64,000 nt of DNA. Origin: Parafrankia sp. EUN1f. Its GTDB lineage: Bacteria; Actinomycetota; Actinomycetes; Frankiales; Frankiaceae. Both the position numbers and the translations under genes were made by a program. Positions within the stretch are counted from its first letter, which is position 1. Each line of letters begins with the position of its first letter. The notes beneath the pieces were generated by a model that worked only from the letters and a program-made list of their open reading frames with translations, did not search any database and was not told where the DNA came from. Below are positions 1-64,000 of this stretch, piece after piece. Where the stretch lies: the NCBI RefSeq assembly GCF_000177675.1, contig NZ_ADGX01000035.1:1-64000 (forward strand), read 5' to 3'.

Positions 1-503
1 GATCCCCGTGACCAGCGGGATCAGGGCGTGGCCGTCGTGAAGGTTGGCACCGGAGACGCCGACGACCAACGGAAGACCCGCCGCGTCGGTGAGGACGTGC
101 AGTTTCGAGCCGGCTTTGCCGCGGTCGACCGGGCTCGGACCCGTCAGCGTGCCCCACTTTTTGCTCGCACGCTCGCGGAGTCCACGATCGCCGAGGTCCA
201 GTCCACGCTTCCGGCGCCGCCGTGCCGGTCGAGCACCGCCCGATGTATCCGGGGCCATAACCCCGCCCGGGTCCAGACCTGGAACCGGCGGTGCGCCGTA
301 GGCGCGGACACCCCGAACGACGGCGGGAGATGCCGCCACGCACAGCCCGACGTCAGCACGTACACCACCGCCGTGAACACCGCCCGCTCGTCCACCGGAG
401 CCGTCCCCCCACCCTGCGGACGCGGGGTGAAGGAGGGCAACAGAGGTTCCACGAGCTCCCAGAGCTCGTCCGGTACCAGCCGCAGGGCAAGGCGGTCGCT
501 CAC
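1..503 (-). mobile_element. IS5-family transposase, two reading frames, cut by the window edge
   Basis: The first frame starts at a GTG at 503 and ends at a TGA at 144-146. It encodes 119 aa typical of the N-terminal part of small IS5-group transposases (DELWELVEPLLP, GCAWRHLPPSFG, VDSASVRAK). The homology continues in the -1 frame from about position 160 to position 1 with the usual downstream block (GPSPVDRGKAGSKLHVLTD, then GANLHDGHALIPLV). The switch falls on a run of five A on the coding strand (158-162), as expected for IS5-group elements that make a fused transposase by frameshifting. The catalytic C-terminal part lies outside the window, so activity cannot be judged. No terminal inverted repeat could be fixed with confidence near 504-600. 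Confidence 0.85.
158..162 (-). other. Probable -1 frameshift slippery run in the transposase
   Basis: The coding strand has AAAAA followed by GTGGGGCACGC. The zero frame ends 12-14 nt downstream of the run at 144-146, while the conserved transposase sequence continues in the -1 frame. This fits programmed frameshifting of IS5-group elements; a simple inactivating indel is the alternative. Confidence 0.55.
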
Positions 504-626
504 GCCTCAGATCATGCAAGAAGATCCACTACACCCACGTGAGACACGCTCTAAGCTTTGCATCGGTTTCTCTTCTCCTTCTGCGATAGAAGCGCTTTTG
601 TAGCGGAGAAGCCGTGAAGGCCCGGT

Positions 627-887
627 TCAGGAAGCGCTCTCGACGACTTCGAGGGCGTTGCCGTCCGGGTCACGGAAGACCGCGAGGCGTATGCCGGGCC
701 CGACCTCGACAGGGCCGTGCAGGAGGCGCCCGCCACCAGCCAGCACACGTTCCGTGATTTTTCCGAGGTCGTCGACGTGCAGGGTGAGGTACTGGATACC
801 GGTCGCGCCAATGAAGAGGGCGGGCGGCTCGGTGACCGTTCTCACGACGAGGCAGACATTCTTGTTATCTGTCAGACGACAGACAAG
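627..887 (-). pseudogene. N-terminally truncated VOC/glyoxalase-fold protein
   Basis: The frame is open from 887 (after a TGA at 888-890) to the stop at 627. It gives the second half of a vicinal-oxygen-chelate (glyoxalase/bleomycin-resistance) domain: a strand around GIQYLTLHVDDL, a helix, then the typical terminal strand LAVFRDPDGNALEVVE with the metal-site glutamate. Members are usually about 120-140 aa. Here at most about 86 codons are open, and the first plausible start (GTG at 845) leaves 72 aa. The first beta-alpha-beta-beta-beta unit is missing. The break coincides with an inverted repeat at 861-887, so this is probably a remnant. A short expressed half-domain protein that dimerises is possible but less likely. 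Confidence 0.6.
861..887. repeat. Inverted repeat at the break point of the VOC remnant
   Basis: TCTGTC (868-873) and GACAGA (878-883) are perfect 6-bp arms around a 4-bp spacer. Outer arms CTTGT (861-865) and ACAAG (883-887) extend the symmetry. The related words TTTGACAGG and CTGACAAG follow at about 893-913. It resembles either a dimeric-repressor operator or the end of a decayed small mobile element. Its position exactly where the VOC homology stops favours the latter slightly. Confidence 0.45.
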
Positions 888-1368
888 TCAATCTTTGACA
901 GGCGGCTGACAAGCTCGTAACTGCACGGATCACGGTGGAGGCCAGCGGGGCGAGGCGAACCCAGGCGGAACGCTCGCGGCCTCGGAGGAGGCGGTCCGCC
1001 GGACGCACCAGCGCATCGACGGGCTCTCGAAGCTTGAGGTGCTGCGGGCGAGTATCGAGACCTACCCCCAGCTCTTCACCACAGCGGACTCGCCGGAAGA
1101 ACGCGCGATCGTCGTCCTGTGGGGCTGGAGGGCACACCGGGCCCGCGCCCGAGGACGCCACGTAGAGGCATCCTCTGCGCCGTTCGTCGTCGGAAAGCGA
1201 CCGTTCGTCGACGGTGTGCCGACCGTCGAACGCCTCACGGGCGCCGCCTGTCGCAGCGCCCGGCGTGGTGCCTTCACGGGCAGGTGCGCGGCCGTGACAG
1301 TCGTCCGGAGGCGACGGGTAGATCACCCGTCGTCAACCGGGGGACGGACCGCACCGAGAGGAGAGACC
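888..1368. other. Region between the VOC remnant and the symporter operon
   Basis: No intact gene is supported here. A plus-strand frame at about 980-1130 reads like part of a real protein (EEAVRRTHQRIDGL followed by KLEVLRASIETYPQLF) but has no start and dissolves into Arg-rich nonsense, so it may be a remnant. The promoter of the DUF485-symporter operon must lie in this stretch. A TTGACA-like hexamer is present at 895-900 without a convincing partner. A purine-rich ribosome site (GAGAGGAGAGA) lies just before 1369. Confidence 0.35.
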
Positions 1369-1797
1369 GTGAGTACGACGCAGCTCGCGCCGGGCGATGA
1401 CGGCGCGACGACCAGTGGGGCGTTAGGAGCTGGGACCGGGCCGGTATCCGCGCCCACCTACGCGGAGATCCAGCGCAGCGCCGAGTTCGCCGACCTTCGG
1501 CGCCGGTTCCGCCGGTTCGTCTTCCCGCTGACCGCGCTCTTCCTGGTGTGGTACTTCCTTTACGTTCTGCTCGCCGCGTTCGCGCCCGGGTTCATGGGTC
1601 ACGAGCTGTTCGGGAACATCAACATCGGGCTGCTGTTCGGGCTCGGCCAGTTCGTCTCGACGTTCGCGATCACGATGATCTACGCCCGCTGGGCGGGGCG
1701 GACGTTCGACCCCGCCGCCGAGGCGCTGCGCGCCCGGTTCGAGGCCGGGCAGCCGACGGCGACGGGGCAGCTGGCGGAGACGGGGCAGCTGGCATGA
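1369..1797 (+). CDS. DUF485 membrane protein, partner of the acetate-type symporter
   Basis: This is a 142-aa protein of the DUF485 (YjcH-like) family, small inner-membrane proteins encoded just before ActP-type acetate/carboxylate symporters. After a variable Ala/Gly/Thr-rich N-terminus comes the family core: EFADLRRRFRRFVFPLTALFLVW leading into the first membrane helix (about residues 47-70), a short loop with FMGHELFGNINIG, and a second helix (about 80-105) ending YARWAGRTFDP. The GTG at 1369 is chosen because a strong GAGAGGAGAG site precedes it and the family match begins soon after. The stop overlaps the symporter start (ATGA), so the two are co-translated. The exact role of DUF485 proteins is not established. 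Confidence 0.9.
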   Translation: MSTTQLAPGDDGATTSGALGAGTGPVSAPTYAEIQRSAEFADLRRRFRRFVFPLTALFLVWYFLYVLLAAFAPGFMGHELFGNINIGLLFGLGQFVSTFAITMIYARWAGRTFDPAAEALRARFEAGQPTATGQLAETGQLA

Positions 1798-3476
1798 GCG
1801 CGCTCAGTGCGGCCACGGCCGGCACCGGCGTCTCGCCGGGGTCGGCGCTGCTCGCCGCCGACACCGTCGGCAAGCCGGCCGTCAACATCACGATCTTCGC
1901 CCTGTTCGTCGTGATCACCCTGGTGATCGTCATCAGGGTGTCGCGCGGCAACCGGACCGCCGCCGACTTCTACGCCGGCGGCCGGGCCTTCTCCGGGCGG
2001 CAGAACGGCATCGCCATCTCCGGTGACTATCTTTCGGCGGCGTCGTTCCTCGGTATCGCCGGGGCCATCGCGCTGCAGGGCTACGACGGCTTCCTCTACT
2101 CGATCGGCTTCCTCGTCGCCTGGCTGGTGGCACTGCTGCTGGTCGCGGAGCTGCTTCGCAACACCGGCCGCTACACGATGGCGGACGTCCTGAGCTTCCG
2201 GCTGCGGCAGGGACCGATCCGGACGGCGGCGGCGGCCTCCACCCTGGCGGTGAGCTTCTTCTACCTGCTCGCGCAGATGGCCGGTGCCGGCGGCCTGGTC
2301 AACCTGCTGCTGGGCGTCTCGGGTGAGACCGGCCAGAACGTGACGATCGCCGTCGTCGGCGTCCTGATGATCGTGTACGTGCTCGTCGGCGGGATGAAGG
2401 GGACGACCTACGTCCAGATCATCAAGGCGGTGCTGCTGGTCGTCGGCGCCGCGGTGATGACCTTCTGGGTGCTCGGCAAGGCCGGGTTCGACCTGTCGTC
2501 GCTGCTCGGCGACGCGGTGGCGGCGAGCCCCAAGGGCGACGCGGTGCTCGACCCGGGTGTCAAGTACGGCATCTCGAACCTCACCAAGATCGACTTTGTG
2601 TCGCTCTCGCTGGCGCTGGTGCTCGGCACCGCGGGCCTGCCGCACGTGCTGATGCGCTTCTACACCGTGCCATCGTCCCTGGAGGCCCGGCGCAGCGTCG
2701 TCTGGGCGATCTGGATCATCGGCTGCTTCTACCTGTTCACCCTGGTCCTCGGCTACGGCGCGATGTACCTGGTCGGGGCGGACAAAATCAACGCCGCCCC
2801 GGGCAAGGCGAACTCGGCGGCGCCGCTGCTCGCCTTCGAGCTGGGCGGGACGTTCCTGCTCGGCATCATCGCGGCGGTCGCGTTCGCGACGATCCTCGCG
2901 GTCGTCGCCGGTCTGACGATAACCGCGAGCGCGTCGTTCGCGCACGACGTCTACAACAACGTCATCAAGAAGGGTGCCGCCAACCCGGAGTCGGAGGTGA
3001 AGGTCGCCCGGATCACCGCCGTCGTCATCGGCGTCGTCGCGATCGTCGGTGGCATCTTCGCCAAGGACCAGAACATCGCCTTCCTGGTGGCGCTGGCATT
3101 CGCGGTCGCGGCGTCGGCGAACCTGCCGACGATCCTCTACTCGCTGTTCTGGAAGGGCTTCACCACCCGCGGGGCACTGTGGAGCATTTACGGCGGCCTG
3201 ACCTCGGCGATCGTGCTGATCGCGTTCTCCCCGGTCGTCTCCGGCAAGGTGGACGCGACCGGTGCCAGCGCATCCATGATCAAGGACACGTCGGTCGACT
3301 TCTCCTGGTTCCCGCTGGAGAACCCCGGCCTGGTGTCGATCCCGCTGGCGTTCCTGCTCGGCTGGCTCGGCTCGGTGACCTCCCGCGAACCACTCAACGC
3401 GGAGAAGTTCGCCGAGATGGAGGTCCGGTCGCTGACCGGCGCCGGCGCGGAGAAGGCGACGGCCGCGGCCCACTGA
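1794..3476 (+). CDS. Sodium:solute symporter, acetate/monocarboxylate type
   Basis: This 560-aa integral membrane protein belongs to the SSS family and is closest in layout to ActP/MctC carboxylate permeases. A periplasmic/first-helix segment is followed by the family signature region (RTAADFYAGGRAFSG, then QNGIAISGDYLSAASFLGIAG). The conserved GLPHVLMRFYTV block follows mid-protein, and about 13 hydrophobic helices can be counted. It probably imports acetate, propionate or pyruvate with Na+ or H+. Co-translation with the DUF485 gene supports the acetate-permease assignment. A perfect 10-bp stem-loop 10 nt after the stop closes the operon. Substrate choice within the family cannot be told from sequence. 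Confidence 0.92.
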   Translation: MSALSAATAGTGVSPGSALLAADTVGKPAVNITIFALFVVITLVIVIRVSRGNRTAADFYAGGRAFSGRQNGIAISGDYLSAASFLGIAGAIALQGYDGFLYSIGFLVAWLVALLLVAELLRNTGRYTMADVLSFRLRQGPIRTAAAASTLAVSFFYLLAQMAGAGGLVNLLLGVSGETGQNVTIAVVGVLMIVYVLVGGMKGTTYVQIIKAVLLVVGAAVMTFWVLGKAGFDLSSLLGDAVAASPKGDAVLDPGVKYGISNLTKIDFVSLSLALVLGTAGLPHVLMRFYTVPSSLEARRSVVWAIWIIGCFYLFTLVLGYGAMYLVGADKINAAPGKANSAAPLLAFELGGTFLLGIIAAVAFATILAVVAGLTITASASFAHDVYNNVIKKGAANPESEVKVARITAVVIGVVAIVGGIFAKDQNIAFLVALAFAVAASANLPTILYSLFWKGFTTRGALWSIYGGLTSAIVLIAFSPVVSGKVDATGASASMIKDTSVDFSWFPLENPGLVSIPLAFLLGWLGSVTSREPLNAEKFAEMEVRSLTGAGAEKATAAAH

Positions 3477-3486
3477 TCCGGTCGAA

Positions 3487-3512
3487 CCGGTCGGGCTGGC
3501 CGGCCCGACCGG
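3487..3512 (+). terminator. Stem-loop after the symporter
   Basis: CCGGTCGGGC (3487-3496) and GCCCGACCGG (3503-3512) are perfect 10-bp arms with a 6-nt loop, 10 nt after the symporter stop. There is no U-tract, as is usual for high-GC actinomycete terminators. It also lies between two convergent genes and could serve both. Confidence 0.65.
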
Positions 3513-3602
3513 TGGCCCTGGGGCCTCTGGTGCTCCACGGTGGTGACCAGACCACCAGCGGTCCCGGGTGCCCGGGTCGCCCGGGCTGGGGCCCTGCCGG
3601 AC

Positions 3603-4976
3603 TCAGCCCAGCTTCGGCAGGTAGTGCTTCGCGAACACCTCGACGACGCCGACCCACCTGTCGAAGCTCAGGTCGTCCCACACCGGGACCTCGATGTCGG
3701 CCATGAGGTCCCGGTACTCGAAGACCGCGAGTCCCGCACCCGTCGCCTCGTCGCGATCCATCGGGAACGCGCCCATGCCGTAGTAGGCCGTCTTGTCCTC
3801 CTGCGGCTGCGGGAACCGATCGAGATACTGGCGTTCCCGGCCACGGAAACCGGGCGGCGGGGAGGCGACGTCCTTCGGAAGCCCGTCGCGTCGGGCGTCA
3901 CCGAACCGTACCGAGTCCCACCACTGCGCGATCGTCGGCCCGTGCTCCAACAGCGTCCAGGTAACCGGGCGGCGAACAAGCTTCGCCGCCGGCTCCCATT
4001 CGGGGCGCTCGACCGCGTCGAGGTCCAGCCGGGCCCGCACGTCGGTGGCGGCGGGATCGGTGCGGTAGGGCAACGGGAACAGGCGTACCTGGTTGATGTC
4101 GCCCTTGTCCGCGGGCCAGATCACCTCGGTCGCGGGCCGGGCCAGAATCACGCGCTCGGGCTCCGACAGGGACAGGTACATCGAGTGGAAGTCGGTGCGA
4201 TGCAGGACCCCGAACATGCTCTTCGGTGAGTCCGAGTTGACCATGACCCGGGACGTCAGCGGCCTGTCCGGCAACTTACCGACTCGCTGGTTGACGGCCC
4301 GGACTGACTCGTTGTCACTGAAGTCGAAATACGCCATGCTCTCGGTGGGGTCCGCTCTCCCCCCATGCGGATCGACGAAGAAGCCCGCCTCCTCCGTGGT
4401 CGCCCGGAGCAGGAAGAGATGGCAGGCGGTCAGAAAGCCGCGCAGACTCGGGAAGGCCTTCGCGGCCTGGTAGCCGGGCAGCTCACCGAAGGGTTTCATC
4501 CTGTCGGCTTCCCGCTTCACCTGGTCCTTCCGCCTACTCCGCGCCCAGACCGTGGACAGCAGGGCCTCGAATCCGGCGAGTGGCACACCCGCCGTCCCCT
4601 GCGCCTGTGCGTGGAAGCTGTCGTCGTAAAATCTGATCGCGCAGTCCTTCAGCCACACACCGCCCGCTGTTTCACGGCCCTGCCTGAAGATCACTGCGCC
4701 TGTCCCGCGCCGGGATTCCTCCTGCAGTGCCCGGGCGAGATCAACGGCGGCCTGTGTCGCCGTGACCGCCTCCTTGAGGGTGGCCCGCGCCGGCGTGACG
4801 AACTCCAGGTCGGCGCTGGCCCCCGGGCGACGGGACTCGTCACCTTCCAGCGTGGTCCCGGTGGTCGTGTGCTGCCAGGCCGTCTCCCGCTCCCTTATAC
4901 CGGGCGCCTCGGCAATCGGCAGCCCTTTGGGAATCGCCTCGAACGCGTTCGACGTCTGAAACTCGAATCCAAACAA
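3603..4976 (-). CDS. Unrecognised 457-aa protein
   Basis: This is a long ORF with normal codon bias. It starts at a TTG (4976) with a strong GAGGGGG site 6 nt upstream. I do not recognise the family. It has no signal peptide, no membrane helix and no nucleotide-binding or obvious catalytic motif. The N-terminal third has a charged, threonine-rich stretch and ADLEFVTPARATLKEAV. The middle is rich in aromatics (YQAAKAFPSLRGFLTACHLFLL, AYFDFSDNESVRAVNQRVG), and the C-terminus has many W/Y/F residues (TIAQWWDSVRF, VWDDLSFDRWVGVVEVFAKHY). It looks like a folded cytosolic or effector-like enzyme. It is monocistronic, convergent with the symporter and separated by about 110 nt from the methyltransferase gene downstream of tetR. 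No function is inferred. Confidence 0.75.
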   Translation of the reverse strand: MFGFEFQTSNAFEAIPKGLPIAEAPGIRERETAWQHTTTGTTLEGDESRRPGASADLEFVTPARATLKEAVTATQAAVDLARALQEESRRGTGAVIFRQGRETAGGVWLKDCAIRFYDDSFHAQAQGTAGVPLAGFEALLSTVWARSRRKDQVKREADRMKPFGELPGYQAAKAFPSLRGFLTACHLFLLRATTEEAGFFVDPHGGRADPTESMAYFDFSDNESVRAVNQRVGKLPDRPLTSRVMVNSDSPKSMFGVLHRTDFHSMYLSLSEPERVILARPATEVIWPADKGDINQVRLFPLPYRTDPAATDVRARLDLDAVERPEWEPAAKLVRRPVTWTLLEHGPTIAQWWDSVRFGDARRDGLPKDVASPPPGFRGRERQYLDRFPQPQEDKTAYYGMGAFPMDRDEATGAGLAVFEYRDLMADIEVPVWDDLSFDRWVGVVEVFAKHYLPKLG

Positions 4977-5087
4977 GAATGGCCCCCTCGACCTCGGGCC
5001 TTCGGCCCGTCCCCGAGGTCACACCATAGATGTGCAGGCAGCCAGGATTCATGACATTGCGGGACCTGGGCTTCTCAGTCGGCGTGG

Positions 5088-5930
5088 TTACCCGGGTGCC
5101 CAGCCCCAGGCGATGGCCGTGGCGAAGCCGACGTCGAAGAAGGACGGGTCGGCGAGCCGGTCGAGCGCCTCGTCCAGCGCCGCGTCGGAGGCGAGCCGAA
5201 GGTCACGGATGCGGGGACGCAGCCGGTTCAGTGTGAGGGTCCAGCAGCGCGCCGAGGCGTTGCCACCACCGGTCGTCGGCAGATGGACGCTCATTCCGAC
5301 GTCGACGAGGCCCCGGCTGCGCAGCGGCTCCGGGAATCCACGCGCCCAGGTGGAATCGGTGCCGATGGTTTTCGCGAGCACCTGCTCGATTCCGAGCATG
5401 GCCTCGCGGAACGCCGGGTTCGGTGACGACTCGACGGGAAACCCGGCGAGCGACTCCAGTACGAGGACTCCGCCGGGCTTCAGCCAGGTGCGAAGACGGT
5501 CGAGAACCGCCTCCCGCTCGCGGAGATGCTCCAGCACGAACCTGGCGTGGACGAGATCGAACGGCCGGCCGCCCGGCAACGGATCCCGGGTGATGTCGTG
5601 CCGAAGGACGGTGAGCTGCGGTGCGGCCAGCTCCGCCAGATGCCTGGTATCGATGTCGGTCGCGACGACCTCGCCCTCGACGGTCCCATCTCCGACGACC
5701 TCGCCCGCGGCGGACAGGCCTGCGACGCGGTCGGCGAGCCACGCGGCGATCGATCCGCCGCCGGCACCCACCTCCAGGCATCGCCAGCCGGCGGCGACGC
5801 GGAGCTCGTCGAGAACGCGCGTCGTCGTCGGGTCACAGACGTCCGCCATGGCCGCGAGCCGGCTGCGTTCGGCCTCGTCCGGGCCGCCGAGCACGTCATC
5901 GGCGTAACGGAGAATCCGCTGACTATCCAT
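5088..5930 (-). CDS. SAM-dependent methyltransferase in a TetR operon
   Basis: This 280-aa class I methyltransferase has motif I at CLEVGAGGGSIAAWLADRV and an acidic end of strand 2 at EVVATDIDTRHL. A post-I region reads DITRDPLPGGRPFDLVHARFVLEHL, followed by the LKPGGVLVLESL strand typical of UbiE/Methyltransf_25-like small-molecule methyltransferases. The ATG at 5930 is taken as start. It overlaps the end of the preceding TetR gene by 8 bp, so the two are translationally coupled and the regulator probably controls the pair. The methyl acceptor is unknown. The C-terminal 90 residues vary within the family and give no hint. Confidence 0.85.
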   Translation of the reverse strand: MDSQRILRYADDVLGGPDEAERSRLAAMADVCDPTTTRVLDELRVAAGWRCLEVGAGGGSIAAWLADRVAGLSAAGEVVGDGTVEGEVVATDIDTRHLAELAAPQLTVLRHDITRDPLPGGRPFDLVHARFVLEHLREREAVLDRLRTWLKPGGVLVLESLAGFPVESSPNPAFREAMLGIEQVLAKTIGTDSTWARGFPEPLRSRGLVDVGMSVHLPTTGGGNASARCWTLTLNRLRPRIRDLRLASDAALDEALDRLADPSFFDVGFATAIAWGWAPG

Positions 5931-6642
5931 TCGGTTCTGTGTTCCCCTGCGTGAACAATCCGTCAAGCATGACCGTGACCAGCTTCCGCATGGCGGCGGC
6001 ATGCAGCTCATCGTCGCGCTGCTCGTCGTCACGCTGCCCGTCGTCACGCTGCCCGTCGTCACGCTGCCCGTCGTCACGGGACGCGCTGGTCGTGTCGGCT
6101 GCTCCGCCGGTGATGGCAGCGATGTGGGGGGCCTGAGCACTGGCGGTGGCCGCGAGGTCGAGCGAGATGAGAATGAGCGCGAGGTCGGCTACGGTGACGT
6201 CCGGACGGACCTCTCCGTCATGCTGTGCCCGGTGCAGGGCCGGGGTGAGGATACCGATCCACCGGTCGAAGTAGCGTCGCTGGTCGGGTTCCGGGAGCTC
6301 ACGCATGAGCGCGACCAGCGGGCGCATGGATGTCATCGTGGTCGCCGCCCAGTGCAGCAGGTCCCGGAAGGAACGGCCTTCCTCCGCCGCCTCGTCGACG
6401 GCATGGCGCAATGCCTCGAAGTACTCCTCCGCCACCGCCACCGCCATCGCCCACCGGTCCGGGAAGTAGCGGTAGACAGTCGCCCGGCCGAGGCCCGCCC
6501 GCTGCGCGATCTCCTGGAGTGGCACCAGCCGCGGCGAGTTGTCGGTGAATGCCTCGTCCGCCGCCTGAAGTATGGCCGTTCGGTTCCGCCGGGCATCCGT
6601 GCGCCGCGGCGCGGATAAGGGGCGGTGGCCTCGCTGCGACAT
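5923..6642 (-). CDS. TetR-family transcriptional regulator with a repeat-containing tail
   Basis: This is a 239-aa regulator. The N-terminal helix-turn-helix covers about residues 20-65 (RTAILQAADEAF, LQEIAQRAGLGRATVYRYFPDR), followed by an all-helical ligand domain. Between about residues 190 and 215 there is an array of RDDGQ/RDDEQ pentapeptides encoded by a 15-bp tandem repeat, unlike normal TetR proteins, placed just before the last helix (AAAMRKLVTVMLDGLF). The array probably forms a flexible charged linker whose length may vary between strains. The gene is read with the downstream methyltransferase (8-bp overlap) and is divergent from the SGNH hydrolase gene. It may bind the 164-bp shared spacer, but no clear palindrome was identified there. 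Confidence 0.9.
   Translation of the reverse strand: MSQRGHRPLSAPRRTDARRNRTAILQAADEAFTDNSPRLVPLQEIAQRAGLGRATVYRYFPDRWAMAVAVAEEYFEALRHAVDEAAEEGRSFRDLLHWAATTMTSMRPLVALMRELPEPDQRRYFDRWIGILTPALHRAQHDGEVRPDVTVADLALILISLDLAATASAQAPHIAAITGGAADTTSASRDDGQRDDGQRDDGQRDDEQRDDELHAAAMRKLVTVMLDGLFTQGNTEPNG
6018..6078. repeat. 15-bp tandem repeat inside tetR
   Basis: About four copies of a 15-bp unit (CGTCGTCACGCTGCC on the plus strand) encode RDDGQ on the minus strand. Copies are nearly identical, including third positions, which implies recent slippage. The unit length keeps the reading frame. Confidence 0.85.
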
Positions 6643-6806
6643 GACGGCATGGTACTCGCGGTGAGACCCAAGGTCTCTTTCTGTTCTCGACCGAGCACCC
6701 TACGATCCGAATGCCACGCACCATCCAGGGCTGCCGGAGTTTTCCGTCAGAAAAAGTGTGGCCGGCGCGAAATCCTCGCGCGGAGGATATGGAGGATGTG
6801 CGGTTC

Positions 6807-8153
6807 ATGAGGGAACGCCGGCCGACCGCCGCGGCGCGCGGCGCGGTCGCCGCGGCGCTCGCCGGGCTCGCCGCGCTCGCGGCCACCGTTCTCACCGGTC
6901 CCGAGATGGCCGCGGTCGCCGCGGTGGGTACGGACTGCCCGGGAACCCACTGGGTGGCCAGCTGGGCCGGCAGCCCCACCGACTCGCTCGTGCCGGTCGA
7001 CGCCACCGGGGCGCGTTCCCCCTCGGCGCTGACGGATCAGACAGCACGCATGGTGGTGACTCCCCACCTGGGCGGGTCCAGTCTTCGGATCCATCTGTCG
7101 AACCGTTTCAGCTCGTCACCCGTGACGTTCGGGCGGGTCACGGTCGGGGTGCAGACCAGCGGCGCGGCGGCGGCGGGCATCGTGCCGGTGACGTTCGGGA
7201 CCGCGCCGTCCGTTACGGTTCCCGCCGGCCAGGATGTGACAAGCGACCCGGTCGCGCTCACCTTCTCCGCGTTCACGCCGATCGCGGTGAGCAGCTATGT
7301 CCCTGGTGTGGTGAACGGTCCCACGAAGCACTGGAACGCCAACGCGACGTCCTACTATTCGGCGGCGCGCAGCGGTGACCTCAGCGCACAGTCCGGCGGC
7401 GCCGGTTTCACCGCGACGACGGGTGCCTGGCTGTTCGTCAACGGGGTGGACGTCATGGCACCCGCGGACGTCCGTTCCGTCGTCGCGTTCGGCGACTCGA
7501 TCACCGATGGTTTTGTCGGCGCGGCCGCCCTCACTGTTCCCGCGGATGCGTCCGTGGCCGACACGAACGGCCGCTACCCGGACGTGCTCCAGCGCCGCCT
7601 GAACGACGCCGGGCTCGGGCTCTCCGTCGTCAACGCCGGCATCAGCGGGAACCAGCTGCTCACCGACGGGCGGCCGTTCCACGCCGGGCCCAGCGGTCTG
7701 GCCCGTTTCGGCATCGACGCCCTGGCGCAGGCCGGCGTCGACGGCGTCCTGTTGTTGGAAGGCACCAATGATCTGGGAATGTCCAGCTCTACCCCCGAGC
7801 AGATCATCGCCGGCTTCCTCCAGCTGATCGAGCGGACCCACGCGGCCGGCGCGAAAATCTGGCTCGGCACGCTTCTACCGGCGTCCGACGCGCTCGTCGA
7901 CGGCACCGCCCTCGCGCCGAACAGCGAGGACTACCGCCAGCGGGTCAACTCCTGGATCCGTGGCCAGACCCGGGCCGACGGTGTGGTCGACTTCGACGCG
8001 GCACTACGTGACCCCGCGAATCCCACGGTCCTGCGGGCGGAATACGCCTCGGTCGACAACCTCCACCCCAGCCCCGCGGGTTACCGGGCCATGGCGAACG
8101 CCGTGGACCTCGCCCTGCTCGACACCACCACCACCGGCGGCTGCCGGCAATAG
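6807..8153 (+). CDS. Secreted SGNH/GDSL hydrolase (esterase/lipase)
   Basis: This 448-aa protein has an Arg-rich start, a long Ala/Leu hydrophobic stretch (about residues 10-38) and AVAAVG before the mature part, which indicates an exported protein. An N-terminal beta-rich accessory region (about 45-220, beginning CPGTHWVASWAGSPTD) precedes the SGNH hydrolase domain. Block I is VVAFGDSITDG with nucleophile Ser231, block II holds the glycine (GISGNQLL), block III is EGTNDLG, and block V is DNLHPS with Asp417 and His420, so the catalytic residues are all present. The ATG at 6807 is chosen because GGAGGAT lies 9 nt upstream; an ATG at 6789 is in frame but lacks a site. The substrate is probably an extracellular ester. 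The neighbouring divergent TetR gene may regulate it. Confidence 0.9.
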   Translation: MRERRPTAAARGAVAAALAGLAALAATVLTGPEMAAVAAVGTDCPGTHWVASWAGSPTDSLVPVDATGARSPSALTDQTARMVVTPHLGGSSLRIHLSNRFSSSPVTFGRVTVGVQTSGAAAAGIVPVTFGTAPSVTVPAGQDVTSDPVALTFSAFTPIAVSSYVPGVVNGPTKHWNANATSYYSAARSGDLSAQSGGAGFTATTGAWLFVNGVDVMAPADVRSVVAFGDSITDGFVGAAALTVPADASVADTNGRYPDVLQRRLNDAGLGLSVVNAGISGNQLLTDGRPFHAGPSGLARFGIDALAQAGVDGVLLLEGTNDLGMSSSTPEQIIAGFLQLIERTHAAGAKIWLGTLLPASDALVDGTALAPNSEDYRQRVNSWIRGQTRADGVVDFDAALRDPANPTVLRAEYASVDNLHPSPAGYRAMANAVDLALLDTTTTGGCRQ

Positions 8154-8156
8154 CGC

Positions 8157-8171
8157 CCGCAGCGCCTGCGG
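8157..8171. terminator. Short stem-loop between convergent genes
   Basis: CCGCAG (8157-8162) and CTGCGG (8166-8171) pair around a 3-nt loop, 3 nt after the SGNH hydrolase stop and just before the end of the convergent epoxide hydrolase gene. Confidence 0.4.
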
Positions 8172-8200
8172 CATTCTCGGCGTGTTCCGCCGCGCCGTAC

Positions 8201-9361
8201 CTATCTGAGTGGCCGGAAGAACTTCCGAAGGTCGGAGACCAGCAGATCGGGCTGTTCCAACGCGGCGAAATGCCCGCCACGGTCGAACTCGCTCCACTGC
8301 CGGAGGTCGTGGTCCGCCTCGACCCACCGACGCCGGCCCAGCAGGATCTCGGCCGGGAAACTGGCTACACCCAGCGGCACCTCCCGGGTCGCAGGGGGAA
8401 GTACGGCCAGCGACGACATCGACTCGTAGTACATCCGGGCGGCGCTGCCGGCGGTGCCGGTGAACCAGTAGATGCTGACATCGGTGAGCAGCTCGTCCGG
8501 GGTGATCGCGTCCTGCCACCGACCGTCGTGGTCGCTCCAGGCCCAGAACTTCTCTGCGATCCAGGCCAGCAGCCCGACGGGCGAGTCCAGCAGGGCGTAG
8601 GCCAGGGTCTGCGGGCGGCTCGACTGGATGGCGAGATAGCCCTGGCCCGCAGCGAGATAGTCCTCGCTGCGGGCCCGCTGGCGGGTCTCGTTGGGGGTCA
8701 GATCGGCCAGGTCGTCGGGCCCGCCGGGCGGGAACGCCGGCAGCATGTTGACGTGCATGCCGACGACGCGCTTCGGGGCGAGGGCACCGAGATGCCGCGT
8801 CACCATGGATCCCCAGTCCCCGCCCTGGGCACCGTAACGGTCGTAGCCGAGGCCGACCATGAGCTCGTCGAAGGCCGCCGCCGTCCGCCGGACGTCCCAG
8901 CCGGCCTCCCGCGTCGGTCCGGAGAAGCCGTAGCCGGGCAGGGACGGAACCACCACGTGGAACGCGTCGGCCGCATCGCCGGCGGACCCTGTGCCCGTCG
9001 GGTCCACCAGCGGCTCGATGACCTTTCCGAACTCGCTCACGGAACCGGGCCAGCCGTGCGTGAGCACCAGCGGCAGGGCCTCGGCGTGCGGTGACCGAAT
9101 GTGCAGGAAGTGCAGCTTCTGGCCGTCGATCACTGTGGTGAACTGGGGGAAGCGGTTGAGCTCCCGCTCGTGGCGGCGCCAGTCGTACTCGGTCGCCCAG
9201 TAGTGGGCGAGCTCCCGTACCGCACCGAGATCCGCGCCGTACGTCGAGCCGGCACCGGGAATCTCGTCCGGCCAGCGGGTCGCGAGGATGCGCCGCCGCA
9301 GCTCGTCCAGCTCGTGCTGTGGCACCTCGATCGTGAACGGCTCGACAGCGACGTTTCGCAT
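8201..9361 (-). CDS. Microsomal-type epoxide hydrolase
   Basis: This is an alpha/beta-hydrolase of about 386 aa with the N-terminal EHN segment (VEPFTIEVPQHELDELRRRI, then LAHYWATEYDWRRHERELN) that marks microsomal-type epoxide hydrolases. The oxyanion motif HGWPGS is at residues 102-107. The nucleophile is Asp182 in GAQGGDWGS, and the catalytic histidine is in RGGHFAALEQPDLL near the C-terminus. The reaction expected is epoxide to vicinal diol. Position 9361 is an ATG preceded directly by an in-frame TTG (9364); either could serve. The gene is convergent with the SGNH hydrolase and 190 nt downstream of the FAD dehydrogenase, so the two oxidative genes might share a transcript. The natural substrate is unknown. 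Confidence 0.9.
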   Translation of the reverse strand: MRNVAVEPFTIEVPQHELDELRRRILATRWPDEIPGAGSTYGADLGAVRELAHYWATEYDWRRHERELNRFPQFTTVIDGQKLHFLHIRSPHAEALPLVLTHGWPGSVSEFGKVIEPLVDPTGTGSAGDAADAFHVVVPSLPGYGFSGPTREAGWDVRRTAAAFDELMVGLGYDRYGAQGGDWGSMVTRHLGALAPKRVVGMHVNMLPAFPPGGPDDLADLTPNETRQRARSEDYLAAGQGYLAIQSSRPQTLAYALLDSPVGLLAWIAEKFWAWSDHDGRWQDAITPDELLTDVSIYWFTGTAGSAARMYYESMSSLAVLPPATREVPLGVASFPAEILLGRRRWVEADHDLRQWSEFDRGGHFAALEQPDLLVSDLRKFFRPLR

Positions 9362-9552
9362 CAAATATCCATATCAGGTGTGACGGGTCGGCGGCGAGCC
9401 GTACCGGGGCCATCGGAGCGGCATCTCGGAGCCGGCCGTGGCCCAGGAGGGGCGGCGGCGGCCGGCCGGCAGCTCGACGAGTCGGTAGGAGGCGTACGCG
9501 AAGCCGGCGCGGAAGGTCCGACCTCCACGCCCGCCGGGCCCGACCTCGCGAA

Positions 9553-11280
9553 CTATCCGTTTCGATCTCGGTGGGACCGGCCGACTTCGCCGCGGCCGAG
9601 GGCTCGGCCGGCGGCGCGTCCGGAGAAGATGCAGCCACCGAGAAACGTGCCTTCCAGGGCGTTGTAGCCGTGCACGCCCCCGCCGCCGAAGCCGGCGACC
9701 TCACCGGCGGCGTACAGGCCGGGCACGGGGGTGCCGTCGGCGGCGAGGACCTGGGAGTCCAGGTTGGTCTGGAGGCCGCCGAGCGTCTTGCGGGACAGGA
9801 TGTTCAGCCGGACGCCGATCAGCGGGCCGTGCGCGGGGTCGAGGATCCGGTGGGGTTTCGCGACGCGGAGGAACCGGTCGAGGCGGGGGCGCCGCCCGTT
9901 GTGGATCGCCATGATCTGGACGTCCTTGCTGAACGGGTTGTCGACCTCCCGGTCGCGGGCGACGATCTGCCGCTCGATCTCGGCCGGGTCCAGCCGCGGC
10001 CCGCGGGCGAGATCGTTCATGGCGGCGACGAGCTCCGGCAGGCTGTCGGCGACGACGAAGTCCTCCCCGTGTCGTTTGAACGCCTCGACCGGCCCGGGCG
10101 CGCCCTTCGCGAGGCGGGAGCGGAGCAGGAACCCGATGTCGCGGCCGGTGATGTCGGGGTTCTGCTCGGAGCCGGAGAGGGCGAACTCCTTCTCGATGAT
10201 GGACTGGGTCAGGACGAACCAGGAGTAGTCGTGACCGGTGGCGAGGATCTGCCTCATCGCCCCGATCGAGTCCGCGCCCGGCACGCCGGACATCCCGGTC
10301 AGCCGCCGGCCGGCCGCGTCGAACCACATCGACGAGGGCCCGGGCAGGATGCGGATGGCGTGATCCGCCCAGATGGGATCCCAGTTGTGGATGCCCTCGG
10401 TGTAGGCCCACATCCGGTCCCGGTTGACGACCCGCCCGCCGGCGCTCTCGGCGATGGCGAGCATGCGGCCGTCGACGTGGGCGGGAACGCCGGCGATCAT
10501 GTGCGCGGGAGCCGCGCCGACCCGCTCGGTCGGCCAGTAGCGGCGCATGAGCTCGTGGTTGTGCCCGATGCCGCCGGAGGTCACCACCACCGCCGACGCC
10601 CGGTGCTCGAACTCCCCGACCTCGGCCCGGGACGACGCGACCCCACGGGCGGCGTCGTCGGGCTCCAGCACGCTGCCGCGGACCCCGACCACCGCGGGGC
10701 CGTCGAGGAGCAGGCCGTTGACCTGGTGGCGGAAGGCGAACCGGACCAGCCCCTTCTTCTCCGCCGTAAGAACCGGGTTGGCGAAGACCTCCACGACCCC
10801 CGGCCCGGTTCCCCAGGTGATGTGAAAACGCGGGACGGAGTTGCCGTGCCCGGTCGCCGAGCCGTCGCCGCGCTCGGCCCAGCCGACCATCGGCAGCGTG
10901 CGCAGGCCCAGGTCATGCAGGTACTGCCGCTTCGGGCCGGCCGCCCAGTCGACGTACGCCTGCGCCCAGCGCCGGCCCCACGCGTCCTCGTCGGCGAGGC
11001 GGTCGAAGGCGGCGGAACCGAGCCAGTCCTGCCAGGCGAGCTCGCGGCTGTCGCGGATGCCGATGCGCCGCTGCTCGGGGCTGTTCACGAAGAAGAGCCC
11101 ACCGAGAGACCAGAACGCCTGCCCGCCGAGATTGTTACGGTTCTCCTGCTCGACCACCAGCACCCGTCTGCCGGCGCTCGTCAGCTCGTAGGTGGCGACC
11201 AGGCCCGCCAGGCCGGCGCCGACCACGATGACGTCAGGCTCGAAGCTCACGGGCGCCTCCTGCGGCACGGCCACGGACAC
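9553..11280 (-). CDS. FAD-binding dehydrogenase (fumarate reductase/KstD-like flavoprotein)
   Basis: This 575-aa flavoprotein opens with the Rossmann dinucleotide motif (PDVIVVGAGLAGLVATYEL) and the ribose-binding acid (VLVVEQENRNNLGGQAF). It ends with the family C-terminal FAD motif (GLYAAGEVAGFGGGGVHG, then LEGTFLGGCIFSGRAAGR). The middle matches the FAD_binding_2 family, related to ketosteroid dehydrogenases and fumarate reductases, and keeps the SGGIGHNHELMRRYWP segment. The length is normal for the 'FAD-binding dehydrogenase' group common in actinomycetes. It probably oxidises or desaturates a lipid or steroid-like substrate, but no steroid catabolic genes are nearby. The start is a GTG at 11280. 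Confidence 0.88.
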   Translation of the reverse strand: MSVAVPQEAPVSFEPDVIVVGAGLAGLVATYELTSAGRRVLVVEQENRNNLGGQAFWSLGGLFFVNSPEQRRIGIRDSRELAWQDWLGSAAFDRLADEDAWGRRWAQAYVDWAAGPKRQYLHDLGLRTLPMVGWAERGDGSATGHGNSVPRFHITWGTGPGVVEVFANPVLTAEKKGLVRFAFRHQVNGLLLDGPAVVGVRGSVLEPDDAARGVASSRAEVGEFEHRASAVVVTSGGIGHNHELMRRYWPTERVGAAPAHMIAGVPAHVDGRMLAIAESAGGRVVNRDRMWAYTEGIHNWDPIWADHAIRILPGPSSMWFDAAGRRLTGMSGVPGADSIGAMRQILATGHDYSWFVLTQSIIEKEFALSGSEQNPDITGRDIGFLLRSRLAKGAPGPVEAFKRHGEDFVVADSLPELVAAMNDLARGPRLDPAEIERQIVARDREVDNPFSKDVQIMAIHNGRRPRLDRFLRVAKPHRILDPAHGPLIGVRLNILSRKTLGGLQTNLDSQVLAADGTPVPGLYAAGEVAGFGGGGVHGYNALEGTFLGGCIFSGRAAGRALGRGEVGRSHRDRNG

Positions 11281-11404
11281 GGATCACACGTGAACAGTCA
11301 TTCTGGCCGGTCGCCGCTGCCGGCGCCGAGCCGCGGCGGCGATCGGACGCGGTGCCACCGGTTCCCGTCACGACCCTGGCTGCGCCTGCGCCCTCCGCAC
11401 CTGC

Positions 11405-12931
11405 TCACAGCTCCGCACCCGGCGGTGCCGCGAAAGCGCCCGCGGCGGCCAAGGCCCGTATCGGTGTCGCGTCGCCGGTGTCCATGGCCTGATCGATCAG
11501 TTCGCGTAGATCGACGGTCCGGCCGTCGGGTGTGACAAGCACAGCTGTCGTCCACCGGCTCGCCGGCCTCCAGCCGGCATCGAGCAACTCCGCGCTGATC
11601 ACCTGGCCGAGACAGCCGGCGAGGACCGTCCGAGCCACCGCATCCCGACCTGGCCGCGCAACGGTGCTGACCGACGAGTCGATGCGACGGGCGACGCGGC
11701 GCCAATCCGTGTCCTCCGCCGCGGCCCCGGCTTCCCGCTCCATGGACACGGATTCCAGGGCGTCGACCGCGGCGGCCACAGCTCCCGGCACAGTGTCGCG
11801 GCGCGTCGCTCTGCGAAGCGTCGCGCGCGCCTCGTCGATGGGCATGAGCACCTCGGCGGGTTCGTCCAGCACGCGGAGGGGACGAAGCACATCGTTGGCG
11901 GAGCGGGTGAACAGCTCCCGGGACGCCCACCGGTCAAGCTCTCCGGCCTGGTGGACGCGCACCGGATCGCCTCCGGAGGCCCCGAACGCGGGGACGGAAT
12001 CTCCGCCCGACAGCCCAGCGGCTTCCCCGAGCGCGGCCAGTCGAGGCGACAGAGGAGGCCGCGGGCTCGTGAGCCACGGATCCGCAGCGTCGTCCGTCGC
12101 GATCGCCGCCCGGAGCTGGCGAACAACATGCGGATCCTCCAGGGCCTCCTCGAGCGCGTCGAAGAGGTCCCCCGGGAACCGCGACCGCGGGGCGAGAGCC
12201 GCGGCCCAGCGCCCGCTGAGATGATCGAAAGCCCCCGCCACCAGCGTCGCCCTGGTCAGGGCCCCGCCGAGCGCGGCGACACCCAGGGCCTCGGCGGCCC
12301 GCGCGTCAGCCGCCGCCTCCACCGGCCAGCGGTACTCCGAGGTCGCGCGCAGCAGGGCGGCGGCAGCCGCCCTGCGTGGTGGGATGCGGCTGGTGAGAGC
12401 CCGCACGACCCGGTCGCGCGAGGCGTCCAGCAGGTCGTGGCGCCGACCGGTCACCTGGTGCCGGGCGATCTCCCGGGCGACCACCGCTGTCAGCTGGGGC
12501 TCGGTCAGGCCGCGCACCAGCGGCCAGCCGAGGAACAGTGTCGGCGACCCTCTGCCGAAGCCACGGCGTACCCACACCACGGGGACCGGCGTGAGCCGGA
12601 TCGCGAGCCGGGCCTCGAAGCCCATCTGGCCGGCGGCCCGGCGCACCAGGGCGGTGAGCTCGGGCTCGTCCTCGGTGCTCACCGCCCGGCCGGGCGGCCG
12701 CAGGAACCCGACAACCGGTACCAGTACTGCGAGCAGCACGCCGGCGGCAACCGCGATACCGAGAACTACGTCACGGATGGTGAGTGCCAGGACGATGAAG
12801 AGCAGGTCCAGCAGCACTTGGGCGATCGCGGAGAACAACCACAGGATGGCTGCCCAGCCAAGCATGGCCAGGGGCGCTTCCGCGTCACCGTCAGCTCGGG
12901 CGCGGGTTACCGGCGGCGGAACAGTGCTCAT
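11405..12931 (-). CDS. Membrane protein resembling an M48 peptidase with a lost zinc motif
   Basis: This 508-aa protein has two close hydrophobic stretches at about residues 23-75 (AILWLFSAIAQVLLDLLFIVLAL, then DVVLGIAVAAGVLLAVLVPVVGFL). A soluble part follows, laid out like M48/HtpX peptidases: GFEARLAIRLTPVPVVWVRRG (the usual 'preparation' strand), then LTEPQLTAVVAREIARHQV where active enzymes have HExxH. Both motif histidines are replaced (REIAR, with a shifted His after it), so zinc proteolysis is not expected. The rest (VEAAADARAAEALG) keeps the family's 'E..AD..A' helix. It may be a pseudoprotease or structural membrane protein. The ATG at 12931 is used; the frame is open further upstream but reads as nonsense. 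Confidence 0.75.
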   Translation of the reverse strand: MSTVPPPVTRARADGDAEAPLAMLGWAAILWLFSAIAQVLLDLLFIVLALTIRDVVLGIAVAAGVLLAVLVPVVGFLRPPGRAVSTEDEPELTALVRRAAGQMGFEARLAIRLTPVPVVWVRRGFGRGSPTLFLGWPLVRGLTEPQLTAVVAREIARHQVTGRRHDLLDASRDRVVRALTSRIPPRRAAAAALLRATSEYRWPVEAAADARAAEALGVAALGGALTRATLVAGAFDHLSGRWAAALAPRSRFPGDLFDALEEALEDPHVVRQLRAAIATDDAADPWLTSPRPPLSPRLAALGEAAGLSGGDSVPAFGASGGDPVRVHQAGELDRWASRELFTRSANDVLRPLRVLDEPAEVLMPIDEARATLRRATRRDTVPGAVAAAVDALESVSMEREAGAAAEDTDWRRVARRIDSSVSTVARPGRDAVARTVLAGCLGQVISAELLDAGWRPASRWTTAVLVTPDGRTVDLRELIDQAMDTGDATPIRALAAAGAFAAPPGAEL

Positions 12932-13281
12932 GAGAGAACCGGGCGGGGCATGGAATCCTCTTTCGGAAAGGTCAGACCGAACACGCCTGCACGGCGGTTG
13001 AGTCGCCGCCGGCACGAGAGGTGGGAACGCCCGGAACTCCGATGGGAGACGGACGTGAAGTCGAGGAATTCCATATGCCCCCGGGGAAGTCGGCACAACA
13101 CGCAGCGGACAGCACAGAGCGCTTCGCCGACCAGACTTCCCGGCACACCGGGGGCGACTTTAGCCGACTACCGCCGAGCCGACAAGGCCGCGTGGCCAAC
13201 AATGCCTCGGCCAGACACGACGTCGAGGGCGCACCCGCACGCACCCGGAGCCTCCCCGGCTCCCCGGCTCCGGCGGGCGAG

Positions 13282-13325
13282 AACCTGAGGATTTCGGTCG
13301 TGCTGACGACCAGGATCCTCAGGTT
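13282..13325. repeat. Dispersed hairpin repeat, copy 1
   Basis: Outer arms AACCTGAGGAT and ATCCTCAGGTT are perfectly complementary (11 bp). Inner arms GGTCGT and ACGACC pair around a GCTG loop. It is followed by TTTTGCTCGACAGCAGCGGC. The same plan (TGAGGATTTCGGTCGT, loop, ACGACC..ATCCTCA, TTTGC, CAGC-rich tail) recurs near 18.2-18.4 and 34.6 kb. Confidence 0.8.
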
Positions 13326-13365
13326 TTGCTCGACAGCAGCGGCAGCCCGAAGCCGCGGCTCGAAA

Positions 13366-13386
13366 GATCTGAGGATTTCGGTCGTC
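13366..13386. repeat. Dispersed hairpin repeat, left half only
   Basis: GATCTGAGGATTTCGGTCGT matches the left arm of the 13282-13325 element in 16 consecutive bases (TGAGGATTTCGGTCGT), but no right arm follows. This is a broken copy. Confidence 0.65.
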
Positions 13387-13501
13387 CCCGAGCGTGTCGC
13401 AGATTGGCGTCGATCAAGATTACTCGTTCGCGGGCGAGGGCTCATGCTCCCCGAACGCCACTGGACCTCCGAGTGCCCGGCGACGGTTTGGCGAGTCGCA
13501 A

Positions 13502-13625
13502 AAGTGAAGGATTTTTGTCGTTCCGACGACCAGAAGCCTCACTTCTTGCGGATTGCCAGGTGAATCCAAGCCCATTTTGCCCAGCTTGAGGTGAATTACT
13601 GGTGCTGCGCGGCGGTGCGGGATCC
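13502..13625. repeat. Dispersed hairpin repeat, long copy
   Basis: The hairpin at 13502-13545 (inner arms GTCGT/ACGAC; outer arms AAGTGAAGG/CCTCACTT) is followed by CTTGCGGATTGCCAGG. The next 70 nt resemble the sequence after the hairpin at 34.6 kb (shared words CTTGCGGATT, CCATTT, TGAATT, GCGCTACGC/GTGCTGCGC). The element therefore extends beyond the hairpin to at least about 120 bp. Confidence 0.65.
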
Positions 13626-13744
13626 TCGATAGGTGGCCGTGCGGGCGGGGTTCGCCTTCCATCGGCGCGGCTCCGCCAAGCCCATGCTGGTGGCCCGGAT
13701 CCGCCGCGTCTGGGATTCCGGCTACGGGCTCCCCCACAGCGGTG

Positions 13745-13793
13745 ATCCTCAGGTCTTGCGCGGCAGCGGCAGCGGCAGCGGCAGCGGCAGCGC
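13745..13793. repeat. Right-half hairpin repeat plus GGCAGC microsatellite
   Basis: GATCCTCAGGTCTTGC matches the right arm and tail of the dispersed element. It is followed by about five GGCAGC units. The same CAGC-rich tail follows other copies, so the microsatellite probably grew from the element's tail. Confidence 0.55.
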
Positions 13794-13899
13794 GAAGCTA
13801 AGGCGCTGGCCCGCAGGGACCGCCCACTGGACCGACTCGAATCCAGGTAACCCGCAGCCGCCCGCGGCTCACGGCCCCGGACATATTCCGGCTACCAGC

Positions 13900-14337
13900 T
13901 CACGGTCCGCCACTGAGCGTGTAGGCCGCGACCCGATCGTCGTCAGTCCGCAGATAGACCCCCATCGCGCAGGGAAGTGGCGGGTAGACGGCCGTCCGGG
14001 CCTGTTCTGACTGCGGGTTCGCGTAGATGGACCAGCCGAGAGCGCCGAACCCGTAGTGGCCGACTTTCCGGATGGCCCCGTTCTCAAACGCTTCCGCCTC
14101 GGTCCATGTGACCGGATCACCCGGGCCGAGGTACGTGCGGCCGCAGTAGGTCACCCGGTCTGGCAGGCTCGACGACCACGGCCAGACGTGGAAGCTCGCG
14201 CGACACCAGACAGCGAAGATCGCGGCGCTGACGAGCAACACCGCCAGGAGCGCCGAAAACAGGCCGATGACCAGACGGAGCGGAAGACGGCCTCGCGATA
14301 GACCGGAAGCGGAACGGGCAATAGTCCGTTCGGACAC
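13900..14337 (-). CDS. Small single-pass membrane protein of unknown function
   Basis: This is a 145-aa protein. A basic N-terminus (about 20 residues with several Arg) is followed by one hydrophobic helix ([25 protein letters not shown], about 21-45), then an exported-side domain with Cys, Tyr and Trp residues ([42 protein letters not shown]). Two cysteines in the outer part could form a disulfide. Codon use is normal and the sequence is not low-complexity, so the gene is likely real. No family was recognised. It is divergent from the prp genes. Confidence 0.65.
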
Positions 14338-14340
14338 GAG

Positions 14341-14575
14341 GCGGCTCCCAGGCGATTCCTACCGAGAGATCAAGCCTACCTTCGCTCGCGATCATCTGCG
14401 GTACTACGGGCGTTATACCGGGCCGTGCTGGCTTCACGAGCTGGTGGAGAAGGAGACCTTCCCGACGCTGGAGAAGGCCTTGACCACTCGGGCTGCGATC
14501 CTCGTCTGGACCACACCCCCAGTGTCGATCACAGGCCGGGGGCTCGACGACCCGGAAGAAGGCAGCGGCGCATGA
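14341..14575 (+). other. Possible short coding remnant directly upstream of prpD
   Basis: A frame without a convincing start reads protein-like ([19 protein letters not shown], then [19 protein letters not shown]) and ends in a TGA that overlaps the prpD ATG (ATGA). Composition is compatible with coding. It could be a truncated gene or a short coupled ORF. No family was recognised, and chance cannot be excluded. Confidence 0.25.
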
Positions 14576-16080
14576 TCGACCACCAGGTCCGGGTGTACCG
14601 CAGCGCGGAGCGGCTCGCGCCGCAGAAGCAGCTCGCGTGGAAGATCGCGGCGGTCGCCGCCGACCCGGTGGCGGTCGACGGCGACGTCGCCGAGATGGTG
14701 ATCAACCGGGTCATCGACAACGCGGGGGTCGCCGCCGCCTCGCTCTCGCGCCGGTCGGTGGTCGCCGCCCGGGACCAGGCGCTGCGTCACGCGCCTGCCC
14801 ACGGTCGGGACGGAGCCACCGTCTTCGGCCTGTCGGCGCGGGACCGGGTCTCCCCCGAGTGGGCGGCGTGGGCGAACGGTGTCGCGGTGCGCGAGCTGGA
14901 CTTCCACGACACCTACCTGGCCGCGGACTACTCCCACCCCGGCGACAACATCCCGCCCGTCCTCGCGGTGGCCCAGCATCTCGGCCTCGACGGCCGGGCG
15001 CTCGTGCGCGGGATCGCCACCGGCTACGAGATCCAGGTCGCGCTCGTCCGGGGGATCTGCCTGCACGAGCACCGGATCGACCACATCGCCCATCTGGGCC
15101 CGTCGGCCGCGGCCGGCATCGGCGCCCTGCTCGACCTGCCGGCGGAGACGATCTACCAGGCGGTCGGGCAGGCGCTGCACACCACGACGACGACCCGGCA
15201 GTCCCGCAAGGGCACGATCTCGTCGTGGAAGGCGTACGCGCCCGCGTTCGCCGGCAAGCTGGCGGTGGAGGCCGTCGACCGGGCGATGCGCGGCGAGGGC
15301 GCCCCCGCGCCCGCCTACGAGGGTGAGGACGGCTTCGTCGCCTGGCTGCTCTCCGGCCCCGAGGCCCAGTACGTCGTCGCGCTGCCGTCGGCCGGCGAAG
15401 CCAAGCGCGCCATCCTGGAGACCTATACCAAGGAGCATTCGGCCGAGTACCAGAGCCAGGCGCTCATCGACCTCGCCCGCCGCCTCGGCCCGGCCATCGG
15501 CGACTTCTCGCGGGTCAGCGCGATTGTGCTGCACACCAGCCATCACACGCACCACGTGATCGGCTCGGGCGCGAACGACCCGCAGAAGTACGACCCGACG
15601 GCCACCCGGGAGACCCTGGACCACTCGATCCCCTACATCTTCGCCGTCGCCCTGCAGGACGGCGTCTGGCACCACGAACGTTCCTACTCCCCCGACCGGG
15701 CCACCCGGCCCGACACCGTCGAGCTGTGGCGGAAGATCACCACCGTGGAGGACGAGGAGTGGACCAGGCGCTACCACTCCCCTGACCCGGCCGAGAAGGC
15801 GTTCGGCGCCCGGGTCGTCGTCGAGCTGGTCGACGGGACGACGCTCACCGACGAGATCGCCGTCGCCGACGCGCACCCGCTCGGCGCCCGCCCGTTCGGC
15901 CGGGACGAATACATCGGCAAGTTCCGCCGCCTCGCCGAAGGAGTCCTCCCGGCCGCGGAGCAGGACCGGTTCCTCGACACCGCCGTCCGGCTGCCCGAGC
16001 TGCGGCCCGACGAGCTCGCCGGCCTCACCATCACCCCGCAGCCGCCGCTGACCGCGAGCGGCACCGAGGGAATCTTCTAG
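14572..16080 (+). CDS. prpD: 2-methylcitrate dehydratase (MmgE/PrpD family)
   Basis: This 502-aa member of the MmgE/PrpD family dehydrates 2-methylcitrate to 2-methyl-cis-aconitate in the methylcitrate cycle, which disposes of propionyl-CoA. Recognisable blocks are [15 protein letters not shown] at the start, [15 protein letters not shown] (the conserved 'N....H..D' region), [16 protein letters not shown], the [18 protein letters not shown] segment typical of true PrpD, and [14 protein letters not shown] near residue 350. The length is normal. The ATG at 14572 is used. prpB follows after 45 nt, supporting the pathway. A methylcitrate synthase gene (prpC) was not seen in the window, so the cycle relies on a gene elsewhere. 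Confidence 0.93.
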
Positions 16081-16125
16081 CGGCGGATCGCGGCGGTCCC
16101 ATCAGGCAAGGGAGATCTTCGACCG

Positions 16126-17019
16126 ATGCTGCACGCAAGAACGCCTGCCCATGCCCGCCGGATCGCGCTGCGCGAGGGTCTGCGCTCCGGGAGGCTGCTG
16201 CGCTTCCCCGGCGCGTTCAACCCGCTGAGCGCGGTGCTCATCACCGAGCTCGGCTTCGACGGCGTCTATGTCTCCGGCGCGGTGCTCTCCGCCGATCTCG
16301 CGCTGCCCGACATCGGCCTGACCACACTGACCGAGGTCGCCAGCCGGGCCGGGCAGATCGCCCGGGTCACCGACCTGCCCACCCTCGTCGACGCCGACAC
16401 CGGCTTCGGTGAGCCGATGAACGTCGCCCGCACCGTCCAGACCCTGGAGGACGCCGGTCTCGCCGGCTGCCACCTGGAGGACCAGGTCAACCCGAAACGG
16501 TGTGGGCACCTCGACGGCAAGGCGGTCGTGCCCACCGCAGAGATGGTCCGGCGCATCGGCGCGGCCGTCGCCGCCCGCCGGGACGAGAACTTCGTCCTGT
16601 GCGCGCGGACCGACGCCCGGGCGATCGAGGGTCTCGACGGCGCGATCGAACGCGCCCGTGCCTACGTCGACGCCGGAGCTGACATGATCTTTCCGGAGGC
16701 GATGGCGGACGCGGCGGAGTTCGAAGCCGTCCGGCGAGCCGTCGACGTGCCGATCCTCGCCAACATGACCGAGTTCGGCAAAAGCGAGCTCCTCACCGCC
16801 GACACCCTGCACTCGGCCGGCGTGAACCTGGTCATCTACCCCGTCACCCTGCTGCGCCTGGCGATGGGCGCCGTCGAGGACGGCCTGCGCCGCCTGCTCG
16901 CCGACGGCACCCAGGCCGGCCTCGTCGACCGCATGCAGACCCGCGCCCGGCTCTACGAGCTGCTCGACTACCCCGCTTACAACACGTTCGACGCGAACCT
17001 CTTCAACTTCCGGATCTGA
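16126..17019 (+). CDS. prpB: Methylisocitrate lyase
   Basis: This 297-aa enzyme of the isocitrate lyase/PEP mutase superfamily cleaves 2-methylisocitrate to pyruvate and succinate. The phosphoenolpyruvate-type active site is clear: GVYVSGAVLSA, the metal-binding VDADTGFGEP, the loop HLEDQVNPKRCGHLDGK with the catalytic Cys of KRCGH, then ARTDAR and FPEAM. The ATG at 16126 has a weak site (AAGGGAG about 14 nt upstream). It lies 45 nt after prpD in the same direction. Its last codons overlap a degraded ABC ATPase sequence in another frame, so the 3' junction may be recombinant. The reading frame itself ends in the normal place for the family. Confidence 0.94.
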   Translation: MLHARTPAHARRIALREGLRSGRLLRFPGAFNPLSAVLITELGFDGVYVSGAVLSADLALPDIGLTTLTEVASRAGQIARVTDLPTLVDADTGFGEPMNVARTVQTLEDAGLAGCHLEDQVNPKRCGHLDGKAVVPTAEMVRRIGAAVAARRDENFVLCARTDARAIEGLDGAIERARAYVDAGADMIFPEAMADAAEFEAVRRAVDVPILANMTEFGKSELLTADTLHSAGVNLVIYPVTLLRLAMGAVEDGLRRLLADGTQAGLVDRMQTRARLYELLDYPAYNTFDANLFNFRI

Positions 17020-17365
17020 CCGCCCGCGGGCAGCTGACCGTGCTGCTCGGCCCGAACGGTATCGGCAAGTCCACCCTGCTGCGCACCCTCGCCGGCCTGC
17101 AGCCGGCACTGGCCGGGCGGGCCCTGCTGGACGGATCGGACCTCAACCGCCTCAGCGGCGCCAAACGGGCCCGGAAGGTCAGCACCGTGCTCACCGACCG
17201 CGTCCAGGTCGGCCTGCTCACCGCCGCTGACCTGGTCGGCCTCGGCCGCCACCCGCACACCGGCCCCACCGGCCGGCTCGACGACGCCGACCGGGCCGTC
17301 GTCGACTGGGCCCTGGCCGCCGTCGGCGCGTCCCAGCTCGCCACCCGCGACGTCGACGAGCTCCG
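17007..17365 (+). pseudogene. Remnant of a siderophore/iron ABC-transporter ATPase
   Basis: In a frame shifted from prpB, the sequence resumes inside an ABC ATPase: TARGQLTVLLGPNGIGKSTLLRTLAG with an intact Walker A, then VSTVLTDRVQVGLLTAADLVGLGRHPHTG, which is typical of FecE/FhuC-type ATPases. It ends at RDVDEL, right where the LSDGERQ signature should begin. Signature, Walker B and switch histidine are all missing, as are the first ~25 residues and a start. It is therefore non-functional. It overlaps the prpB 3' end by 13 nt and abuts the convergent EthD-like gene, so two junctions of a deletion are visible. Confidence 0.8.
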
Positions 17366-17377
17366 CCTCCGGAGCCG

Positions 17378-18091
17378 TCAGAGAACCTCCTCACGCACCG
17401 CGACGAAGCACGATTCCCGGACGAGGTCGTCCTCATTGCGGTCGAGGTTCTCGGCGAACCAGGCCATCCGCCGGCGGATGCCGTCGAGGTCGTCGAAGTA
17501 GACCTCGTTCACCGCGTCGTACGCCCAGTCGGCCTCGGCCTCGGCGCCGGTGCCGGTGCCGGTGCCGGCGGTCAGCAGGGGATGGTTCTGGATGTAGGCG
17601 AGCCCGCGGACCTCGGCCGGAATCGGCACCGTGCCGACGACGCCGGCGCGGCTGCGCCACCGGTCGAAGAACTGCGCCAGGGTCAGGTCCGCGGCGCGGC
17701 GGGCGAGCGCCATCTGCTTGAGACCGATGCCGCCGTCGCGGAGCTGGCGCCGGAGCCATTCGTCGCCGCGCATCACATGCTCGTGTGCCACCACGACGCC
17801 GGCGGACTCCAGCTCCACCGCCTCGCCCAGAAGATCGTGCGCAGCCGTGCCGTCGGGCGAGGCCGACCAGGCCTCGAACCGCCGCAGGTGCTCCTCGTCG
17901 GTGAACCACTGCAGCCCGATGCCGTCATGCGGTGCCTCGGGGCTGACCTCGGGCAGCACGGTGCCTGCCGCCAGGCGCAGCGGCCGGGCGGGCGGCGGGG
18001 CAGTCGCCGCGGCGCCGACGGCGGCACGCCAGGCGGTGGCGAACCGGTCCGGCGCGCACGCCCGGGTGACCAACAGGATCCGTTTGATCAC
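17378..18091 (-). CDS. EthD-like dimeric alpha/beta-barrel protein
   Basis: This 237-aa protein has two halves of the ferredoxin-like fold. The first is MIKRILLVTRACAPDRFATAWR with a GIGLQWFTDEEHLRRFEAW strand-helix. The second contains LTLAQFFDRWRSRAGVVG, RGLAYIQNHPLL and VNEVYFDDLDGIRRRMAWF, the usual EthD pattern of a 'W' strand, HPL and a final 'D..E' element. The family includes hydroxylase partners and polyketide-type cyclases. A GTGTGTGAEAEAD stretch, absent from relatives and encoded by a short GGTGCC repeat, sits in a loop between HPLL and the last strand. It is convergent with the ABC ATPase remnant. The function is not known; an oxidative or degradation role is only a guess. Confidence 0.7.
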   Translation of the reverse strand: MIKRILLVTRACAPDRFATAWRAAVGAAATAPPPARPLRLAAGTVLPEVSPEAPHDGIGLQWFTDEEHLRRFEAWSASPDGTAAHDLLGEAVELESAGVVVAHEHVMRGDEWLRRQLRDGGIGLKQMALARRAADLTLAQFFDRWRSRAGVVGTVPIPAEVRGLAYIQNHPLLTAGTGTGTGAEAEADWAYDAVNEVYFDDLDGIRRRMAWFAENLDRNEDDLVRESCFVAVREEVL

Positions 18092-18195
18092 GTGTTCTCC
18101 CTGTCTTCCCGCATGGTCGCGCCTACCCGTCGCCGGTATCTTCAGCCAGGCAGTGGCGGGACGTCCGCCGAAACCGCGAACCGGCGGCCCGAGCC

Positions 18196-18242
18196 GCTGA
18201 GGATCGTGGGCGCCAGAACGACGAACGGCCTCAACTCCTGAG
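18196..18242. repeat. Dispersed hairpin repeat, degenerate copy
   Basis: GCTGAGGATCG, a spacer, AACGACGAACGGCCTCAACT and CCTGAGG keep the arm order of the element (TGAGGAT.. ..ACGAC..CCTCA) with several mismatches. Confidence 0.4.
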
Positions 18243-18330
18243 GCTCGTCCCGTCGGAGTCTGGGATCCATCCGCGTTGGTGTAGCGCGAGCTTCACCTCG
18301 GCGGCCGCGTGCTGGGGATCCTGGCTGAGC

Positions 18331-18380
18331 ATCTGAGGGCCTTCGTCGCTCCAACGACCGAAATCCTCACATCTTGCTCA
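18331..18380. repeat. Dispersed hairpin repeat upstream of cobF
   Basis: ATCTGAGGGCCTTCGTCG, a short loop, then ACGACCGAAATCCTCACAT and CTTGCTCAGCAGC. The right arm is the best match to the family consensus (ACGACCGAAATCCTCA). The left arm has decayed in the centre. It ends 73 nt before the cobF start. Confidence 0.7.
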
Positions 18381-18452
18381 GCAGCAACAGTAGCGGCGGC
18401 AGCGTGGCCGCGGGGGCGGCCGCAGGTGCGCCCTCGGCGCTATCGTCGCCAG

Positions 18453-19265
18453 GTGTCGATTGGTTCTGGCCCAGGTGGGCGCGCTCCCGATGTCCCGGCC
18501 GCGGTGCCCCGGCGGTCGGTGCTGCTGATCGGAATGGGCGTCGGCGACCCGGAGTCGCTCACCTACGAGGCCGGCCGGGCGCTGGCCGGCGTTGACGTCC
18601 TGTTCACGGTCGACAAGGGTGCCGCGAAGGCCGATCTCAACGCGCTGCGGGGCGAGATCTGCGCCCGGTATGCGCGTCCGGGCCTGCGTCTCGTCGAGCT
18701 GACCGAGCCGGAACGCGACCGGGCGCCCGCCGACTACGCGGCGGAGGTGCGCCGCTGGCATGCCGCCCGCGCCGACGTGTGGGCGCGGGCGCTGCTGGCG
18801 GAGCTCGCCGACGGCGACCGGGGCGCGTTCCTGGTGTGGGGCGACCCGGCGCTCTACGACAGCTCGCTGCGGATCCTCGAGGACGTCCGCTCACGCGGGC
18901 TGGTGGACGTCGACGTGACGGTGATCCCCGGCATCTCCAGTGTGCAGGCGCTGGCCGCCCGGCACCGGATCGCACTGAACAGCATCGGCGGGGCGATCCA
19001 CCTCACCACCGGCCGGCGGCTCACCGCGGACGTGGTGGGCCAGGACTCGGTCGTCGTGCTGCTCGACGGCGCGGCGGCCTGGCGGGACGTCCCCGACGCC
19101 GACCAGTGGGACATCTACTGGGGTGCCTACCTGGGCGGGCCCGACGAGATCGCGATCGCCGGCCCGCTCGCCGAGGTCGGCGAGGAGATCGCGGCGGTGA
19201 AGCAGGCCGCCCGGGCCCGCAAGGGCTGGATCATGGACGTCTATCTGCTCCGACGACGGCCTTGA
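18453..19265 (+). CDS. cobF: Precorrin-6A synthase (deacetylating), aerobic cobalamin pathway
   Basis: This 270-aa tetrapyrrole methylase methylates precorrin-5 at C1 and releases acetate to give precorrin-6A, a step specific to the aerobic pathway. Features are the SAM-binding loop VLLIGMGVGDPESLTYEA, DVLFTVDKGAAKADLNALR, the second glycine-rich loop FLVWGDPALYDSSLRI and IPGISSVQALAARHRI. The GTG at 18453 is taken as start since upstream codons fall within the hairpin repeat. The gene stands alone on the plus strand and its last 35 bp overlap the 3' end of the convergent cobIJ, which is unusual. Confidence 0.92.
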   Translation: MSIGSGPGGRAPDVPAAVPRRSVLLIGMGVGDPESLTYEAGRALAGVDVLFTVDKGAAKADLNALRGEICARYARPGLRLVELTEPERDRAPADYAAEVRRWHAARADVWARALLAELADGDRGAFLVWGDPALYDSSLRILEDVRSRGLVDVDVTVIPGISSVQALAARHRIALNSIGGAIHLTTGRRLTADVVGQDSVVVLLDGAAAWRDVPDADQWDIYWGAYLGGPDEIAIAGPLAEVGEEIAAVKQAARARKGWIMDVYLLRRRP

Positions 19266-21051
19266 CCGGGGCCGGCCCCGGGGCTGGGGCAGGGGCCGGC
19301 TCCACGGCCGGAGCGGGCTCTGCCGCCGGAGCGGGCTCTGCGACAGCTGCCGTAGCTGCGGCTGGAGCGGGCTCCGGGGCTGGAGCCGGGGCTGCGGCTG
19401 GAGCCGGTGCCGGCAGGTGGCCGTCGTGGTGGCGTGGGGTGAAGATCAGGCCGGTGTCGGCGTCCCGGCGGGTCCGTGACGAGCCGATGATGAGCAGGGT
19501 GCGCATGTCGACGTGGTCGGCGCTCAGATCCGCGAGCCGGATCACCTCGACGCTCTCGCCGGCGTCCCCGACCGCCCGGCCGACGACGACGGGAGTGTCG
19601 GCGTCCCGGCACTGCGACAGGGTGGCGCGGACCTCGTCGATGTGCGCCCGGCGGGTCTGCGACCCGGGGTTGTAGAGCGCGAGCACCAGGTCGGCCGCGG
19701 CGGCGGCGCGCAGCCGGCGCAGCACCAGCGGCCAGGGCTTGAGCTGGTCGGACAGGGACAGCACGCAGTAGTCGTGGCCGAGCGGCGCGCCGGCCCGGGC
19801 GGCGACGGCGTTCGCCGCCGTCACGCCGGGCAGCACGCGCACGGGCACGTCCCGGTAGCCGTCGGCCCGGGCCTCCAGAACGGCCGACGCCATGGCGAAC
19901 ACCCCCGGATCGCCGGAGGAGACGACCACGACGCGCGCCCCGCGCCGCGCGAGGTCGAGGGCGAAGACCGCGCGTTCCGCCTCGACCCGGTTGTCGCTCG
20001 GGTGGCGGCGCTGGCCCGGTCGGACGGCGACGCGCCGCAGGTAGGTCTGGTAGCCGACGAGGTCGTCGGCCTCCGCCAGGGCGCGGGCCGTCTCGGGGGT
20101 GAGCCAGTCCGCGCCGGCGGGGCCGAGCCCGACGACGGTGACACCGCCGGGCTCGGCGACCCTGACGAGCCTCGGCTCGTCAGGGTCAGCGCTCGCCTCG
20201 GTGCGAGCACCATCCGGCCCGGTGCGGGCAGCGCCGGGCGGGGCCTGCGCGGCCTCGGCGGGGCCAGGCTGCCCGGCCCGGTTCGCCGGTACGAGAACCA
20301 TCGACATGTACGGGACGTCCTCGGCGGCGGCCAGATCACGCAGCGCGACGACGCGCTCGCCGTCCCGGCTGGCGCGGCTGACGAGCAGCGCGCCGTCGAG
20401 CCGACCGGCCTCGGTGAGGCTCCGGCGCACGCCGTCGAGGTCGGCTCGGACCTTCATCAGGGCGAGGCCGTCCCCGGCGGCGGCCAGGTCACGCAGCCGG
20501 TCGGCGGGCATCGTCGCGGGCACGACGGTGAGGGTCTCGTCGCCTGTGGCCAGCGCGACGCCCGCGGCCGCGGCGGTGGCGGACACCGACGTCACCCCGG
20601 GGACGACCACGCACGGGAACCGCGGGGTGAGCCGGCGCTGCATGTGGGTGAAGGAGCTGTAGAGCGTCGGGTCGCCCTCGGCGAGCAGCACGACGTCCCG
20701 GCCCGCGGCCAGGTGCCGGGCGAGCCGGGTGGCGGACTGCTCGTAGAACTCGTCGATCGCGCCCTGGTAGCCGCCGGGATGGACGGTGCCTCCGCGGGTG
20801 ACCGGGTAGACGAGCTCCTCCTCGACGGCGCCGGCCGGCAGGTAGGGGGCCGCGCTCGCGCGGGCCAGCGACCGGCCGGGCCGGGCCGCGTGGAACGCCA
20901 CGACCTGCGCCTGACCGATCAGGCGGGCCGCTTTGACCGTGACGAGCTCCGGGTCTCCCGGGCCGACGCCGACACCGTAGAGGGTGCCGGCGCGCAGGGC
21001 GGGGGTGGCGGTCGCGGGGCTGACGGTCGCGGGGCCGCTGGGTGGGTTCAC
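19231..21051 (-). CDS. cobIJ: CobI-CobJ fusion: precorrin-2 C20- and precorrin-3B C17-methyltransferase
   Basis: This 606-aa protein has two tetrapyrrole methylase domains. The CobI part covers about residues 18-255 ([48 protein letters not shown]). A linker rich in Pro/Ala/Gly follows, then the CobJ part at about 300-540 ([66 protein letters not shown]). It methylates C20 of precorrin-2 and drives C17 methylation with ring contraction of precorrin-3B. The fusion is common in actinobacteria. The C-terminal ~75 residues are a Pro-Ala-Glu repeat ([17 protein letters not shown]) not needed for the fold, ending inside the convergent cobF. The GTG start at 21051 overlaps the cobH stop (GTGA). Confidence 0.93.
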
Positions 21052-21695
21052 AGTTCCTCCGAGGCGATCGCGTTGACGGCGGCCACCGTCATCGCGCTGC
21101 CGCCGCGGCGACCGTGGACGACGAGGTAGGCGAGTCCGAACGGGTTGTCCGCGAGCGCCTGCTTGGACTCGGCGGCGCCGACGAAGCCGACGGGCAGGCC
21201 CAGGACGGCCGCCGGCCGGGGCGCGCCGGCGCCGATCATCTCGAGCAGGTGAAACAGCGCCGTCGGGGCGTTCCCCACGGCGACGACGGCGCCGGCGAGC
21301 CGATCGCGCCACAGCTCGAGCGCGGCGGCGGACCGGGTGGTGCCGAGCCGGGCGGCCAGGTCCGGGACCCGCTCGTCACCGAGCGCGCAGACGATCTCGT
21401 TGGCGGCGGGAAGCCGCCGGCGGGTGATCCCGCTGGCGACCATCTGCGCGTCGCACAGCACCGGCGCGCCGGCGCGCAGTGCCGCCCGGGCCGCACCGAC
21501 GACATCCGGGCTGGCCTCGACGTCGGCGGGCAGGTCGACCATGCCACAGGCGTGGATCATGCGGACGACGACGTGCTCCAGGTCGGCCGCCAGATGTGCG
21601 AGGTCGGCCTCGGCGCGGATGGTGGCGAACGACTGCCGGTAGATGGCCGCCCCGTCGCGCTCGTAGTGGTACCGGGAATCGGTGCCGGTCTGCAT
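21048..21695 (-). CDS. cobH: Precorrin-8X methylmutase
   Basis: This 215-aa enzyme moves the C11 methyl of precorrin-8X to C12, giving hydrogenobyrinate. The catalytic histidine lies in [12 protein letters not shown]. Other family blocks are [28 protein letters not shown] and [18 protein letters not shown], with the C-terminal [14 protein letters not shown]. The ATG at 21695 overlaps the cobG stop (TGATG) and has GAAGGA 10 nt upstream. An in-frame ATG at 21704 is too close to that site. It is part of the riboswitch-led cob operon. Confidence 0.94.
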
Positions 21696-23155
21696 CACGG
21701 GCATTCCTTCGGTTCGGTGCCGGTGTCGTCCACGCGGTAGCCGGCGGGGCCGGCGACGACGGCCAGGTGCCGGGAGGCGGGCTGGCCACAGCGTCGCGCG
21801 CAGCCGCTCCAGTGCGCCCGCGGTCCAGCAGCTGTGGGCAGCCCGGGCGGCGCCGCGGCGCCGAGGGGGATGAGCCGGCCCGCGTCGACCGCGCGGGCGG
21901 CGTCGGAGCGTACGTCCGCGAGCGCGCTCGCGCAGCCGGGGCGGCCGGCGCAGGTGGTGACCCGCGTCCACGGTGAGCCGGGGTCGGTGACGAGGCCGAC
22001 GCGCCCCGCGGCGCCGGTGAAGCGGTCCGGGCCGGCGCCGCTCAGGCGGGGCAGGACGACCGACCGCCACGGCGTGACACGCAGCGCCTCACCGGTCGCC
22101 GCGGCCTCGGCCGCGAGGACGTCGGCCCGCGGACGGGTCAGCTGGCCGAGCGGCACGTGGACCGCGGCGGCGTGGAGGCCGTCAGGGCGCTGCCAGACAC
22201 CGCCGTGCCAGGATCGACCAGGCCAGGCACCGACAGGCCAGGCGCCGACGGGCCAAGCGCCCACGGGCCAGGCCCCACTGGGCGAGGTTTCGCCGTGTCG
22301 AGTTGTCCGGGCAGGGGCGGGGCCAGGAGTCGGCCGCGGGGCCTGCGGGCGGCCGGCCCGCAGGGCGGCGGCGAGTTCCCGGCCGCCGTCGGGCAGGTCC
22401 CGGACCCGCCAGACCGGGGGGCAGTCGCCGGCGGCGTGCGCCGCGGTGCGCAGGAACGCCCGCGCGGCCCCGAGCAGCTCCGGGACCACGGCGCAGCGCT
22501 CGACCTCCACCCCGGCCGGCCCGATCCACCAGCCTCCTCGGGCGGTGGGGGCCGCCCACGCGTCCGGGGCGAGGGCCGCGATGTCGCCGGACGCGTCGTC
22601 CAGTCCGAACAGGAACCGGCCCGACAGGCCGGCGAGCTCCGGGTCCGCGCACAGCGCCTGGTCGAGCGCGTGCACGAGCTCCTGGAGCCCCGGGTCCTCG
22701 AGCCCAGGGTTCTGGCCGGTCAGGCCGGTCAGTCCGGTCAGGCCGGCGAAGGGCGCGGCGACGATGTTGCGGACCCGCTCGTGGGTGGCCGAGGGCAGCA
22801 GCCCCAGCTCGGCGACCCGCTCCGCGAGCTCTGCCCGGCGGCCGGCGGGAACGCCGCGCAGCTGGACGTTGCCCCGTGAGGTCAGCTCGACGGCGCCGTG
22901 CTCGCCGAACGACCCGGCGAGCACGGTGAGCGCGAGCAGCACCTCGCCGTCGACGAAGCCGCCGGGCAGCCGGATCCGGGCGAGACCGCCGTCCGCGGCC
23001 TCGTGCAGGATCAGCGCGCCCGGGCAGCGGTCGGCCCTGCCCGGCCGAGCCGGTCGCGCCGCAGGAGCCGGAAGGGCCGGAGCGGCCGGCCGGTCTTGAT
23101 GATCCGGGCGGGCGGGTCGCGCCTCCAGGCCCTGGCGAGCGCATGCGGCGGGCAT
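21695..23155 (-). CDS. cobG: Precorrin-3B synthase (ring-contraction monooxygenase)
   Basis: This 486-aa member of the sulfite/nitrite reductase fold family is the oxygen-using enzyme that makes precorrin-3B, the marker of the aerobic route. The ferredoxin-like half domain ([37 protein letters not shown]) is followed by the iron-sulfur region with Cys pairs in [16 protein letters not shown] and [12 protein letters not shown], which should bind a [4Fe-4S] cluster. [17 protein letters not shown] repeat (15-bp units near 22217-22275) lies in a loop. The first ~45 residues are Pro/Ala-rich and not conserved, so the true start may be later. The ATG at 23155 directly follows the cobN stop (TAG then ATG). 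Confidence 0.9.
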
Positions 23156-26916
<3,761 letters not shown>

Positions 26917-26920
<4 letters not shown>

Positions 26921-28494
26921 GGACGGCTCCCCAGGGTTGGCAGGGACGACGACGACAGATGTTCGGCGGAGCCGGCGGCCGGCGGCGCACCGGGCGGGAC
27001 GAACGGAAGGCCCGCCGGCGGACCGTCGGCGAGCAGTGCCCGCAGCGCGCCGGTGTCGAGATGGTCGGCGACGAGATCACCGAGGACGTCCAGGCGGCGC
27101 TCCCGGACCGCGGCGAACGAGATCTCACCGCGGGGCTGCCACGGCGAGCCGGTCCGGGCGGCGACGTCGGTGAGGAACGCCCGGCGGAACCCGTCGTTCT
27201 CGAACGCGCCGTGCCAGGTGGTGCCCCAGACCGCACCGGCCCGGCAGCCGTCGAGGAACGGCTCGCCGCCGTGCACCGTCGCCACCCCGTGGTGGATCTC
27301 GTAGCCGCGCACCGGCTGGCCGTAGGCCACCCCGACGGGCCGGCCGAGGGTCTTGTCCGCCGCGAACCGGACCGTGACCGGCAGCAGCCCGAGGCCGTCA
27401 ATGGCCCCCACTCGGCTCTCCACCTCGTCGACGATCGTCGCGGCGAGCATCTGGTAGCCGCCGCAGACGCCGAGCACTGGCCGCCCGGACGCCGCCCGGC
27501 GGGCCAGCGCGCCGTGCAGCCCGCGCCGGCGCAGCCAGCCCAGGTCGGCCACCGTCGACCGGGTTCCAGGCAGCACCACGAGGTCGGCGGCGTCGAGGTC
27601 CTCGGGCCGGTCCGCGTAGCGCACCGCGACACCGGGCTCGGCGGCGAGTGCGTCCAGATCGGTGAAGTTGCTCAGGAACGGCAGCCGCACCGCTGCCACC
27701 CGCAGCGGCCCGGCCGGGTCTCCCCTGGTCTCGCCCGGCGCGGGCAGGCCGAGTGAGTCCTCGACGTCCAGGTCGAGCCCGTCCTGCCAGGGCAGCACGC
27801 CGAGCACGGGCCGGCCGGTGAGCCCCCGCAGCATGTCCAGCCCCGGTTCGAGCAGCGCCCGCTCGCCACGGAACTTGTTCACGACGAAGCCGGCGACCAG
27901 CGCCTGGTCCGCGGGCTCCAGCAGGGCGAGGGTGCCGTACATAGCGGCGAACACGCCGCCGCGGTCGATGTCGCCGACGACGATCGCCGGCAGGCCGGCC
28001 GCCCGGGCCAGGCCCATGTTCGCGATGTCGTTCGCCCTCAGGTTGATCTCCGCCGGGCTGCCGGCGCCCTCGCACACCACCACGTCGAAGCGGGACCGCA
28101 GGTCGGCCAGGCTGGCGAGCACCTCGGTGAACAAGCGGCCCTTGAGCTCCCGGTAGTCGAGCGCGCCGGTCTCGGCGACCGGCCGTCCCCGCAGCACGAC
28201 CTGGCTGCGGTGCCGGGCACCCGGCTTGAGCAGCACCGGGTTCATCGCCGCCTCCGGTTCGATGCCGGCGGCGGCGGCCTGCATGACCTGGGCGCGGCCG
28301 ATCTCCGCGCCGTCGGCGGTCACCCACGAGTTCAGCGACATGTTCTGGGCCTTGAACGGCGCCACGCGCACGCCCTGGCGGGCGAGGAACCGGCAGATGC
28401 CGGCGGTCACCACCGACTTGCCGGCGTCCGAGGTGGTCCCGGCGACCAGCAGCGCGTTGCCCATCCTGCCCACCCGCCCCGTGCCGCCGGTCAT
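26917..28494 (-). CDS. cobQ: Cobyric acid synthase (amidotransferase)
   Basis: This 525-aa enzyme amidates side chains b, d, e and g of adenosylcobyrinate diamide using glutamine and ATP. The N-terminal dethiobiotin-synthetase-like ATPase has the loop [20 protein letters not shown], the [14 protein letters not shown] motif and [10 protein letters not shown]. The C-terminal class I glutaminase has the nucleophile Cys in [11 protein letters not shown] and a late His in [11 protein letters not shown]. The chosen ATG at 28494 overlaps the cobB stop (ATGA). A Met 11 residues later (MGNALLVAG) would also fit the family. The C-terminus carries a Pro/Ala/Ser tail. Confidence 0.95.
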
Positions 28495-29978
28495 GCCGCG
28501 ACCGCCCGGGCCTGCCGGGCGGCGGCGACGAACCGGGTCGCGGCGCCGGGCATCCCAGCCCAGTGGGTGTGCAGGTAGGAGGCGTGGACGCCGCCGCGGA
28601 CGAAGCCCTCCACGATCTCGGCGCCCGCCGCGTCGCGCCAGCGCCAGGCCGGGGCCGAGTCCCGTACCGTGCCGCCACCGGCCGGTGGGATGGCGGCCGT
28701 GCGGTGGAACTCGTGCCCGCGCACGACCGTGCCCCGCGGCGCGAGCACCGAATCGGTGGCCGCGGCCGCCTCCCGGTAGCCCAGGGTGAGGCGGGGGGTC
28801 ATCGCCGCCGCCACCTCGCCGAGCACCCCGCACATCGGCGCCCCGTCGAGGGCGCTGCTGAGATAGAGGAGCCCGGCGCACTCGGCGGCGACCGGCGCGC
28901 CGGTCGCCGCGAACGCCCGCACCGCGGTTCGCAGGACGGCGTTCGCGGTGAGCGCACCGGCGTGGACCTGCGGGAACCCGCCGCCGATGACCAGCGCCGA
29001 CGTCCCGCCCGGCAGCGCCTCGTCCACGGTGGGATCGAAGGGGGCGACGTCGGCGCCGGCGGCGGTGAGCAGCTCGGGTAGTTCGGTGTAGCCGAACGTG
29101 AAGGCCGGACCACCGGCGACCGCGACCACCGGACGCGGACCGTCGGCAATCGCGCCAGCGCCGCCGATCGCGCCGTCGTCGGCGCCTTCGCCAGCCCCAG
29201 TGCCGTCGCCAGCCCCAGTGCCGTCGCCGGCGCCGGCGAGGGCGGCCCGCGGATCCCAGGGCTCGGCGGGGAGGTCGGGTGCCGTCGCCGCGAGCGCGAG
29301 CAGCGCGTCGAGGTCGAGGTCCGCGGCGGCGACCGCACCGAGCTCGGTCACGACATCCCGGGCGGCCCCGGCTCGCTCGGCGGCCGGTACGAGGCCCAGA
29401 TGACGCGACGGGGTGGCCAAGCTGGCCCGCCGGCGGACCACACCGAGCACCGGCATGGCGATCTCGGCCATCGCCGCGCGCAGGATCTCGGCGTGCCGTG
29501 CGGAGCCGACCTGGTTGAGCACGACACCGCCGATCCGTACCCGGGGGTCGAAGGCGCGGAACCCGTGCACGGTCGCGGCGACGGACCGGCCGGCCGCCCG
29601 TGCGTCGACGACCAGCACGACGGGCGCCGCGAGCAGCGTGGCGACGTGCGCCGTCGAACCGAACCCGGGACGGGTCGCGTGCCCGTCGAACAGGCCCATG
29701 ACGCCCTCGATGACGGCGATGTCGGCTCGTCGCGGGGTCAGTGCGGCGTGCAGGAAAAGCGGGCCGATCCGTTCCTCGCCGACGAGCCAGGGGTCCAGGT
29801 TGCGCCCCGGCCGGCCGGCGGCCAGCGCGTGGTAGCCCGGATCGATGTAGTCCGGGCCGACCTTGTGCGGCGAGACGGCGAGCCCGCGCGCCCGCAGCGC
29901 GGCGAGCAGGCCGGTGGCGATCGACGTCTTGCCGGCGCCGCTGGCCGGCGCGGCCAGCACGATCCGCGGAATTCTCAT
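28491..29978 (-). CDS. cobB: Hydrogenobyrinic/cobyrinic acid a,c-diamide synthase
   Basis: This 495-aa enzyme amidates the a and c side chains. The ATPase part has [22 protein letters not shown] and the [11 protein letters not shown] motif. The C-terminal glutaminase has the nucleophile in [18 protein letters not shown], a [13 protein letters not shown] strand, and HTHWAG near the end. Between the domains (about residues 248-268) is a [20 protein letters not shown] repeat coded by short tandem units, absent from typical CobB. In the aerobic pathway, shown by cobG and cobF here, it acts before cobalt insertion. It starts 7 nt after the cobO stop. Confidence 0.95.
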
Positions 29979-29985
29979 GGCCCGC

Positions 29986-30600
29986 TCACCATTCGATCCC
30001 CCGCTGGCCCTTCTGCCCGGCGTCCATCGGATGCTTCACCTTGGTCATCTCGACGACGAGGTCCGCGGCGGCCACCAGCCGCGGGTGCGCGCGGCGGCCG
30101 GTGATGACGACGTGCTGGAACCCGGGGCGGGCGGCGAGGGCCGCCACGACGTCCTCGACGTCGACCCAGCCCCACTCGATCACGTAGGTGAACTCGTCGA
30201 GCACCAGCAGCCCGTAGGTCTGCGCGGCCAGATCGGCCTTGATCCGCTCCCAGCCCTCGGCGGCGGCCGCCGCGTGGTCGTCGAGCGGCCCACGCTGGGT
30301 CCACGACCAGCCGGAGCCCATCTTGAACCAGTCGACCGGCGCGCCCTGGCCGGTCCGCTCGTGGACCTCGCCGAGCGCCCGCAGCGCGTTCTCCTCCCCC
30401 ACCTTCCACCGGGCGCTCTTGACGAACTGGAACACGCCGATCGGCCAGCCCTGGTTCCAGCCGCGCAGCGCCAGCCCGAAGGCGGCCGTCGACTTCCCCT
30501 TCATCTCACCCGTGTGGACGATCACCAGCGGTCGGTTGCGCCGCTGCCGGGTCGTCAGACCGTCATCGGGGACGCTCGTCACCTGCCCCTGCGGCGCCAT
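29986..30600 (-). CDS. cobO: Cob(I)yrinic acid a,c-diamide adenosyltransferase
   Basis: This 204-aa CobA/CobO/BtuR-family enzyme attaches the 5'-deoxyadenosyl group from ATP to the cobalt corrinoid. The modified P-loop HTGEMKGKSTAAFGLALR is near residue 31, followed by VGVFQF-like strand GVFQFVKSARWKVGEE, GLLVLDEFTYVIEWGWVD and VVITGRRAHPRLVAAADLV. The C-terminus (MDAGQKGQRGIEW) is the usual 'AG.KAQ.GIE.' tail. The ATG at 30600 overlaps the stop of the VWA gene (TGATG). Confidence 0.96.
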   Translation of the reverse strand: MAPQGQVTSVPDDGLTTRQRRNRPLVIVHTGEMKGKSTAAFGLALRGWNQGWPIGVFQFVKSARWKVGEENALRALGEVHERTGQGAPVDWFKMGSGWSWTQRGPLDDHAAAAAEGWERIKADLAAQTYGLLVLDEFTYVIEWGWVDVEDVVAALAARPGFQHVVITGRRAHPRLVAAADLVVEMTKVKHPMDAGQKGQRGIEW

Positions 30601-31316
30601 CAGGCGACGTCCCTCAGCGCACGGACGGTGGCCGCGAGCCCGGCACCGACCGCGGCGCTGTCCAGGCCTGGACTGTCTCCATGACGTCGTCGCCCGTCCG
30701 CTCGTGCGGGCCGGGAGCCAGCCGTGGCCCGGGATGCGGCCCCGGGAGCGAGGCCCGGCGCGGAGCCGGGGGCAGCAAGCTCGGCGAGGCCGAGTAGCGG
30801 GGCGCCCAGCATGCCGGCGAGAGCGCCCGCGAGTCCGAGCCGGACCCGGCCCGTCTCACAGTCGACGACCACCGCCGCGACCCTGCCGCGGACGAGCAGC
30901 TCGGCCGCCGGGCCCGGCGCGGGCCCCGCGGTGTGCCGGCCGTCGGTCAGCACGACGAGCAGCGGCCGGCGGCTCGGATCGCGCAGCTGCTCCCGGGCGA
31001 GGGTGCGGTGCGCGAGCAGCAGGCCGTCGGCGAGCGGGGTGCGCCCACCCGACGGCAGGTCCGCGAGCCGCGCCGCCGCGACGTCGACCGACGACGTGGG
31101 CGGCAGCGCCAGCGCGGCGGCCTCCCCACGGAAGGTGATCAGGCCGATCTTGTCGCGGCGCTGGTAGGCGTCGAGGAGCAGCGAGAGCACCGCCGCCTTG
31201 ACCGCACCCATCCGCGCCCGTGCCGCCATCGAACCGGAGGCGTCGACGACGAACAGGACGAGGTTTCCCTCCCGGCCCTCGCGGCGCGCCTGCCTCAGGT
31301 CGGCCGCCCGCAGCAC
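30600..31316 (-). CDS. VWA (ChlD/CobT-like) part of a putative cobaltochelatase, split from its ATPase
   Basis: This 238-aa protein carries the von Willebrand A domain: [19 protein letters not shown] with the MIDAS DxSx[16 protein letters not shown] and [17 protein letters not shown]. It corresponds to the C-terminal third of the single-chain putative magnesium/cobalt chelatase found in most actinobacteria. The upstream gene ends in the linker of that protein, and the two frames overlap by 22 nt at 31295-31316 with continuous homology across a -1 shift (PG then [18 protein letters not shown]). The GTG at 31316 would allow independent initiation. Either the gene is naturally split and coupled, or a frameshift (or sequencing error) broke it. 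With CobN and the ATPase it should form the chelatase. Confidence 0.85.
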
Positions 31317-32854
31317 CAGCCCGGGGCCACCCCGCCCCGGGCCGCCTGATGCGGCGCCGCGGCCAGCATCGTCGCGACGATGTGCAGGTCCCGCGGCCGG
31401 CCGGCGGGCACGTCGGCGCCGACGACCGCGCCCGCGCCGGTGACCGCGCGGGATCGCCGGCCGGGGACGCCCCGGCCGACGCCGGGCACCTCGAGGCGCC
31501 GGGCGCGGAACGTCTCCGCCGGGGCGACCACCCGGGAGGGTGCCGCGCCCCTGTTCGCGCCCGCGGGCGCGGCGGTGGCCGGCGGGGCGTCGCGGGTTGG
31601 CCGGTCGGACGCGTCGTCGCCGACCGGTGTGTCGTGCTCCGCCGCGCCGGCGGAAGCGCCGCCACCGGATCCGTCCGGCCCATCCGGCCCATCAGACCCG
31701 TCCGGCCCGGGGGGCGACACATCCCGCTCGCCGGCCGGACCGGCCGGACCACCGGCGGCGGCGTCCGGATTCGCGTCACGGGCCGGGTCGTCGGCGCGGT
31801 GCTCGCCGCCCGGCTCCTCGGCGGTGTGCTCCCGGGCGGCGTCCAGCGCGGCGTCAAGCTGGTCGGGGTCGAGACCGGGCTCGTCGAACGGGTTGCGGCG
31901 GCGGCGGTGCGGCAGCGCGAGCGCCGCCGCGATCCGGACGTCCGCCTCGGTGACCTCGGTGCGTCCCTCCCAGGCCGCGTGCGCCACAGCGGCCCGGGCG
32001 GTCACCAGGTCGGCCCGCAGCCCGTCCACCTCGAACGCCGCGCAGACGGCGGCGATCCGGACCAGTTCCCGATCGGGCAGCCGCACGGCGGGCAACGCCG
32101 CCCGGGCCGCCGCGATCCGCGCCGACAGCGCCCGCTGTGCCTCGGCGTAGCCGGCCGCGAACGCGTCCGGGGCGGCGTCGAAGGCCAGCCGGCGGCGGAC
32201 CACCTCCGCCCGCGCCGCGGCCTCCCGTGGGGCCGCGACCTGCACGGTCAGACCGAACCGGTCGAGCAGCTGGGGGCGCAGCTCGCCCTCCTCCGGGTTC
32301 ATCGTCCCGACCAGGAGGAACCGGGCCGCGTGCCGGACCGACACCGCGTCCCGCTCGACATGGGCTACACCGAGCGCCGCCGCGTCGAGCAGCAGGTCGA
32401 CGAGATGGTCGTGCAGCAGGTTGACCTCGTCGACGTAGAGCACGCCGCGGTGCGCGGCGGCGAGCAGCCCCGGCTCGAACGCGACGACACCCGCGGTCAG
32501 CGCCCGCCCGAGGTCGAGCGAGCCGACCAGGCGGTCCTCGGTCGCCCCGACGGGAAGCTCACACAGCCGGGTCGGTCGACGTTGCACCGGATGGTCCCGC
32601 CGCGCCGTGCTGGCGGGATGCGGGCCGTCCGGGCAGTCCTCGGCCGGGCTGCCCGGATCGCAGGAGAACCGGCAGTCGGCCACCACGTCGACCGGTGGAA
32701 GCACCGCGGCGAGAGCACGCACCGCCGTCGACTTGGCCGTGCCCTTCCCCCCGCGGACGAGCACGCCACCCACCTGGGGCGAGACCGCGTTGAGGATCAG
32801 CGCGAGACGCAGATCGTCCATACCGACGATCGCGGTGAAGGGAAAAGGGGGCAC
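31295..32854 (-). CDS. AAA+ ATPase part of a putative cobaltochelatase (ChlI/ChlD-like)
   Basis: This protein is about 519 aa. The Mg-chelatase-type AAA+ domain has [21 protein letters not shown], Walker [15 protein letters not shown], the [21 protein letters not shown] insert, Walker [22 protein letters not shown], sensor [23 protein letters not shown] and a helical lid. It is followed by an acidic Pro/Gly/Asp-rich linker ([17 protein letters not shown]) and then the conserved [17 protein letters not shown] before the frame ends at 31295. The VWA domain follows in the -1 frame. The GTG at 32854 has GAGG 8 nt upstream; upstream in-frame starts exist to 32899. It heads the cob operon, about 80 nt after a cobalamin riboswitch. 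Confidence 0.9.
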
Positions 32855-32931
32855 GGCCACCACCTCGCACCGGCAGATGTCCACGCCTGCCGCTAGCACG
32901 GGCCCAGGAACTGCTGTTCACGGGCGGGCGG

Positions 32932-33065
32932 CCGAGGTGTTCTGGCTCACCGCGCCAACTGGTCGCGGCTCACAGTGGCGGGACCGCCCCGGCCTTGGCG
33001 CCTCGCGCCGCACCGAAGTTCCCCTCGTTTCGCCTGGCAGGAATCGTGCCATGGGAGGGTGCCCC
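32932..33065 (-). promoter_or_regulatory. Cobalamin riboswitch of the main cob operon
   Basis: On the minus strand the aptamer core reads GGCGGTCCCGCCACTGTGA (32970-32988), followed by the B12 box GTGAGCCAGAACACC (32936-32950). Upstream (33000-33060) lie a GGGGCACCC-like 5' stretch and GAGGGGAACTTCGGTG, the expected P3-P5 elements. The order and spacing match the AdoCbl aptamer class (RF00174). It sits about 80 nt before the chelatase ATPase start and presumably represses the nine-gene operon when cobalamin is plentiful. Confidence 0.92.
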
Positions 33066-33147
33066 GCGAACAGTGACTAACAACACCCGCCATCCGGCCG
33101 CCGCCATCCACGTGACGCCCCGGCCCCGGCGCCGGCACAATCACCCC

Positions 33148-34470
33148 GTGCCAGGCAGCCCCTCATCGCCCGAAGCGGAACACGCGACCGCCCAGGCCGG
33201 TGCCTTCGGCGTGACCGTCGTCGGGATCGGCGAGGACGGCTGGGACGGCCTCGCCGACGCGGCTCGCGAAGCCCTGGCCGGAGCGGATGTCGTTCTCGGC
33301 GGTGCCCGCCAGCTCGCCCTCGTCGCCGGCTGGGTGCGCGCGACCGAGGCATGGCCCCGCGACCTCGCCGCCGCGGCCGCGGCCCTGCCCGACACCCACG
33401 CCGGGCGCCGCCTCGTCGTGCTCGCCAGCGGCGACCCGATGCACTACGGCGTCGGCGGCACCCTCACCCGGGTGCTCGGCCCAGGCCGGGTGAGGGTGCT
33501 GCCCGCGCCGTCGTCGATCTCCCTGGCCTGCGCCCGGCTCGGTTGGCCGGTCGAGGGGGTCACCGTCGTCAGCACCCTCGGCCGGCCCTACGCCGCGATC
33601 GGCCCCGAGCTGCGGGCCGATGCCAGGGTGCTGGTCCTCACCGGCGACGAGGACGGAGCCGACCGGGTGCGCCGGCTGGTCACCGAACGCGGCCTCGGGG
33701 CCGATCTCACCGTGCTGGAGCGCCTCGGCGGTCCGCACGAACGGGTCCGCGTCCATCCGGCCGGGCCGGCCGCTCTGCCACGGCACGACCGGCTCGCCAT
33801 CGTCGCGGTCCGCTGCGCGCCCGGCGAGCATCGGGCCGTCGCCAGCCAGGTGCCGGGCCTGCCCGACGAGACGTTCGCCACCGACGGCGTGCTCACCAAG
33901 CAGGAGGTGCGGGCGATCACGCTGGCCGCGCTCGCCCCGGCGCCCGGTGAGCTGCTCTGGGACGTCGGCGCCGGCAGCGGCGGAATCACCACCGAATGGC
34001 TGCGTGCCGACCTCCGCTGCCGGGTCGTCGCCATCGAGCCGCGGGCGGATCGCGCCGCCCACGTCCGGGCGAACGCCGAACGCCTCGCCGGCGTCGTCGC
34101 GTCGCCCGCCGGGGCCGCAGCCGGGGCCGCGGCCGGACGGCTGCGTATCGTCGAAGGTCGCGCACCGGACGTGCTCGCCGGTCTGCCGACGCCGGACGCC
34201 GTGTTCGTCGGCGGCGGCGCGAGCATCCCCGGAGTCATCGACGCCTGCCTGGCCGTGTTGCCGCCGGGCGGGCGCCTCGTCGTCAACGCGGTCACGATCG
34301 AGACGGAGGCCGTGCTCGTCGACTGGCATCGCCGGGCCGGCGGCCGGCTGCGCCGGATCGCGATCTCCCATGCCGAGCCGGTCGGCTCCTTCACCGCCTT
34401 CCGCGCGGCGCTCCCGGTCACCCAGTGGGTCCACACGACCCGATCTGAACCCGTGATCCCGACAGGATGA
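33148..34470 (+). CDS. cobL: Precorrin-6Y C5,15-methyltransferase (decarboxylating), CbiE-CbiT fusion
   Basis: This 440-aa protein has two parts. The N-terminal tetrapyrrole methylase domain (CbiE-like, about residues 17-215) contains VTVVGIGEDGWDGLADAAREAL, VLASGDPMHYGVGGTL and APSSISLACARLGW. The C-terminal class I methyltransferase domain (CbiT-like, about 235-430) contains the marker TKQEVRAITLAAL, DVGAGSGGITTEWLR, AIEPRADRAAHVRANAERL and FVGGGASIPGVIDACLAVL. It methylates C5 and C15 and removes the C12 acetate carboxyl. The GTG at 33148 is chosen as the frame upstream is not protein-like. The gene is divergent from the main operon and convergent with cobK. Confidence 0.94.
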   Translation: MPGSPSSPEAEHATAQAGAFGVTVVGIGEDGWDGLADAAREALAGADVVLGGARQLALVAGWVRATEAWPRDLAAAAAALPDTHAGRRLVVLASGDPMHYGVGGTLTRVLGPGRVRVLPAPSSISLACARLGWPVEGVTVVSTLGRPYAAIGPELRADARVLVLTGDEDGADRVRRLVTERGLGADLTVLERLGGPHERVRVHPAGPAALPRHDRLAIVAVRCAPGEHRAVASQVPGLPDETFATDGVLTKQEVRAITLAALAPAPGELLWDVGAGSGGITTEWLRADLRCRVVAIEPRADRAAHVRANAERLAGVVASPAGAAAGAAAGRLRIVEGRAPDVLAGLPTPDAVFVGGGASIPGVIDACLAVLPPGGRLVVNAVTIETEAVLVDWHRRAGGRLRRIAISHAEPVGSFTAFRAALPVTQWVHTTRSEPVIPTG

Positions 34471-34565
34471 GTCCGAAGAGCTGAGAGTCTTCGTCCGCTC
34501 CCAGTCCCAGAGCCCGTCACAGAATCCCGAGCTTCGGGCTTCCACTGCCGCCACTGCTTCCGATC

Positions 34566-34690
34566 AAGAAGTGCGGATTTCGGCTGCGCGAACAACCGAA
34601 ATCCTCATTTCTTGCGGATTACCAAGCTACTCTGAGCCCCATTTGCACCTATTGGCATGAATTGCTCGCGCTACGCGCTCGGCGCCGGCT
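34566..34690. repeat. Dispersed hairpin repeat between cobL and cobK
   Basis: GGATTTCGG and CCGAAATCC form a perfect 9-bp stem (within 34574-34604), followed by TCATTTCTTGCGGATTACCA. About 70 nt beyond the hairpin still resemble the copy at 13.5 kb. It lies between the convergent 3' ends of cobL and cobK and runs into the cobK end, so it may double as a bidirectional terminator. Confidence 0.75.
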
Positions 34691-35609
34691 CCGAATACCC
34701 TTGGGACCCTTGGTGCCAGCGGGATGCTGGCACGTCGGCGGTATGGCCGGCGGAGAGTGCCCGCAGAGCGGTCAGGATGCCGGCGACGTCCGGCCAGGTC
34801 GGTGGGACGAGGCCGGCGCCAGCCGGGCGGTCGACCATGACGACCGGCACGCCGAGCAGCCGGGCCGCGTCCAGCTTGGCGACGGTCAGCGTCCCGCCGC
34901 TGTCCTTCGTCACCAGCACCCGTATGCCGTGCTCGCGCAGCAGCCGGGTCTCCCCGGCGACGGTGTAGGGACCACGGTCGAGCAGCACGGTGTGCCGCGG
35001 CGGCAGCGTGTCCGTCGGCGGATCCACCGCTCTGATCAGATAGTGCCGCTCGGCGTCCGCGGCGAACGGCGCGAGCTGGCGACGGCCGGTGGTCACGAAC
35101 ACGGCGCCGCCCGGCGGGCAGAGCTCCCGGGTCCGGTCGGCGGCCGCCGCCAGGTCGCCGACGCGATGCCAGTCATCACCGGGCCTGGCCTGCCAGCCGG
35201 GCCGTGCCAGGCGAAGCAGCGGCACCGCGGAACCGGCGCCGCCCGCATACGCACCGCCCGAGTGCGCGCCGCCCGAGTGCGCGCCGCCCGAGTGCGCGCC
35301 GCCCGAGTGCGCGCCGCCCGCCTCGTCCGGTGCGGGCGACGGGCCCGCGCAGGCGGCGACGGCGTGCGCGGACATCGTCGCCGCGAACGGATGCGTGGCG
35401 TCGACGACGGCGTCGACCGCCCGGTCACGCAGGAACGCGCGCAGGCCGGTGACTCCGCCGAAACCGCCGATCACGGTCTCCCCCGCCGGCAGCGCCGGGT
35501 CACGCACCCGGCCCGCCAGCGAGGTGACGACGTCCACGCCCGGTTCGGCGACGAGCGCGGCGGCGAGGTCACGGGCCTCGCGGGTGCCACCGAGGATCAG
35601 GACACGCAC
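34671..35609 (-). CDS. cobK: Precorrin-6A reductase
   Basis: This 312-aa CobK/CbiJ-family enzyme reduces precorrin-6A with NADPH. It contains [18 protein letters not shown] at the start, [53 protein letters not shown] and LVTKDSGG, then [19 protein letters not shown] near the C-terminus. An AHSGG pentapeptide array at about residues 100-120, encoded by a 15-bp tandem repeat, interrupts the middle of the protein in a loop. The GTG at 35609 overlaps the end of cobM by 13 nt, so the genes are coupled. The last ~20 residues overlap a dispersed repeat and are not conserved. Confidence 0.93.
35251..35310. repeat. 15-bp tandem repeat inside cobK
   Basis: Four successive copies of GCGCCGCCCGAGTGC (the first with one change) encode repeated AHSGG. 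Degraded flanking copies are visible on both sides. The unit preserves the frame. Confidence 0.85.
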
Positions 35610-36349
35610 GCGCGGTCCCGTTCGACCGAATACAGGTGGCTGTCGCGGAAGCCTGTCGCGGCGAGTGCGTCGCCGACGACGATGACCGCCGCCCGGCCGA
35701 TCCCGGCGGCACGCACGGCGGCGGCGATCGTGTCGAGCCGGCCGCGCAGCACGACCTGGTCCGGGCGTGACGCCCAGGCCACCACCGCCACCGGGGTGGC
35801 GGCGCCGTAAACCGGCAGCAGCTCCTCGACGACCGCCTCGATCCGCTGGATGGACAGGTGGATGACCATCGTCGCCCGGGCGGCACCCAGGGCCGCCAGC
35901 GTCTCCCCGGCCGGCATCGCGGAGGCGTTCTCGCTGGTCCTGGTCAGGACGACGCTCTGCGCCACACCCGGCACGGTCAGCTCCCGGCCCAGCTCCGCGG
36001 CAGCCGCGGCGTACGCGGGCACCCCGGGGCACACGTCGTAGCGGACGCCCGCGGCCTCCAGCCGGCGCATCTGCTCGGCGACGGCGCTGAACACCGACGG
36101 GTCACCGCTGCAGAGCCGGGCGACGTCCTGCCCGGCGGTGTCGGCCTCGACGAGATGGCCGACGATCTCGTCGAGGGTCAGTGGAGCGGTGTCGACGAGC
36201 CGGGCGCCCGGCGGGCAGTGCGCCAGCACGGCCGGGTCGACCAGGCTGCCCGCGTAGAGGCAGACCGGGGAGGCCGCGATCAGGTCCCGGCCGCGCAGGG
36301 TGAGCAGGTCCGCGGCACCGGGGCCGGCGCCGATGAAATGAACGGTGAT
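35597..36349 (-). CDS. cobM: Precorrin-4 C11-methyltransferase, with an apparent ATC start codon
   Basis: This 250-aa tetrapyrrole methylase methylates C11 of precorrin-4. The N-terminus must include [20 protein letters not shown], the SAM loop found in every CobM/CbiF, followed by [38 protein letters not shown] and [19 protein letters not shown]. No ATG, GTG or TTG lies in frame before residue ~41 (GTG at 36229), and starting there would delete the SAM loop. An ATC at 36349 has GGGAG exactly 7 nt upstream and gives the family's usual N-terminus ([11 protein letters not shown]), so initiation at AUC is proposed. The in-frame upstream sequence reaches a TGA at 36416-36418 that ends a small leader ORF. 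Loss of the start by mutation is the alternative. Confidence 0.85.
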
Positions 36350-36415
36350 CGCGTCGCTCCCTAGAACGGCATGGAGGGCCGTGCCACGGCCAGCCGGTGA
36401 GGCATCACGGCGGGC

Positions 36416-36442
36416 TCAGGAAAGTGGCGCAACGGTGGTCAC
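36416..36442 (-). CDS. Candidate 8-codon leader ORF between riboswitch and cobM
   Basis: GTG-ACC-ACC-GTT-GCG-CCA and two more codons precede a TGA stop (peptide VTTVAPLS). An almost perfect AAGGAGG (36448-36454) lies 5 nt upstream, by far the best ribosome site in the region. The ORF is in the same frame as cobM, with the TGA the only stop between them. The AAGGAGG can pair with the adjacent CCTCC, so it could be the riboswitch-controlled site. A leader peptide, or an older cobM start now cut off by a stop, are both possible. Confidence 0.45.
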   Translation of the reverse strand: MTTVAPLS

Positions 36443-36487
36443 TGGAGCCTCCTTGGAGGATTGTGCGTCCCCGCGAACGGATGGGCG

Positions 36488-36600
36488 TCATGACGGCGAA
36501 GTATCTGACTCACCCGCGGCGTCTCGCGGGCTCACAGTGGCGCAACCGCGCCGGACTTCCACCGGCTTCCTTGCGCCGTCACGAGGCCCCACCGTAGGTC
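36488..36600 (-). promoter_or_regulatory. Cobalamin riboswitch of the cobM-cobK unit
   Basis: On the minus strand the core GGTTGCGCCACTGTGAGCCC is followed by the B12 box GTGAGTCAGATACTTC (36497-36512). The P1 helix can form between GTGACGGCG (36574-36582) and CGCCGTCAT (36490-36498). GGAAGCCGGTGGAAGTCC supplies the P4-P5 part. It lies about 140 nt before the proposed cobM start and 50 nt before the leader ORF. Confidence 0.92.
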
Positions 36601-36783
36601 CGTACCGGATCGAGCGTCAACACCCGCTCCGGCGACCGACGTCTCCCGCCGCCCAGGCCGGGCTCAGAAGCTGCCGACGGCTTCCTTCTCGTCGTCGTAG
36701 ATCTCGAACCTGCGGCCTTCCGCGGCCGCCTTCGCGTCGCGGCCGCCCGAAACGAGCCGGGGCAGGTGACCCGACCGGAGCTG
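36601..36783. other. Spacer between the cobM riboswitch and a methyltransferase gene
   Basis: On the minus strand, the frame that continues past the stop of the 36784-37641 gene reads 39 more codons (GGRDAKAAAEGRRFEIYDDE near the end) to a TGA at 36664-36666. It looks like the C-terminus of a real protein but has no start. The cobM promoter should also lie here, though none is clear. Confidence 0.3.
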
Positions 36784-37641
36784 TCAGCCAGCCGGGTTCG
36801 TCGCGGTGACCAGCCAGGTCGCGGCGGGGAAACGGACAGCTCCCCGCACGAGATGCCGACGCAGCTCCGCCCGCACCTCGTCGAGCAGCGCCGACCAGCC
36901 CTGCGGGCCCAGGGCTGGCTGCAGTTGCTGCCGGGCCGACCGGCCGGTGGAGGTGCTCAGGATAGTCGCAAGCCGTTCCTCGACCCCGTCGGTGCCATCG
37001 GCCCCGTAGTCACATTCGAAGTCGAGGGCGTTGATCGCGATGTCGGACCAGCCCGCCGCACCCAGGACGCCCGCCAGCCGGTCGGCGTCGGCGAAGGCGG
37101 TCGGGCCGGGCTCGCCGGGCGCCGGATCCGCCGGCGGCGGGACCAGCCGCCCGGCGAGCACGCTGGAGCCGAGCGAGAACATCGGGTTCTCCTCCCGGCC
37201 ACGCCAGCAGGCGAAGACCAGCCGGCCCTCCGGCGCCACAACCCGGCGGATGTTCGCGAACGCCGCCGTCGGGTCCTCGAAGAACATCACACCGAAGCGG
37301 GAAACGACCAGGTCGAACGGCGGGCCGGGTGCTTCCCCGCCCAGGTCGAGAACCTGCGCGTCCCCGACGACGACGGTGGCGCCGGGTACCCTGCTCCGCG
37401 CCGCGTCGACCATGACCGGCGAGATGTCGACACCGACCACGCTCGCTCCCGCGCCGGCCCCGGCTGCGAGCAACGTGCCGGAGCCGCAGCCGACGTCCAG
37501 TAGCCGCTGCCCGGGCCGGACCGCCGCCGCGCGGCTGATCGCCGCGGTCACCGGCGCGAACAGGGCGTCGAAGAGCGCCTCGTTCGCGACCCAGCCGGAG
37601 GCGTTGTCGCTCCAGGTCAGCCGCATCTGCTCGTTCTGCAC
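36784..37641 (-). CDS. SAM-dependent methyltransferase
   Basis: This 285-aa class I methyltransferase has motif I GQRLLDVGCGSGTLLAAGA, the acid after strand 2 in VVGVDISPVMVDAAR, motif II GDAQVLDLGGEAPGPPFDLVVSRFGVMFFEDP, and RRVVAPEGRLVFACWRG. The N-terminal MRLTWSDNASGWVANEALFDALF is typical of a large actinobacterial group of uncharacterised methyltransferases (UbiE-like). The start is a GTG at 37641; an in-frame ATG at 37626 would also serve. There is no obvious operon partner. The substrate is unknown. Confidence 0.85.
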   Translation of the reverse strand: MQNEQMRLTWSDNASGWVANEALFDALFAPVTAAISRAAAVRPGQRLLDVGCGSGTLLAAGAGAGASVVGVDISPVMVDAARSRVPGATVVVGDAQVLDLGGEAPGPPFDLVVSRFGVMFFEDPTAAFANIRRVVAPEGRLVFACWRGREENPMFSLGSSVLAGRLVPPPADPAPGEPGPTAFADADRLAGVLGAAGWSDIAINALDFECDYGADGTDGVEERLATILSTSTGRSARQQLQPALGPQGWSALLDEVRAELRRHLVRGAVRFPAATWLVTATNPAG

Positions 37642-37748
37642 GCCCTCGACGGTAGTGCGTCGGCGTTATCCCGCGGCAGGCGTGAGCGCGGCCGACCGGC
37701 GGCCTGGACACCGAGCCCGGATTCCCCTGATCGCCGGGCGCGGAGGTT

Positions 37749-38192
37749 CTAGTTGCTGTAGAGCCGCCGGGGCGCGAGGAAAACGGCGGTTCGCCGTTGC
37801 TCGGCCATCACCCGGTCATACGTGGCCCAGTCGTCGTGCGTGCCGCCCGCGGCGACGAAGACCTCCCGCAGCAGCAGCCGAAGCCGCTCGGCGTCGATGT
37901 CGGGACGCGGGTCGTCCGGGCCGATGAGCTGCGCCTCGCCCTCGGCGGTCACCCATCGCCACCCCGACCTGACCGTGACGGTCAGCGCGGGTCTGGCACG
38001 CAGGTTCGCGAGCTTGACCCGGCCATAGGTGACGAAACCGACGACAGGGGTCGCGTTCAACGGATGCAGCAGGACACCGACATTGACCACGGACGACTGA
38101 ATGCTCTGGTCGGCCCGCAACGTCGAGACGACCGCCAGCCCACTCTCCTCCCGGCCCAGCGCCGCCAGGTCGTCAATCGTCGCCACAGCCAT
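37749..38192 (-). CDS. F420/FMN-dependent oxidoreductase of the split-barrel (PPOX) family
   Basis: This 147-aa pyridoxamine-oxidase-like split barrel has LAVVSTLRADQSIQSSVVNVGV at the start, VGFVTYGRVKLANLRARPALTVTVRSGWRWVTAEGEAQLIG, and a C-terminal EQRRTAVFLAPRRLYSN. The K-x-x-N-L-R-x-x-P and final RxY(S/T)N pattern fits the actinobacterial family that uses F420 or FMN. GGGGAGG lies directly upstream of the ATG at 38192. It may be read with the SDR remnant upstream, a common pairing. The substrate is unknown. Confidence 0.85.
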   Translation of the reverse strand: MAVATIDDLAALGREESGLAVVSTLRADQSIQSSVVNVGVLLHPLNATPVVGFVTYGRVKLANLRARPALTVTVRSGWRWVTAEGEAQLIGPDDPRPDIDAERLRLLLREVFVAAGGTHDDWATYDRVMAEQRRTAVFLAPRRLYSN

Positions 38193-38288
38193 GCCTCCCC
38201 GTTTGTCATCGCGTCCGCTCGCCCGCCCAGCATCGTTTCACGGCTCTGAGCGACCGTGGCCACCGTCCGGGGCCCCGGGTGCCGGGTT

Positions 38289-38617
38289 TCAGAACGCCGG
38301 GCCGAGCAGGAAGCCGCCGGTCGCGTCGATGGTCTGCCCGGTGATCCACCGCGAGTCCGGCGAGGCGAGGAATGCCACGACATCGGCGATGTCGGCCGGC
38401 CGCCCGATCCGGTTGAACGCCGACCACGACGCCGCCAGCTCACTCATCCGGGGATCGGCGAGGAAAAACGCGATGTCGGTCTCGACGATGCCCGGCTCGA
38501 CAGCGTTGACCGTGATGCCGCGTGGCCCGAGTTCCAGCGCGAGAGTGCGTGTCATGGCGTTGAGCGCTCCTTTGGTCATCGCGTAGGCGATGACCATCGG
38601 TGTCGCCGCGCCTCGCC
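38289..38617 (-). pseudogene. C-terminal half of a short-chain dehydrogenase, truncated at panD
   Basis: Homology begins abruptly at about 38617 with [20 protein letters not shown], the active-site YxxxK helix of classical SDR enzymes. It runs through RTLALELGPRGITVNAVEPGIVETDI and ends normally with TGQTIDATGGF. The cofactor-binding Rossmann N-terminus (TGxxxGxG) and catalytic Ser, about 140 residues, are missing. The sequence directly upstream is the 3' end of panD in another frame. An ATG inside the remnant could start a 102-aa fragment, but it would be inactive. This is a break point of an insertion or deletion. Confidence 0.85.
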
Positions 38618-39058
38618 CTCGGCCACCTGGCCCCCGGACCGGATCGCGGTCCCGTTTCCGGGAATCTGGTCGACCGCCCCGGGAACCGGCGCGGACAGAT
38701 CGTCACCCAACGTGACGATCTGATTCAGTTCGTCGATGTGAACGACTCGCGGGACGTGCGTGCTGACCTCGCTTTCATCCACCTGCCGGAACGACATGAT
38801 GATGATCAGGTCGCCAGGGTGAACCAGGCGGGCGGCGGCACCGTTCATGCCGATGATCCCGGAGTCCCGGGGCCCCTCGATCGCATAGGTGACCAGCCGG
38901 GCGCCGTTGGTGATATCCACCACCTGCACCTGCTCACCCTCGACGATGTCGGCGGAATCCATGAGCGTCCGATCAATCGTGATCGATCCGACATAATGCA
39001 GATCCGCCTGGGTCACGGTGGCCCGATGAATCTTCCCGCCAAGCAGAGTGCGCTGCAC
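38576..39058 (-). CDS. panD: Aspartate 1-decarboxylase, in the NRPS locus
   Basis: This 160-aa pyruvoyl enzyme makes beta-alanine from L-aspartate. The self-cleavage site Gly24-Ser25 is intact in [16 protein letters not shown], preceded by KIHRATVTQ and followed by [32 protein letters not shown], with the catalytic Tyr in VTYAIEG. The GTG at 39058 has GAAGGA 6 nt upstream. The protein is about 20 residues longer than usual; the extra tail ([14 protein letters not shown]) is read out of frame through the SDR remnant. It lies 113 nt after the free adenylation enzyme in the same direction, so beta-alanine for the siderophore (or pantetheine arms) is a plausible use. A housekeeping panD would normally sit with panC. 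Confidence 0.92.
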
Positions 39059-39171
39059 GCGATTTCCTTCAGAATTCGGTCGAGATCATGAGTGGGAATT
39101 CCGGGTCAGCGAACGGTCACAGACATCCCGCCATCCGCGTCCCGGCGGGACAGGCCGCCGGCACACTTGCG

Positions 39172-40881
39172 TCACGTCCTCCCCACGGGCTGTTCCCGTG
39201 GCGGGTGAGCTGCGGTCAGGGCACGTCGGTCGATCTTTCCGCCAGCTGTGACGGGAAGCGTGCCCAGCACCGTCACGGCGCTCGGCACCATGTAATGAGG
39301 AAGAAGATCCGCGCACCAGGTGAGCACCTCGTCCGCGAATGCGCCGTCCGCTGCCGGTCCCGAAAGCGCCGAGCCGCCGTCGACCTGATCGACGCCACGA
39401 TCGGCATCAGGAACGACGAAGGCGAGCAGCCGGGGCGCCGCGGTGTCCCGGGACACCACGACCGCCGCCCGCCGCACCCGGGGGTGGGTGGACATGGCGG
39501 CTTCCACCTCCTCCAGCTCGAGCCGCATTCCCCGGATCTTCACCTGGTTGTCAGCCCGGCCGACGAACTCCAGCCAGCCGGCACTGTCCCATCGCGCGAG
39601 GTCCCCGGTCCGGTACATTCGGGCGCCATCGCCGGAAAACGGGTTGGCGACAAAACGCGACGCGGTCAGCACCCCGCTGTTCACATAGCCGCGGCCGAGC
39701 AGGAATCCGGCGACATACAGCTCGCCGATCACGCCGTCCGGCACCGGCTCCAGCCGGTCGTCAAGGAGGTGAATCTGGGTATGCGGATTGGGCCGACCAA
39801 TGGATGTGGCGAGACGCTCAGCGCTATCCCGGTAGATCACATGAGAAACGCCGATCGTCGTCTCGGCCGGGCCGTACCCATGGTAAAGATCGGTGTCGAC
39901 CTGAGCTCGGAAGCGTGCGAAGAGGGCCGGTGTGAGTACCTCGCCTCCGCACCAGACATGCCGCAGGGAGGCCAACGCGGGCGTGCCTTCCGCCGCTTCC
40001 AGCACGACGTCCAGCATCGACGACACCAGATAGACGAAAGTGACCCGCTCGGCCTCGATCAGGTCGACCAGATACCCCGGGTCGAGCTCACCCTCCGGCT
40101 CCGCCACGACCACCCGGCCCCCGCAGACGAGTGGCAGCAGGATCTCGTTGATCGAGATGTCGAACGACAGCGGAGCCTTGAACAGCGAAGCGTCGCCCGC
40201 GCCGAAGGTGAACAGGTCCGTCACCTGCCACCGTAGTCGCTCGGCGATCGCCTCATGGCGGATCATCGCCCCTTTCGGGGTGCCGGTCGAGCCGGACGTG
40301 AACATCACATAGGCCAGACCGGCCAAGGGGATCGAAAGATCCAGCGGTTCCGGCGACTCGTGGCCCCAGGCCCACGCGCGCAGATCGACCGGCACGGCTC
40401 GCACCCCGTCGACCAGCCCGTCGGGCTCATCCGGCTCCCTCGGCACCTCGGACGTCTCCGGACCCGTCACGATCAACTGCGCGCCCGAGTCCGCCAGTAC
40501 CCGCCGACGCCGCTGGTCAGGCCAGGACGGCTCCACCGGGACGAAGGCGCCACCGGCGACCATGGCCGCGAGGACCGCGACGATCATCTCCGCGGATCGC
40601 CCCAGCCGGACACCCACGACACCCTCCGGCTCGAGGCCGTGGCGGCGCATGGCCCGGGCGAGCTGGAACACCCGGTCTCCGAGCTCCCGATAGGTGAACC
40701 GCCCTTCTGGCGCCACGACAGCAGGCGCATCCGGCGTTCTCCGCACCTGGGCGACGAACAGATCGACCACGGTCGTCACGACCGCCGGCGCGCTGGTGTC
40801 GTTACAGCATTCGAGAGCGACAGCCCCGTCCGCCGCCGGCACCGGCGACACGCCACCCCTGAAAAGCGCACTCACAAGCAT
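39172..40881 (-). CDS. Free-standing NRPS adenylation enzyme, predicted for N5-formyl-N5-hydroxyornithine
   Basis: This 569-aa adenylation domain is complete from A1 to A10 and has no carrier, condensation or other domain. It shows FTYRELGDRVFQLARAM, A3 YVMFTSGSTGTPKGAM, A4 around FKAPLSFDISINEILLPL, A5 GYGPAETT, A7 [10 protein letters not shown]8 GRADNQVKIRGMRLELEEVE and A10 VTAGGKIDRRAL. The ten specificity positions, aligned by eye to GrsA, read D-I-N-Y-W-G-G-I-G-K. As I recall, this is the code reported for N5-formyl-N5-hydroxyornithine in coelichelin synthetase. The neighbouring giant NRPS has exactly one carrier domain without an adenylation domain (module 5), so loading in trans is proposed. 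The ATG at 40881 is chosen; a GTG at 40938 is also in frame. Confidence 0.9.
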   Translation of the reverse strand: MLVSALFRGGVSPVPAADGAVALECCNDTSAPAVVTTVVDLFVAQVRRTPDAPAVVAPEGRFTYRELGDRVFQLARAMRRHGLEPEGVVGVRLGRSAEMIVAVLAAMVAGGAFVPVEPSWPDQRRRRVLADSGAQLIVTGPETSEVPREPDEPDGLVDGVRAVPVDLRAWAWGHESPEPLDLSIPLAGLAYVMFTSGSTGTPKGAMIRHEAIAERLRWQVTDLFTFGAGDASLFKAPLSFDISINEILLPLVCGGRVVVAEPEGELDPGYLVDLIEAERVTFVYLVSSMLDVVLEAAEGTPALASLRHVWCGGEVLTPALFARFRAQVDTDLYHGYGPAETTIGVSHVIYRDSAERLATSIGRPNPHTQIHLLDDRLEPVPDGVIGELYVAGFLLGRGYVNSGVLTASRFVANPFSGDGARMYRTGDLARWDSAGWLEFVGRADNQVKIRGMRLELEEVEAAMSTHPRVRRAAVVVSRDTAAPRLLAFVVPDADRGVDQVDGGSALSGPAADGAFADEVLTWCADLLPHYMVPSAVTVLGTLPVTAGGKIDRRALTAAHPPREQPVGRT

Positions 40882-41324
40882 GCCCCATCTGTCGATGGCG
40901 AAACGGAACCCGTCGCCGCCCCCACCGGATCCGACCACCGGCGCGTCCAGGATTTACCGCGGAACCGGAGCACACAACCGACCGGGCGGCGACCAACATA
41001 AACTTTAGCAAGTACAGGTGTCTCGTTCAAGGACAATCCCATCCACACGACTCGGCCAGTTGAGTCTTTTCTATCGCCGACCCCGGACTCGCAGCATTCC
41101 TGTCAGTTGGCTGTGAGACGGAAATAACTCAGTAGTAATCCGATGCCCTGCGGTCATCGAATCCGTGGATTCACCGGCAGCCGACCGGACTCCTCCCGAC
41201 ATAGCCCGAGGCCTTTGCCGGAACCACTGCCACCGGAATCCGAGAATCGCGGCGCCGGCCGGTCCGGAAGGTTGCGCGAGAAGGCGGCCACGGCCGTGGT
41301 GAACCCCGCGGCCGTGGCGCGCAG
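40882..41324. other. Spacer between the NRPS gene and the free adenylation enzyme
   Basis: This is a 443-bp stretch, locally AT-richer (around 41000-41140) than its surroundings. No gene is supported. No second iron box was found; a TTTAGCAAGTACAGGT word at 41003-41019 is only a weak partial resemblance. A GGCCACGGCCGTGG stem near 41287 could end NRPS transcription. A separate promoter for the adenylation/panD pair may lie here. Confidence 0.4.
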
Positions 41325-44300
41325 TCAGCTGGAGTCGTCTGTTCCGCGCCCTGATGCCAGGGCAGCGAGGGCGTCCAGCGCCCGGACCCACGACGTCGCG
41401 AGGTCGCTGACGACCTCCATGGCGGGGCCGTCCGGTCCACGGGACCATCGCGCCGTGAGCTCGGGACCGCCCGGACCGTCGAGAACCCTCACGATCAGGC
41501 TCACCGGGAAGGGATCGGGCTGCTCGGCGTTCCAGTCCGCGAAGAGCTCCTCGTCCTCCGCGGCGACCGCCCAGTCGGCCGTCTCGCCCCGTGTCAACCG
41601 GCCGACGTAGTTCAGGTAGACCGTGGGCAGCGGTGCGGCGGAGAGCTCGGGCGCGGTCCGCGGGTTGAGGAAGCGCAACATGCTGTAGTCGGTTCCGCCG
41701 TCGGGAACGGATGCCATGAGTGCGTGCACCCGGGCCGCCGCGGCGTCCACGGAACGCTCGCCGAACACGGCGCCGTCGGTGGCGTCCCGTTCGAGGAGGA
41801 ACGGGAAGATCTCCGCCATCCAGCCGACCGTTCGGGACAGGTCGACATCCCCCACGATCTGCTCCTGCCGGCCGTGCGCCTGGACTGCGACGATCATCCC
41901 CGATGTCCCGCTCTCGCCTGGGCGGGTCCGGTCGGCGACGGCCAGGGACAGCGCGGCGAGCAGCAGCTCGTCCACACCGATGCCGAAACCGGCGGGCACC
42001 GTCGACAGAAGCGGCGCCGCCCGTTCCGCAGGCACGCTCACCGTCACCGCCTGGGCCGCGGCCGCACTCACCTGCCCGGCCGCACCCACCTGCCCGGCCG
42101 AGCCCTCCTGCCCGGCCGCCGAGCCGGTCTGCCCGGCGGATTCGGCAAGCCCGCCGGCCTCCACCGGATCCACGGGCCGGGCGACCCATTCCACGGGCGT
42201 GGCCCGGCCCAGCAGGTCCGACCAGAACGGCAGCCGTGACGCCGTCTCCGGGGCCCGCGCACGGTCGTCGAGGCGGCGCGCCCAGTCGGCGTACGAGACG
42301 GGAACCGGCGCGAGCCGGGGCGGTTCGCCTGCCGCGAGCGCCTGCCAGGCGGCCGCGAGATCCTCCAGCACGATCGACCAGGAGACACCGTCGATCAGGG
42401 CGTGATGGATGATCAACAGGAGTCGGCCCGGACGCGCGCCGCCCGCGTCCAGCCAGACGGCCCGGATGGCCTGCCCGGCGTCCGGATCGAGCTCGCGGTT
42501 GGTCGACGCCGCCAGCTCCGCGATCAGCGACCGACCGGCCTCGCTGTCGAAGCCGTCGCCCGAGGCGAGGTCAGTGGCGTCGACCCGCCGGATCCAGCCG
42601 CCGACGTCGACGCCGCCAGGCGGCGCGATCACCAGCGACCAGGCCGGACCGCCGTCCGCACCCACCGTCGCCGCGCCCGGGGGAAGCGCCAGCCCGCCGG
42701 GCAGGTCCGAGCGGACAAGCCTGGCCCGCAGGACGTCGTGCTGGTCGACGACGGCTGTGAGCACCCTGGTCAGCGTCGCGTGGTCCAGCCCGCAAGGCGT
42801 GCGCAGCAGCACCGGCGAGGAGAAGGACGCGAAAGCGTCCGTGCCGTCGCTCGTACGCCCGCGCCCGCGCGCCGACTGCAGCGCCGGGGTCGGTGGGACG
42901 ACCACCGCCGCCGCGGCCTGGCCGGGCTGCGGGGCCTCCGGGCGCGGCGCGCGGCGCCGCACGACCGTCGCGAGCGCGCCAGGCGTGCGATGGCCGAACA
43001 GCAGCCGCGGAGTCACCACGAGACCGGCGGCGCGGATCCGGTTCACCAGCCGCATCGCGACGATGCTGTCGCCGCCGAGCGCGAAGAAGTCATCGTCGAC
43101 GCCGACCTGGTCAACCCCCAGTACCTGCAGGAAGGTGTTGACCAGGATCTCCTCGATGTCGTTCGCGGGCGCGCGGCCGGCGGTGGCCGTCGCGGCACTC
43201 CCGTCACCGCGATCGTCGCCACCGGAGCCACCGGAGGTGCCAGAGCCACCGGAGCTGCCGGCGGCCACGAGGGCGGCGCGAGACGCGGTTGCCGCGGGGA
43301 TCGCCGCCCAGCTCAGCCGCAGTGCGCTGAGCGGTACGGACGGATCCGCGGCCACCGCGGCGAGGACGTCCCGCAGGCGCTCGGCGATCCGGTCCACGCC
43401 GGCGCGGTCGAACAGGTCGTCACTGTAGGCGACGCCGATGGTCATACCGCCCTCGGCCCCGCCCCGTTCGATGAAGTCGAAGGACATGTCGAATTTGGCG
43501 TCCGCCCGCAGCACCGGTTCGGGACGTGCGCTGATGCCGTCGAACGCCAGCTCGTCGACGACATCGGACGCCGCGAGATACACGATCATGACCTGGAACA
43601 GGGGATGGCGGGCCAGCTGCCGCGGTGGGTTCACCGCCTCCACCACCCGGTCGAACGGCAGCTCCTGGTGGTCGAGCGCGGCGAGGTCACCCGCGCGGAC
43701 CCGTCCGAGCAGCTCGCCGAACGACGGGTCGCCCGCCAGGTCGGTGCGCAGGACCACGGTGTTGAGGAAGAAGCCGACGAGGTCGTCGAGCGTGTCATCG
43801 GTCCGGCCGGCGACCGGGCTGCCGATGGGGATGTCCTCCCCCGCCCCCAGCCGGTGCAGCAGCGTCGCGACGGCTGCCCGCAGCACCATGAACATGCTCG
43901 CGTTGTGGGCCCGACCGACCGCGCGCAGCGCGCCGACGACGTCGTCGTCCAGGGAGATCTCGACGATTCCGCCGGTGTGGCTCGGCTCCGCCGGCCGCGG
44001 CCGGTCGGTGGGCAACGCCACCTCGTCAGGCAGGCCGGCCAGCGCGCCGCGCCAGAACTCCCTCGAGCGCGCGGCGGGGCTGGTGACATCGGACTCGTCG
44101 CCAAGCAGCCGCTGCTGCCACAGCGTGTAGTCGACGTACTGGACGGGCAGCGGCGCCCAAACCGGTGCGGCACCCGCCGCTCGCGCCCGATAGGCCACCG
44201 ACAGGTCACGGGCCAGCGGACGGTCCGAACCCTCGTCCGCCGCGATGTGATGCACGAGGAACTGTGCGATGTGCAGCCGGGACGAGCAGCGGACGACGGT

Positions 44301-47300
44301 CACCCGCATCGGCGGCTCGTGCTCGAGATCGAAGGAATACGCCGCCGCCCGGGCGAGGATGTCCGCCAGGCCCGCCTCACCCGGCTCCGGCTCCAGTTCC
44401 AGCTCCGGTTCGGCGTGGTCCGCGCTCGTCGGCGGGATCCAGTCGACCACCTCGAACGAGATCCGTGCCCGGGAGGGATCGAGGACGCGCTGGAACGGCT
44501 CGCCGTCGGCGCTCGGGAAGACGGTGCGCAGCGACTCGTGCCGGGCCACCACGTCGTCCACCGCGGCGCGTAGGGCGGCCACGTCCAGCGGGCCGGTCAG
44601 CCGCCAGGTGATCGGGATGTTGTAGGTCGGGCTGGGGCCCTCCAGCTGCGCCAGGACCCACAGGCGCCGCTGCGCGGCCGACAGTGGTGGGTGTTCCGGC
44701 CGCTGGTGGCGGCCGACCGGCGGGCGGGCGGTGCCCGCCGCCTCCATCCGCCGTGCGAGCCCGGCCACCGTCGGCTCCTCGAAGACCGTGCGGGGTGTGA
44801 TCTCCACCCCGAAGGTCGAGCGGATCGCCGCGCACAGCCGCATGACGAGCAGCGAATGGCCGCCGAGGGCGAAGAAGTCGTCGTCCCGGCCCACCCGCTC
44901 GACGCCGAGCACCGCGGCGAACCGCTCCGCGAGCAGCTCCTCGCGGGCGTCCCGGGGCCGCCGGCCGCCCGCCAGGGTCGGCGCGGCCGGTTCGGGCAGC
45001 GCCGCCCGGTCGAGCTTGCCGTTGACCGTGCGGGGCAGCCGCCCCAGCACGACGAATGCCTGCGGAACCATGTGCACCGGCAGCACCCGGGCCAGGTGGG
45101 CACGAGCGTTCTCGGTCAGCTCGTGCTCGGTCAGCTCGCGCTCGGTCAGCTCGCGCGCCGCCAGCTCGTGCGCCGCCAGCTCGTGCTCGGCCGGATCGCC
45201 CGCCGCCGGTTCCCGCTCCGCCGGCACGGCTGGGCCTGCCACCAGGTAGGCCACGAGCTGGAGGGCGGGCGGTGCGTCCGGGCGGAAGACGACCGCGGCC
45301 GCGTTGACACCGGCGACCGTCTCCACGGCACGCTCGATCTCCCCGAGCTCGATCCGGAAGCCCCGCAGCTTGATCTGGTCGTCGGTACGCCCGAGGAAGG
45401 CGAGTGCGCCGTCGGGCCGCCGCCGGGCCCGGTCACCGGTGCGGTACATCCGCTGGCCCGCCGGGCCGAACGGGTCGGCGACGAAACGGCCCGCGGTCAG
45501 GTCGGGGCGGCCCAGGTAACCCCGGGCCAGCCCGGGGCCGGCCAGGTACAGCTCGCCCGCCACCCCGTCCGGGACCGGCGAGAGCGCCGCGTCGAGAAGG
45601 TAGGCATACGTGTTGGCGATCGGCCCCGCCCAACCAGGCACATCCCGACCCTGGCCCTGGCCCGATGCGTCCTGGGCCGGTGCGTCCTGGGCCGGTGCGT
45701 CCTGGCCCGGTGCGTCCTGGGTGGGGTGGTCCGGATCGCCGGCCGGCTCGGGCCGCGGGTCGGTGCCGGCGCTGTGCCAGCCGTAGGCGTCGACCGAGTA
45801 CTCGGTCGGCCCGTACAGGTCGTGGCTCACCATTCCCGGCGTCGACCGCAGCCGCTCCCACAGCGCCGGCGCGGTGGCCTCGCCGCCGACCATCAGCACC
45901 CCTGGCCGGTGGCCCTCGGCGCGGAGGAAGCCGTGGTCCAGCAGCTCCTGGAGGTAGGTCGGCGTCAGGTCGAGCACATCGATCCGCGCCCGCTCGATGT
46001 GGTCGACGAGCGCGGCCGCGTCCCGCGCGGTCGCTTCGCCGACCACATGGACCTCATGTCCGGCCAGCAGCCACAGCAGAGGCTCCCAGGAGCCGTCGAA
46101 GCTGAACGAGGCGGCGTGTACGACACGCTGGGCGCCGCGGTCCGGTCCGGCTGCCTCCTCGGCCGGCGCCATGAGGTCGACCGCGTGGGACGCGAAGAGG
46201 TTGGCCAGGCCACGGTGGGTGCCGACGACCGCCTTGGGGCGCCCGGTCGAGCCGGAGGTGTAGATGACGCTGGCGGCGCTGTCCGGCAGGGGTCGGGTGT
46301 ACCCGGCGAACGCCCGGCCGGAGCCCTCGCCGTCCGCGGCTGTGCCGTCAGACAGCAGCACGACCTCGGCGGCGGCGGGCGGGAGGCGGTCGGCCAGCAC
46401 CGCCGTGGTGAGCACGGCCACCGGGGCCGCGTCGGCCAGCACGAACGAGAGCCGTTCGGGGGGATGCTCGACGTCCAGTGGCAGGTAGCTCGCGCCGGCC
46501 GCCAGCACGCCGAAGATCGCCGGGACCATCAGCGCACGTGGCAGCGCAAGGGCGATCACCGTCTCCGGGCCGCCGCCGATCCCGTGCACGAGCCCGGCGA
46601 TCCGGTCGACCTGCGCCGCGAGGTCGGTGAACGTGGCCCGGCCCGTGTCGGTGACCAGCGCGACCCGGTGGGGGAACGCGGCCACGGCCCGTTCGAGCAG
46701 GTCCACCACCGTGTCACCGCCCGGGGGCAGTTCTCGCCGGGGGCCGGCCGCCGCGCGCAGCGCCGCCGCGCGCTCGCGGTCGTCCACGATCTCCAGCTGG
46801 CTGACCGGCCGGTCCGGCTCGGCGACGAGCCCGGCCAGCAGGCGGGTCAGCCGGTCGGCCAGCCGGGCGCCGCCGGCCGGTTCGATCACGTCGGTGGCGA
46901 ACTCGACCAGAATCGTGATCTCGTTGCGCGCGGCACGGTCGACGAAGGTCACGTCCAGGTCGAACTTGGCTGTCCCGACCTCCGGGTTGATCCAGGTGAC
47001 CGGCCCGCCGAGCAGGTCCCGGTCGTCCTCGGCGAGGTGGTGGTAGCCCGCCATCACCTGGAACAGCGGGTTCACCCCGGGCACGCGGCGCGGGTTGACC
47101 GCGGCGACCACGTCCTCGAAGGGGAGGTCCTGGTGGTCGAAGGCGGCCAGGTCGGTGCTGCGGGTCCGCGCCAGCAGCTCCCGGAAGGTCGGATCGCCGC
47201 CCAGGTCGGACCTGATCACCAGGGTGTTGACGAAGAAGCCGACGAGCCGTTCGAGCGCCGTGTCGGTCCGCCCGGCGATGGGAACGCCGATCGGGATGTC

Positions 47301-50300
47301 GTCACCCGACCCGAGCCGGTGCAGCAGGACGGCGATGGCCGCGTGGGTGAGCATCGACATGCTCGTCCCGGTCCGGGAGCACAGCTCACGCAGGCCGGTC
47401 GCGACCGCGCCCGGCAGGACGCGGACCACCCGTCCGGACGCCCCGTCGCGCACCGCTGGCCGTGGCCGGTCCAGCGGCAGCCCGATCTCCTCCGGCAGGC
47501 CGCGCAGGGCCTCCAGCCAGAACGCGCGCTGCCGGGTGGCCAGGCTGTCCTTGGCGGCCGGATCGCCGAGCAGAGCGGTCTGCCAGAGGGTGTAGTCGGC
47601 GTACTGGACCGGCAGCGGAGCCCATTCCGGCGCCGCACCGGCCCGCCGCGCGGTGTAGGCGGCGTCCAGATCCAGCAGGAACGGCCGGTCCGACCATTCG
47701 TCGGTCGCGATGTGGTGCAGGATCACGACCAGTGTGTCGCCGGTGTCGCCGCGCAGCACCATCAGCCGCAGCGGGATCTGCGCGGTCAGGTCGAACGGCT
47801 CCGCCGCCGCCTGGGAGATGCGGGCGGTCACCTCGTCCCGCGCACAGTTCTCGACGGTGAGACGGGGCCGGGCGGTGGTCGGGTCGAGGATCCGCTGGTA
47901 GGGCTCGCCGTCGACGACGTCGACGACGGTGCGCAGCGCCTCGTGCCGCTCCAGCAGGTCACCGACGGCCGCGTGCAGCGCCTCGACGTCGACCCGCCCG
48001 GCGATCTGGAACGCGATCGGGTAGTTGTAGGCGGTCGAGCCGTCGCCGGCCGAGGACGTCAGCTGGTCGACCAGCCACAGCCGGCGCTGCGCCGCGGAAA
48101 GCGGGATCCGGTCGGGGCGCTCACCGGCGACCAGCGGCGGGCGGGTGGTCGCGGGTGCCTGGCCGGCCACCTTCGCCGCCAGGGTCTCGACCGTGGGGGC
48201 GTCGAACAGGTCGCGGATGGCCAGGTCGATCTCCAGCGTGGCCCGCGCCCGGCTGACCACCCGGGTCGCGAGCAGCGAGTGGCCGCCCAGGGCGAAGAAG
48301 TTGTCGTCGGCCCCGACCTCGGGCAGACCGAGGACGTCGGCGAACAGGTCGGCCAGGGCCTGCTCCAGCGCGGTGGCCGGTGCCCTCCCGGAGCTTGTCG
48401 CCACCGGCTCGGCCGGCGGCAGCGCCGCCACGTCGAGCTTGCCGTTGGCGTTGCGGGGAATCGCCGGCAGCGGCACGAAGGCCGACGGGACGAGGTAGTC
48501 GGGCAGCAGGGCGGCGAGGTCGGTACGCAGGCGACCGACGATCGCGGCGGCGGCGCGGGCCGCCGTCGGGTCGTTCGTCACCGCCACGCCCGGCGCGGGC
48601 CGGGAAGCGGGATCGTCGGCTGGTCGGACCACCGGCAGCGCCCGCGGGCCGGAACCCCGCACGAACAGGGCGTCGAGCCGCCCGGGGTCGTCCGGGCACG
48701 GGGTGAGAGCGGCCTCGTAGCCGAGGCTGTCGGCCAGCTCGTACAGGTCCTGCGGCTCGACCGTGGCCGCGGCGGACGCCGTCGGGCCTTCCGCCGCGAC
48801 GACCTCGGCGGCGGCGAGCTCGGCCGCGATCCGGGCGTCGGGAATACCGGCGAGTCGCACCCGTGCCGGTGCTTCGGCGCCCAGCAGCGCGCCGAGGCTC
48901 TCAAGGTCACCGGTGTCGACGCCCCAGGCCAGCGAGCGCGGCTCGGACGACGCGGTACCGGCATCGGTCCCGGCATCGTCCGACGCGGTCCCGGCGTCGC
49001 CGTCGAACACACCGGACCGCAGCACCACGTCGTACCGGTGCCTGGTCAGCTCGTTGCCGAAGCGTCCCCGCCGGACGCGCACCGACACCTCCAGGCCCTC
49101 CTCGGCGGCGATCCCGAGGAAGAACGCCGGTGCCACCACCAGCTCCTTCTCCAGCAGCATGCGCCGGTCCACCGCGGCGGTGAGCCCGGTCGAGGCGACG
49201 GGCCTGCCGCCGGAGCGGGCGAGCTCGATCGCGGTGTGGAAGATCCGCAGTCGACCCAGGTCGCGGACGTCGCCGACGAACAGCGAGCCGCCCGGGGCCA
49301 GCAGGGCGAGCGCGGAGCGCAGCACCGAGGCCAGGTAGCCGGCGCTCGGGAAGTACTGGATCACCGAGTTGATGATGATCGTGTCGAAGTAGCCCGCGGG
49401 CAGCCCGTCGGTGACATGCGCCGGCTGGTTGCGCAGCTCCACCCGGCCGAAGCGATCCGGGTCGGTGGCCAGCTCGGCGCGCAGTTTCGCGATGACCGGC
49501 GCGGCGAGGTCGGTGCCCCAGTAGGCCTCGACCTCGGGTGCGAGCCCGCCGAGCAGGAGGCCGGTGCCGACACCGATCTCCAGGACGCGCCGGGGTTCCA
49601 GCGCCCGGATCCGGTCGAGGGTGGCCGCCCGCCATTCCCGCATGTGCTCGAACGGGATCGGTTGGCCGTCGTAGCTGGAGTCCCAGCCGGCGAAGTCCTC
49701 GGTGAGCGCGGCGGTCGGGATTCGCTCGTACTCGTCGCTGTAGATCTGGCGCCACTCGCCGACCTGGTCGTCCTCGCTCGCGGCGGTCTCGGCGGCCGAC
49801 CGCTCCGCCGGCACGACGTAGGCGACGAGCCGCTTGGAGCCCGGCAGGGCCGGGTCGTCCGTGGCGATCACCGCCGACTGGCTGACCGCCGGGTGGCTGT
49901 CGAGAGCGAAGGTCACCTCCCCGAGCTCGATCCGATGGCCGCGGATCTTCACCTGGTCGTCGGTCCGCCCGAGGAAGTCGATGTTGCCGTCGACGCGGCG
50001 GATGGCCAGGTCACCGGTGCGGTACATCCGGTCACCGGCCCGGAACGGGTCGGCGACGAACCGGGTGGCGGTCAGGCCGAAGCGGTCGAGGTAGCCGCGG
50101 GCCAGGCCGTCGCCGGCGATGTACAGCTCGCCGGGGGCGCCGTCGGGCACCGGGCGCAGCCACCGGTCGAGCACGTAGATGCTGGTGTTGCGGATCGGCC
50201 GGCCGACGGTCGGCGTCGGGCTGTCCGCCGTCGGGGCACCGAGCGTGTTGATCGTGTACTCGGTCGGCCCGTACAGGTTGTAGCCGGTCGTGTCAGCCGT

Positions 50301-53300
50301 GTCGCGCAGCCGGTTCCAGACCGAGTCCGGGACGGCTTCGCCGCCCAGCATGACCAGGGGCGGCCGATGGCGCCCCCCGGCCGGTTCCGCGCCGGCGGGA
50401 TCCTCGTCGCGGTCGAGCAGGCCGGACTCGAACAGATGGGCCGCGTAGGTCGGCGTCACGTTGACGACGTCGATCCGGTGCCGGTCGCAGTAGGCGACGA
50501 GGCCTTCGGCGTCCCGGCGCAGGTTCTCGTCGCAGATGTGCACCTCGTGGCCCTCGACGAGCCAGAGCAGCTCCTCCCAGGACATGTCGAAGGCGAACGA
50601 CACGGTGTGCGCGATCCGCAGCCGGCGCCCGCCGGCCGCCGCCACCGTCGGAGTGAAGATCTCCTCCTGGTGGTTGAGCCACATGTTGGTCAGGCCCCGG
50701 TACGGCGTCACGACGCCCTTGGGCCGGCCGGTCGAACCCGACGTGTAGATCACATATGCCGGGTGCTCGAGCCGGTCCGCCCGGTCACGGGCGAAGGCGC
50801 CGAGCTCGGCGTCCGACAGCGCGCCTGACCCGGCCGCGGCCAGCTCGGCGGCCACCGCGCCCTGGTCGAGGACCAGCCAGGTCGCGCTCCCAGCGCCCGG
50901 TGTGTCCGCGGTGGCCGGCACGTCCGCGTCGGCTGGCACAGCCGCGTCCGCTGGCGCACCCGCCAGGTAGCGGGCGGTCGCCCTGGTGGTGACGAGGATC
51001 GCCGCCCGCGCGTCGACCACCATCTCCAGCAGGCGTGCCGGCGGGTGGTCCAGCTCAAGTGGCAGATAGGCGGCGCCGGTGCGCAGGACGGCGAACAGCG
51101 CGACGACCATGTCGACCGTCCGGCCGAGCCCGAGCGCCACCACCGTCTCCGGCCCGGCGCCCCGCGCGATCAGCAGCCTCGCCAGCTGGTTGACCCGGTC
51201 GTCGAGCTCCCGGTAGGTCAGCCGCTGCTCATCCAGGACCAGCGCCACCTGCCCGTCGAGGCGCTCGGCCGAAACGGCGAGCAGGTCGGCGATGGTCTCG
51301 GTGCCCGTCGGCCGCGTCGGCACCGCCAGGGCCTCCTCCAGCCGGGCCCGCTCCGCGGGCAGCAGGGCGTCCAGGGATCCGACCGGGGTGTCAGGGTGGT
51401 CGGACAACGCGCCGACCAGCGCCAGGAGGCGGTCGAACAGGGCCTGCGCCGTCTCGGGCGCGACCACGTCCGCGCGGTACTCCAGCCGCGCGGTGATGCG
51501 CGCGCCCGGGAACAGCACGAAGGTCAGCGGGAAGTGGGTGTGGTCGAGGCTGGTCCCGCCGGTGATCCCGTGCCGGGCGCTGGTCTCGTCGTTCGCCACC
51601 TCGTCGATGAAGTTCTGCAGGACGTACAGCGTGTCGAACAGCACGGGATGACCGCTGGCCTGCTGGATCTCCCCGAGCCCGAGGTACTCGTGGTCGAGCA
51701 GGTCCAGTCGCTGCCCGGTGATGCGGCGCAGCAGGTCGCCGACCGACTCGCGGGGATCGAGCCGGACCCGGACCGGCACCGTGTTCAGGAACAGCCCGAC
51801 GACCTCTTCGATGCCCTCGACCTCGGTCGGCCGGCCGGCGACGGTCGTGCCGAACACGATGTCGTCCGACCCGGTCGCCGACGCCAGGACCAGCGCGAGC
51901 GCGGCGTTGAAGAGCGTGTTCAGGGTCACGCCCTGAGCGCGGGCGGCTGCCCGCGCCGCGGTCGCGGTCGCCTCCGGCAGCTCGGCGGTGATCCGGCCCG
52001 GGGCGACCGGTGGCAGGCCACGCGCGGCCGGCACCACCAGCGTCGGCTCCTCCAGGCCGGCCAGCGCCGACCGCCAGGCACGTCCGGTGGCCTCGGTGTC
52101 CTGCTCCCGCAGCCAGGCCAGGTAGTCCCGGAAGGAACCCCGCGGAGCGGGGGGCGCCGCCGCACCGCCCTCGGCCGCGTACAGCCCGAGCAGGCCCTCG
52201 ACGACGAGGGCGCCCGACCAGCCGTCCCACAGCAGCACCTGGCGGTTCACGATCAGCCGGTCGTGCCGCTCCCCGAGGTGGAGGACGGTCAGCCGGAACA
52301 GCGGCGGCCGGGCGACGTCGAACGGGCGGGCCCGGTCGGCCGCGGCGATCCGCTCGGCCTCGGCCGCCCGTTCGGGCTCGGCCAGCCCGGACAGGTCGAC
52401 TTCGGTGACCGGCGCGGGCAGCTCAGCCGCGATGACCTGCACCGGCTGGGGCAGACCGTCGCTGAGGAAGCCCGCGCGCAGCGTCGGGGTCCGGGCCATG
52501 AGCGCCGCGCAGGCCCGGCGCATCCGCTCGGCGTCGAGACGGTGGTCGAAGTCGAGGGAGAACTGGGCGGTGTACGCGTCACTCGTCTGGTCCAGGGACC
52601 ATTGGAAGTACAGGCCCTCCTGCAACGGTGAGAGCGGCCAGACGTCCTCGACCGCCGCCGGGAAGTCGCGGGAGATCCGTTCCCGGTCCTCATCCGAGAG
52701 CGCGACGAGCGCGGCGGACGTCTCGGGCGGCGGGTCCGGGAGCCGCTCGGACGCGGATTCGGGCCGCGGGGGCGCGAGCGTGGCCAGCTCCAGCAGGGCG
52801 TCCCGGAAACCGGTGGCGAGGCGTGCTGTCTGCGGTTGCGACAGAACGGTCGTCAGGTAGGTGAAGGTCGCCCGAAGCACCGGGCCCTCGGCCGTCTCCA
52901 CGCCGACCACGTCGACGGTCAGCGGGTAGCCGACACCCAGACCGGGGTCGGGCGCGGCGGCGAGCGCGTCGAACTCCTGCGCGGGCCCCCAGTCGGCGCG
53001 TTGGTCGGCACCGAAGCGGCCCAGGTAGTTGAACAGGATCTGGGGCCGACCGGCGCGGGCCAGAACCGGCCCGGCCAGCGGGTTGGCGTAGCGCAGCGGG
53101 CCGAAACCAGCACCGCTGTCCGGGGCAGCCCGCAGGCTCGCCGCCACCTCTGCGAGCGTCGCGCGCGCGTCCTCCCGCACCGGTCCCAGCCGGACCGGCG
53201 CGATGCTGGTGAACCAGCCGACCGTGCGGGACAGGTCCAGGCCGGGGACGATCTCCTCGCGCCCGTGCCGCTCGAGATCGACGAGCAGCTCGCCGTCGGC

Positions 53301-56300
53301 GTCCTCCCGGCCGGCGCCACGGTCGTCATCGGTCGGGCGGACCGGGACCGCCAGCCGCAGGCCGGCGAGCAGCACCGCGGTGACCTCGGTACCGGTCGCC
53401 GCGGGAACACCGGTGAGCAGGGCCGAGGAGGCCTGCGTGGGCAGCTCGACGACGAGGCGTTCGGTGTCGGCGGCCGTCCCGACCGCGGCGGGTCCCAGCG
53501 CGGCCGCGGCCGAGGTACCCGCGGCGGTGAGCGCGGGCGCGGATTGGCCGAACGGGCGTCCGCCCGGCGCGAGCGTCGCCAGCCAGTGGGTCAGCTCGGC
53601 GAGCCGGTCCGGTGCGGTCGCGTACCCGGCGATCACCTCGCTGAACGCCTTCAACGACGTGCCGACCGCGCCGAGCCGCGCCGGCCGGCCGGCGCTGGCC
53701 GCCGCATACGCGGCCTCGAGGTCGGCGAGCAGGATCCGCCACGACACCCCGTCCACGACGAGGTGGTGGGCGACGATCACCAGCCGGCCGGGTTCGGCCG
53801 GACCGGCGTCGAGCCAGACCGCGCGGACCATCACGCCGGCGTCCGGGTCCAGGCCACCGGCGGCCGATTCGGAGGCGGCCGCGATGGCCCCGCGCAGCCC
53901 GGCCGGCGCGAGCCCGGCGACGTCGACGCGGGTCAGCAGATCGGCGTCGGCCGTGCTTCCCGGCGCGCCGGTGCCCGTGGCGGGTGGATCGATCTGGAAC
54001 AGCCAGATGCCCGGCGCGGGCCGCAGCAGCCGGGTCCGCAGGGCGTCGTGGTGCACGAGGATCGCGCCGAGCGCGGCCCGCAACGACACCTCGTCGGCAC
54101 CGGCCGGCGTCCGGATGAGAAATGCCTGGTTGTAGCGCTGGATCTCGCCGCCCCAGTCGGCGAGCTGGGCCACGATCGGCGGTGGGGTCAGCAGGCCGGT
54201 CGAGGTCGGCGTCCCCGGGAGTCCCGGGACCACGGCTGTCTCGGACGGCGTGGCTGTCCCGGATGGCGCGCCTGCCTCGGCCGCGGTGGACGTCCCGGCT
54301 GGTGCGGCCGGGGTGCGCCCTGCCACGAGCGACGCGAGCGCGGCCGGAGTCCGCTGGACGAAGACCTCGCGCGGGGTGAGCGCAACGCCTTCGCGGCGCG
54401 CCCGGTTGACCAGCTGGATCGCGATGATGCTGTCACCACCGAGCGCCACGAACTCGTCGTCGGCGCCGACCCGGTCCAGTCCCAGAACGTCGGCGAACAC
54501 CGCGCACAGGGCACGTTCCAGATCGGTGGCGCCCGACCGGGCCGAGGTGGCCGCGGTCGGGTCCGGCGCCGGCAGCGCGGCCCGGTCGAGCTTCCCGTTG
54601 CTGGTCAGCGGCAGCGCGTCGAGGACGACGACCGCCGACGGGACCATGAAGTCCGGCAGCGCCGCCGCGGCCCGCGCCCGCAGTGCCGGGCCGTCGACCT
54701 GGTGGCCCGCCCGCGGCACGGCGTACGCGACCAGCCGGTGCCGGCCGGCGTCGTCCGCACGCGCGATGACGACCGCCCGTTCCACCGCCGGATCGGCGGC
54801 CAGGACCGCCTCGATCTCACCCGGCTCGATGCGGAAGCCGCGGATCTTGACCTGGTCGTCGGCGCGGCCGAGGTATTCCAGCGCGCCGTCCGGACCCAGC
54901 CGGGCCAGGTCGCCGGTGCGGTACATCCGCTCGCCGGGGTTGCCGTACGGATCGGCCACGAACCGGGTGGCGGTGAGGCCGAACCGGCCCAGGTACCCGC
55001 GCGCGAGCTGGGCGCCGCTGACGTAGACCTCCCCCGGCACGCCCGGCGGGACCGGGGTGAGGTGGCGGTCGAGGATCCGAGCCCGCAGGCCCGGCAGCGG
55101 CTCGCCGATCAGGCCTCGCCGGGCGGCGGCACCGGCGGCGCTGTCCCGGTCCAGCGGCAGGTACGTGACGTGCACCGTGGTCTCGGTGATCCCGTACATG
55201 TTGACCAGGGTCGGCGCGTCGTCCGGATGCCGCTCGTACCACGGTGCCAGCCGGCTGGTGTCCAGCGCCTCACCGCCGAAGATCACCAGCCGGAGGCTCA
55301 GCTCGTGGGGCCCGCCGGCGCCCGGATCGTCGCGATCGGCGTCCATCAGCGTGGCGAAGGCCGAAGGGGTCTGGTTGAGGACGGTGACGGACTCCCGCCG
55401 CAACAGGTCGAGGAACTGTCCCGGTGAGCGGGAGACCTCGTGGTCGACCACCACGAGCCGGCCGCCGTACAGCAGCGGGCCCCACAGCTCCCACACGGAG
55501 AAGTCGAACGAGACCGAGTGGAAGAGCGTCCAGACGTCGGAGGAGCCGAAGTGGAAGTGCCGCTGGCTGTCGGCGAACAGCCGCACCACGTTGCGGTGCG
55601 GCACCTGCGCGCCCTTCGGCCGGCCGGTCGACCCGGACGTGTAGATCACGTAGGCGAGATTGTCGGGCCGGGCCCGGCCGGCCGGGTCGAGCGGACCGGA
55701 CTGCTGCTGCCCGGACTGCTGCTGCCCGGTCAGGGCCGCGTCGACCAGCGGATCGTCCAGCACGACCATCGGCACGCCGATGCGGGGCGGTAGCGTCGTC
55801 CGGGTGGCCGCCGTCGTCACCGCGCACACCGGTGCCGCGTCACGCAGCATGAACGTGATCCGGTCCGCGGGGTAGGCCGGGTCGACCGGCAGGTAGGCGC
55901 CGCCGGCCTTGAGCACGGCGAGCAGGCTCACGACCAGGTCGAGTGACCGGGGCAGCGCCACGGCCACGATCGACTCCGGCCCGACGCCGCGCTGGCGCAG
56001 CAGCCGGGCCAGCCGGTCCGCCCGCGCGTCGAGCTCGGCGTAGGTCAGCTCCGTCTCGCGCCAGCGCAGCGCGACCGCGTCCGGGGTCCGGCGGGCCTGG
56101 GCCTCGAAGAGGTCGGGCAGGGTGGCCGCCGTCGCGTCGCCAGCCGGCAGGACACCGGCTGGCAGGACACCGGCCGCCGCGGGCGCCGGAGCGAGGGCGG
56201 CGAGACCGCGCTCGGCGGCGGGAACGGCCGTCACGGCCCCGATCGGGCGGTCCGGGTCGGCCGCGATCTCCGCCAACAGCAGGAGCAGGCGGTCGGCCAG

Positions 56301-59300
56301 CCCGGCGACGGTCACGTCGTCGAGGACACCGTCGGAGTAGCTGAAGGTCAGCCGCAGCCGGTCCCCGGGAATCACCCGGATGGTCAGCGCGTAGTGGGTC
56401 CCGTCATGGCCGTCGACGGCTTCGAGCCGCGGGCCGCCCGGTGGGATCAGCGTCGCCGTGTCGAACGGGTAGGACTCGAGGACGAGCAGGCTGTCGAACA
56501 GCTCACCCCGCCCGATCGACGTCTGGATGTCGGCCAGGCCGACGTGCTGGTGGGCGAACATCCGGGCCTGGGTGACCCGTGGGTCCGCCAGCAGCGCGGC
56601 GAACGTCATCCGCGCGCTCACCGTGACCCGCACCGGGACGGTGGTGACGAACAGCCCGATCATGGACTCGACCCCGGGCAGCTCCGGTGGTCGGCCCGCG
56701 GTCGCCGCGCCGAAGACGACATCGTCACGCCCGACCGCGCGGACGAGCGCGACGCCGTACGCCGCGCGCAGGATGGTGCTCAGCGTGACGCCTCGCTCGC
56801 GGGCGAGCGAGCCCAGCCGGGCGGTCAGCTCGGGGCCGACCTCCCGCTCGAGGGCGGCCGCCGAGCCGCCGGCCCTCGTCCCGCCGGCGGCGGTCAGGCC
56901 GGCAAGCAGGGTCGGTTCTTCGAGATCGGCCAGCTCGTCGCGCCAGGCATCGTGGGCGGCGCCGGAGTCCTGAGCCCGCAGCCAGCGCAGGTAGTCCGCG
57001 TACGGGCGTGGCGCCGGCAGCCGTGCGGCGACGGCCGCCGGGCCGGCCGGGTCCGCGGCCAGGGTGAACAGCTCACGTAGCAGCAACGGCAGCGACCAGC
57101 CGTCGACGATGAGGTGGTGGGCGCAGACAGCCAGCCGCGCGCTGTCCGGCCCGGTGCGGATCCACAGGAAACGCAGGAGCGGCGGCTGCGCCAGGTCGAA
57201 CCGGGCCACCCTGTCGGCCGAGACGAGCCGCTCCATCTCGGCCACCTGCTCGGCGGCCGGCCAGGCGGAGAGGTCGACGACCGTCCATTCCGGTTCCGCC
57301 TCGGCGACGATGACCTGGGCCGGCGCACGGCCGTCGGACAGGACCGCGGCGCGCAGCAGGGGGTGCCGCTCCAGCAGGACCCGGGAAGCGGCCCGCAGGC
57401 GACCGGGGTCGGGATCGCCCCGCAGGTCGAGGACGAACTGGACGACGTAGACGTCAGGCGTGTCCTCACCGTCGACGAGGCGCTGGAACAGCATGCCCGC
57501 CTGCGACGGCGACAGCGGCCACACGTCGGTCAGGCCGGGCAGCCGGGCCCGCCAGCGCTCGACGTCGTCCGGATCGACCGAAGGCAGCTCCGGGAGCGCG
57601 GACGTCGAACCGACCGCCGCCGTGCCCGCCGTGTCCGCGGCGCCCGCGCCGCCCGCCGCACCCGCGCCGCCCGGCTGATCCACAGCGGCGGCTGCCGCGG
57701 CGTCCGCCACCGTGGCCAGGCCGGCGACGGTGGGCGTGGCGAAGACGTCCGCGAGTGCCACCGTCACCCCGGCCGCCGCCGCGCGGGTGACCACGGAGAA
57801 GGCCAGGATGCTGTCGCCGCCACGATGGAAGAAGTCCTGGTCGACGCCGATGTCGGGCTGGCTCAGCACGGCCGCGAAGACGTCGCGCAGGATCTCCTCG
57901 GTCCGGGTGGCGGGCGTCCGTCCGGACTGGGCCGCCGCACCGAACTCGGGCGCGGGCAGGGCGCGCCGGTCGAGCTTCCCGCTGGGGGTGATGGGCAGTA
58001 TGGGCAGCACCACGAATGCCGCCGGCACCATGTAGCCGGGCAGGAACGACGCGGCGTGCGCACGCAGCTGGTCGGTGAGCGCCCCGGTTTCGGCCGGGGT
58101 GGCCGCCGGGACGACGTAGGCGACAAGCGCGCGTCCCGCCGGCCCGTCCTCCCGCGCGATGACGGCGCAGCGCGCGACCGCGGGGTGGCGCGCCAGCACC
58201 GTCTCGATCTCCCCCGGCTCGATCCGGAAACCACGGATCTTGACCTGGTCGTCCGAACGGCCGGCGAGGAGCAGCTCACCGTCCGCGGTCCAGCGGGCGA
58301 GGTCACCGGTTCGGTACATCCGCTCGCCGAAGCCGAACGGGTTCGCCACGTAACGGTTGGAGGTCAGCGCCGGGCGGGCCAGGTAGCCATGGGCCACGCC
58401 GGAACCGGTGAGGTAGAGCTCGCCGATGACGCCAGGCGGCACCGGCATCAGCGCGCCGTCCAGCACGTAGGCCCGGGTGTTGCGCAGCGGCGTGCCGACC
58501 GTGATCCGCTCGCTCTCGCCCGCTGACTCGCGCACCTCACCGGTCGTCGCCCAGACCGTCGTCTCGGTGGGGCCGTACACATTGGTCAGGCTCGCCGCGC
58601 GGGTGCGCAGCTCCCGCGCGAGGTCGACGGTCAGCGGCTCGGCGCCGCACAGGACCCGCACGCCGGGGTAGGGAGCGGTGTCGGCGGCAAGGATGGAACG
58701 CCAGCGCGACGGGGTCGCCTGGGCCAGCGTGACCGCGCCGACGCTCAGGAGCTGGGCAAGCTCCGAGGGGTCCCGCGCCGCCTCACTGGCGACGAGATGG
58801 ACCGAGGCGCCGACGGTCAGCGGCGCGAGCAGCTCGACGGTGCTCGGGTCGAACGCCAAGGTGGTCGCGGCCAGCACGCGGTCAGCCGGCCCGATCCCCA
58901 CGGTCTCGGTGAACTCCGTCAGGAAACCCGACAGCGATCGATGGCCGACCAGGACGCCCTTGGGCCGGCCGGTCGAGCCCGACGTGTAGATGACGTACAC
59001 CGGGCTGTCCGGGGCGATGGCAGGCGGCCACGGCGCGGACGCGGATTCGGATTCGGGCTCCGGTGCCATCTCGGACACCGGTGCCGGCTCGGACACCGGT
59101 GCCGGCTCGGACACGGGTGCCGGCTCGGACACCGGTGCCGGCTCGGACACCGGTGCCGGCTCGGACACGGGTGCCGGCTCGGACACGGGTGCCGGCTCGG
59201 ACACGGGTGCCGGCTCGGACACGGGTGCCGGCTCGTCGACGAGAACGAGGCGGGTCCCCGACGCGAGCGGGATCCCGGGAGCCAGCTCGCGCGTCGTGAC

Positions 59301-61283
59301 CAGCACCGCCGCCGCCGCGTCCTCGACCATCAGGGCGAGGCGGTCGGGTGGGTAGTCGACGTCGAGCGGAAGGTAGGCGGCGCCGGCGCGGCCGGTGGCC
59401 GCAAGCGCGACCACCAGCTCGATCGATCGGGGCAGGGCGATCCCGACGATGGAGCCCGGCCGGGCGCCGCGGGCGGCCAGTCGCCGCCCGAGCGCGTCAG
59501 CCGCGGCGGCCAGCTCACCGTAGGAGATCGAACGCTCGGCGGTGACCAGGGCCGTCCGGTCCGGGTCGGCCTCGGCCCAGGACATGAAGGGCGCCACCCA
59601 CGGCTCGCCCGGCGTCGGGCCCGCCGCGGTGCCGGTCCCCGCCGCGGTGCCGGTCCCCGCCGTGGTGCCGGTCCCCGCCGCGGTGCCGGTCCCCGCCGCG
59701 GTGCCGGTCCCCGCCGTGGTGCCGGTCCCCGCCGTGGTGCCGGTCCCCGCCGTGGTGCCGGTCCAGGCGCCCACGAGGTGGGCGTGCTCGTCCGGCGTGA
59801 GCAGGTCGATGAAGCCGATCGCCGCGGCCGGGTCGGCGAGCGCCGCGGTGAGCAGCCGCTCCAGCCGTGCTCCGAGGGAGCGTGCGAACACCCCGGACAC
59901 CGAGCCCGGCTGGAATGTCGTCTCCAGTTCGAGCGAGTCGGCCCCGTCGGGCCCGGTACCGATCTCGGCCACGACCATCAGCGGGAACTGCGCCGTGCCG
60001 TTGTGCAGGGGACGGCGCTCACCACGCAGGCCATCGCCGTCACCCTGGCTCGAGCCGCCGCGCAACGCGGCGGCGGCCTGCGTGCGGACGGCGAACATCG
60101 TGCTGAACAGGCTGGACACGCCGTCTGACCGGTCGGGGTTGAGCTCGCGCACGACGTCCGCGAGGTCGACGTCAGCGTGCGCGAACGCGCCCCGGCAGAC
60201 GTCACGGGTCCGCCGCAGCAGGTCGGTGAAGCTGTCCATCGGTCCCACCGGGAGACGCAGGCAGATCGTGTTGCCGAAGTAGCCGATGACGCCCTCGGTC
60301 GCGGCACCCTCCCGGTTCACGACCGGCGAGCCGACGGTGACGTCGGTCGCCCCGGTCACCCGGTGGATCAGCGCCGTGTAGGCGGCCAGCAGCACCATGA
60401 ACGGTGTCGCGCCGTGGGCGGTCGCGAGTTCGCGGACCTGCCCGGCGAGCTCCCCTGCCGCGAGGTGGACGACCTGCCGGCCGGTGTCACGACGGCCCTG
60501 GGCCGCAGCGACCGGCAGGTCGGCAGGGTCGCGGTCGTCGGCGTCCGGCCCCGGCAGCCGCACGGGTTCGGCCAGCGGCAACAGCCGGTTGCGCCAGTAG
60601 GTGAGGCCCTCTGTCGGAACTGGTTGGTCCGCGACCGGGGCCGCGGCGTCGAGGAACTGGACGGCGGCGCCGGCGCCCGCGCCGTCCTTCCCGGCGTAGG
60701 CGGCCTGCAGGTCGCCGAAGAAGACGTCCCAGGACGCGTCGTCCCAGGCGATGTGATGGGCGGCGAGTGCCAGGGTGTGCAGCTGCGGACCGTGCCGCAG
60801 CAGGGTGACCCTCAGCGGCGACTCGGCGGTCAGGTCGAACGGGCGCCGCGCCGCTGCCAGCGCGATCGCGCGCGCACGCCCGCCCGGTTCCGCGGCCGGC
60901 TCGGCCGAGAGATCCACGCTGTGCCACGCCGGCAGGATGTCGTCCCGGACCACCTGCTGCAGCTGCCCGTCCGAGGTGGCCCGGTAGGTCGTGCGGAGGA
61001 TCTCGTGCCGACCGGCGACGGCGTTCAACGCGCGGTTCAGGGCTTCCGGGTCAAGCGGGCCGGTCAGCTCGAAGGCGGCCGAGATCGTGTAGGCGGCGCT
61101 GGTGGGGTCAAGCCGTGACAGGAACCACATGCGGCGCTGCGCCGGACTGACCGGGTGCCCCTGGCCGGCTGTCCGGCGAGGCCGGTCGCCGACGCCACCC
61201 ACCGGGTCGCGCGTCAGCCGCTCGGCAGCCAGCTGACGGCGAAGCAGGTCGCGCCTGCGCTGCGCGGAGTCGGGACTCGCCAC
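41325..61283 (-). CDS. Giant five-module siderophore-type NRPS ending in C-T-E without thioesterase
   Basis: This protein is about 6650 aa. The GTG at 61283 has GGAAGGA 9 nt upstream; an ATG at 61325 lacks a site. Domain order by eye is C1-A1-T1 / C2-A2-T2-E1 / C3-A3(with inserted methyltransferase)-T3 / C4-A4-T4 / C5-T5-E2. All five carrier serines are present ([40 protein letters not shown]). Specificity codes: A1 DPVQLGVVWK (unassigned), A2 DFWNIGMVHK (Thr, exact), A3 DMENMGLINK (one change from the hydroxyornithine code DMENLGLINK), A4 DGEDMGLVDK (acidic pocket, ornithine-like). Module 5 has no A domain and there is no thioesterase. The pattern Thr, N-methyl-hydroxyornithine, ornithine-type suggests a hydroxamate siderophore of the scabichelin/turgichelin kind. 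An iron box precedes the gene and exporters follow upstream. Linkers hold several long tandem repeats. Confidence 0.95.
41340..44700 (-). other. NRPS module 5: C-T-E without adenylation domain
   Basis: C5 ([10 protein letters not shown] near 44229-44262) passes straight through a Gly/Ser/Asp linker into T5 (GGDSIVAM near 43040-43075). A terminal epimerase-type domain follows ([38 protein letters not shown]). About 500 residues of an A domain are absent, with no remnant visible. The free adenylation enzyme next door is the obvious partner. Confidence 0.9.
44750..48120 (-). other. NRPS module 4: C-A-T, ornithine-like residue
   Basis: C4 has HHIATDEWS (HHxxxDE). The A4 code DGEDMGLVDK puts Glu239 and Asp278 in the pocket, which suits a basic or N-hydroxylated diamino acid. 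It differs from the hydroxyornithine code at several places, so Orn, hydroxyornithine or a related amino acid remain open. T4 has GGHSLLVM. An A4 loop carries a 15-bp repeat (45664-45723). Confidence 0.8.
45664..45723. repeat. 15-bp tandem repeat in NRPS A4
   Basis: Four near-identical 15-bp units (GCGTCCTGGGCCGGT) encode QDAPA on the minus strand, in a loop after the A5 motif. A second 15-bp family ([10 protein letters not shown] pentapeptides) lies at about 45112-45192 before A10. Confidence 0.8.
48170..52650 (-). other. NRPS module 3: C-A(MT)-T, N-methyl-N5-hydroxyornithine; C domain lacks active-site histidines
   Basis: At 52217-52258 the HHxxxDG motif of C3 reads [11 protein letters not shown], so both His are replaced. 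The A3 code is DMENMGLINK. A methyltransferase is inserted late in A3 (about 49780-48650), between the A8 and A10 motifs, with [17 protein letters not shown] at 49550-49595 and the N-methyltransferase-like [12 protein letters not shown]3 has GGHSLLAT. Confidence 0.88.
52780..57550 (-). other. NRPS module 2: C-A-T-E, D-threonine
   Basis: C2 has a canonical HHLIVDGWS (about 57097-57120). The A2 code DFWNIGMVHK is the standard threonine code. T2 has GGDSIIAI. The following domain is an epimerase ([14 protein letters not shown] near 53735-53770, [21 protein letters not shown]), so the residue should be presented as D-Thr or D-allo-Thr. Confidence 0.9.
59071..59232. repeat. 18-bp tandem repeat in NRPS A1
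   Basis: Nine copies of an 18-bp unit (TCGGACACCGGTGCCGGC and variants) encode EPAPVS hexapeptides between motifs A2 and A3. Third positions are almost invariant. Confidence 0.9.
59623..59766. repeat. 18-bp tandem repeat in the C1-A1 linker
   Basis: Eight copies of GCCGYGGTGCCGGTCCCC encode alternating GTGTTA/GTGTAA hexapeptides in the linker between C1 and A1. Confidence 0.9.
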
Positions 61284-61450
61284 AGTGGACGTCCTTCCGG
61301 TGATGAGGCTCGGGACGAGGGGCATCGACTGGTAACCGATGGGTTACCGCTTCAGGGGCCGGTGAGCGGCCGGTGACCGACAGGGGCGACGGCCGCTGCC
61401 TGGGGCAACGACCGCCGACTGGCGGACAGGCGGCACCGTCCTCACACAGA

Positions 61451-61469
61451 TTAGGTGAAGTTAACCTAA
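61451..61469. promoter_or_regulatory. IdeR/DtxR-type iron box upstream of the NRPS
   Basis: TTAGGTGAAGTTAACCTAA is a 19-bp imperfect palindrome matching the actinobacterial consensus TTAGGTTAGGCTAACCTAA, with both 5-bp half-site cores (TTAGG, CCTAA) perfect. It lies 168 nt before the NRPS GTG, in the only AT-rich patch of the spacer, next to a TAATCT that could be a -10 on the minus strand. Repression by Fe-loaded IdeR is expected. Confidence 0.85.
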
Positions 61470-61536
61470 TGTAGGCGAGATCGGAAATGCAACCACCAGT
61501 TCGGATCGGCCCAGATGGTCGGGCCCTGCGGTGCGC

Positions 61537-63261
61537 TCAGACCAGGCGTCCGGCATCAAGTCGGACGATCCGCGGGAGGCGTTCGATCGTGCTCGGCCGA
61601 TGCGCGATGACGACCAGCGTCCGGCCGGGTCGCAGCCGCTCGACCGCCCTTTCCAGCCGGAGCGCGGCATCCGGGTCGAGATCGGCCGTCGCCTCGTCGA
61701 GCAGCAGTACCGGTGGATCGATGAGCGCCGCCCGCAACAGCCCGACGATCTGGCGCTCACCGGCGGAGAGCCGTTCACCCCGGGTGCCGAGATCGGCGTC
61801 GAGACCACCCAGCCGGGACGCCCAGTCGCCGAGGCCGAGGAGGTCGACGGCCCGCTCCATCGCCGGCCGGCCCGGCTCGCCCGGCACGAGCGCCAGGTTC
61901 TCCGCCAGCGTGCCGGTGATGATGTGCACCTGCTGCGGAACGAGGACGATGCGGGCCCGAACCTCCCGCGCCGGGACGGCCCGCAGATCGACGCCCCCGT
62001 AGCGCACCGCCCCGACGTCCGGCTCGTAGAGCCCGGCGAGCAGCTTCGCCAGGGTCGTCTTCCCGGACCCGGTGACCCCGACGAGGCCGGCCCGGTCGCC
62101 GGTCGGGAAGGTGACCGAGACGTCGCGCAGCACCTGCGCGCCGTCGACGTAGCCGAAGCCGAGGGCGTCGGCGACCAGGTCGCCATGGGTCGGCAGGCCG
62201 CCGCCCCCGCGGGCGCCCGCCACTTCCGCCAGTGCCGGACCTGTCCCCGGGACCGGCGCCGGGTCCGGCACTGGCGGAAGTGCGTCGAGCAGGTCCGTCA
62301 GGCGAGCCAGGCCCACCCGGGCCAGCTGGGCCTGGCCGGCCAGTCCCGACAACGTGAGCACGCCTTCGAACAGGTTGCGGGTCGCGACCACGAAGACGAC
62401 GACCGTGCCGACGCCGAGATGCCCCGCACGCACCAGCCAGACGCTGAGCAGCAGCAGCGCGGCGGTGGCCAGCCCCTCGATCATGCCGAACAGCTCCAGC
62501 CGGTTCTGCACGACGAGCGTGCGGTCCGCCACCTGCTGGAGCCTGTCGTTGTCCTCTCGGAATCGGCGAGTCCACTCCTGGGGTCGTCCGGGGGCGACCA
62601 GGGCCTCATGCGCGCTGAGCGTCTCGGTGAAGGCCGCCGTCATCGCCGCGTCGGCCGCGGCCTGGCGACCGAACGCCTCCGGCGCGCCCCGGTTGAACCA
62701 GGCCACGATCGCGATCGCCAGGGGCAGGAACAGCACGATGAGCAGCAGCGCGAGCAGCCACGAACAGACCAGCAGCAACACCGTGGTCAGGGCGATGGTG
62801 AGGCTGACGCCGACCAGGTTGGGCAGCTGGTCGCGCAGGAAGAGCGTGAGGTCGGCGATCTCGCCGGTCGACCGGCGCAGCAGGTCACCGGTCCGGTGGG
62901 CCTCGATGAATCGCAGGGGTGCCCGGGCGAGGCGTGCCACGACGAGATCCCGCAGGCCGCGGATGGTCCGCTCGCCGGCCGCGGACAGCAGCAGCTCCGA
63001 CCAGCGCAGCAGGAGCATCCTGGCCAGGGCGAGCCCGACCATCAGGACGACCGCCTGCCACAGCCGGCCCCTGTCGCCCGCGGACACGGCGTCGACTCCC
63101 CACCCGATGGCAGGCGCGATGCCCACCACCGCCGCCGTGCTGGCCACACTCGCCAGCAGCGCGGCGGCCAGGATCGCCCGGTGCGGGCGCAGGTACGGCC
63201 AGAAGCGCCGGAAGGTGCCCGCGACGGGCGGGTCGTCGGCCAGTACCCGGACCTCAGCCAT
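61537..63261 (-). CDS. ABC exporter half-subunit with canonical ATPase site
   Basis: This 574-aa fused membrane-ATPase subunit has six predicted helices in the first ~320 residues (PHRAILAAALLASVASTAAVVG, LTIALTTVLLLVCSWLLALLLIVLFL), with EAHRTGDLLRRSTGEI and the coupling region typical of type IV exporters. The ATPase part has Walker A GVTGSGKTT, Q-loop LVPQQVHIITGTL, signature LSAGERQIVGLLRA, Walker B PVLLLDEATADLD and H-loop VVIAHRPS, all intact. The ATG overlaps the previous gene's stop by 8 bp, so the pair is a heterodimer made together. It probably exports the peptide siderophore; import by an IrtAB-like pair is the alternative. It ends 254 nt before the NRPS start. Confidence 0.92.
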   Translation of the reverse strand: MAEVRVLADDPPVAGTFRRFWPYLRPHRAILAAALLASVASTAAVVGIAPAIGWGVDAVSAGDRGRLWQAVVLMVGLALARMLLLRWSELLLSAAGERTIRGLRDLVVARLARAPLRFIEAHRTGDLLRRSTGEIADLTLFLRDQLPNLVGVSLTIALTTVLLLVCSWLLALLLIVLFLPLAIAIVAWFNRGAPEAFGRQAAADAAMTAAFTETLSAHEALVAPGRPQEWTRRFREDNDRLQQVADRTLVVQNRLELFGMIEGLATAALLLLSVWLVRAGHLGVGTVVVFVVATRNLFEGVLTLSGLAGQAQLARVGLARLTDLLDALPPVPDPAPVPGTGPALAEVAGARGGGGLPTHGDLVADALGFGYVDGAQVLRDVSVTFPTGDRAGLVGVTGSGKTTLAKLLAGLYEPDVGAVRYGGVDLRAVPAREVRARIVLVPQQVHIITGTLAENLALVPGEPGRPAMERAVDLLGLGDWASRLGGLDADLGTRGERLSAGERQIVGLLRAALIDPPVLLLDEATADLDPDAALRLERAVERLRPGRTLVVIAHRPSTIERLPRIVRLDAGRLV

Positions 63262-64000
63262 CGCCGCCCCTCACACCGACGGTTCCCGCGCCGCCGCGCG
63301 AGCCGGCGGGCACGTGCTCGGCGGCCGGCACGGAACGCGCGGGCGCGGGCGCGGGGGCCAGCCGGATGACCCGATCGGCGGCGGCCAGGACAGCCGGTCG
63401 GTGGGAGATGACGACGAGCGCGGTCCGCGGCGACCATTCGCGCAGCCGGCGCAGGATCGTGGCCTCGGTCGCGGCGTCGACCGCCGCGGTGGCGTCGTCG
63501 AGCACGAGCACGTCCGGACGTCCGACCAGCCCACGTGCCAGCGCGAGCCGCTGCCCCTGCCCGCCGGAGACGGTCGCCCCGCGCTCCCCCAGCTCGGTGT
63601 CGTAGCCGTCGGGCAGGCTCATCACGAAGTCGTCGATCGCGGCCACCTCGCAGGCCGCGCGCAGCTCGTCGAGATCGACCTCGCGACCGACCCGGATGTT
63701 GTCCGCGACCGTGCCCGCCAGAATCAGGGGCCGTTGGGGCACCAGGCCGATCCGGTGGGCGAGCTCGAGGCGGGACACCCTCCGCAGGTCGACGCCGCCC
63801 AGGCTGACCGAGCCGCTCGCCGGGTCCTCCACCCGGCACAGCAGGCGGGCGAGCGTCGTCTTGCCGCTGCCGGTCGGGCCGGTCACCACGACGAGCTCGC
63901 CCGGGCCGACGGCCAGGTCGACCGGGCCGAGCACCTGCCTTCCATCGCGCCGGGCGGCCAGGGCGGCGGCGCGCAGCGCGGCGCCCGGCGGCGGAACCTC
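63254..64000 (-). CDS. ABC exporter half-subunit (3' part), degenerate ATPase site, cut by window edge
   Basis: About 248 C-terminal codons are visible; the frame stays open to the right edge. The nucleotide-binding domain has Walker A VTGPTGSGKTTLARLL, Q-loop GLVPQRPLILAGTV, signature VSGGQGQRLALARGL, Walker B VLVLDDATAAVDAAT and H-loop VVISHRP. The residue after Walker B is Asp instead of the catalytic Glu, as in the degenerate half of heterodimeric exporters. The partner encoded downstream has the normal Glu. Its membrane domain lies outside the window. Confidence 0.92.
   Translation of the reverse strand, partial: EVPPPGAALRAAALAARRDGRQVLGPVDLAVGPGELVVVTGPTGSGKTTLARLLCRVEDPASGSVSLGGVDLRRVSRLELAHRIGLVPQRPLILAGTVADNIRVGREVDLDELRAACEVAAIDDFVMSLPDGYDTELGERGATVSGGQGQRLALARGLVGRPDVLVLDDATAAVDAATEATILRRLREWSPRTALVVISHRPAVLAAADRVIRLAPAPAPARSVPAAEHVPAGSRGGAGTVGVRGGDG

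Follow-up and report, generated by a model that had tools for sequence, protein, structure and literature searches.

The window, that is, the whole 64,000-nt stretch of DNA analysed, carries on its minus strand a cobalamin (B12) riboswitch followed by a very short open reading frame (mini-ORF) and the genes cobM and cobK. The cobM gene (36349-35597) encodes a precorrin-4 C(11)-methyltransferase (TIGR01465, 280.6 bits, above the cut-off), and cobK (35609-34671), which overlaps the end of cobM, encodes a (cobalt-)precorrin-6A reductase (NF005968/TIGR00715, above the cut-off); gene function names here and below rest on the cited profile matches. The mini-ORF (36442-36416) consists of a strong Shine-Dalgarno (SD) sequence, AAGGAGG (36454-36448), a 5-nt spacer (CTCCA), and the codons GTG ACC ACC GTT GCG CCA CTT TCC TGA, with the start GTG at 36442-36440 and the stop TGA at 36418-36416. 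This confirms on the minus strand the eight-codon frame (VTTVAPLS) that a first-pass annotation had described. That annotation had called its SD the best in the region; searching the 64 kb window on either strand gave no second AAGGAGG that has a start codon 4–9 nt downstream. The mini-ORF also proved to share the frame of cobM, as had been proposed, and its TGA is separated by 66 nt from the ATC at the cobM start position, with neither an NUGA nor a near overlap between the stop and the cobM start.

The aptamer (36595-36478, minus strand) is of the short cbtB-like type and belongs to Rfam RF00174, matching the covariance model with 36.5 bits against a gathering score of 31.5; its orthologue in genome G004, another species of the genus, scored 40.9 bits. 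A promoter-like TTGACG-18 nt-TACGGT (36591-36620, minus strand), read by eye, lies immediately 5' of it. Further upstream, approximately 50 nt at 36657-36708 look like a gene 3' end (RFEIYDDEKEAVGSF stop) and match other sites in the source and related genomes at about 90%. Another cobalamin riboswitch match, sub-threshold at 28.2 bits (32936-33023, minus strand), precedes a cobaltochelatase-type gene and has no clear uORF. When 20 other actinobacterial cobM loci were tested, none had a riboswitch within 2.5 kb of cobM.

The GTG of the mini-ORF lies 35 nt past the 3' end of the riboswitch match, and its ribosome site is the only strong one in the expression platform. The platform contains a hairpin of the cbtB-type motif (GGGGA-CGCACAA-UCCUC, 36456-36472, minus strand), detected by motif search and by the fold of G004, in which it appears as CGGGGA-CGCACAA-UCCCCG; the window has a single copy of the motif GGGACGCRYRATCC, at 36471. 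Both B12 riboswitches studied in Mycobacterium tuberculosis are translational OFF switches (PMC11260477), and because the only strong platform ribosome site is that of the mini-ORF, B12 should gate mini-ORF translation through this site. The earlier suggestion of a riboswitch-gated leader peptide is plausible in the placing of the ribosome site, which is conserved in G004, but not in the pairing it invoked: the CCTCC beside the SD, taken for an anti-SD, is CCCCG in G004. Folding of the window species and G004 gave no clear SD-masking switch. The conserved GACGCCCAUCC was considered as an SD mask, but in both species the minimum free energy structure is more stable than the masked fold, and we claim no switch.

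Our analysis revealed an apparently very unusual start of cobM. The first-pass annotation had placed cobM 66 nt downstream at a weak start; the distance is right, but the codon is none of ATG, GTG and TTG. Alignment with relatives puts ATC (36349-36347, minus strand) at the homologous start codon position, the same as in G004, preceded by the SD GGGAG (36361-36357, minus strand). The stretch from the TGA of the mini-ORF to the GTG at 36229, at about cobM codon 41, holds no ATG, GTG or TTG in the cobM frame. A start at GTG 36229 was rejected, as the protein would lose TIGR01465 positions 1-38, the GAGPG loop among them, and its score would fall from 280.6 to 214.6 bits (cut-off 259.65). The ATC follows GGGAGCGACGCG, and in eight genomes of g6, a different genus of the same family (L006-L013), much the same context, including this SD, precedes an ATG. 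In 109 related cobM loci, a set that includes a few genomes counted twice, a standard codon stands exactly at the homologous start in 106 (ATG 72, GTG 31, TTG 3) and an ATG one codon later in one; the two loci left without a standard start there are G004, where the codon is likewise ATC, and L043, where starts are present 12–15 codons upstream.

A lost start could mean that cobM is decaying and that the mini-ORF is debris, and the lack of an ATG, GTG or TTG is the observation that would speak for decay. However, the frame is intact, and cobM differs from that of G004 by 33 substitutions in 750 nt, distributed 5/2/26 over the codon positions; at a dN/dS of 0.065, the gene is under strong purifying selection in a pair of species sharing the ATC. 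Furthermore, the 164 nt around the SD and ATC (36370-36207) are identical in the two species, while the flanks differ by 4–15% (p about 0.001 for the coding part, a post hoc figure that assumes even spacing), and no other close copy of cobM was found in the source genome. We therefore consider decay very unlikely. The locus combines the sequence marks of an AUC-start gene, namely no nearby standard start, an ATC with a spaced SD, and a selected gene, and the start codon of cobM appears to be AUC, a mutated AUG that has kept its own SD. This conserved AUC start appears to be an unexpected and lasting oddity of the locus.

Among five other species of the genus examined, only G004 has the orthologous locus. 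There the mini-ORF keeps its SD, spacing, GTG, eight codons (VTTVPLLS) and TGA, with 3 substitutions in 27 nt, so that the conservation sought by the first-pass annotation was observed, but in a single other species. The stretch between TGA and ATC is the most diverged (10 of 69 nt, 2/3/5 by codon position), with a dN/dS of about 0.44 as against 0.065 in cobM. This divergence speaks against read-through of the TGA, which the same annotation had raised and which would yield, by low-level decoding of the stop, a CobM extended N-terminally from the GTG of the mini-ORF. In neither species has an indel disturbed the common frame of mini-ORF and cobM, cobM lacks a standard start, and a minor stop-suppression fusion has been reported for ppe2 of M. 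tuberculosis (PMC11260477), all of which would suit read-through. In contrast, the linker shows no protein constraint, no relative has such an N-terminal extension, and the old SD beside the ATC has been retained; we rejected the extended protein as the main reading and regard read-through as highly improbable.

The history of the leader is indicated by comparison with genus g6, in which cobL, cobM and cobK all run in one direction. Relative to g6, the block at 34749-36362 is inverted in the window, which joins cobM-cobK to the riboswitch leader, and G004 is arranged in the same way. The inversion breakpoint is 13 nt 5' of the ATC, or one base upstream of the cobM SD. The mini-ORF had also been interpreted as the original start of cobM, interrupted by a stop codon. 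We reject this interpretation: the old initiation region is recognisable 66 nt downstream, intact as GGGAGCGACGCG followed by what was ATG and is now ATC, and the breakpoint is 5' of that region. The mini-ORF aligns instead with the cbtB start of cbtB-type leaders.

Several comparisons point to cbtB as the source of this start. The window leader has the platform motif and aligns best to cbtB leaders, which make up the best nine of 37 aligned B12-riboswitch leaders; alternatives that make it a copy of a chl or bluB leader were discarded, as their alignment scores were below those of cbtB. A profile of the cbtB platform has its best match in the window at 36471-36428, and its best match in G004 at the same place, with E values of 0.19 (window) and 0.015 (G004) in searches of the whole sequences, each individually weak. 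The genes behind cbtB-type leaders encode CbtB (PF09489), with whose start the start of the mini-ORF aligns: one CbtB begins MTTPVAQP, compared with VTTVAPLS, and the gene behind the Frankia leader L169 begins ATG ACC ACA CCC GTT GCC, compared with GTG ACC ACC GTT GCG. Behind the window leader the frame ends after eight codons rather than encoding an intact CbtB, and a full cbtB following a leader of the window type, which would be an intermediate, was not found. A cbtB-like B12 riboswitch elsewhere in G004 (L180, G004:C9:70153) has a strong SD and a 7-codon ORF (MAARLII), possibly a second truncated cbtB start; a transporter-like gene follows after some hundred bases.

We favour, with somewhat better than even confidence, the explanation that a cbtB-type B12-riboswitch leader was captured and joined to cobM by inversion, with a truncated cbtB start surviving as the mini-ORF. 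A truncated cbtB behind the riboswitch is the simplest account, although the statistics are modest. Chance offers another, in which an SD-like sequence and a short frame arose at random, with neither history nor function. Eight codons are too few to test homology or coding constraint, and the 3 substitutions in 27 nt leave room for such an origin; against it, the sole AAGGAGG with a start codon in the window lies inside a B12 riboswitch platform, and the mini-ORF is conserved in G004 and aligned with CbtB starts. We give chance very little weight.

It is also conceivable that the mini-ORF evolved as a regulatory uORF, comparable to that of ppe2, in which the riboswitch gates the mini-ORF and ribosomes reach cobM by termination and reinitiation, either directly or via a second frame. 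The order of parts is as in ppe2 (PMC11260477), and tight coupling to the gene that follows is seen for ten uORFs downstream of B12 riboswitches in this group. A candidate for the second frame, ORF2 (GTG to TAG, 15 codons, 36408-36361, minus strand, in a different frame), is open in both species and leaves gaps of +7 nt on the mini-ORF side and +11 nt on the cobM side. However, its substitutions between the window and G004 show no codon-position bias (3/4/2), for which ORF2 was rejected as a coding peptide, the target codon is AUC, and there is no NUGA overlap. Moreover, in most studies translational coupling does little past 30–40 nt, with one reporting more than 50 nt (PMC12548453), and these published distances make direct coupling of the mini-ORF to the AUC across 66 nt unlikely. 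Taken together, an evolved uORF seems to us rather unlikely. Its strict form, in which the gated mini-ORF passes ribosomes, perhaps via ORF2, to an AUC that is unusable without them and cobM is wholly dependent on the mini-ORF, we consider improbable. A relay by ORF2, open in both species, is possible but unsupported; ribosome cover of the leader with less polarity, or independent low-level initiation at the AUC, may fit equally well.

Returning to the captured leader, we propose the following course of events. In the ancestral state, the riboswitch would have regulated how ribosomes reached the strong SD and start codon of cbtB, the gene of a cobalt transporter subunit. Inversion of the cobM-cobK block in a common ancestor of the two species would have brought cobM behind the cbtB-type leader, and all of cbtB except about its first eight codons would have been lost, leaving the mini-ORF as its truncated start. 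The mini-ORF probably still loads ribosomes at low B12, and through an open, ribosome-covered leader B12 could then adjust expression of the cobM-cobK operon, with cobM presumably initiating 66 nt further on at an AUC with its own SD GGGAG. In this account the sequence itself shows the mini-ORF, the riboswitch, the inversion, the ATC, the selection on cobM and the cbtB-like platform; the loss of cbtB, initiation at the AUC, and translation of the mini-ORF with its influence on cobM are inferred. The mini-ORF is real and largely explainable, probably as the truncated first ORF of a captured leader, and it may still recruit ribosomes in a B12-dependent manner. If confirmed, this would be a case of a riboswitch leader captured by another operon through inversion, whose truncated first ORF remains as a site of ribosome loading, whether accidental or useful, and also of a rare, evolutionarily kept AUC start in a metabolic gene.

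This study also touches on the use of non-canonical start codons. Escherichia coli infC and pcnB are genes with starts of the AUU/AUC/AUA type, and Hecht et al. in 2017 reportedly dealt with all 64 start codons. To our knowledge there is no example of an AUC, AUU or AUA start codon in a cobM, and a literature search, which found the ppe2 precedent, returned neither a cobM leader peptide nor an AUC-started cobM. Rare bacterial AUC, AUU and AUA starts (as cited in PMC9094748) resemble the present case in that a selected gene carries AUH where its homologues start, and the SD before it is at a normal distance.

Cobalamin riboswitch leaders of the cbtB type are found in Frankiaceae (L163-L182, for example L169 and L182). 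The window leader shares with these cbtB-type leaders the aptamer, the hairpin GGGACGC..ATCC, the SD and the start position; in them the SD serves a full-length CbtB of 69–80 aa, whereas in the window it serves a frame of eight codons that is followed by cobM.

The nearest known system is ppe2 of M. tuberculosis, in which a B12 riboswitch precedes the translated uORF uPPE2, whose stop and the ppe2 start overlap as AUGA, and reporters showed that ppe2 expression requires uPPE2 (PMC11260477). Both loci have a B12 riboswitch, an SD-led short platform ORF after the aptamer, and a gene that lacks a good start of its own. In contrast to uPPE2, the mini-ORF, of eight codons, stops 66 nt before an AUC with its own SD, and a relay from it to cobM would be hypothetical. 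In Frankiaceae and relatives, short ORFs also stand between a B12 riboswitch and a chelatase (chl) or cobD gene; the ten uORFs (L127, L132, L134, L135, L136, L139, L140, L142, L143 and L144) have 11–43 codons and end between an NUGA overlap, present in seven, and +5 nt from the gene start. They are similar to the mini-ORF in having a strong SD and a short ORF directly after the riboswitch, but are longer and tightly coupled, whereas the mini-ORF is not overlap-coupled and its leader is of another type. If confirmed, the mini-ORF would strengthen the case for short ORFs as a frequent relay from B12 riboswitch to gene in Actinobacteria, outside M. tuberculosis as well.

A uORF also precedes cobM, there without a riboswitch, in the Frankia-like genus g5 (the name Frankia is presumptive, as are the genus names for g1 and g6). 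In all 12 genomes (L014-L021, L024, L025, L027, L029), a GTG lies 11 nt past a conserved TGCTA-type -10 element, and the uORF is apparently leaderless. In 11 of the 12 it has 15–48 codons and a TGA that overlaps the cobM start, its frame being maintained across lengths of 44–143 nt, and the twelfth has an ATGA-linked chain of short ORFs. At L027 (the genome of L093), tandem repeats of the cobM start give such a chain before cobM. The mini-ORF is unusual among these uORFs in having no tight coupling, and for this reason it fits a truncated gene start better than an evolved uORF.
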